A stretch of 24,413 nucleotides of DNA from a virus: the IMG/VR virus record IMGVR_UViG_3300041964_000197, positions 1-24,413 of that record. One strand, 5' to 3'. Below are positions 1 through 24,413 of the stretch, one piece after another. Within the stretch, counting starts at the first letter, position 1. Each line of letters begins with the position of its first letter. The notes under the pieces are model-generated. The model worked only from the letters and a program-made list of their open reading frames with translations, had not been told where the DNA came from and searched no databases. Both the position numbers and the translations under genes were made by a program.

Positions 1-213
1 ATGCCGAGTTACACAACCGAAGTCGGGGTCAAGTTTGAGGGCGTCCTCAATGACCTTTCCTCCGAGCGTGAATTAACCAAAGGTGAGATAATCCGACGCG
101 CGGTTGCGCTCTATGCGTTCCTCCGTGAGGAGATGAAAGAGCAATCCCCGGCGCGGAAACTCTCCATAACTACGCTCGATGGCAGGATATTGAAAGACAT
201 CATGCTTCCTTGA
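1..213 (+). CDS. small ribbon-helix-helix-like protein (possibly 5' truncated by window edge)
   Basis: This encodes 70 residues starting with an ATG at the first base of the window, so the true start could lie upstream. The pattern is that of a ribbon-helix-helix (CopG/Arc type) DNA-binding protein: a short polar strand (about residues 4-10), a first helix ending in SSEREL, then TKGEIIRRAVALYAFLREEM as the second helix, matching the usual 'S/T-x-x-E-I-I-R-x-A' pattern. Such proteins bind operators as dimers and often autoregulate. It is followed after 18 nt by a membrane-protein gene on the same strand, suggesting a two-gene unit that ends at the terminator at 571-601. The base composition is less GC-rich than the late genes. 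The fold assignment rests on pattern only; the target is unknown. Confidence 0.6.
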   Translation: MPSYTTEVGVKFEGVLNDLSSERELTKGEIIRRAVALYAFLREEMKEQSPARKLSITTLDGRILKDIMLP

Positions 214-231
214 CCTTTAAGGAGCAAGTAG

Positions 232-564
232 ATGACCGAAAAACAGGATGTCGTCGTCACGATGAAGGCGATGCTGGAGCGCTTTGAAGGCGACCAAGGT
301 GCGGTTCGTCTCGTCCGTAAGCGAGTCGATATTGAGCGGGTGCTTGTTATGCTGATCGCCATAGGCGGGACGGTGACGGTGCTCGCGCTGTCCTACTGGG
401 CAGTTGCGAGTTGCTTGTATCCGAGCTACGCTGAGGGGATCACAGACCGGACTCTCAAGATGTTCCAAGGTCTTTTGATGCCGTGGATGACGGCAATTAG
501 CGCGGTACTTGGTGTACTTGTTGGTCGCCGGATACCGTCCGAGCCGATCGATAAGGCGGAGTAA
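232..564 (+). CDS. small membrane protein with two predicted transmembrane helices
   Basis: This encodes 110 residues of unknown function. The start is supported by AAGGAG at 219-224, seven bases before the ATG. A charged N-terminus of about 36 residues (rich in K, R, E) is followed by a hydrophobic helix (about residues 37-60), a short loop, and a second helix (about 76-98) ending before GRR and a polar tail. Two close helices and a small size are compatible with a holin, a superinfection-exclusion protein or another phage membrane protein, but nothing in the sequence decides between these. It is downstream of the ribbon-helix-helix-like gene and immediately upstream of the terminator at 571-601. 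A host gene flanking an integrated prophage is an alternative. Confidence 0.65.
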   Translation: MTEKQDVVVTMKAMLERFEGDQGAVRLVRKRVDIERVLVMLIAIGGTVTVLALSYWAVASCLYPSYAEGITDRTLKMFQGLLMPWMTAISAVLGVLVGRRIPSEPIDKAE

Positions 565-570
565 TGTGAG

Positions 571-601
571 AAAAGGCCCCGGCAGATCGCCGGGGCCTTT
601 T
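571..601. terminator. bidirectional intrinsic terminator
   Basis: A perfect 13-bp stem (AAAAGGCCCCGGC at 571-583 pairing with 589-601) encloses the loop AGATC. It ends in a T tract on the plus strand and, because the left arm begins AAAA, also on the minus strand. It lies between the stop of the plus-strand membrane gene (564) and the stop of the minus-strand lysin gene (659), so it can end both converging transcripts. Confidence 0.93.
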
Positions 602-616
602 CTCTTTGATTGTATT

Positions 617-635
617 GGGCGGGGCCGCGCCGCCC
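617..635. terminator. GC hairpin just past the lysin gene
   Basis: GGGCGG (617-622) pairs with CCGCCC (630-635) around a 7-nt loop. It lies between the lysin stop and the main terminator. It has no good T tract, so it may only slow polymerase or protect the late mRNA 3' end. Confidence 0.4.
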
Positions 636-658
636 TGTCCCAGTAGCATCAAGTTCGA

Positions 659-1168
659 TCATGTCACCTTGGCATCGTCCGAGTCCATATCGAGGCACCA
701 CACCTTCGACCTCTTCATCCACCCCACGCGCAGATCCCAGGTGCGCCGGTTGGGGCCCTTAGCACCGTGCGATTCCAGCGTCTTCCCGTTGAGTACAAGA
801 ATCACGTGCGAGACCCCCGACCGGTTCGCCCAATACGCGAGGCGGATACGCCCGTCCCGGAGAAGGCACGCTTCGACGGTGCTTTCCTTGAACCCCTCCT
901 TCTCAGCCCACGCCGCCTGATGCCAAGAGCCGTCCGGCATCGTCACGCGGGCGTCCGGGGGCGACGCCTGCCATACCGCCCAGCGGACGAACCCGGAGCA
1001 GTCGATGCCGCCCTTGAGACTCGCCGGGGTGGCCGTGAGGGATCGGGCTTTCCCGCCGAGCTTGTAGGGGACGCCGTTCGCGCGGCAAGCGGCAACCAGT
1101 TCGCGGATCTTGCGACCGTCGAGCGAGATGCTTTTCCAGGGGTAGTCGGAAGGGGTAGTTTCGAACAT
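659..1168 (-). CDS. NlpC/P60-family cell-wall endopeptidase (phage lysin)
   Basis: This 169-residue protein is a predicted papain-like peptidoglycan endopeptidase that cuts stem-peptide bonds of the host wall. The NlpC/P60 pattern is visible: GGIDCSGFVRWA with catalytic Cys57, then GVSHVILVLNG with His121, then ESHG with His134 as a likely third polar residue. There is no signal peptide or separate wall-binding domain, so it could be a soluble endolysin needing a holin, or a tail-tip peptidoglycan hydrolase, since it directly follows the tail hub/fibre gene. AAGGAGA on the minus strand (plus 1175-1181) supports the ATG at 1168. It is the last gene of the late unit before the terminator pair. 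Family assignment is firm; endolysin versus tail-associated hydrolase is open. Confidence 0.85.
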   Translation of the reverse strand: MFETTPSDYPWKSISLDGRKIRELVAACRANGVPYKLGGKARSLTATPASLKGGIDCSGFVRWAVWQASPPDARVTMPDGSWHQAAWAEKEGFKESTVEACLLRDGRIRLAYWANRSGVSHVILVLNGKTLESHGAKGPNRRTWDLRVGWMKRSKVWCLDMDSDDAKVT

Positions 1169-1249
1169 GAGGTGTCTCCTTGAAGAAAAAGCGGGGACGG
1201 AAACCCGCCCCCAACGTGGCCCCTATGCCGGAGGCCAAAGCGAAGAAGT

Positions 1250-4200
1250 TTAGGTTGGAAGATCCGCCCAGGTGCCGAGCCGCGACAGGATCAGCGTGTC
1301 GCCGGTGGTCACCCAGGTGCCGTTGAAGAAGGCGAACTTCGGCGTGACCGTGACGGCGGCATACGGGCTGTAGGACTCGGAGCCGTACAGCCCGTTGTCG
1401 ATGTAGTAGGTGTCGAACGTACTCACCTGGACGCGCAGGCAGTACGTCGAGTTGCTGTCCACGCGCTTGATGACGAATGGCTTCTGGGCGGATAAGTAAC
1501 TGACCGTGACGACCACATTGTTGTTTTCGCAGGAAGCGTACAGGATGTCGTCGGAGTCCGTCATCGAGTAGTTCGCCGCCTCCGTGTACTTCTGGCCGAG
1601 CGCCGGGGTGCCTGCGGACGGGGCCGCCCATGTACCGTCTCCCCGAAGGAACGTCGTGAAGGACGCCGCGCCACCTCCGAGCCGCGCCGTGTTGATCGTC
1701 CCGCTCGTGATGTCTGAGGCAGAGTGGGCATGGGCGGCTACGCCGGTGCTCGCGCTGGAACCGACCACTTGCCAGCAGAAGGAGATCCCGCCGGTGTTGT
1801 CCTGCTCGGCCTCGGAGTACCGGAAGAGCATCCATCCGTACGGGTCGGAGAAGGATTTTTGGACACTACCATCCTCGAAGTACGGGCATGAGGAGTCCGG
1901 GTAAGAGGTCGAGATGAACACCGGGTGGGCATCGCCCGTCCTCTTTTTGACCAGGAGCAACGTCCCTACCTGGATCGTCGCCCCGCTAAAGTCCCCCGGC
2001 CCGAAGTGATCCTTGTCTGGCAAATACACGTAGCCGTTGAACACGCTGGTATCCATAAGCCTGGTGTGCGAGGAGGGAATCGCCGCGTGATCGAGACCAA
2101 CGCCCGAAACCGCCGCCCAGGTGTTGTCGCCGCGCAGGAAGGTAGCCGAGGAAGCCGTCCCACTTCCGAGCCGTGCGGTTGCCATAGTCCCGGAGGTTAC
2201 CTGCGAGGCCGCGATGGCAATCTGATCCGTTCCACCCGATCCGTGGGTGCTGGCGTGGGTCGTGGGCGTCCTGGCGTTGGTCAGGCGGGTATCCGTGCCA
2301 ATGACAACTTGGGCGACACTGGCATTACCGGAGATCGGGACGTTACGAGATGCCGCAGTACCCGCGTCCGTGACCTGCGATAGCACATGCGTGTGTGTCG
2401 TCGGAGTCCGGGCATCTGTAAGCCGGGTGTCGCTCCCCAACACCACCTCCTCGCTCGCCGCGTTCCCTGACGCCGGGGCGTTTTTAGCCGCTGAGGTTCC
2501 GGCGTCGGTCACTTGGGCGAGCGTGTGCGTGTGCGCCAGAGGCGTCCGAGCGTCGGACATGCGCGGGTCGTTGGAGCCCACTGCGATCGGATTTGAAGCG
2601 CTCGTCGGGGCCACGGACAGCTTGACGATCCCCTTCTCACCCGCGCTGGCATCGCCGACCGTGGTCGTGCCGGAGCCGGTGCCCGAAGAAGAAGACCCGC
2701 GCGGTACGCCCCCGCCGGACGCCGCGCCGGACGTGGGGCCTTTCTGGCGCAGTTTGTCGTCCACAAACTGGGCGTAAAGTTCCTCTTCCGTCGGGATGGG
2801 ACGAACAAGCTCCAGGGTGTAGATGAAGATTCCGTCGTCGCCCACCTCGCCCTGGACGCGGGCTACGGGAAGATTAGAGTCCGCGTACCGCGCCCCATCC
2901 GGCCCGACCAGACGTACGCGCTCGCCGCACCGCACCTCGCGCGGGTAGTCGTAGAGGCTGACCGTCGGCGTCTTAACGGCCACGGCGTTGACCAGCAAAT
3001 ACTCCCGCGCCCACTGCCGTGCGTCGGAGATGGAGGTCAGGTCGGAAACGGAGACGGCCTTCTCCCGGCGACCGTAGACGGATTCGGAACCGTACGCGGC
3101 AGCGCTTTCGGACGCCTCGATTTCGGCCCCGGCGTCGAACTGGAGGACGAGGTTGCCCGTGTCGAGGAACTCACGTACATCGGGGTCTTCCGCGTTCCGG
3201 GCCGAGATCGCGTCGATGATCAAGGTACAGTTAGAAAGCGATCCCGAACCGTCGCCGCGGAGCGTGATGTAGCACTCGCATTTTGCCGCCTCGACCGGCG
3301 CGGTCTCCTCGACGAACATGTATTGCCACCGGTCGCGCTTGGCGGAGTCTGGGGACAGCGAGTGCCGGTCAGTCTGGATATGGCTCCCGTCCGCCTTGTA
3401 CCAGCCGAACGTGAACTCTTGGTAGGTGATCGAGTCCCCCGTCGCCAGCCATTCCCGCGCCGAGAAGTGGATGCGCTGGTTCCCCACGACCTGGAACGTG
3501 TAGTCGGGTGTATCCCGATCCCACTGGGTGTCCTGTAGACGGATCGCGGGGCTATACCGGAAGAAAACGTCGTCGCCGTCCGCGTCGAGGGCGCGATACT
3601 GGAGCGCCACCGCGTTCCTGCCGTGAAAAGCGCCGAAGCTGAACGGCTGGCAGAGAAACTGGTCGACCTTCGCCTGTCCGAACGCGATGGCCTGCCACCC
3701 CGCGGGGTAGTAGGTTGCCGCGTCCTGGAGCACCACCTCGTCGAGCAACACCCCGCCCTCTTCGCGGTAGGTTCCGAACGAGCCGTCGCTGGTGTCCGTG
3801 ATTGAGAGCGTGAACCCGGCGACGTTCGAGAGCGGGCCGGTGGGCGACTGGACGGTGAAGTCGTACTGCCGCCATTCCTGCCCGGTGTGGGTCTGAAACT
3901 GCTTCGAGACTGCCGCCCCGATGTTCGTGCCGGAGGCCGTCTTCCACTGGAGGGACACGGTGATCTTCGGCGGCGACGGGATGGAAATCTCTTTCTGCGG
4001 GTATAGCCAGAACGAGACCGTGTGCGGTCGATCCTCGCGGATCACCACCGGGTCGCTCACCGTGTGGAGGCGCGTCTGAGATATGACGTCCCCCGTTCGG
4101 TCGAGCTTTACCTGGGCCGATCCCGCGAAGGGCGCGATGCCGTCCTGGACGCCGCAGAGCGTGTTGGCGTTGGGTACACTCCACCCCGCCGGGCCGATAC

Positions 4201-5017
4201 CGAACTGGCCCGAAAGAGGCGCGATTTCCTGAAATCCGCCGTTCTTGATAAGGCTGCCCGCGCCGTTGCTCGTCGCCCGCCAGACCTCCTCGAAACTGGG
4301 GTTAGGCAAAAGCTGAGGGAACTCCGGCGTGCCGCCTTCGACAATCACGGAGTTGACCACATCGGCGACCGAGTTCAGTGTCTCGCGCTCGCCCGACGCC
4401 GCGCCGGGGAGCGGTATCACGTGGTCGGCGGTATCGGGGCCGGAGATGTTGCGAAGAAAGAGGCGGTCACGACCCAGGTCGTCCACGTCGAAACCCCAGA
4501 CGGCGCGGGAGCGGGCGAAAGCCACCAGAGAATCAAGGGCATCCCGGACGGACTTACGCTGCGTGTCGAGCGAGTCGATCTCGATGCCGATGGTCTCGGT
4601 ATCGATCACGATGTCTGGATACCTGGCGCGGAACTCGGTGGCGATCTCGGCGAAGATGCGCGACAGGTCGGTCTTCGAGCCGTACACGTAGCCTGCCTGC
4701 AGGACATGCGTCGTGAGGTCGAGCACGCGCCCGTAGCAGGTGACTTCGATCGCGGCAGGCTCGCCTTCGGAGCGGCGAATCTCGGACACGTAACCCCGGT
4801 AACGGCGGACTCCCAGATGCCAGATTTCGAGCCGGTCGCCGGTCGCTACAAGGTCACCTGCCTCAGCGTGAAGTTGCACCGTGGCGTCAGTGTAGTTGCC
4901 GCTTTGGTCAAGGGTGAAGGAGGAGATGCCGACGAGGCGCGAAGGCAACACCTTGCGAGCCCCGTTGGCGGTGCTGCCGGAAACGGAGTTTCCGCTGAAG
5001 AGCCGAACTTCGTACAT
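1250..5017 (-). CDS. large modular tail hub / tail fibre (receptor-binding) protein
   Basis: This single intact frame encodes 1255 residues. The first ~230 residues are strand-rich and resemble the ring-forming hub domain of tail-associated (Tal/gp27-like) proteins. Residues ~235-640 hold two regions resembling jelly-roll carbohydrate-binding modules; the first begins at LPNPSFEEVW. A Ser/Gly-rich linker (~760-785) leads to a fibre of 46-residue repeats with histidine pairs at 829/831 and 875/877 and a looser one at 921/925; then two RGDxTWAA repeats (Trp967, Trp1130) and a C-terminal globular domain rich in Tyr and Ser. HxH repeats of this kind bind metal in T4-type fibres (family knowledge). 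It follows the distal tail gene with a 1-nt gap and precedes the lysin, as expected for the tail tip. The role in host binding is inferred from position and architecture. Confidence 0.82.
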   Translation of the reverse strand: MYEVRLFSGNSVSGSTANGARKVLPSRLVGISSFTLDQSGNYTDATVQLHAEAGDLVATGDRLEIWHLGVRRYRGYVSEIRRSEGEPAAIEVTCYGRVLDLTTHVLQAGYVYGSKTDLSRIFAEIATEFRARYPDIVIDTETIGIEIDSLDTQRKSVRDALDSLVAFARSRAVWGFDVDDLGRDRLFLRNISGPDTADHVIPLPGAASGERETLNSVADVVNSVIVEGGTPEFPQLLPNPSFEEVWRATSNGAGSLIKNGGFQEIAPLSGQFGIGPAGWSVPNANTLCGVQDGIAPFAGSAQVKLDRTGDVISQTRLHTVSDPVVIREDRPHTVSFWLYPQKEISIPSPPKITVSLQWKTASGTNIGAAVSKQFQTHTGQEWRQYDFTVQSPTGPLSNVAGFTLSITDTSDGSFGTYREEGGVLLDEVVLQDAATYYPAGWQAIAFGQAKVDQFLCQPFSFGAFHGRNAVALQYRALDADGDDVFFRYSPAIRLQDTQWDRDTPDYTFQVVGNQRIHFSAREWLATGDSITYQEFTFGWYKADGSHIQTDRHSLSPDSAKRDRWQYMFVEETAPVEAAKCECYITLRGDGSGSLSNCTLIIDAISARNAEDPDVREFLDTGNLVLQFDAGAEIEASESAAAYGSESVYGRREKAVSVSDLTSISDARQWAREYLLVNAVAVKTPTVSLYDYPREVRCGERVRLVGPDGARYADSNLPVARVQGEVGDDGIFIYTLELVRPIPTEEELYAQFVDDKLRQKGPTSGAASGGGVPRGSSSSGTGSGTTTVGDASAGEKGIVKLSVAPTSASNPIAVGSNDPRMSDARTPLAHTHTLAQVTDAGTSAAKNAPASGNAASEEVVLGSDTRLTDARTPTTHTHVLSQVTDAGTAASRNVPISGNASVAQVVIGTDTRLTNARTPTTHASTHGSGGTDQIAIAASQVTSGTMATARLGSGTASSATFLRGDNTWAAVSGVGLDHAAIPSSHTRLMDTSVFNGYVYLPDKDHFGPGDFSGATIQVGTLLLVKKRTGDAHPVFISTSYPDSSCPYFEDGSVQKSFSDPYGWMLFRYSEAEQDNTGGISFCWQVVGSSASTGVAAHAHSASDITSGTINTARLGGGAASFTTFLRGDGTWAAPSAGTPALGQKYTEAANYSMTDSDDILYASCENNNVVVTVSYLSAQKPFVIKRVDSNSTYCLRVQVSTFDTYYIDNGLYGSESYSPYAAVTVTPKFAFFNGTWVTTGDTLILSRLGTWADLPT
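2380..2660 (-). repeat. 46-codon repeats in the tail fibre gene
   Basis: Within the tail fibre gene the pattern HTHxLxQVTDAG...SGNA...DTRLTxARTPTT recurs with an exact 46-residue (138-bp) period: His829, His875, His921. The third copy ends in HASTH instead of HTH. It is coding, not a separate element, and probably forms a trimeric rod. Confidence 0.75.
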
Positions 5018-5018
5018 G

Positions 5019-5735
5019 TTAGATGGCCCTCGCGCGGTAGGAGATCGACGCGGCGGAAACCGTGGCCCCGCCGGAGGTGGAGATCGTGAGCGTGTTAGAG
5101 CCCGGCGGCAGGGACAGGAACGAGCCGGAGAAGGCGGCCATCTTATTGAGGCTGTTCATGGTCACGGTTTCGGAAAGCGAGTTCAGGACGTAGGTGCCGG
5201 TGGCGTTGGGGGAAATAGTGCAGGAGGTGCCCGTGGTCGTGTTGGTGATCACGATCGATGAGGATGCTGGGGCCGCGCTCACCGTGATCGAAAGCGAGGG
5301 CTTTGCCGGGCGATTACCTCCGACAGAAAAAGTGCCGCCGCTGGTGCTGATCGAGGGAGCCGACAGGGTGGTGGAAAAGGCGTATGGGTCGGCGCAGGAA
5401 TAGGTCGCGGAGTAGCGAATATGGCCGATCTCCCGCTCGTCGTCGGAGATTGATTCTACGGTCGCCAGGTAGTACCAACCGTCGCGTAGAACGAGTTGCT
5501 GGGGCGTGGAGACATCGTGAACCGACTGCATAGCAGACCAAGCGGTTTGGAGCGCGTCGTAGGAGGCGGCGACGAGGGTGCCGGAAACGGAGATCCGGCG
5601 CTCGGAGGCGAACTGCTTTCCGGTGTAGTTACCAGCGCGGCCCGGCGTGGAAGCGGAGCCGACACGACCGGCATAGGGGGCGGCGACGGACTCCACCAGG
5701 GGGAGAGGCGTTCCGGCGAACGAGTAGGATGGCAT
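5019..5735 (-). CDS. distal tail protein (Dit-like)
   Basis: This 238-residue protein is a predicted distal tail protein, the hexameric ring joining the tail tube to the tip. It sits in the canonical place between tape measure and hub. The N-terminal half contains GNYTGKQFASERRISVSG and a segment ending YSATYSCADPYAF, the kind of beta-rich core and 'xxCxDPYxx' ending seen in SPP1 gp19.1-like proteins. The C-terminal half (about 130-238) is a Ser/Thr-rich beta sandwich (PSLSITVSAAPAS..., then NTLTISTSGGA) resembling the galectin-like domain of Dit proteins. The leader reads GGAACCCCCACTATGCCA, almost the same as the one before the tail chaperone gene. Its stop is one base from the fibre start. 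Function is inferred from position plus these features. Confidence 0.8.
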   Translation of the reverse strand: MPSYSFAGTPLPLVESVAAPYAGRVGSASTPGRAGNYTGKQFASERRISVSGTLVAASYDALQTAWSAMQSVHDVSTPQQLVLRDGWYYLATVESISDDEREIGHIRYSATYSCADPYAFSTTLSAPSISTSGGTFSVGGNRPAKPSLSITVSAAPASSSIVITNTTTGTSCTISPNATGTYVLNSLSETVTMNSLNKMAAFSGSFLSLPPGSNTLTISTSGGATVSAASISYRARAI

Positions 5736-5759
5736 AGTGGGGGTTCCCGTGAAAGGAAG

Positions 5760-5785
5760 TCCGAGGGGTGACCTGCCCCCTCGGA
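5760..5785. terminator. intercistronic hairpin after the tape measure gene
   Basis: A 9-bp perfect stem TCCGAGGGG (5760-5768) / CCCCTCGGA (5777-5785) with an 8-nt loop lies between the tape measure stop (5793) and the distal tail start (5735). No long T tract follows on the minus strand, so partial termination or RNA protection is more likely than full stop. Confidence 0.55.
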
Positions 5786-5792
5786 GCTGAAG

Positions 5793-8327
5793 TTAAGCGA
5801 GGCGCAGGCGCGACTGACGCCGGGCCCGCGTGAGCGACTGGATGCGCCGCACGTCGGCGGCGTCGTTGAAGGTTATGGGGCCGTTGAAGTTCACCGCGCC
5901 CCCGTCACCGCCCAGGATGTTCTGGCTGTCGCGGTTGGAGTAGATCCGTCCGGGGCCGTCGGGCACCCAGAGTTCGGGCCCGCGCTCGCCTATGATCGAG
6001 GGGCGACCGAGCGGCGGGCGTCCGCCCTCTGCGAAACCGAAGATTTTACCGACGCCCTTGACGAGTCCGCCGAGGCCCTTTGTTAGGGCCCCTCCGGTCA
6101 GCATGTCAGCGACCGGGAAGATACCGGCGGTAGCGGCACCGGCGGCGGCACCGAATGCCTGCCCGACGCCCCAGGAAGCGATAGAACCCGCGAAGCCACC
6201 ACCACCGCCCATGCCGGGGATGCCGGGGATTTGCATCCCGCCCGCGCCGGGCATGAACTGCGACAGAAGGGGGGCAAGGTTCCCTGCGTTCGCCGCACCC
6301 AGATCCGCCGAGTTGGTGACGGTCACCGGCGTGGGGGTGCGCTTCGCGTCGTCGAGTGCGCGGCTCATGGCACCGTAGGTCGATTTCGCGTCGCCCGAAG
6401 CGCCGTCACCGGTCTCTCCGTCCTTCTTCTTTGTGCCGAGTATGTCGCCGAGCAGGTCTTCCGCTCCCTTTGCCACCGCCGCCGCCGCCTTTTCCGCGAG
6501 AATGCGGATGATCGCCTGCCGGAAACCGTCGATGAGGGCCGCGAAGAACCCCTTGCCCGTGGTGAGCACGGTGGCGAAGGCGTCGCGGAACACGTCCTTG
6601 ATCGTCGCGCCCACCTGTTTGATGGCTTCGAGTTTCTTCGCCTTTTCGTTCAGGCGGTCGAACTCTCCGGCCAGCTTGCGCACCTCGGCGGCGACCTCCG
6701 GGCTCATCTTCTCCAGGCTCGTGTGGAACTGCTCCCACGCGATTCGGGCCTCGGTCGTCCCGAACTTCACCTCGCCGACCGCGATCTTCATCTCCATCAG
6801 CCGGTCGCGCAGGCCCTCCAGCCCACGCGCCTGAGCCACATTGCCGAGGGCGATGAACTCCTCGCGGAGCCGCCTCAGCTTTTCTGGGTCGATACCCCCT
6901 TCAAAATCGGTGCCCTCGCGCTGGAGTAGGAACTTGCCCCATTCGCTCCCGGTATACAGGAGCGCTTGGTACTCGTTCGCCAGTTCCCGGATCTTCTTCT
7001 TGTGCTGGTCTGCGGCTTGCATGTCGAAGAGCTGCTTGTTAAGTCCGGCGAGCGCAACGACGATCATACGGGTCAGGGGCGGCAGGGTTCGAGCGGAAGT
7101 TTGAACCGCTCCAGCGCCAGGATCGCGGGGTTCGTGGAATCTTCGACGCCTTCGACATGCAGGCGGTACTTTTCGAGTTCGACGCCCGCATCGCGGTGGG
7201 CGTCCGTGAGACCGTCCATCTTGGACTTCCACTCGTCGGCAATCTGCTTGGTCTGCTCCTCGATCGTGGAGAGCCGCTTCTCCTCGTGCTGGAGCGCGAC
7301 GATGCCCTTGATTCGATCCTTTTCCGCTTGGGTCAAGCTGCCATAGGATTTTCTTGAACACCTCGACGGCGACCTGATTTTCGACCGTTGCGTCGCGGAG
7401 AAGAAGCACCTTCTGCCGAACCGTGTCATAGAGACCGGCGAGCGCCGAGGTCACCCGGCTCTTCTCCGCCGCAGCGCCTTCCGCCTTTTTGATGGCGTCG
7501 GCGAGCCGCAGGTACTCGGAGGCAAGTTTCCCCGCCGAACCCGATTTCACATCGATCTTGTCGTACTTCTGGCCGAGTTCGCTGAGGTTGGCGGCTTGGA
7601 GCTGGCTCTTGTTCGCCGCAGTGAGTTGCTTGAGCTTCGTCCGCTGGGCGAGGACATCCGCGACCAGCGACTTGAACTGCGACTCCCGCGCTTTTCGGGC
7701 TGCTTCCGCCGCGTCCTTCGCCTGCTGTGCCGCGGCTTCGCGGGCCGCACGCGCGGCTTCTGCCGCCGCTTCTTTCTTTGCCTGCGCGACATCGAAGGCG
7801 TTCTGTTTTGCCGCCGCGATTTCGGTTCGCTTGGTGTCGGTCTTGTCGAGCTTGGCGATCGTCCCCTGGTTGACTTTGAGCCGGTTCTGCTGCCGGGCCA
7901 GTTCCGCCTTCGCCTGGTCGTACTCAAGGAGGCGCGAGGAAAGCTGGATGACCTGGGCCTTCGGATTGACCGGGATGCCCTTGGTCGTACCGTCCGCGAT
8001 CCGCTTACGAAGTTCGTCGCGCCGAGCGATCAGGGTGGGCGCTTCCTGCTCCCATTCCGCTATGATTGCCTTCTGCTTGTCGATCTCGGCCTTCGCGTCG
8101 TCGACCGCCTTCTGCGCGTTGTTCCGGGCGACGGTTTCGAGGCCGTTCGGGAGGCCCTTCGCTGCCCGTTTCACGTCCTGCTGGGTGATTTCGGCGTTCT
8201 GGTAGCGGGCGATTTCGGCCTGAGATTTGGCGATGTCTGTCTTGAGCTTGAACCACATTAGGGCCGCCCCGGCAATCGCTGCGACGACGATACCAATCGA
8301 CACGGCGAACGGCGCTATGCTCGCCAC
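5793..8327 (-). CDS. tape measure protein, C-terminal segment
   Basis: This open frame of 844 codons is the C-terminal two thirds of the tape measure protein. It opens with a hydrophobic stretch (IAPFAVSIGIVVAAIAGA) typical of tape measures, followed by a very long Ala/Lys/Glu/Gln-rich coiled coil (to ~320), more helices, and a Gly-rich tail with FAEGGRPPLGRPSIIGERG...ELWVPDGPG, a signature ending of siphovirus tape measures. Codons ~328-418 (about 7350 to 7086) are in the wrong frame: they read as an Arg-rich nonsense peptide, while the neighbouring frame at 7073-7429 reads the expected helical sequence (SLTQAEKDRIKG ... ILALERFKLPLEP). The GTG at 8327 is not a real start; the frame continues from the upstream segment. 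Confidence 0.8.
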   Translation of the reverse strand: MASIAPFAVSIGIVVAAIAGAALMWFKLKTDIAKSQAEIARYQNAEITQQDVKRAAKGLPNGLETVARNNAQKAVDDAKAEIDKQKAIIAEWEQEAPTLIARRDELRKRIADGTTKGIPVNPKAQVIQLSSRLLEYDQAKAELARQQNRLKVNQGTIAKLDKTDTKRTEIAAAKQNAFDVAQAKKEAAAEAARAAREAAAQQAKDAAEAARKARESQFKSLVADVLAQRTKLKQLTAANKSQLQAANLSELGQKYDKIDVKSGSAGKLASEYLRLADAIKKAEGAAAEKSRVTSALAGLYDTVRQKVLLLRDATVENQVAVEVFKKILWQLDPSGKGSNQGHRRAPARGEAALHDRGADQADCRRVEVQDGRSHGRPPRCGRRTRKVPPACRRRRRFHEPRDPGAGAVQTSARTLPPLTRMIVVALAGLNKQLFDMQAADQHKKKIRELANEYQALLYTGSEWGKFLLQREGTDFEGGIDPEKLRRLREEFIALGNVAQARGLEGLRDRLMEMKIAVGEVKFGTTEARIAWEQFHTSLEKMSPEVAAEVRKLAGEFDRLNEKAKKLEAIKQVGATIKDVFRDAFATVLTTGKGFFAALIDGFRQAIIRILAEKAAAAVAKGAEDLLGDILGTKKKDGETGDGASGDAKSTYGAMSRALDDAKRTPTPVTVTNSADLGAANAGNLAPLLSQFMPGAGGMQIPGIPGMGGGGGFAGSIASWGVGQAFGAAAGAATAGIFPVADMLTGGALTKGLGGLVKGVGKIFGFAEGGRPPLGRPSIIGERGPELWVPDGPGRIYSNRDSQNILGGDGGAVNFNGPITFNDAADVRRIQSLTRARRQSRLRLA

Positions 8328-8965
8328 GATCCGGCGAACACCGTCTTGATGTTGCCGCTGAGAGCCATCATCCCCGCCTGGACGCCCGCGAACTTGGTGC
8401 CGGAAGCCGCTGCAGCCCGGTATGCTTGGGACACAGACTGGAGGGCGCGGGCCTCGGTGGCTGCCGCCTGAACGGTTACGGCGCTACGGGCTTGGGCAGC
8501 CTCCACGATCCCGGCGAAGGTGTTCTCTGCCGCCGCCTGACGCCGCCGGTGAGGCAGATCCGACACGAAATCCGAGGCGATGTCCTCGGCGGCTTCCGCC
8601 GCGCGGGCCTTGCGGGCCTCGATCAGCGATTGCCCCAGTTTCGCCAGATCGGAGCCGTTGTCGGCGACCGCTCGCTGGACGCCGCCGAGGCTCTTGATCT
8701 GGACGACCATGCCCGCGATCGACGACACGACGCTCGCTATCGGTGCCAGTCCGACGGCCAGTTTCGTGAGCGACCCGGCGGTCTGCTGGACACCCTCCGG
8801 TAGTTGTCCGAAGACCGTCAGCAGGGCCTTGCCGGTATCCACGGCGTCCTGAATGTGGTCGCCGATCCCGCGGAAGAAGTTGCGGATCTTGCCCTGGTTT
8901 CGATCGACGTAATCGAACAGCTCCTGAACGATCTTGATCAGGCGCTGCTTGATCGGGAGCGTCAC
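8315..8965 (-). CDS. tape measure protein, third frame segment
   Basis: This is part of the tape measure gene, not a separate protein. The frame is actually open from about 9053, where it reads DFARTADGAANSTRVLSARF, the conserved tape measure block that precedes VTLPIKQRL. It then holds hydrophobic helices (SLTKLAVGLAPIASVVSSIAGMVV) and helical Ala-rich sequence. It runs out at GNIKTVFAGSWRA-stop at 8315; inserting one G at 8331-8332 gives NIKTVFAGIVASIAPF, joining it smoothly to the C-terminal segment. The nominal GTG start at 8965 has no ribosome-binding site. Confidence 0.75.
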   Translation of the reverse strand: MTLPIKQRLIKIVQELFDYVDRNQGKIRNFFRGIGDHIQDAVDTGKALLTVFGQLPEGVQQTAGSLTKLAVGLAPIASVVSSIAGMVVQIKSLGGVQRAVADNGSDLAKLGQSLIEARKARAAEAAEDIASDFVSDLPHRRRQAAAENTFAGIVEAAQARSAVTVQAAATEARALQSVSQAYRAAAASGTKFAGVQAGMMALSGNIKTVFAGSWRA

Positions 8966-8982
8966 CTCGCCGACCTTCGCCT

Positions 8983-9186
8983 TCAGATCGTCGAAACGGG
9001 CCGACAGAACCCTCGTGCTGTTCGCCGCGCCGTCGGCGGTACGGGCGAAGTCCCCGACGCGGCGGCTGATTGCCGCTTGATGATCGAGAGGATCGCCAGT
9101 TGCTTCTGCTGCGCGGCAATTTCCTTCGTCGTCTTGACGAGTCCGAGCCGGAGCGCCTCTTGCTGCACGGCGGTTTCGTTCGCCAC
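8983..9186 (-). CDS. tape measure protein, second frame segment
   Basis: This is part of the tape measure gene. In this frame, open from about 9236, the sequence reads GLKSGLTGESDPLKKFG then NETAVQQEALRLGLVKTTKEI, which is the conserved 'EALxSGLxGExxPLxKFG' region of tape measures. After about residue SIIKRQSAAASG the frame turns into Arg/Pro-rich nonsense, while the next frame picks up GDFARTADGAANS. One missing base between about 9052 and 9085 explains it; the CCCC run at 9052-9055 is a likely spot. It should not be annotated as a separate gene. Confidence 0.7.
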   Translation of the reverse strand: MANETAVQQEALRLGLVKTTKEIAAQQKQLAILSIIKRQSAAASGTSPVPPTARRTARGFCRPVSTI

Positions 9187-9233
9187 AACCCCGAACTTTT
9201 TGAGCGGATCGGACTCCCCTGTCAGGCCCGATT

Positions 9234-9752
9234 TCAGGCCTCCAGCGCCTCGGTGATGCTCGTGTTGTTGAAACTGGCCATATCAGCCGCCGTCTTGACG
9301 AGTTGGACGGAATACTGCGCCGCTGCCTGACGCGCTTGGCCCTGAGACCGCATCAGGTTGGCGAACGTGCCGATGTATTCGAGGGCGGCGGATTTAGAGA
9401 CGCCGTAGGATTTGGCGCTCTTCTCCGCGAAGTCCGTCGCCTGCTTTCCCGCCGCGCCGAGGAGCACACCCACTTTCGACGTGGATTCCGCAATGTCGCT
9501 GGCGGCGTCGGCGGTGTCTCCTGCGAACTTGAGGGCGGAGCGTCCGGCGTCGAGCAGTTTCCCGGCAACCTGGGTCAGCACGTTCCCCACGAACACTTGG
9601 AGCGCCCCCCCGAACCGTTTCGAGGCCCCCGACGCTTTGTCCAGATTCTCCTCGAACTGCCCCAGCCCGGCGTTAGCGCCCCGAATACCGCGATCAAATT
9701 GGGCGGATTCGAGCGAGATGACGGCTTTGAGCTGGGCTACGATTTCAGACAT
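9234..9752 (-). CDS. tape measure protein, N-terminal segment
   Basis: These 172 codons are the N-terminus of the tape measure protein: MSEIVAQLKAVISLES followed by the usual 'FDRGIRGANAGLGQFEENLDKA' type amphipathic helices, then a hydrophobic region and GYIGTFA-like sequence (EYIGTFANLMRSQG) and FNNTSITEALEA, immediately followed by a premature TGA at 9234-9236. One extra C at 9237-9238 would read ALEALKSGLTGE and continue the protein. The start at 9752 has no obvious Shine-Dalgarno sequence. It lies 83 nt after the end of the GT chaperone frame, past the 21-bp hairpin at 9792-9836. Confidence 0.82.
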   Translation of the reverse strand: MSEIVAQLKAVISLESAQFDRGIRGANAGLGQFEENLDKASGASKRFGGALQVFVGNVLTQVAGKLLDAGRSALKFAGDTADAASDIAESTSKVGVLLGAAGKQATDFAEKSAKSYGVSKSAALEYIGTFANLMRSQGQARQAAAQYSVQLVKTAADMASFNNTSITEALEA

Positions 9753-9791
9753 TGGGGAGGGATTCCGGGGGTGGTGGAAGGATAAAGGAGT

Positions 9792-9836
9792 GCTTCGTTT
9801 GATGGTCCCGGCGGAGCCGGGACCATCAAACGAAGC
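9792..9836. terminator. perfect 21-bp hairpin between tail chaperone and tape measure
   Basis: The arms 9792-9812 and 9816-9836 (left arm begins GCTTCGTTTGATGG) pair perfectly over 21 bp around a GGA loop. The right arm reaches the first base of the TAG stop triplet of the GT chaperone frame (9836-9838). On the minus strand only a short pyrimidine stretch follows, so it is either an inefficient terminator or an mRNA-processing/stability element lowering expression of the tape measure. Confidence 0.7.
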
Positions 9837-10027
9837 TACGAACTACGCCGGGCGAGAACGTGGTCGGCGGCTCGGATCGCGTACCAGTCCTCGAACGCCG
9901 CGTCGAGCACGATTTCTGGGGTGTCGTCGATCTCAGACCATTGGAGGCCGAGGAACCGGGCGGCAGTACGGCGGCGGAATCCTAACGAGAACTCGCCGCC
10001 GGGCTTGAATAGGAGGGCGCGATTCAA
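9836..10027 (-). CDS. tail assembly chaperone, T-domain (reached by -1 frameshift from G)
   Basis: These 63 codons in the -1 frame relative to the upstream G gene form the C-terminal domain of the GT fusion, the part that in lambda-type phages contacts the tail tube protein. The nominal start is a TTG (10027) without a ribosome-binding site; the natural route is the frameshift at CCCAAAC (10045-10051), giving VSPKRIAGAKLNRALLF and a fusion of 193 residues. The domain (GGEFSLGFRRRTAARFLGLQWSEIDD...) is basic then acidic. It ends at a TAG overlapping the strong hairpin at 9792-9836. Sequence similarity to a known T domain is not visible to me; the call rests on position and frameshift architecture. 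Confidence 0.8.
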   Translation of the reverse strand: MNRALLFKPGGEFSLGFRRRTAARFLGLQWSEIDDTPEIVLDAAFEDWYAIRAADHVLARRSS

Positions 10028-10051
10028 TTTTGCGCCCGCTATGCGTTTGGG
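10015..10051 (-). promoter_or_regulatory. programmed -1 ribosomal frameshift site in the tail chaperone gene
   Basis: On the minus strand the zero frame reads TCC CCA AAC GCA TAG, containing the slippery heptamer C-CCA-AAC (plus 10045-10051) just before the stop of G. Seven bases later a GC stem GGGCGC / GCGCCC with an 11-nt loop (plus 10015-10037) can stall the ribosome. Slipping back by one base joins G to the downstream T frame. The heptamer, spacer and stem follow the established lambda G/GT arrangement. Confidence 0.85.
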
Positions 10052-10416
10052 GAGACGGCCCCAGAAATCGCCGACATGATGATCCCCAGATCGCGGTAGG
10101 GAACGGCGTCGATGTCGTTCAGGGACACGGTGTTGCCTTTGCGGTCGGTCAGATCCCAGCCGGTGATGATGGTCTGCAGGTAGTCGACCAGGGCAGACTC
10201 CCCGTCCTCATCGTTATCGAGGGCCGCGAGGCGCTTCCGAAGGCGCGGCGTCAATTCGCCCATGTCAAAATGGATGTTGACGTCCTTGCCGCGGATGGTG
10301 GCGGTGACATGGGAGACGAGATCGGCGGGAGACGCGGGATCAGTGACTGTGCTCGCCGTCTGGTCGACTGGATCGGACGCGAACGAAGACTCGGTGTCGG
10401 GGGTGGAGATTGGCAT
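10039..10416 (-). CDS. tail assembly chaperone (G-like)
   Basis: This 125-residue protein is the zero-frame product of the tail chaperone locus, placed between the major tail protein and tape measure as in lambda G. It coats the tape measure protein during tail assembly (family knowledge). It is acidic and soluble, starting with a Ser/Thr/Asp-rich leader (residues 1-35), then a compact domain (VTATIRGKDVNIHFDMGELTPRLRKRLAAL...ALVDYLQTIITGWDLTD) typical of small phage tail chaperones, where 'W-D-L-T/D' is a recurring element. GAAGGA lies 7 nt before the ATG. Part of the ribosomes should slip at 10045-10051 to make the 193-residue GT form. Confidence 0.82.
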   Translation of the reverse strand: MPISTPDTESSFASDPVDQTASTVTDPASPADLVSHVTATIRGKDVNIHFDMGELTPRLRKRLAALDNDEDGESALVDYLQTIITGWDLTDRKGNTVSLNDIDAVPYRDLGIIMSAISGAVSPNA

Positions 10417-10440
10417 AGTGGGTTCCTTCAGAGGTAAACG

Positions 10441-10463
10441 GGCCCGGACAGAAGATCCGGGCC
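10441..10463. terminator. intercistronic hairpin after the major tail protein
   Basis: GGCCCGGA (10441-10448) pairs with TCCGGGCC (10456-10463) around a 7-nt loop. It lies in the 112-nt gap between the major tail protein stop (10529) and chaperone start (10416). There is no clear T tract on the minus strand; partial termination or 3'-end protection of the abundant tail-tube message is plausible. Confidence 0.55.
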
Positions 10464-10528
10464 TCGTCGGTGAGGTGATAGATACTACGGTCGCTCGCGC
10501 TCAGCGTCGCCGAGGACGGCGAGTGTAA

Positions 10529-11623
10529 TTAGGGGGTTGTGTCGGCGAGTTCGGCGTACTTGGTGGTGACATTTTCGAAAAGCTGAACGCCATTGCCGCT
10601 GCTCGGCGCAGATCCGACCGTCGAAGCCTGGGTGGCTGTCGCGGCTTTCGTCTTCAGTACAACTTCCAGGTAGCCGTCGAGGCCAGATCCGAACGCATCG
10701 TCGACATAGACAGGTTCGAGGTCGTAGGTACCCGCATAGATGTCGTCCGTGTCACCCCGCGAGGTGGACTTGATGAACGCCGGGAACGTGATGCGCATCT
10801 CGTAGTTGACGCCGGTGCCGATCTCGCGCCCGATCGCCACGTAGCGAATCCAGACCACCTCGTTCGATTTGAGTGAACCCATTAGAGCCGAGCCCTGGCT
10901 GTCCTGCTCGACCACGATCTGGGCCGTCTTGTCGAAGTAACGTTCCACGGAAGCGCTGAAACTCTGCTCGCTGTCATCGAGCGTGAACAGGGCGGACTGG
11001 CGTCCCGCGAGGTTGAGGTTGGCCGAGAGGCAGCGCTTCAGCCGCGCTCCCGTCTGGTCGAGACCGAGGCGGGATGCCGCGGCGAACACGGACACCTGTT
11101 CCGGGCTCACCGGCTCCAGCACCACGTCCGCCGGGTTCGGAGTCAGAGTGATCCCCTCCTGGTAGATTTTGCCGAGGCCGGAACCGGAGATCGTTGCGCC
11201 TTCGCGGGTGATCGAGATGCCGAGGTCTGTCAAGAACGCACCGGAGAAACCGGCGGTGCCCGCCGCGCTCCCCATCTCGAACGTATAGGTGCGGAGGGTA
11301 TTGATTCCCTGCGGGAGTGGACGCCAGGTGATGGTCGTCTGGCCGGATGCGGTGGTCGAGGTCGGAGCGCCCAGAATGCTGTTAAAAAGGAACGCCGAGT
11401 CGGTGTAGGTCAGAGGGCCTTCCACTCCGAACTCGGTGTGCTGCTTGCCGCCAGTAAATCCGACAGCCGCCATATTGCCGGAGGCGCGGATCGGGTTGCG
11501 GGGGATCACCGGGGTCGGGGTGACGGTGAGGGAGCGGAGGACGAGGTTTGCGGCGACGGGGGTGCCGGGGGTGGTCTCGACCCCAATGCGGGGGAGTTCG
11601 AAAATACTGGCGCGTTCTGCCAT
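10529..11623 (-). CDS. major tail (tube) protein
   Basis: This 364-residue protein is a predicted tail tube subunit. It precedes the G/GT chaperones and the tape measure, the standard place for the tube protein. The N-terminus (MAERASIFELPRIGVETTPGT...) resembles tube proteins of the 'xPxxGxEsxxGTxV' type with an early NLVLRSLTVTPTPV beta segment; much of the rest alternates short strands (FEMGSAAGTAGFSGAFLTDL, then ERYFDKTAQIVVEQDS). The C-terminus has a Thr/Ala/Ser-rich linker. I chose ATG 11623 because AGGAGA lies 9 nt upstream (plus 11633-11638); an in-frame extension to 11641 is possible. A hairpin at 10441-10463 follows. No Ig-like C-terminal domain was recognised. Confidence 0.8.
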   Translation of the reverse strand: MAERASIFELPRIGVETTPGTPVAANLVLRSLTVTPTPVIPRNPIRASGNMAAVGFTGGKQHTEFGVEGPLTYTDSAFLFNSILGAPTSTTASGQTTITWRPLPQGINTLRTYTFEMGSAAGTAGFSGAFLTDLGISITREGATISGSGLGKIYQEGITLTPNPADVVLEPVSPEQVSVFAAASRLGLDQTGARLKRCLSANLNLAGRQSALFTLDDSEQSFSASVERYFDKTAQIVVEQDSQGSALMGSLKSNEVVWIRYVAIGREIGTGVNYEMRITFPAFIKSTSRGDTDDIYAGTYDLEPVYVDDAFGSGLDGYLEVVLKTKAATATQASTVGSAPSSGNGVQLFENVTTKYAELADTTP

Positions 11624-11655
11624 TTGAAGGAGTCTCCTCAAGCCACAGGTTTCGC

Positions 11656-11672
11656 AAATGGCTTCGCCATTT
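11656..11672. repeat. palindromic repeat AAATGGC-N3-GCCATTT, copy 1
   Basis: A 17-nt hairpin with a 3-nt loop, embedded in the longer match TTTCGNAAATGGC...GCCATTTCGAG shared with the copy at 11790-11806. A third copy lies at 17920-17936 inside the scaffold gene. Confidence 0.7.
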
Positions 11673-11749
11673 CGAGCGTGACTGATTTAGGGGGAAGCCA
11701 CAAGCCTGTGGCATGCGGAAACGGAGTTACCGCTGTCGAAGCGGGTTCT

Positions 11750-11760
11750 AAGTTGAAGTG
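11750..11760 (-). promoter_or_regulatory. recurring late-region motif, copy 3 (before major tail protein)
   Basis: AAGTTGAAGTG in the hairpin-rich gap, 127 nt upstream of the major tail protein ATG, in the same orientation as the other two copies. Confidence 0.4.
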
Positions 11761-11789
11761 CGGTGCGGGGGCTGCACCGCAAATTTCGT

Positions 11790-11806
11790 AAATGGCGAAG
11801 CCATTT
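11790..11806. repeat. palindromic repeat AAATGGC-N3-GCCATTT, copy 2
   Basis: The loop is GAA where copies 1 and 3 have TTC, so the palindrome core is inverted, while the flanks (TTTCG before, CGAG after) match copy 1 in direct orientation. Confidence 0.7.
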
Positions 11807-11834
11807 CGAGGGTAAGGGGCGATAGATGGAGTGG

Positions 11835-12113
11835 TTACGGAGTAACCACGCGGTGGATTCGGACGCGCCAGGTCGACAGGATCGTGCGGAAGATCGTGTC
11901 CCCTTCGGCCCGCTCGGTGGTCATCGTGTTGACCCGGTGTACGCCCATGCAGTGAAGGGCAGCAACGCCGTCCGAAGATTCGATGGGGCCGCTGCTGCGC
12001 TGGATCGCCTTGAAGATTGCCTGGTCGATTCCGCCCAGGACTTCATACCCTCCGGTGCCGACGACCTTGGTCACGAGGTCGGCGACCAGATAGGCCGACT
12101 CGCCGCCAACCAC
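11835..12113 (-). CDS. tail terminator protein, C-terminal segment (frameshifted)
   Basis: This is the downstream part of the tail terminator gene in a different frame from its start. Open from about 12164, it reads ATYPLIVVQALTSRDALVVGGESAYLVADLVTKVVG, the kind of sequence expected in the middle of a small tail-terminator/DUF3168-like protein (the 'YPxxV' strand followed by a helix), then ends in FRTILSTWRVRIHRVVTP. The nominal GTG start at 12113 is internal. Joined with the 12149-12292 segment it gives about 152 residues, a normal size for this family. Its TAA (11835-11837) lies inside an 8-bp hairpin. Confidence 0.65.
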   Translation of the reverse strand: MVGGESAYLVADLVTKVVGTGGYEVLGGIDQAIFKAIQRSSGPIESSDGVAALHCMGVHRVNTMTTERAEGDTIFRTILSTWRVRIHRVVTP

Positions 12114-12148
12114 CAGTGCGTCGCGGGAGGTAAGAGCCTGGACGACGA

Positions 12149-12292
12149 TTAGGGGGTAGGTCGCCTAGGCGGGGCGACCCCGGCGTAGATCCGGTCGCCG
12201 AGCAGGGCGTGAAGGGTATCGGCTTCATCCGAGGGGATCTGGCCGGTTAAGCGATCCATGACAAAGGCGTATGCGCCGAGCATTTCGTTCAT
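12149..12292 (-). CDS. tail terminator protein, N-terminal segment (frameshifted)
   Basis: These 47 codons start with ATG at 12292, overlapping the stop of the gp10-like gene as ATGA, so translation is coupled. The peptide (MNEMLGAYAFVMDRL...HALLGDRIYAGVAPP) shows the 'LxxxLGDRIYxxVAP' pattern of tail terminator proteins and then hits a TAA at 12149-12151. The continuing frame is found after one missing base within 12152-12167 (for example a lost G giving PPEATYPLIVV). The protein would cap the tail tube and join it to the head. Confidence 0.65.
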   Translation of the reverse strand: MNEMLGAYAFVMDRLTGQIPSDEADTLHALLGDRIYAGVAPPRRPTP

Positions 12293-12621
12293 TTCACGGC
12301 CCCTTTTACAGCGCGGTTGATACGGTTCTGAAAGTCGGCTTCAGCCTCGTTCACGGCGTCCAGGAGGAAGGGTTGGGGAGACTGGTGCTCTGTGCCGTAG
12401 TGGACGTGGACGGCGTAATCCGCCCCGACTGACACCTCCCCTTCAAGCCCGGAGGCGCTGTGGGTAATGCTGGCGCGGAGGTTCCCGGTGTCGACCGGTG
12501 CCCCTTCTTTCGCGCCCCCCTCGATCTGGGCCGCCGTTTGCTCCACGACCGTCTCCAGAGCCGCCCTCAGCTTCGCGGACAGCCCAGGCAGGAGGTTGAC
12601 GGGGGCTTCGAATCGGATCAT
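12289..12621 (-). CDS. HK97 gp10-like head-tail joining / tail completion protein
   Basis: This 110-residue protein belongs to the HK97-gp10-like family, which acts at the head-tail junction. The visible signature is GAPVDTGNLRASITHSASGLEGEVSVG followed by YAVHVHYGTEHQSPQPFLLDAV, matching the family pattern of 'A-P-V-D-T-G-x-L-R-x-S-I' and 'Y-A-x-x-V-E-x-G-T...P-Q-P-F-L'. The start at 12621 overlaps the stop of the 85-residue gene (ATGA) and its own stop overlaps the start of the tail terminator (ATGA), so three genes are translationally linked. Length is typical of the family, and the assignment is firm. Confidence 0.88.
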   Translation of the reverse strand: MIRFEAPVNLLPGLSAKLRAALETVVEQTAAQIEGGAKEGAPVDTGNLRASITHSASGLEGEVSVGADYAVHVHYGTEHQSPQPFLLDAVNEAEADFQNRINRAVKGAVK

Positions 12622-12875
12622 CGCTTCACCACGTTGAGCACGACCACCCCGTGTGTAACGCGCTCGTTGGGGCCCTTTTCGCGCCGGACGGAGAGCCGAT
12701 AGCGCCCCGGAGACATCGGCACCTGTACAGTCACAAGCGCCAGCCCGGCTTCCTCGTCGGTGATCGCTACGGTCGGGTTCGGGGAGGTGGCGACACGGCT
12801 GCTATCGGTCAGAAGCGCGGACAGGTTGTAACCAGATAGCGATAAATGCGATCCGACCACATTCACGAGAGCCAC
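12618..12875 (-). CDS. small beta-rich protein of unknown function, structural region
   Basis: This encodes 85 residues not recognised as a known family. The sequence alternates short hydrophobic strands (VVGSHLSLSGYNLSALL, AGLALVTVQVPM, GRYRLSVRREKG, VTHGVVVLNVV) suggesting a compact all-beta, perhaps Ig-like, domain. The start overlaps the preceding gene by 13 nt and its stop overlaps the gp10-like start (ATGA), so it is co-translated with both. It might decorate the capsid or fibre, or fill the neck slot, but no motif decides. Confidence 0.6.
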   Translation of the reverse strand: MALVNVVGSHLSLSGYNLSALLTDSSRVATSPNPTVAITDEEAGLALVTVQVPMSPGRYRLSVRREKGPNERVTHGVVVLNVVKR

Positions 12876-13735
12876 CTGGAGGGGTAAGACGTCCCCGCGA
12901 ACACGGTCAGAGGGTCGTCGCAGTCGGAGTCAGGGACGAGCGAGATAGTCCCGCCGGTGCCGCCCCCGATCATAACCGTGCCGCCGCCGCTGACGACGGC
13001 GTTGATCGAAGATATGGGGGCGTCCAGGTTGTCGAGTTTGTTCGCCCGCGCGGATGTATAGCCCTGCGCGGCGAGTGCAGCCTGTACGTCGGGATCGGGG
13101 CGGCGGAAGAACCGCACCAAGAGGCCGCCCACGGCCCCTTCCGTCACACTCACAAAATCTTCTGGGCCGATCACGATGGGCTCCGCGATCCCGACGATCC
13201 CCGTCACTGTATCGACCGACGTGACCTTGTTGAACCGCACGCCGCCCGCGTACATCACCGCGAACGTTTGGCCGACGTACAGCTCTTTGTATTCGAGCAT
13301 CATGGTTTCGTAATCGAACTGTGTCAGCGTCGTAGGCTCCGAGAAGTAAAGTTCAAAGGTCAGCGAGGTCGCGCCCGACAGGCTGTAGTACGAGATGGCG
13401 CTGTTTAGCGCGTCGAACTCGCCCCGGAACATGCTCATGTCCTGCGCCCACTCCTGGCCCACCGACCACAGGCTTGGGATGTGCTTCTGTGCCACGCTGG
13501 CGTCTGTCGTCTTGAATACTGCGATGTATTCGCCCGCCGAAGCCGTGAAAGAGCCGAACAAAGTGTAGCGGTACATGCCCGCCGCGCCGTGCGGATTCGC
13601 CGCCGCGCCGCTGACGATTTGGGTGCCTGCGGGATGGAACACGTCCACGGTGACCGGAAGGCCCGCCTTGCCTGAGCCGTCCGAACCGATGAAGAAGGCG
13701 TAGAATGTGACGGGTTGGTATTGTAGTGTTATCAT
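12863..13735 (-). CDS. 290-residue structural-type protein of unknown function (fibre/decoration candidate)
   Basis: The ATG at 13735 overlaps the lectin gene stop as TAATG, so I chose it over the in-frame ATG at 13750. The N-terminal ~90 residues look like a beta-sandwich (TFYAFFIGSDGSGKAGLPVTVDVFHP...YRYTLFGSF), followed by a helical/mixed region, then AALAAQGYTSARANKLDNLD, a phrase recurrent in phage tail fibre and baseplate-type proteins where a short helix precedes a fibre, and a Gly-rich C-terminus (GGGTVMIGGGTGG). It is adjacent to the LamG-like lectin gene; together they may form a host-surface-binding appendage. The exact role is not known. Confidence 0.62.
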   Translation of the reverse strand: MITLQYQPVTFYAFFIGSDGSGKAGLPVTVDVFHPAGTQIVSGAAANPHGAAGMYRYTLFGSFTASAGEYIAVFKTTDASVAQKHIPSLWSVGQEWAQDMSMFRGEFDALNSAISYYSLSGATSLTFELYFSEPTTLTQFDYETMMLEYKELYVGQTFAVMYAGGVRFNKVTSVDTVTGIVGIAEPIVIGPEDFVSVTEGAVGGLLVRFFRRPDPDVQAALAAQGYTSARANKLDNLDAPISSINAVVSGGGTVMIGGGTGGTISLVPDSDCDDPLTVFAGTSYPSRWLS

Positions 13736-14496
13736 TACGGTAGCCCCCATTTCGCGGCGAGGAAGGACGCCACGGCATTCCGTTCCGCCGGGGTCAGGCG
13801 GCGGTTATAGATCAGAATCTCCCCGATGTCGCCCTGATAAAAGAAGCTGGACATGTTGCTCGTCCCGATGGTCGCAGGTTGTGTGAAGAGTCCCTCGCCG
13901 ACCACTGTTCCCGCCCCCGAATACGTCTGGACGTTGTTGAAGAACACCTGCGTCTGCCCCTCGCCGACCGCGAAGCCGTACAGAAATCCCGCGAACAGGG
14001 CCGCCTGTGTGGGGGCGGCTACGGCGGGACGTTCGCCCGACACGAAGGAGTCGTAGATGTGGCCGTCCACCCAGATTAAGTGCGAGTTCTGCGTCGCGTT
14101 GTTGAACCGCCATAGCCCTGTCGGGATACCGTCGGTCGGAATCGGCGCGGTCTTCTTAGCGACGAGGAATATCTCGGCCCCCACGGCGGCACCTCCCTCC
14201 GCGAGTCGGGCATAGATACTGTCCACGTTAAGCCACTGGTCTGCGCCGTTGAATCGTAGCGTCGGAAGTCCATTCATGCCGCCAGGGGTGAGCGTGGGGG
14301 CGTTGCCCGCCGCGACCTGGTAGGCCGCTTCCCCAACGCGGGATCTGTCGGCGACCGTGGTAACGGCGACTCCGCTCGCCCCCGTTAGCACCGAGGCGTC
14401 GAGAGCGAGGACGAGTCCGTCCACGCCGCCTGGCTTGTATCGGTTTGCTAAAGACACACCGAGCGGGGAGAGTTGCCCGGACAAGATGCCCATCAT
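13735..14496 (-). CDS. LamG/concanavalin A-like lectin-domain protein
   Basis: This 253-residue protein has a jelly-roll lectin domain. The evidence is the opening GLVLALDASVLTGASG, the phrase LPTLRFNGADQWLNV, the strand pattern of a LamG-type domain, and the strongly diagnostic ending GDIGEILIYNRRLTPAERNAV followed by a terminal FLAAKWGLP, which matches the 'AEILIYxRxLxxxERxxVxxYLxxKY' motif of LamG_3-like domains. Such domains bind glycans. In a head-tail gene cluster it may serve as a head fibre or whisker for carbohydrate adhesion. Its Shine-Dalgarno AAGGAG lies inside an 8-bp hairpin (14497-14515), so initiation may be throttled. The stop overlaps the next gene's start. Confidence 0.8.
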   Translation of the reverse strand: MMGILSGQLSPLGVSLANRYKPGGVDGLVLALDASVLTGASGVAVTTVADRSRVGEAAYQVAAGNAPTLTPGGMNGLPTLRFNGADQWLNVDSIYARLAEGGAAVGAEIFLVAKKTAPIPTDGIPTGLWRFNNATQNSHLIWVDGHIYDSFVSGERPAVAAPTQAALFAGFLYGFAVGEGQTQVFFNNVQTYSGAGTVVGEGLFTQPATIGTSNMSSFFYQGDIGEILIYNRRLTPAERNAVASFLAAKWGLP

Positions 14497-14515
14497 GCGG
14501 AAAGCTCCTTTCCGC
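14497..14515 (-). promoter_or_regulatory. hairpin that hides the Shine-Dalgarno of the lectin gene
   Basis: On the minus strand GCGGAAAG-GAG-CTTTCCGC forms an 8-bp stem with a 3-nt loop. The AAGGAG ribosome-binding site is split between stem and loop, and the lectin ATG follows immediately. The same 19-nt palindrome appears at 17337-17355 ahead of the capsid gene. Confidence 0.6.
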
Positions 14516-14518
14516 GCA

Positions 14519-14833
14519 TTAGCGTCGGCTCACGGCGATCACGGTGTTGAGCTTCGCGTTGCCGAACTGCTCCATGTCGTTCACGAACTCCTGGAGCCGG
14601 ACGATGATGTTCGTGGCCTTCGCGCCGGTGAGGGGCGAGCCGGAGATCACGCCGCTGGAGCCCACGGGGGTGTTGTCGTTCGGGATCAGGGCGCTGACTT
14701 CGCGGGCATACCAGGCGGCGAGGGTGTCTTTGGCCTGGATATACAGGGCGTGCATCGCGTCGGCGGCGGGGACGATCTCGTGTACGACGAAATCGATGGC
14801 GTGCGGGGCGGTGACGGGAATGACTTCTTCCAT
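14519..14833 (-). CDS. 104-residue protein of unknown function in the structural region
   Basis: This starts at the ATG at 14833, which overlaps the stop of the preceding membrane-protein gene as TGATG. The 104 residues begin with an acidic, His-containing segment (MEEVIPVTAPHAIDFVVHEI), continue with Ala-rich helices and end IIVRLQEFVNDMEQFGNAKLNTVIAVSRR. No transmembrane helix, signal peptide or known motif is visible. Placement in the coupled gene chain makes it a probable virion or assembly protein. Nothing further can be inferred. Confidence 0.6.
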   Translation of the reverse strand: MEEVIPVTAPHAIDFVVHEIVPAADAMHALYIQAKDTLAAWYAREVSALIPNDNTPVGSSGVISGSPLTGAKATNIIVRLQEFVNDMEQFGNAKLNTVIAVSRR

Positions 14834-15117
14834 CAAATGTTTTCCTTCGAGGAAATTGCGACGGGGTTGGGCTGCCAGTCGGCGATCTTCGGGTTACGGA
14901 GGTACACGAACGCGACGTAAGCGCCGACGATAAGACCGGTGGACTTGGCGAGTTCGGGGTGGCCGAGGTAGGCTACGGCTTGGGCGGCGAGCCCGGCGGC
15001 GGTGCCCACGGTGGCGGTAAACTCCACCCAGCGGACGCGATCCAGGTACACGGAGACGATGGTTTCGATGGTGACTTTGACTTCCCACGCCACCTGGCGG
15101 GCATACTCGTCGATCAT
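14833..15117 (-). CDS. small membrane protein, holin candidate
   Basis: This 94-residue protein starts at an ATG overlapping the preceding stop as ATGA. A charged, helical N-terminus of ~30 residues (EYARQVAWEVKVTIETIV) is followed by two hydrophobic segments (VEFTATVGTAAGLAAQAVAYL and TGLIVGAYVAFVYL) separated by a short polar turn (GHPELAKS), then a polar tail. Two short transmembrane helices, the small size, and an adjacent single-helix coiled-coil protein suggest a holin pair. It is placed unusually, among head-completion genes rather than next to the lysin 13.7 kb downstream. A structural role cannot be excluded. Confidence 0.58.
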   Translation of the reverse strand: MIDEYARQVAWEVKVTIETIVSVYLDRVRWVEFTATVGTAAGLAAQAVAYLGHPELAKSTGLIVGAYVAFVYLRNPKIADWQPNPVAISSKENI

Positions 15118-15422
15118 GGGTTCGGCTTCCTCATCATCACGTCGATCTTCGCCTCGATGCTGGCGAGACGCTGGCCGCGCTCGTCCTTGGTGGCGGCGAA
15201 CTCTTTCAGCGTGCTCTGGATGTCCCGGAGCGTGCTGTTCTGCTGCTGCAGGGTCACGTTGATGGCTTCGAAGCGGGCCTCGTTCCGGGCCTGATTAACC
15301 TCGACACGGACAGCCCAGAGGCAGCACGCCACAAGCATCGGGAGGAAGAACTTGAACACGTCCCACTGAGTGGCGGGCTGATGCCAGTAAGACTGTGTTT
15401 CAATTTCGGGTTGAGGCATCAT
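15114..15422 (-). CDS. membrane-anchored coiled-coil protein (spanin/holin-accessory candidate)
   Basis: The ATG at 15422 overlaps the head-closure stop (TGATG). The protein (102 residues) has a short polar N-terminus, one hydrophobic segment (FKFFLPMLVACCLWAVRV, about residues 24-41), then a long amphipathic helix rich in Gln, Glu, Lys and Asn (NQARNEARFEAINVTLQQQ ... LASIEAKIDVMM) predicted to form a coiled coil. That layout resembles an inner-membrane spanin or an XhlA-like holin helper, except that XhlA carries its helix at the C-terminus. Its neighbour at 14833-15117 is the holin candidate. Function is inferred from architecture only. Confidence 0.55.
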   Translation of the reverse strand: MMPQPEIETQSYWHQPATQWDVFKFFLPMLVACCLWAVRVEVNQARNEARFEAINVTLQQQNSTLRDIQSTLKEFAATKDERGQRLASIEAKIDVMMRKPNP

Positions 15423-15799
15423 CAAGCCATCCTCCGGCAGTTCACGGTCAGGAACGAAGCGTCCGCTCGGCCCCGGTCATGGTCGAGGATCTCATAACGA
15501 ACGCCGTCCACGCGGATGATGTCGTCGGAATGGATCTCGGCGTCCTGGGAGAAGAGGATCGCCCACTCGGATCGCACCACGCTCTTCTCGCCGTTCACCA
15601 CCGGGGCCTGGGGTTCGGCGGAGCGGAGGACGCGGCACTTGTAGCGCCGGGCGACGCGGTTGTCATCCTGGGTCACCGCGCCGTAGCGATCGCGGTTGTC
15701 GGTGGGGCGCAGGATCTCGGCGGTCTGCGTCATACGGGCCTGGAGCGCGGCGGAAAATTCTTTTCCGGCAGCCTTCGAAAACGGGGAAGTGTTGCACAT
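15422..15799 (-). CDS. head-closure / stopper protein (head-tail connector)
   Basis: This 125-residue protein resembles small head-completion (stopper) proteins: a helical N-terminus (FSKAAGKEFSAALQARMTQT) followed by beta-rich sequence with YKCRVLRSAEPQAPVV..., SEWAILFSQDAEIHSDDIIRVDGVRYEILDHD, which matches the 'VxxxDxIxxxGxxYxVxxV' pattern of this family. The first ATG consistent with context is 15799, where it overlaps the adaptor stop as TGATG, and its own stop overlaps the next start. The longer in-frame extension to 16294 is Pro/Ser/Thr-rich nonsense from another gene's frame. Position after capsid and adaptor fits. Confidence 0.72.
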   Translation of the reverse strand: MCNTSPFSKAAGKEFSAALQARMTQTAEILRPTDNRDRYGAVTQDDNRVARRYKCRVLRSAEPQAPVVNGEKSVVRSEWAILFSQDAEIHSDDIIRVDGVRYEILDHDRGRADASFLTVNCRRMA

Positions 15800-16031
15800 C
15801 AGGCGATGTCCGATCGCCCGAAAGAAATCGTCTTTACACGGGCCTTGTTGCGTAGCGCCTTCTCGACGGATTCCATCACGGCCAGGGACTGAGAAAGTTT
15901 GATAGAGACGCCCATCTCGCTGGTATCGACGAGCCCGCGCTTTCGGATTCTCAGGGACAGAAGAAGATCCGCCGCCGCCGCGAAGGGGTCGTAGCGGTCG
16001 CCGACGAGGTAGACCGTAAGGCGGGAGAGGC
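15799..16031 (-). CDS. head-tail adaptor protein, C-terminal segment (frameshifted)
   Basis: In this frame the sequence reads LSRLTVYLVGDRYDPFAAAADLLLSL, then LVDTSEMGVSIKLSQSLAVMESVEKAL, ending SFGRSDIA with TGA at 15799-15801. The 'YDxxAAAADLLxxL' helix followed by a segment with 'D' and 'S' and then a Q-S repeat is typical of the C-terminal half of head-tail adaptors (gp15/gp16-like). It continues the N-terminal segment after one missing base at about 16029-16032 and has no start of its own. It is easy to miss, because its first ATG would yield a very short product. Confidence 0.68.
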
Positions 16032-16361
16032 CGTTTCGAACGTGCCGTGGAGAGGATCGGTGTAGGCAATGTCCTCCGCCGGGATCTCGGTGTAGGAGGC
16101 GTCCAGGAGCCGCGCGTTACCCGCCAGGTAGGGCTCGAACCTGTGGATGGAAAAGGAGATCCCGCCGCCGGGGCCGTAGGTGGGGGCGGTGTTGGCTCGA
16201 TCGTAGAGCACCTGGTCGCGGTTGTCGGCGAGGGCGGCGAGGATCTGTCGGTCGGAGATGTCGGACTCGCAGTCACAGCCGCCGGTGGAAGCATCGCCGA
16301 TGAGTTCTTTTACAAGGGTGACGAGGGGTGTGAGCTGGTCTGTGGTGGGCGGGGCGGGCAT
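15951..16361 (-). CDS. head-tail adaptor protein, N-terminal segment (frameshifted)
   Basis: I chose the ATG at 16361 because GGAG lies 6 nt upstream (plus 16368-16371) and the longer reading to 16427 would be encoded by the post-capsid hairpin. The protein starts MPAPPTTDQLTPLVTLV and runs through SDRQILAALADNRDQVLYDRAN, a helical region typical of the adaptor that docks on the portal, then PYLAGNARLLDASYTEIPAED. After GTFETA (about 16029) the frame turns into Ser/Thr/Arg nonsense, while the neighbouring frame carries on with a sensible helix. Joined, the product would be about 187 residues. Frame change looks like a single lost G. Confidence 0.7.
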   Translation of the reverse strand: MPAPPTTDQLTPLVTLVKELIGDASTGGCDCESDISDRQILAALADNRDQVLYDRANTAPTYGPGGGISFSIHRFEPYLAGNARLLDASYTEIPAEDIAYTDPLHGTFETASPALRSTSSATATTPSRRRRIFFCP

Positions 16362-16386
16362 GGGGGTCTCCGGGGAGGCATGTATG

Positions 16387-16423
16387 AAGAAGGCGGCGGG
16401 ACAGGACATCCCGCCGCCTTCTT
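16387..16423. terminator. strong hairpin just after the major capsid gene
   Basis: A perfect 15-bp stem (AAGAAGGCGGCGGGA at 16387-16401 with 16409-16423) around a 7-nt loop follows the capsid stop (16434) on the minus strand. Only a short TTCTT run closes the stem, so it probably gives partial termination or protects the abundant capsid message from 3' decay. Confidence 0.7.
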
Positions 16424-16433
16424 TCACCGGCTA

Positions 16434-16838
16434 TTACGCGGCGGCTTTGATGTACGCGAGGCGCTTGGAGTTCTCGGCGACAACCTTGGAGTCGTGCAGG
16501 AGCAAGCCACGGACGACGGAATCGAACGAGGTTTCCAGGCGCAGTTGCTCGACGGACATGATCTGACCGGCGTAGAAGATCGCGTCCTGCTCGCCGCAGA
16601 GGATGTACTTCGCGCTCGAAGCCAAAGGAACATTGTTGCTCTTGTAGATCGTGAACCCGGCGATCTGCCCTACCCGACCGGTGGAAACGATGCTGTCGCC
16701 CATCGCGGTCGAGCGGATGAAGTCGGGGGACTTCAGGAGCAGCGCGTAGGTGGCGGGGTCGACGATGGCGTAGCGACCGATGTCCGGGACGCTCTGCTGG
16801 TCGAGCTTCGTGGAGGCGTCTACGAAGTAGCCGTACAC
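16434..16838 (-). CDS. major capsid protein, C-terminal segment (frameshifted)
   Basis: This is the second half of the major capsid gene in a different frame from its start. Reading upstream, the frame gives TPDNVYGYFVDASTKLDQQ if one C is added at 16845-16846. It continues with PDIGRYAIVDPATYALLLKS, SFDSVVRGLLLHD and ends KRLAYIKAAA. The 'RYAIVDPxxYxxLLxxxxF' helix and 'xIAGFTIYKSNNVP' strand are typical of HK97-fold capsid proteins of this class. The nominal start at 16838 is internal. The gene ends just before the hairpin at 16387-16423. Confidence 0.8.
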   Translation of the reverse strand: MYGYFVDASTKLDQQSVPDIGRYAIVDPATYALLLKSPDFIRSTAMGDSIVSTGRVGQIAGFTIYKSNNVPLASSAKYILCGEQDAIFYAGQIMSVEQLRLETSFDSVVRGLLLHDSKVVAENSKRLAYIKAAA

Positions 16839-17272
16839 GTTGTCGGAGTCAGCGCGAGCGCGGCAGCCGAAGCGCCGGTGACGCGGTTGGCGGACGGGAC
16901 GCTCGTGTACTGCGCCAGGATGTTGCTTTCAATCGAGGCGTTCATGGCGACGGCGGCGCGTTTGGCGTAAGCGTCCAGGGGGTCGATGTCAGACCGGCGG
17001 CGGTCAACGTCCGAGGCTTTGAAGGCGAAATACTCGGTCGTGCTGACGGTGAAATCTTCGATCGCAGGGGCCAGATCCTGGTAGGAGATCGAGCCAGAGT
17101 ACGGGCCCATCGTGACCGAGCCCATCGTACGGATCTTGACCGTGCTATTTTCGGTCAGGTCGCCTTCGTACTCGCGGTTCACGAGCGGCAACATAACGTT
17201 TACTTTGTCGAGGTTCTCGACGACTTTAGCGGAGAATTTTGTCGCGTCAAGGGCGACGAGGTTGTTGGCCAT
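16820..17272 (-). CDS. major capsid protein, N-terminal segment (frameshifted)
   Basis: These 150 codons start the major capsid protein: MANNLVALDATKFSAKVVENL, then PLVNREYEGDLTENSTVKIRTMG, YQDLAPAIEDFTVSTTEYFAFKA and a helix ending SIESNILAQYTSV. This order (N-arm, 'xGDxVxIRxxG' strand, 'FxVDxxxYFAFKxxD') is characteristic of HK97-fold capsid proteins that follow a scaffold gene. After SAAALALTP the frame runs into TTCTATS-stop at 16820. The whole protein, joined across one missing base, would be 279 residues. The start has no strong Shine-Dalgarno sequence, unusual for the most abundant protein; a palindrome at 17337-17355 lies upstream. Confidence 0.82.
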   Translation of the reverse strand: MANNLVALDATKFSAKVVENLDKVNVMLPLVNREYEGDLTENSTVKIRTMGSVTMGPYSGSISYQDLAPAIEDFTVSTTEYFAFKASDVDRRRSDIDPLDAYAKRAAVAMNASIESNILAQYTSVPSANRVTGASAAALALTPTTCTATS

Positions 17273-17336
17273 GGGGTGTGGTCTCGGCCTGCAACGGCGA
17301 AGATGCCGTCAGGCGGGGGAAGCGGAAACGAAGGCA

Positions 17337-17355
17337 GCGGAAAGGAGCTTTCCGC
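17337..17355. repeat. palindrome GCGGAAAG-GAG-CTTTCCGC ahead of the capsid gene
   Basis: An 8-bp stem with a 3-nt loop, the same 19-nt palindrome as at 14497-14515 but with the loop complemented. It sits in the 126-nt gap between scaffold and capsid genes, 65 nt before the capsid ATG. Confidence 0.6.
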
Positions 17356-17376
17356 GTTTCCGTGGGGGCGTTACGT

Positions 17377-17392
17377 TCACGCGCGAGCGTGA
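17377..17392. terminator. small hairpin after the scaffold gene
   Basis: TCACGC-GCGA-GCGTGA, 6 bp with a 4-nt GNRA-type loop, seven bases past the scaffold stop on the minus strand. Probably an RNA stability element or weak terminator. Confidence 0.4.
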
Positions 17393-17398
17393 CCGTAG

Positions 17399-17980
17399 TT
17401 AAATCCGTCCGGGGATGCGCCCAGAGGGGGCGGTTGCGGAAGCGGGTGCGGGGTTGGTGCTGCGGGTATCGGGAACCGTGGCTGGGGCCGAAGCGACCAT
17501 CTTGGGGCGGGCTTTGATGAACTCGGCCACGAGGGTATCGACGTTGGTGGGCTCGCCGTCCTCGATCGTGATCCCATCCTTGATCGCAAGAAAAGCGAGG
17601 TCGGGATCGATGACTCCGGCGGTCTTTAGGGCGGACAGGGCGTCACGCTTCGCCAGTTTCGCTTCGAGCGCGGTGCGGGCATCAAGAGCCGCCTGGGCTG
17701 TCTGCTGCGCCTTTTCAAGCGCCGAGAGGTTGGCCTCTTTTCGCGCTTCCTCTTCTCGCTCGAACGCGGACAGTTTCGTCCGGTACGAGGCCGATTCGGC
17801 ACGGAGGTCTTTGACCATCTTTGCAAGTTCCGCTACGGTGAGGGCTTCGAGCCTCTTCGGCGCTGGATCGGTCGGTGCGGGTGTTTCGGGTGTAGGGTTA
17901 GGCTCCTGGCCTGGGTGCGAAATGGCTTCGCCATTTGCGCGGGTAGGATCGGTCGGCTCCTGGCCTTCGTTCTCCGGCAT
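17399..17980 (-). CDS. capsid scaffold protein
   Basis: This 193-residue protein shows the scaffold layout: acidic, Pro/Thr/Glu-rich disordered N-terminus (residues 1-45), a long charged helix predicted as coiled coil (LTVAELAKMVKDLRAESAS ... LEKAQQTAQAALDARTAL, about 50-120), a short globular segment (ALKTAGVIDPDLAFLAIKDG), and a Pro/Ala-rich tail ending in a basic RIPGRI. The 'GVxDPDxAxxxLxD' element is common to GP20/scaffold-like proteins. ATG 17980 is preferred: GGAG lies 8 nt upstream (plus 17989-17992); an extension to 18091 lacks a ribosome-binding site. It precedes the capsid gene as expected. A palindromic repeat copy (17920-17936) is embedded in its coding sequence. Confidence 0.82.
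   Translation of the reverse strand: MPENEGQEPTDPTRANGEAISHPGQEPNPTPETPAPTDPAPKRLEALTVAELAKMVKDLRAESASYRTKLSAFEREEEARKEANLSALEKAQQTAQAALDARTALEAKLAKRDALSALKTAGVIDPDLAFLAIKDGITIEDGEPTNVDTLVAEFIKARPKMVASAPATVPDTRSTNPAPASATAPSGRIPGRI
17920..17936. repeat. palindromic repeat AAATGGC-N3-GCCATTT, copy 3 (inside scaffold gene)
   Basis: Identical in core to copy 1 at 11656-11672. Here it is translated as part of the disordered scaffold N-terminus (ANGEAISH on the minus strand), a place tolerant of insertions. Confidence 0.6.
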
Positions 17981-18239
17981 GGGGTGATCTCCAAAACGAG
18001 GATGTCGGCGGGGAGTGCCCCCGCCAAGGTGTTCTTGAAGTTGAAGTGCTTCTTGGGGATTAGAACGCAAAGAATACAGTGCCCACGGCATGGTGAGGGT
18101 GCCGATCTACCTTGGAGCTATAGGGCTTTTTTCCCGGATTCACTCTCAACCTATGTTGCCTATAGAGGATACGAAAGGAAAGAAGAGAGGGAAGGAAACA
18201 TATAGGAAGCATGGCGCTCCCAGTCCTGCCCCCCTGCTA
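17981..18239. other. 259-nt gap between minor head protein and scaffold
   Basis: No convincing gene is visible. It contains a 7-bp hairpin (18007-18025, GGCGGGG/CCCCGCC), one copy of the recurring 11-mer (18038-18048), and a 45-nt stretch (18165-18209) that is almost purine-only on the plus strand, hence a C/U-rich, G-poor tract in the late mRNA. Base composition is clearly more AT-rich than surrounding genes. It may hold a promoter or processing site for the scaffold-capsid genes. Confidence 0.5.
18038..18048 (-). promoter_or_regulatory. recurring late-region motif, copy 2 (before scaffold)
   Basis: Plus strand AAGTTGAAGTG within GTTCTTGAAGTTGAAGTGC; on the minus (coding) strand GCACTTCAACTT, 58 nt before the scaffold ATG. 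It shares the extended match GTTCT-(TG)-AAGTTGAAGTGC with the copy at 11750-11760. Confidence 0.4.
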
Positions 18240-19268
18240 TCAGGGAAGAGGTTCGCGCCGTGATGCTTGCTGGAGGGCGTATTTATCGGAGCCTTTGACG
18301 TAGGAGTCGCCCCATGTCGGAGAGTGCGTCGTGCGAACGTAGTCGTCCAGCGTCACCCGCCCGTTGCGGTAGAGGTCGGTGCCTTCTTTCCCCAGCACCC
18401 GGATCTGATCCTCTTCGTCAAGTCCGGCGAACCATTCTGACGCGGGCGTCCGTTTGCGTGCGCCACCGGCGATCACGGGAATGGGGGTACACCGGCAACG
18501 AACATGGCTTGCAAAGGGCGTGTCCTTCGAGAAGACCTTGCCGTCGTTTGCGAGGCAGGCGGCACATGACCGGAGCGATTTCGTCGCCATCCACTCCCAC
18601 CCCTCGACCGCCTCGGACTCCTGATACTTGATCAGGCTCGCGTTCCGATAGACCCGGAGCGTCTCCGTCCGAGCGATGGTCAGCGAGCGCGTCAGGCTCT
18701 CCCCTGTCACGGCCCGGAAGTTCGTGGCGATCACGCGCGGCCCCTGTCCGGTGGCGACGCCGATGGTGAGTACGTCCTTCGCTTTCTGGATGGCCGCCTG
18801 GGGCATCTCGTCTTTGATCTTGTCGAGGAGCCCGGCCAGAGGAGAGGAGGACTTGAAGGAGGAAACGATCGTCTCGACGGCACGGGTGTTCAGTCGGTCA
18901 AAGGAGCCCGTGATTCCCGCTTCTTCGATTCCGGCGCGGATGAGTGTCTCGGCATCCCGTGCCCCCGACAACTGAGCGTCCAGGACGGCGGACTGGGTGA
19001 CGGCCTCCGTCAGGCGGGCCAGGCGCTTGATCTCCGCCTCGGTCTGGGCCATCAGCGTGATGTACCGTTCCTCACGCTGGAGCCACGCCAAGGAAACTTC
19101 TTCGCCGTTCATGCGCCGGATCTCGATGAGTTCCGTGAGCGCTTTCAGCCGGGCCTGTAGATCCGCGTCGACCTTCTGGTAGGCGGCGATCAGGGTACGA
19201 GCGGTGTCGGCATCGGCGGCGAGAAGGCGCTTCCGGTGCTCCTGGGCGAGGTCATAGATCGTGGGCAT
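18240..19268 (-). CDS. minor head protein, Mu gpF / SPP1 gp7 family
   Basis: This 342-residue protein is of the family that attaches to the portal inside the procapsid and influences DNA exit. It begins with a long helical region (MPTIYDLAQEHRKRL..., about 1-100), then the conserved ITRSLTIARTE-like element (SLTRSLTIARTETLRVYRNAS), and a Cys/His cluster CAACLANDGKVF ... HVRCRCTPI near residues 234-262, the gpF signature 'C-x2-C-x5-G-x...H-x-x-C-R-C'. I prefer ATG 19268; a longer reading from TTG 19307 lacks a ribosome-binding site. In most relatives this gene directly follows the portal; here a plus-strand moron is inserted between them. Confidence 0.88.
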   Translation of the reverse strand: MPTIYDLAQEHRKRLLAADADTARTLIAAYQKVDADLQARLKALTELIEIRRMNGEEVSLAWLQREERYITLMAQTEAEIKRLARLTEAVTQSAVLDAQLSGARDAETLIRAGIEEAGITGSFDRLNTRAVETIVSSFKSSSPLAGLLDKIKDEMPQAAIQKAKDVLTIGVATGQGPRVIATNFRAVTGESLTRSLTIARTETLRVYRNASLIKYQESEAVEGWEWMATKSLRSCAACLANDGKVFSKDTPFASHVRCRCTPIPVIAGGARKRTPASEWFAGLDEEDQIRVLGKEGTDLYRNGRVTLDDYVRTTHSPTWGDSYVKGSDKYALQQASRREPLP

Positions 19269-19383
19269 GGAGCGGGGTCGCTTGTGGGAAGGGAAGCCTA
19301 CGGCCAATCGAAGTAGACGTGAGTGAATAGCAGCGGATTCTAATCGAAAATCGTTTTATATGCCACTGCGCTTAGAAAGTCAG

Positions 19384-19389
19384 GTATAA
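19384..19389 (+). promoter_or_regulatory. -10 element (TATAAT) of the moron promoter
   Basis: A perfect TATAAT preceded by TCAGG lies 38 nt before the moron ATG. No TTGACA-like -35 is seen at 17 bp. The context GCCAC...TCAGGTATAAT resembles that at 23781-23791. Confidence 0.7.
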
Positions 19390-19426
19390 TGTGACATACG
19401 TCGAACCACGCGCGAAGGAGAACTTT

Positions 19427-19693
19427 ATGTCTGATTTAATGCAAGTCACCAAACATCCCTTAACTGTTCGGGAGCTAAAAGAGCTTCTAAGCACCTATGA
19501 TGAAAACAAACCCGTCACGGTCAAGCTGTCTTCCCCCCATGTTAAGACCGGTCAGGAGTATTATTTGCCCAAAGAGAGCATCGTAGAGGGTGCGAAAGAG
19601 GTCGTCTTACACATGGAAGGGTTAAACTGGTTCGCTGATGCGGATGAGGAAGGGAACAGAAAGTTGATACGCGATTGGGCGAATCGCCCTTAA
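19427..19693 (+). CDS. moron gene: small conserved phage-type hypothetical protein
   Basis: This 88-residue protein is read against the late genes. The ATG at 19427 has GAAGGAGAA just upstream (19414-19422) and lies behind a TATAAT promoter (19384-19389), so an earlier GTG at 19391 is rejected because it falls at the transcription start. The N-terminal segment PLTVRELKELLSTYDENKPVTVKL matches the common 'xTVGELKELLxxxPDDxPVxV' pattern of small phage and plasmid proteins with no defined function. It is visibly more AT-rich than its neighbours. Its stop is one base from the portal stop, with no terminator between. Transferred 'more DNA' (moron) is the best reading; the product may be made in lysogeny. 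Confidence 0.8.
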   Translation: MSDLMQVTKHPLTVRELKELLSTYDENKPVTVKLSSPHVKTGQEYYLPKESIVEGAKEVVLHMEGLNWFADADEEGNRKLIRDWANRP

Positions 19694-19694
19694 T

Positions 19695-21017
19695 TTACCC
19701 ACGGTCGAGTGCGGACAGAATGGCGGTTCCGGCGTCGGTGCCCTCCCCCGCCATCTGCTCCTTCTCGGCCTCCCAGTCATAACCGATCGCTTTGGCAATG
19801 GTCTCTTTGCTTGCCACGCCCATCTGGAGATCCGCCTGTGCGGTTTGGCGTTGTTCGAGGACGTTGACCGGCGTCGTGTTCGGGAAAACGCACTCCACGG
19901 TGCAGCCCGCGAATCCGGCAAGTTCCAGGATGCGCTCGCACATATCTTCGATCATCTCGCCGAGGTGCGAGCGCTTCTCAGCCGTTTTTGACTCCAGCGG
20001 CTTGTAAAGGATCTGCAGCGCGGCCCCAGAAATAGGGCCCACGTTTTCGATCTTACCCGACGCGATCTCCGGTGTCCGAGAAAGAGAGTGGATCTCGGCC
20101 CGGAGCGACTTGTATAGATCGAGTAGCCCCTGAGCGCCCTCGGCCCCCATCTGAAGTTGGGACACCTCGACGCCTTCCGGGAGGGACACCGCGCCATCGG
20201 TCAGCCAGTCCATGCTCCGGCTGTTCAGGCCGTTGAGGATCGTTTTCGGGCTGGCGTGGTTGCGGAGCAGGCGGGACAAAAGGGACAGTACGACGTTGAT
20301 GCTCTGGTTCTGGGCGACGCAGGCATCGGAGGCGTCGGCGAGGCCGAGGTAGCCCAGCGGGTTGGTCAGGTTCTGCGCGTCGAACACCGGGCTCCACTCG
20401 TAGGGCCACTCTGTCTGCTCGACGACCTCCCATTTGCCGGAACCGGAGCGCTGGATTTCCTCCGTGATGAGCCAGCCCGCCCCAATCCGTTCCGTCACCT
20501 CCCGGTGCTTGTCGGTGCGGTGGGTCGCCGGGTTGTCGGACTCCCAGGCGACGATATAACTGACGGCGCGTTCGCAGTCGCGCGGGTCTGTCGCCACGTT
20601 CACCATAGCACTGTTTAGGGCCTGAAACCGGACGGGGACGCCGTTCTCAACGATCAGTTTCAGGAAGACATGCCCGATCACCGCCCCATTCAAAGCGGCC
20701 TTCCGCAGGCTCGCCTGGTGCTTGGAGCGAGAAAGGAACCCCGCCAGGAACTCCTGGGCCGCTTCTTGTCCGTCGCCGAGGACGTCAATCTTCGGCCCGT
20801 CCCCCAGCAGGTGCGCGGTCGAGGCATTTACGATCTCCGAGATGATCGGCAACACCACGTTGTCCTGCGCGTGGGGGTCTGTCTTCGTGGCGGTGAGCAC
20901 CGGCGGGAACTGCGCCTGGTACGCAGCCCACGGGTCGAGGGCGCGGGTGTGCTTCGCGGGGATCAGTGTAGCGGTTCCTTGCCGGAAGAAGCTCTTTACG
21001 GAATCGAGGATGTTCAT
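19695..21017 (-). CDS. portal protein (SPP1 gp6-like family)
   Basis: This 440-residue protein forms the dodecameric portal vertex through which DNA is packaged. The start is the ATG at 21017, six bases after the terL stop; a much longer open reading frame upstream is only the shadow of terL. Visible features are an N-terminal domain with NVVLPIISEIVNASTAHLLGD, WPYEWSPVFDAQNLTNPLG in the middle, and the family signature SRTPEIASGKIENVGPISGAA then LQILYKPLESKTAEKR leading to MIEDMCERILELAG, which matches the 'S-G-x-A-L-x...PL..K' helix of SPP1-type portals. The C-terminus (SKETIAKAIGYDWEAEKEQM) is typical too. It follows terminase directly, as usual. Confidence 0.88.
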   Translation of the reverse strand: MNILDSVKSFFRQGTATLIPAKHTRALDPWAAYQAQFPPVLTATKTDPHAQDNVVLPIISEIVNASTAHLLGDGPKIDVLGDGQEAAQEFLAGFLSRSKHQASLRKAALNGAVIGHVFLKLIVENGVPVRFQALNSAMVNVATDPRDCERAVSYIVAWESDNPATHRTDKHREVTERIGAGWLITEEIQRSGSGKWEVVEQTEWPYEWSPVFDAQNLTNPLGYLGLADASDACVAQNQSINVVLSLLSRLLRNHASPKTILNGLNSRSMDWLTDGAVSLPEGVEVSQLQMGAEGAQGLLDLYKSLRAEIHSLSRTPEIASGKIENVGPISGAALQILYKPLESKTAEKRSHLGEMIEDMCERILELAGFAGCTVECVFPNTTPVNVLEQRQTAQADLQMGVASKETIAKAIGYDWEAEKEQMAGEGTDAGTAILSALDRG

Positions 21018-21022
21018 GGGGG

Positions 21023-22243
21023 TTACCAGAAGGAAGGAAGGGACTGAGGCGCTTGCTGACGGGTTGCCGCCTTGACCGCCAGGGCCAGCGCGATCACGGT
21101 GTCGTCGTGCATCCCGGATGGGGCCGAGTAGGACGTCAGGCCGTTCGCGCTCTTGCGGGACTCGAAGGCAAGGAGTTCGCCCTTTTGCACCGGGTCGGAA
21201 AGGATTCGGATCGCCCGCTGTTCGAACGCGAGCGCGAGGTTGTCGATGAGAAGCGCCTTCGTAGCCTGGGTGGTCGTGAAGGAGAGCACGGGGAGTCCGA
21301 GACGCTGGAGGGCCTCGATGTTCGCCTGCCCAAACGAGTTCGCCTCGCAGATCATCACGGAGGGGAGGAACCGGTCGTGGAGGGCCTTGATCCGGTGTTG
21401 CTGCTGCACGAACTCCACGCCTGTATAGCGGTCGAGGAACACCTGCTCCCCGGTGGTCACGTCGATCACGGACATCACGGTGAAGTCGCCAGATCGCCCG
21501 AAGTCCAACCCGCAAACGTATTCGTGGCCTGACGCCGCAGACTCCTGGGCGCGGGCCGTGGCCGCCTCGATCACAGCGCGGAAGACCGCGCCGCCCCCCC
21601 GGATGAACTCGGCCTCGTACTCCTGGGTGAAAGTGTCCCGATCCGTGGTCTGTTTCTTCCGCGCGACCCAGGCAGCGACGCCGGGGATGGTCGGGTTGCT
21701 CACGGTCGGCGCGTGGTGGTAGGCCCAGTCCTCGTTCACTGGATCTTGCGCCATCAGTGCCAGGACGTGGAAGTAGTTGTAGCCGCGGGGCGTGGAGAGG
21801 AACCACGCCCCGCCGTTCAGATCGAGCAGCGTGGGCTCTATGCAGGTCTGCCACAGGCGGGACAGGTCGACGGCGATCGCGGCTTCGTCGACCACGACCA
21901 GAGCATACTTCCGGCCCAGCGCGGGATCGGGGCCGTCGAGCGTCCACATCTCGATCTCGCCGCCGGTGAGTAACTCGATTCGCTTCTCCTGCTCGTTCAC
22001 GGCCCGCGTCACCGGTTTCAGGAGTTGCTTCAGCCGCCTCCAGATCGGGAGCAGGTACTTGTAGTTCGGGGCGAACCAGGCAGCGGGGAGACCTTGTAGC
22101 GCGGCGGCGATGATGCGGTCAGTGCCGAGCACGGACTTCCCCCAGCGCCTCCCGCAGCACACGACGTTGTATTTCCGGGAGGCGCGGATGGCATCGACCT
22201 GACCGGCATGGGGGCGCGGCAGTTTCAGGGAAATGGGCGTCAT
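21023..22243 (-). CDS. terL: terminase large subunit (ATPase and nuclease)
   Basis: This 406-residue DNA-packaging motor subunit is complete. The ATPase domain has Walker A GRRWGKS (residues 31-37), Walker B YALVVVDEAA with Asp119/Glu120, and the coupling motif STPRG (150-154). The RNase H-like nuclease domain shows CGLDFGRSGD with Asp247, MICEANSFG with Glu300, and GMHDDTVIALALA with Asp380/Asp381, the expected metal-binding carboxylates. It cuts concatemeric DNA and pumps it through the portal. Its ATG (22243) overlaps the stop of the small subunit as ATGA. The rather short length suits a compact siphovirus terminase. All catalytic residues are present, so the gene looks functional. Confidence 0.95.
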   Translation of the reverse strand: MTPISLKLPRPHAGQVDAIRASRKYNVVCCGRRWGKSVLGTDRIIAAALQGLPAAWFAPNYKYLLPIWRRLKQLLKPVTRAVNEQEKRIELLTGGEIEMWTLDGPDPALGRKYALVVVDEAAIAVDLSRLWQTCIEPTLLDLNGGAWFLSTPRGYNYFHVLALMAQDPVNEDWAYHHAPTVSNPTIPGVAAWVARKKQTTDRDTFTQEYEAEFIRGGGAVFRAVIEAATARAQESAASGHEYVCGLDFGRSGDFTVMSVIDVTTGEQVFLDRYTGVEFVQQQHRIKALHDRFLPSVMICEANSFGQANIEALQRLGLPVLSFTTTQATKALLIDNLALAFEQRAIRILSDPVQKGELLAFESRKSANGLTSYSAPSGMHDDTVIALALAVKAATRQQAPQSLPSFW

Positions 22244-22539
22244 TCCGAGTCCGGCACAGGAGCTACATCCTCGTACTCCACGACGATCTTCTGGTTTCCA
22301 CCGTCCGGCCCGCTGACCTCCTGGCGCTGGATCGGGGTTCCGACAAGGTAGGCGAGCACCAACTGGGCGGCCTTCAGGTTGCCGTTCAGGGCCTCCGTCG
22401 CCAGCGTGTTCAGAATGCCTTCAACCGTCGCCGCGGGGATCGCTTTCTTGAGCAGGCGATCGAACTCGTCGCGGGCCTCCTGCCGAGGTCTGCCCGCGCC
22501 GGGTCTCGCGCCGCCATGTCCGGTGTTCCGTGCTGCCAT
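22240..22539 (-). CDS. terS: terminase small subunit
   Basis: This encodes 99 residues beginning MAARNTGHGGARPGAGRPRQ; 'GGxRPGAGRP' is a very common N-terminal motif of phage small terminases and related DNA-binding proteins. A helical middle (FDRLLKKAIPAATVEGILNTLATEALNGNLKAAQLVLAYLVG) fits a DNA-recognition and oligomerisation core, and the tail (VVEYEDVAPVPDSE) is acidic. It recognises the packaging site and hands DNA to TerL. I chose ATG 22539 over the 83-codon longer reading to 22788, which has a Cys/Arg/Ser-rich leader overlapping the divergent gene. It overlaps terL by four bases. The assignment rests mainly on position. Confidence 0.78.
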   Translation of the reverse strand: MAARNTGHGGARPGAGRPRQEARDEFDRLLKKAIPAATVEGILNTLATEALNGNLKAAQLVLAYLVGTPIQRQEVSGPDGGNQKIVVEYEDVAPVPDSE

Positions 22540-22767
22540 CTTGATTGTTCTTGAAAAGGAAAGAGCCCGCCCGCCCACTACGAAGTTGAAGTGGGAAACC
22601 GCGGGGGAGCGCGGCTGGGCAGGCGTACCGGAAGGTGCGGAAGAAGACGCGCCTCGGTCTCTGAAGGTAAAGTGCGGACGCCCAGCACATCCGCAAAGTA
22701 GGTGGCGGTTCCCCCACTCCAGAAGCGTTCCTGTAGCAATCGCAACGTTTGCTTTATAAGGGAGCGC
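22540..22767. other. divergent intergenic region between terS and sigma factor genes
   Basis: These 228 nt separate two diverging genes and should hold both promoters. It includes copy 1 of the recurring motif (22582-22592), a TTTATAA box (22753-22759) close before the sigma gene, whose reverse complement TTATAAA could serve terS, and GC-rich inverted stretches. No consensus promoter is clear. Confidence 0.5.
22582..22592 (-). promoter_or_regulatory. recurring late-region motif, copy 1 (before terS)
   Basis: AAGTTGAAGTG, reading CACTTCAACTT toward terS, 43 nt before its ATG, in the divergent region shared with the sigma factor gene. Confidence 0.4.
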
Positions 22768-23331
22768 ATGCACAAAGAGCGAAAACAATTCGAGGCGGCG
22801 GTCGAGGCGGAGCGAGGCCCTATGCTCCGGCAGTTACGGGGCCAGGTGGACGTGGAGACGGCGCAGGATCTGGTTCAGGACGCCATGCTGATCGCCGTTT
22901 CCACCGACGCCTGGCGGGAGATCATCTGCGTTAAAAGCTGGATGTGGGGCGTGGTAAAGAAGGTCGCCTGGGGCCACCGGAGGAAGCGGAAAGAGACCGT
23001 TTCCTTGGACGAGTTGATCGGCAAGATCGGCGAGGATGCTTCCGTTACCCGGCTGGCCCTGGCCTGGCCCGACGACACGCTTGAGCGCATGGAAGAAGAC
23101 GAGGAGTTCGCCGTGCGTGTCGGAGAGGTTCTCGAACTGGCGAAGGCGGCGGATCTGTCGCGGAAGGAATACTACGTCGTTGTCGCCCGGCTTCGGGGCC
23201 AGGAATACAAAGAGATCGCCCAGGTGATGGCGATCTCCGAGAACGCGGTGCGGACGTACCTGTCGCTGGCCCTGGCGAAGATCCGAGGCGTCAAAGCCGA
23301 CGCTTCCTTCACCGGAAGTGTACTAACCTAA
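22768..23331 (+). CDS. ECF-like sigma-70 family RNA polymerase sigma factor
   Basis: This 187-residue protein carries a sigma region 2 core (about 14-76: TAQDLVQDAMLIA, then KSWMWGVVKKVAWGHRRKRKE) and a region 4 helix-turn-helix (about 128-174: LSRKEYYVVVARLRGQEYKEI, then VMAISENAVRTYLSLALAKIRG), joined by an acidic linker. That two-domain layout, without regions 1.1 or 3, defines ECF sigma factors; phage relatives often act as late-gene activators near terS. ATG 22768 is preceded by AAGGGAG and is preferred over 22702. The gene diverges from terS across a 228-nt gap. Its last 9 bp overlap the converging unknown gene. Confidence 0.85.
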   Translation: MHKERKQFEAAVEAERGPMLRQLRGQVDVETAQDLVQDAMLIAVSTDAWREIICVKSWMWGVVKKVAWGHRRKRKETVSLDELIGKIGEDASVTRLALAWPDDTLERMEEDEEFAVRVGEVLELAKAADLSRKEYYVVVARLRGQEYKEIAQVMAISENAVRTYLSLALAKIRGVKADASFTGSVLT

Positions 23332-23760
23332 ACAACCGCAGTTGCGGCAGTCGGGCAGCAAGCCATAGATGACGTCGTAGGCCACATCGTAGGCCACATC
23401 GGTAGTAAGATATTCCGGGAAACCAGGGATGCGCGTTCGAGCTTCCCTGTGTATCCCCACCAAATCAGCACCTGTCAAAAAGCGGTGCTCTGAGGCACCT
23501 GACTCGTTGCTCCCGAACAGTTTGCCGATTCCGAGCGTGTCGGGAGTGGGCGGTGGATAACCAGCCCCCCACCCCACAAGCGACTTGAGGCGTGCTTTGA
23601 AGTTGCCATACCAGACGTCGTTGGCGCAGAATGAGGTCTCCGAGGTATCGTCTTTGACTTGGGCCACCTCATCGTAGAGCATACGAAGGCGCGGTTCGAG
23701 CACACACAGGCGATCAAACTCGGCGCGTACTTCGGGGTCATCAGGTTCATATTGCGGCAT
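23323..23760 (-). CDS. 145-residue protein of unknown function
   Basis: The ATG is backed by AGAGGA about 8 nt upstream and by a TAAAAT box at 23781-23786. The sequence starts acidic (MPQYEPDDPEVRAEF), contains a helical segment, aromatic/proline stretch (GWGAGYPPPTPDTLGIG) and ends with three cysteines within a short tail (CRNCGCLG). A perfect 12-bp tandem duplication (23377-23400) makes DVAYDVAYDV near the C-terminus. It converges with and overlaps the sigma factor gene by 9 bp, and is separated from late genes, so it is probably an early or lysogeny gene. No family was recognised. Confidence 0.65.
   Translation of the reverse strand: MPQYEPDDPEVRAEFDRLCVLEPRLRMLYDEVAQVKDDTSETSFCANDVWYGNFKARLKSLVGWGAGYPPPTPDTLGIGKLFGSNESGASEHRFLTGADLVGIHREARTRIPGFPEYLTTDVAYDVAYDVIYGLLPDCRNCGCLG
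23377..23400. repeat. perfect 12-bp tandem duplication
   Basis: The unit GTAGGCCACATC occurs twice without gap in the 145-residue gene and adds four residues in frame. A recent slippage event is likely. Confidence 0.8.
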
Positions 23761-23780
23761 CTCTTATTCCTCTTGGCTGT

Positions 23781-23791
23781 ATTTTACCTGA
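23781..23791 (-). promoter_or_regulatory. -10 region TCAGGTAAAAT of the 145-residue gene
   Basis: On the minus strand TCAGG-TAAAAT lies about 21 nt before the ATG, leaving a leader of about 14 nt that contains AGAGGA. It matches TCAGG-TATAAT of the moron promoter in 10 of 11 positions; no clear -35 is visible in either. Confidence 0.55.
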
Positions 23792-23837
23792 TTTTATGAG
23801 TGTGGCCGAATGGAAGCGCCGGGGAACCTCCGATGCC

Positions 23838-24413
23838 CTACGGGTTGCCGAGCGGAACACGGACGAGGTACTGCTGCCCCCCGCGAAGGACGCGCAGGAC
23901 TATGATGTCGCCGGGGCGCTTGCCGACGTTGTGGCGGTTTAGGTCTTCGGCGCTGCTGATCCACTGCCCATCGACCTGCGAAATGTAATCGCCCTTTCGT
24001 ATCCCGGCTAAATACGCGGTCGTGCCGGGAACGATGTTGCCGACGAACACGCCGTAGCCCGGCTGCAGGCCGTAGCTTGCGCCGACTCCAGGGGGGAGCG
24101 GCGCGAGGCTCACGCCGATCTTCGGGTTACCCAAGTCGGGCCGATATGCCGGTGCGGCGGGCGCGGGGACATACTGCGTCGCCGGGGCTGTCATGGCGGG
24201 GGCGCTATAGGTGCTACTCGGAGCGGTAGATCGGCTCCGCTCCGCATCCCACTTAGCGAAATCAACGAACATGATCCCCACCAGGATTGCCACCAGTGCC
24301 ATCCCGGTAAGGAACAGCCCCAACCCGCACCCGAACAACTTCTGCGCCTGTTCGCGCCCCCATACCGCCGCGACAAACAGAACCGCCAGCAGAAAGATTA
24401 CGATTACCCCCAT
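23838..24413 (-). CDS. membrane-anchored PDZ-domain protein
   Basis: This encodes 191 residues; the ATG is the last triplet of the window, so a longer upstream start cannot be excluded. Two hydrophobic helices (about residues 2-18 and 29-49: IVIFLLAVLFVAAVW and GLGLFLTGMALVAILVGIMF) are followed by a Ser/Pro/Ala-rich linker (~60-95) and a PDZ domain (~107-188) with GYGVFVGNIVPGTTAYLAGIRKGDYISQVDG, a carboxylate-binding-loop 'GYGV' and the 'AGIxKGDxIxxVDG' helix as in HtrA-type PDZ domains. No protease domain accompanies it. It may bind unfolded or C-terminal peptides at the membrane. A host gene or a phage accessory gene are both possible. Confidence 0.8.
   Translation of the reverse strand: MGVIVIFLLAVLFVAAVWGREQAQKLFGCGLGLFLTGMALVAILVGIMFVDFAKWDAERSRSTAPSSTYSAPAMTAPATQYVPAPAAPAYRPDLGNPKIGVSLAPLPPGVGASYGLQPGYGVFVGNIVPGTTAYLAGIRKGDYISQVDGQWISSAEDLNRHNVGKRPGDIIVLRVLRGGQQYLVRVPLGNP

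Follow-up and report, generated by a model that had tools for sequence, protein, structure and literature searches.

Accessory genes inserted between the head-closure and gp10-like genes of an uncultured siphovirus: a possible pairing of virion decorations and small membrane proteins

The neck-passage structure is an optional virion decoration, provided with carbohydrate-binding modules, which is located at the joint between capsid and tail (PMC6669499, PMC4759559). Its gene (nps) is present or absent at a hotspot within the structural genes that, in the 936 phages, lies upstream of the major tail protein gene (PMC6669499, PMC4759559). In TP901-1, the neck-passage structure is non-essential (PMC4493119). 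In P2, the holin, the endolysins and the Rz-like spanins are encoded between the adaptor L and the tail-completion genes R/S.

The stretch of DNA analysed here (hereafter, the window) is the entire IMG/VR record IMGVR_UViG_3300041964_000197, of 24,413 bases. On its minus strand, the following genes succeed one another: (i) large terminase, portal, minor head, scaffold, major capsid, gp6-type adaptor (which took an iterative search to recognise) and Hc1; (ii) the block that is the subject of this study; and (iii) HK97-gp10/Neck1, a small open reading frame (ORF), a terminator-like ORF (assigned by position only), a match to a minor-tail family, tape measure, Dit, Tal and NlpC/P60. The HK97-gp10/Neck1 flank exceeds the curated profile cut-offs (37.4 bits versus 21.4, and 47.3 versus 30.8). 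An earlier note had described six ORFs between the two flanks and all of them were found on the minus strand where it had placed them (Table 1). At one edge of the record, a membrane-plus-PDZ-domain protein (23838-24413) and, by eye, a plus-strand sigma-70-like factor (22702-23331) adjoin the terminase genes; these are possibly host genes at the edge of a provirus. At the other edge, a small strongly hydrophobic protein (232-564, plus strand) and a ribbon-helix-helix-like protein (1-213, plus strand), both recognised by eye, are convergent to the late operon.

In general terms, the block is read here as two accessory sets of an uncultured siphovirus gathered in one late operon, namely a virion decoration set and a membrane protein pair, a reading to which we give an even chance of being correct.

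Table 1. Coordinates of the block, its flanks and the hairpin that precedes the LamG gene.
Feature	Position	Strand	Evidence
Upstream flank: head-closure (Hc1-like) protein	15422..15802	(-)	phrog_501 2e-5, phrog_615 8e-5
CC103: hydrophobic segment and coiled-coil-like C-terminal half	15114..15422	(-)	hydropathy, heptad signal, coding signature, weak phrog_13
TM94: small, with two segments of moderate hydrophobicity	14833..15117	(-)	hydropathy, strong coding signature
U105: protein of 104-105 aa	14519..14833	(-)	coding signature 0.70
Hairpin holding the LamG ribosome-binding site	14497..14517	(-)	sequence and fold
LamG/concanavalin-like virion protein, 253 aa	13735..14496	(-)	phrog_10356, phrog_11772, Laminin_G_3, L048 homologue
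F290: fibre-like protein with N-terminal beta-sandwich of ~95 aa	12863..13735	(-)	L002 match; Ig-like strands at moderate confidence
B: beta domain, probably F290 C-terminal domain in shifted frame	12618..12893	(-)	frame decoding, codon scores
Downstream flank: HK97-gp10/Neck1 tail-completion protein	12289..12621	(-)	phrog_5 8e-20, PF04883 5e-9, TIGR01725 3e-12

All six ORFs carry a coding signal. Their in-frame codon signature amounts to 0.32-0.70 log units per codon, compared with 0.43-0.49 for the five reference genes of the window used to train the codon scores, and both remaining same-strand frames score clearly negative. The strongest codon bias of the block corresponds to U105. The GC content of the block (0.625) is that of the window (0.628). 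The coupling of most of these genes through stop/start overlaps, also pointed out in the earlier note, was confirmed at seven of eight junctions: Hc1/CC103 and TM94/U105 (TGATG in both cases), CC103/TM94, B/gp10 and gp10/next (ATGA), LamG/F290 (TAATG) and F290/B (GTGA). Since the coupling reaches the ordinary neighbours as much as the block itself, it indicates membership of the operon, not a shared function. A search for internal promoters and terminators in the block yielded none that was convincing. The exception to the coupling is the U105/LamG junction, where a gap of ~22 nt includes a hairpin with a perfect stem of 8 bp and a loop of 3 nt; the ribosome-binding site AAAGGAG lies within this hairpin, just before LamG. 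The fold of this hairpin is modest (z -1.6; 16 of 200 shuffles fold equally well). LamG thus has the sole uncoupled start in the block, and the hairpin at its ribosome-binding site may be a point of translational control.

The last of the six ORFs, described previously as a small beta protein of its own, is better explained otherwise. The coding frame passes from the F290 ORF to the B ORF near position 12,880: over the nine codons that precede the coupled GTG at 12866, the downstream frame scores +3.75 and the upstream frame -0.25, which places the probable beginning of the beta domain within the fibre ORF. Both ORFs probably represent one polypeptide, of which B would be the C-terminal domain, and the block would then comprise five genes, not six. 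A separate small gene for B, with its start at GTG 12866 or 12875, is possible too, because chance alone readily produces a GTGA overlap in such a frame relation. Frame changes were also observed in the major capsid (16434-17272), gp6-type adaptor (15804-16427) and tape measure (5793-9752) genes. Since other structural genes change frame as well, the record probably contains base-level errors, which are the simplest reason for these changes; a programmed shift, real decay or a decaying provirus are possible alternative causes. In any case, the fact that small "genes" in records of this type can arise from frame breaks is a warning.

Relatives of the window were fetched by means of the large terminase (80 loci) and the major capsid protein (80 viral loci and 4 genome loci). 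The claim that Hc1 and gp10 are normally adjacent was borne out: the gap between them, frequently an overlap, does not exceed ~290 bp in any of the 20 capsid-related loci in which both genes were recognised by iterative profile search, many of these loci being close kin. In the window, the same gap measures 2.8 kb. When the genes of 29 non-redundant capsid relatives were mapped, most of the connector clusters proved canonical. Given that relatives have nothing between Hc1 and gp10, the block is an insertion. Other connector clusters do carry fibre-like genes: in L095, whose capsid, portal and minor-head genes are related to those of the window, gp10 (phrog_5) and the adaptor (phrog_442) are separated by two genes, one fibre-like and rich in repeats (260 aa) and the other beta-rich (199 aa), while L022 has a 535-aa gene, fibre-like by inspection, between capsid and adaptor (one part of its product also matches phrog_460, an Hc2 family). 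In L079, a terminase relative, the capsid genes are directly followed by several glycosyltransferase-like genes in a row and by a gene resembling a sulfotransferase (7008-10982; recognised by eye).

No relative carries the whole set, and the block is therefore not conserved as a unit. The independent scattering of its genes, which the earlier note regarded as evidence against a joint function, was found for the F290 domain (in L002) and for LamG (in L048), the rest being unmatched. For CC103, TM94 and U105, no convincing relative was detected in any fetched locus, even when E-values up to 10 were inspected. Similarly, tblastn searches of TM94, U105, F290, LamG and B against 50,697 phage records revealed no convincing relative, and the sole match in IMG/VR searches with U105, F290, TM94 and LamG was L002, for F290. 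A degenerate-DNA search with the motif IPSLWVVG was also tried and discarded, as it returned only chance matches.

The LamG assignment is weak in Pfam (Laminin_G_3, 0.001, 19.6 bits, under the curated cut-off of 27.6) and is sustained by two PHROG virion-structural families (phrog_10356, 6e-15; phrog_11772, 1e-8). The AlphaFold model of this protein has a mean pLDDT of 32 and no usable fold. Its closest relative in terms of context is a 347-aa protein of L048 (17253-18296; a phage related through its terminase, with another capsid family), whose C-terminal two thirds are collinear with the LamG protein of the window. In BLASTP, this relationship appears as two collinear segments (E 0.002 and 0.003); the profile score is 14.5 bits, and the best of 1,938 locally shuffled copies reaches 8.5. 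The L048 protein has its own N-terminal beta domain and sits between an adaptor (phrog_442) and the tail genes, that is, in the connector cluster, where the other block genes are absent. The LamG protein of the window shares its C-terminal FYQGDIGEILIYNRRLTPAE motif with L179, in which the LamG region and a podophage fibre domain form a fusion.

Regarding F290, residues 1 to ~95 share 50% identity over 94 aa with a protein of L002 (10001-10912), a low-GC element which is Clostridium-like (host by impression only). The start of F290 was set at the ATG at 13735 (290 aa) because the L002 homologue starts exactly there. In L002, the capsid gene and a GLUG beta-helix-like gene precede this gene, and the adaptor (phrog_132, 2e-12) follows it immediately; the remaining block genes are not present and the middle and C-terminal parts of the protein differ. 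The 34-kb L002/L175 element carries integrase, terminase, capsid, fibre and lysis genes, with no obvious tape-measure gene, and could represent a short-tailed phage, a satellite or else a truncated record. AlphaFold models of F290, from two sequences, present Ig-like strands (pLDDT ~60-75) at residues ~13-87 and nothing usable beyond; in a Foldseek search, the model of F290 matched only Ig domains, weakly and non-specifically (E >= 0.065). When the F290 domain profile was run against 391 genomes from the class of G002 (reached through the Clostridiales locus L170) and 398 from the phylum of G005 (Streptococcus, L173), nothing matched, nor did the F290 protein match anything in the genome collection. 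By eye, B had been likened to BppU_N, a candidate that was rejected, as the Pfam profile gave no match to B even at E up to 10; F290 has no BppU_N match in Pfam either.

The second set consists of CC103 and TM94, the only small membrane ORFs seen by inspection in the minus-strand operon. CC103 has one clear hydrophobic segment (residues ~22-40) and a coiled-coil-like C-terminal half whose heptad signal was equalled in 10 of 500 shuffles. This layout, with an N-terminal hydrophobic segment followed by a coiled coil, fits a predicted inner-membrane spanin subunit. Its best family match is the "Rz-like spanin" phrog_13 (0.002), a weak match that stands among several chance-level coiled-coil hits. 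Within 14300-15600, no ORF of at least 35 aa has the lipobox of an Rz1-like lipoprotein, apart from LVAC inside the CC103 membrane segment; since no lipoprotein partner was found, CC103 was rejected as the Rz of an Rz/Rz1 pair. TM94 has a holin-like size and layout, with hydrophobic segments at residues ~31-49 and 55-73 (Kyte-Doolittle 1.15 and 1.28, respectively); family profile and phage-record searches gave neither a homologue nor a holin family match. Likewise, no homologue of U105 was obtained in family profile, IMG/VR and phage-record searches. The lysis function that the earlier note had contemplated for the membrane proteins is circumstantial: what points towards it is the weak Rz-like match, the fact that the operon shows no further small membrane genes, and the precedent of P2. 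The gene for NlpC/P60 closes the tail genes, and its product is a candidate endolysin or tail-associated hydrolase. As the record is only a fragment, a normal lysis cassette may be located beyond it.

According to the two-set reading, the LamG protein, F290 with domain B and perhaps U105 would be optional virion decorations. F290 would form a presumably trimeric fibre docked via its N-terminal beta-sandwich at the neck or the capsid, while the LamG protein would confer weak glycan binding, and thereby a reversible attachment of the particle to the host surface that would precede engagement of the tail tip. The same mode of action has been proposed for the neck-passage structure (collar or whiskers) of lactococcal phages. 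CC103 and TM94 would be small membrane proteins, most likely involved in lysis, with TM94 as the holin-like protein, CC103 as the inner-membrane spanin-like protein and NlpC/P60 (659-1168) as a candidate peptidoglycan hydrolase. The position of LamG and F290, together with the relatives in L048, L095 and L002, supports the part of the earlier proposal that assigned them to a glycan-binding, fibre-type decoration. LamG genes elsewhere sit among fibre-like genes, and one of them is fused to a podophage fibre domain, as could be the case if LamG and F290 were ordinary tail fibre or adhesin genes moved by recombination, whose products still act at the tail tip; nevertheless, the closest context matches (LamG in L048, the F290 domain in L002) belong to head or connector clusters, and this displacement seems unlikely to us. 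As far as CC103 and TM94 are concerned, a more serious competitor, albeit one we consider doubtful, is that they are membrane morons concerned with superinfection exclusion or entry blocking, and not with lysis. The absence of a good holin or spanin match and of a lipoprotein partner would agree with this, as would TP901-1, in which a small putative membrane gene, ORF50, directly precedes the neck-passage gene (PMC4493119). On the other hand, expression from the late operon is late for exclusion in a lytic infection, and no moron-type promoter or terminator stands out.

The earlier note had joined all six products into one head-fibre/adhesion module. In such a scheme, the membrane proteins and U105 would assemble or anchor a head or neck fibre, and the whole block would act jointly in adhesion or DNA entry. 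Nearly all the genes are translationally coupled, their GC content and codon usage are uniform and they are located at the neck, all of which is consistent with such a module; but the set is absent from relatives, two of its members (the F290 domain and LamG) recur separately, without the others, three have no detectable relatives, and the coupling, since it extends to ordinary neighbours, is no sign of shared function. We thus regard a single module as improbable. Slightly less probable again would be a new family of two-protein neck appendage, in which F290 whiskers at the Hc1/gp10 interface display LamG and a co-regulated entry or lysis membrane pair completes one coupled set. As to the two-set reading itself, no relative has both sets together and, hence, a joint function of decoration and membrane genes is only a possibility.

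If the lectin and the fibre are indeed located at the neck, glycan-binding neck decorations would extend to an unrelated siphovirus lineage, with protein families and an insertion point different from those of the lactococcal phages, which are the best worked-out case. The connector cluster would then look like a general place of insertion for adhesion genes, as judged from the window, L095, L048 and L022.

Compared with known neck-passage proteins, BppU_N, holins and paired spanins, the block proteins have no detectable homology. The neck-passage structure of the lactococcal 936 and P335 phages is a glycan-binding, optional neck decoration with beta-sandwich and lectin-like parts, as the LamG/F290 pair would be, and both nps and the block are presence/absence insertions in a structural operon. 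But while the neck-passage structure is built on one protein of ~500-900 aa, with a BppU-like N-terminal domain, a coiled coil and a carbohydrate-binding module, the window has separate lectin and fibre genes; and while nps lies upstream of the major tail protein gene, the insertion of the window lies between Hc1 and gp10. LamG and F290 would work as a neck-passage structure does, but the lack of a match to the BppU-like anchor domain sets them apart from that group. With P2, the window has in common the presence of small membrane genes between head- and tail-completion genes in one operon; P2, however, has the full holin-endolysin-spanin set at that site, whereas the window has two candidate membrane genes, with neither an endolysin nor a lipoprotein partner there. 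Most likely, the block brings together accessory surface-sticking and lysis genes of known kinds in an unusual combination and place.

Follow-up and report, generated by a model that had tools for sequence, protein, structure and literature searches.

A small reverse-oriented gene, probably acquired as cargo, between the portal and MuF genes of an SPP1-like phage head module

A small open reading frame, ORF88, lies in reverse orientation between the portal and MuF genes of an SPP1-like head module in the virus record IMGVR_UViG_3300041964_000197, the 24,413 bases of which make up the whole stretch of DNA analysed here (the window). Intact flanking genes, a perfect Shine-Dalgarno sequence and a bias in codon phase argue for a real inserted gene, and in our judgement ORF88 is very probably a gene. 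The explanation that we favour for it, with moderate confidence, is that of a horizontally acquired small cargo gene, arranged in a layout like that of noncontiguous operons.

Late genes of the window run leftward on the minus strand in the order terminase large subunit, portal, MuF, scaffold-like gene, and head-tail and tail genes. The profile of the terminase large subunit (21023-22243, minus strand) also matches a gene of PP395641.1 that is annotated as terminase large subunit. The SPP1 gp6-like portal protein (19695-21017, minus strand; PF05133, E 3e-15) is untruncated, with the C-terminal motif of the family present at its end and its C-terminus aligning with the ends of relatives. The MuF-like minor head protein (18240-19268, minus strand; PF04233, E 2e-13) begins with an ATG devoid of a Shine-Dalgarno sequence and is likewise untruncated, its start resembling that of relatives, while the scaffold-like gene lies within 17399-18091 on the minus strand. 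ORF88 is thus flanked by intact conserved phage genes, as a moron in the loose sense of the term would be, and it probably is one.

No PF00589 integrase was found in the 24,413 bases of the window, possibly itself a fragment, and in this respect nothing in it points to a temperate lifestyle. An integrase of this family is present in five of 17 records of relatives, all of which are possibly fragments. A sigma-70/ECF-like gene (22765-23331, plus strand; TIGR02937 E 1.6e-10, slightly below the cut-off; PHROG 1740 sigma factor) adjoins the presumed terminase small-subunit region and is divergent from it. A promoter motif common to this gene and ORF88 was considered and rejected, the longest shared word being 7 nt. 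At the right edge of the window (23838-24413, minus strand), a phage or host gene encodes an N-terminal hydrophobic stretch and a DegP/HtrA-like PDZ domain.

ORF88 occupies 19427-19693 on the plus strand, from an ATG at 19427 to a TAA at 19691-19693, and encodes 88 aa. A single base (19694) separates its stop codon from that of the portal gene (19695-19697). Coordinates and orientation therefore agree with the preliminary description, in which an 88-residue gene was set against the late genes between portal and MuF and ended a single nucleotide away from the stop of portal. The same description had the gene AT-richer than its neighbours, and this was confirmed by base composition. The GC content of ORF88 is 0.472 and its GC3 0.551-0.557, compared to a GC content of 0.63-0.64 and GC3 values of 0.793 and 0.814 in the portal and MuF neighbours. 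The lowest-GC 300-bp stretches of the whole window are all located at the ORF88 segment. A two-state GC fit delimited an AT-rich inserted segment at 19306-19697, without regard to strand (0.454 GC inside and 0.636 outside), with a log-likelihood gain of 21.4 and a right edge that coincides with the portal stop codon. When the rest of the window was scanned in 2-kb pieces, the best gain was 9.1, at 18027-18204; no GC step elsewhere in the window is as strong as that of the ORF88 segment. The block at 18027-18204, second to this segment in AT-richness (0.461 GC), lies beyond MuF in a gap that is for the most part non-coding. Direct repeats flanking the ORF88 segment, as expected after a transposition, were sought and rejected; only short imperfect repeats were found, away from the two ends of the segment.

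The organization of the portal-MuF junction was compared among relatives obtained by a terminase scan (best 80 of 207 kept) and by a portal scan with a ten-sequence alignment as a query (best 80 of 238 kept). Including the window, three GenBank phages and 13 bacterial or archaeal genome loci, 175 sequences were profile-searched for portal and MuF. A portal was detected in 98 of them. Of these, 24 had no detected downstream MuF and were set aside, and two loci, L164 and L175, were dropped because their contigs are those of L020 and L034, which left the window plus 71 relatives; other near-identical loci stay unmerged. Among the best matches kept, the nearest portals are about 25-36% identical to that of the window. 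The gap, counted from the portal stop up to where the matched MuF domain begins, is no longer than 60 nt in 39 of the 71 relatives, 61-150 nt in eight and above 150 nt in 24. The two genes had been described as normally adjacent, which holds for the 39 relatives with the shortest gaps but not for the 24 that carry extra DNA at this place. In close-packed relatives the MuF start is often positioned on or before the portal stop, which suggests translational coupling of the two genes. A Shine-Dalgarno sequence is missing at 36 of the 72 MuF starts, by the same rule as was used for the MuF of the window. In the window, portal and MuF are 426 nt apart, and of all gaps this one departs most in GC content from its own contig (-0.145; the next, L064, -0.114).

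Since varied extra DNA occupies this place in 24 of the 71 relatives, the portal-MuF junction is, to judge from these arrangements, a recurrent cargo site. No description of it as such was found in a thin search of the literature, although it may still be in print. Among the ORFs listed, the five longest per gap at most, a codirectional ORF of at least 60 aa is present in 22 of the 24 gaps above 150 nt; under the same limit, the gap of L145 has a codirectional ORF of 47 aa and that of L160 none of at least 35 aa. Ten long-gap ORFs were searched against Pfam. The insert of L106 was identified as a RusA resolvase, and that of L128 is alike by eye. Inserts of L107 and L112 are calcineurin-like phosphoesterases, resembled, again by eye, by those of L119 and L124. 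A Zn-ribbon protein, with a Pfam match below the cut-off, is found in L167, and L170 is alike. The other six of the ten inserts had no Pfam match. By eye, a small family of hypothetical proteins of about 95 aa recurs at the junction in L157 (1763-2053), L168 (1782-2069) and L081 (2411-2692).

Reverse orientation appears in this comparison as the distinguishing feature of the insert in the window. In L101, L131 and L132 a reverse ORF is longer than any codirectional one, which is common for overlapping shadow frames. Among the ORFs listed, the window has the only gap whose sole sizeable ORF is reverse, with L101 being ambiguous. In L101, a possible reverse ORF at the junction (8083-7682, minus strand), with the first 51 codons protein-like, overlaps the end of a gene in the late direction, and no relative of it was found beyond its own contig. 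In L003 (MW202482.1), GenBank annotates a hypothetical gene in reverse orientation immediately upstream of MuF (7541-7843, minus strand). Because the MuF profile match in L003 starts at 7556 on the opposite strand, the annotated gene probably overlies the MuF N-terminus and is spurious.

No homologue of ORF88 was detected in the databases and loci searched. There were no families in Pfam and PHROGs at E up to 10, no matches in PDB, and no match confirmed for exact peptides in IMG/VR and GTDB genome contigs. A match to NCBIfam cas5_csm4 (E 0.015, 14.6 bits compared to a cut-off of 55) was regarded as noise, as was the best match in the six genomes behind the Chloroflexi/Anaerolineae loci (E 0.149, in a frame of 440 aa). 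GenBank phages and plasmids gave one chance match each, with E 2 and 5, to unrelated genes. A search against 400 genomes from the phylum to which G001 belongs returned no matches at E 0.01, an empty answer that is uninformative by the tool's own warning. The 34,694 ORFs of the 175 sequences mentioned above also contain no homologue, except for the ORF of the window itself. This result is in accord with the expectation that the gene would be absent from the same place in relatives, the relatives being distant ones.

The lack of homologues would also fit an ORF that arose by chance, either in a spacer that is AT-rich and non-coding or in what is left of an earlier, decayed insertion. Dinucleotide shuffling of the segment produced an ATG ORF of at least 88 aa in 74 of 3000 trials (2.5%), and in 175 of 3000 when GTG and TTG starts were included, while the stretch at 18027-18204 beyond MuF offers another example of AT-rich, largely non-coding DNA. 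Composition of the encoded amino acids is non-discriminating in this respect, its score being equalled by 19% of null sequences. This reading is nevertheless unlikely, considering that the ATG is preceded at 6 nt by a perfect Shine-Dalgarno sequence, that the ORF takes up the available space until a single base remains before the portal stop, and that its codon pattern (GC1 0.545, GC2 0.33) has a GC1-GC2 phase bias with p = 0.002. The remaining five frames of ORF88 contain 4-7 stops. The putative protein is acidic and hydrophilic (pI about 5.6, GRAVY -0.67). In a poor AlphaFold2 model built from the single sequence, with a mean pLDDT of 50, a strand-helix-strand start is only a hint.

Signals for expression of ORF88 were also examined. 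The Shine-Dalgarno sequence AAGGAG (19415-19420, plus strand) is located 6 nt 5' of the ATG; the word occurs 18 times in the window. An exact -10-like box TATAAT (19385-19390, plus strand) is its sole exact copy on either strand of the 24,413 bases, and a chance copy is not improbable in a segment so AT-rich. Hexamers upstream match a -35 box in 0-2 of six positions at spacings of 16-18, reaching 4 of 6 only at a spacing of 19, no TG extension accompanies TATAAT, and the promoter scan does not report the site. Both signals named in the preliminary description, TATAAT and a strong Shine-Dalgarno sequence, were therefore read in the sequence, while the own promoter claimed from them is backed by the exact -10 box and the good Shine-Dalgarno sequence but lacks a -35 box and a TG extension. 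At the end of ORF88, a GC hairpin GGGCGAATCGCCC followed by TTAATTT (19677-19689, plus strand) overlaps the end of the gene and represents a weak terminator candidate. Its energy is -8.2 kcal/mol with a z of -1.45, not clearly above chance, and a different fold is preferred when a longer stretch around it is considered. Because of this candidate, the claim that no terminator is present was too strong and is only partly supported.

On the minus strand, a weak promoter-like site GTGGCA-18-TAGAAT (19337-19366) is directed at MuF. It raises the question of whether the segment acts on this strand, providing MuF and the capsid genes downstream with a promoter or spacer, with ORF88 as a by-product. 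Having lost its closeness to the portal gene and lacking a Shine-Dalgarno sequence, MuF may need new signals. The site matches only 9 of 12 positions, however, and is of a kind that arises by chance (0.8 expected per 5 kb in shuffles, against three found in 17000-22000). In addition, an ORF of 88 codons with its Shine-Dalgarno sequence and phase bias would be left unexplained, and we consider this reading rather improbable.

The convergent stops, 1 nt apart with only a weak hairpin between them, are compatible with transcription from the plus strand running into the portal gene. Antisense control of portal is accordingly possible in terms of layout. As a principal function of the segment, with ORF88 secondary and the plus-strand transcript repressing portal in a lysogen or that of an incoming related phage, it would have a precedent in STnc6030 of phage BTP1, described in PMC7067206 as an antisense RNA against structural genes that blocks superinfection. 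Features that oppose it are the partial U-tract following the hairpin at the end of ORF88, the missing -35 at TATAAT, and a good ORF with a Shine-Dalgarno sequence, while STnc6030 is given there as having no ORF above 60 aa; such a role is quite improbable. Highly improbable is a bifunctional plus-strand transcript, which would code for ORF88 and at the same time block portal synthesis by antisense read-through, so that the supply of portal would decide between virion assembly and a state that is quiet or excludes superinfection.

The favoured reading, that of a cargo gene, can be compared with several known systems. In its original sense, following the definition in the paper on the SPP1 genome, a moron is a complete transcriptional unit; in SPP1, morons 3-5 precede portal gene 6 and morons 8-10 follow gene 7 (PMC6316719). 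ORF88 resembles phage morons in being small (<100 aa) and added between conserved late genes. It differs from those of the original sense in a candidate promoter without -35 and a doubtful terminator, and is at most a candidate moron in the strict sense. Genes 6 and 7 of SPP1 are not split as their counterparts are in the window (PMC6316719). Noncontiguous operons, whose two transcripts are mutually exclusive, are exemplified by menE-menC-MW1733 of S. aureus and ith/tha of phage 80alpha (PMC7154746, PMC11087260). As in these, ORF88 is nested within an operon in the opposite direction and has its own start signals, a likeness seen here in sequence and orientation alone. In 80alpha the nested gene is located in the cI operon, whereas ORF88 is found among head genes. 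A possible transcript antisense to virion genes is shared with STnc6030 of BTP1, which is antisense inside genes, while ORF88 stands between them and is a good ORF (PMC7067206). STMMW_20121 of ST64B, likened by its description, is an accessory-type gene with its own promoter, antisense to prophage lytic genes; its transcription was observed, whereas ORF88 is known from its nucleotides only (PMC7067206).

If ORF88 is cargo, the gene would have entered the portal-MuF junction in reverse orientation, in a manner that kept both flanking genes whole and parted reading frames which abut or overlap in most relatives. Its own leader, comprised of the Shine-Dalgarno sequence and the -10-like box, would allow synthesis of the ORF88 protein independently of the late transcript, most likely soon after entry or at times when the late genes are not expressed. 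Late transcription crossing ORF88 from the other strand would then oppose its expression, and possibly the opposition would be reciprocal. A host-directed or superinfection-related role is usual for such cargo genes, and by analogy we would guess at a role of this kind for ORF88.

For the layout of ORF88 there are published precedents in noncontiguous operons (PMC7154746, PMC11087260). To phage genes nested against a structural operon, the window adds an insertion that is sharply bounded and reverse-oriented. More generally, the portal-MuF junction of this SPP1-like group is, by the present comparison, a site where unrelated cargo has landed repeatedly, and therefore a practical place to seek new accessory genes.
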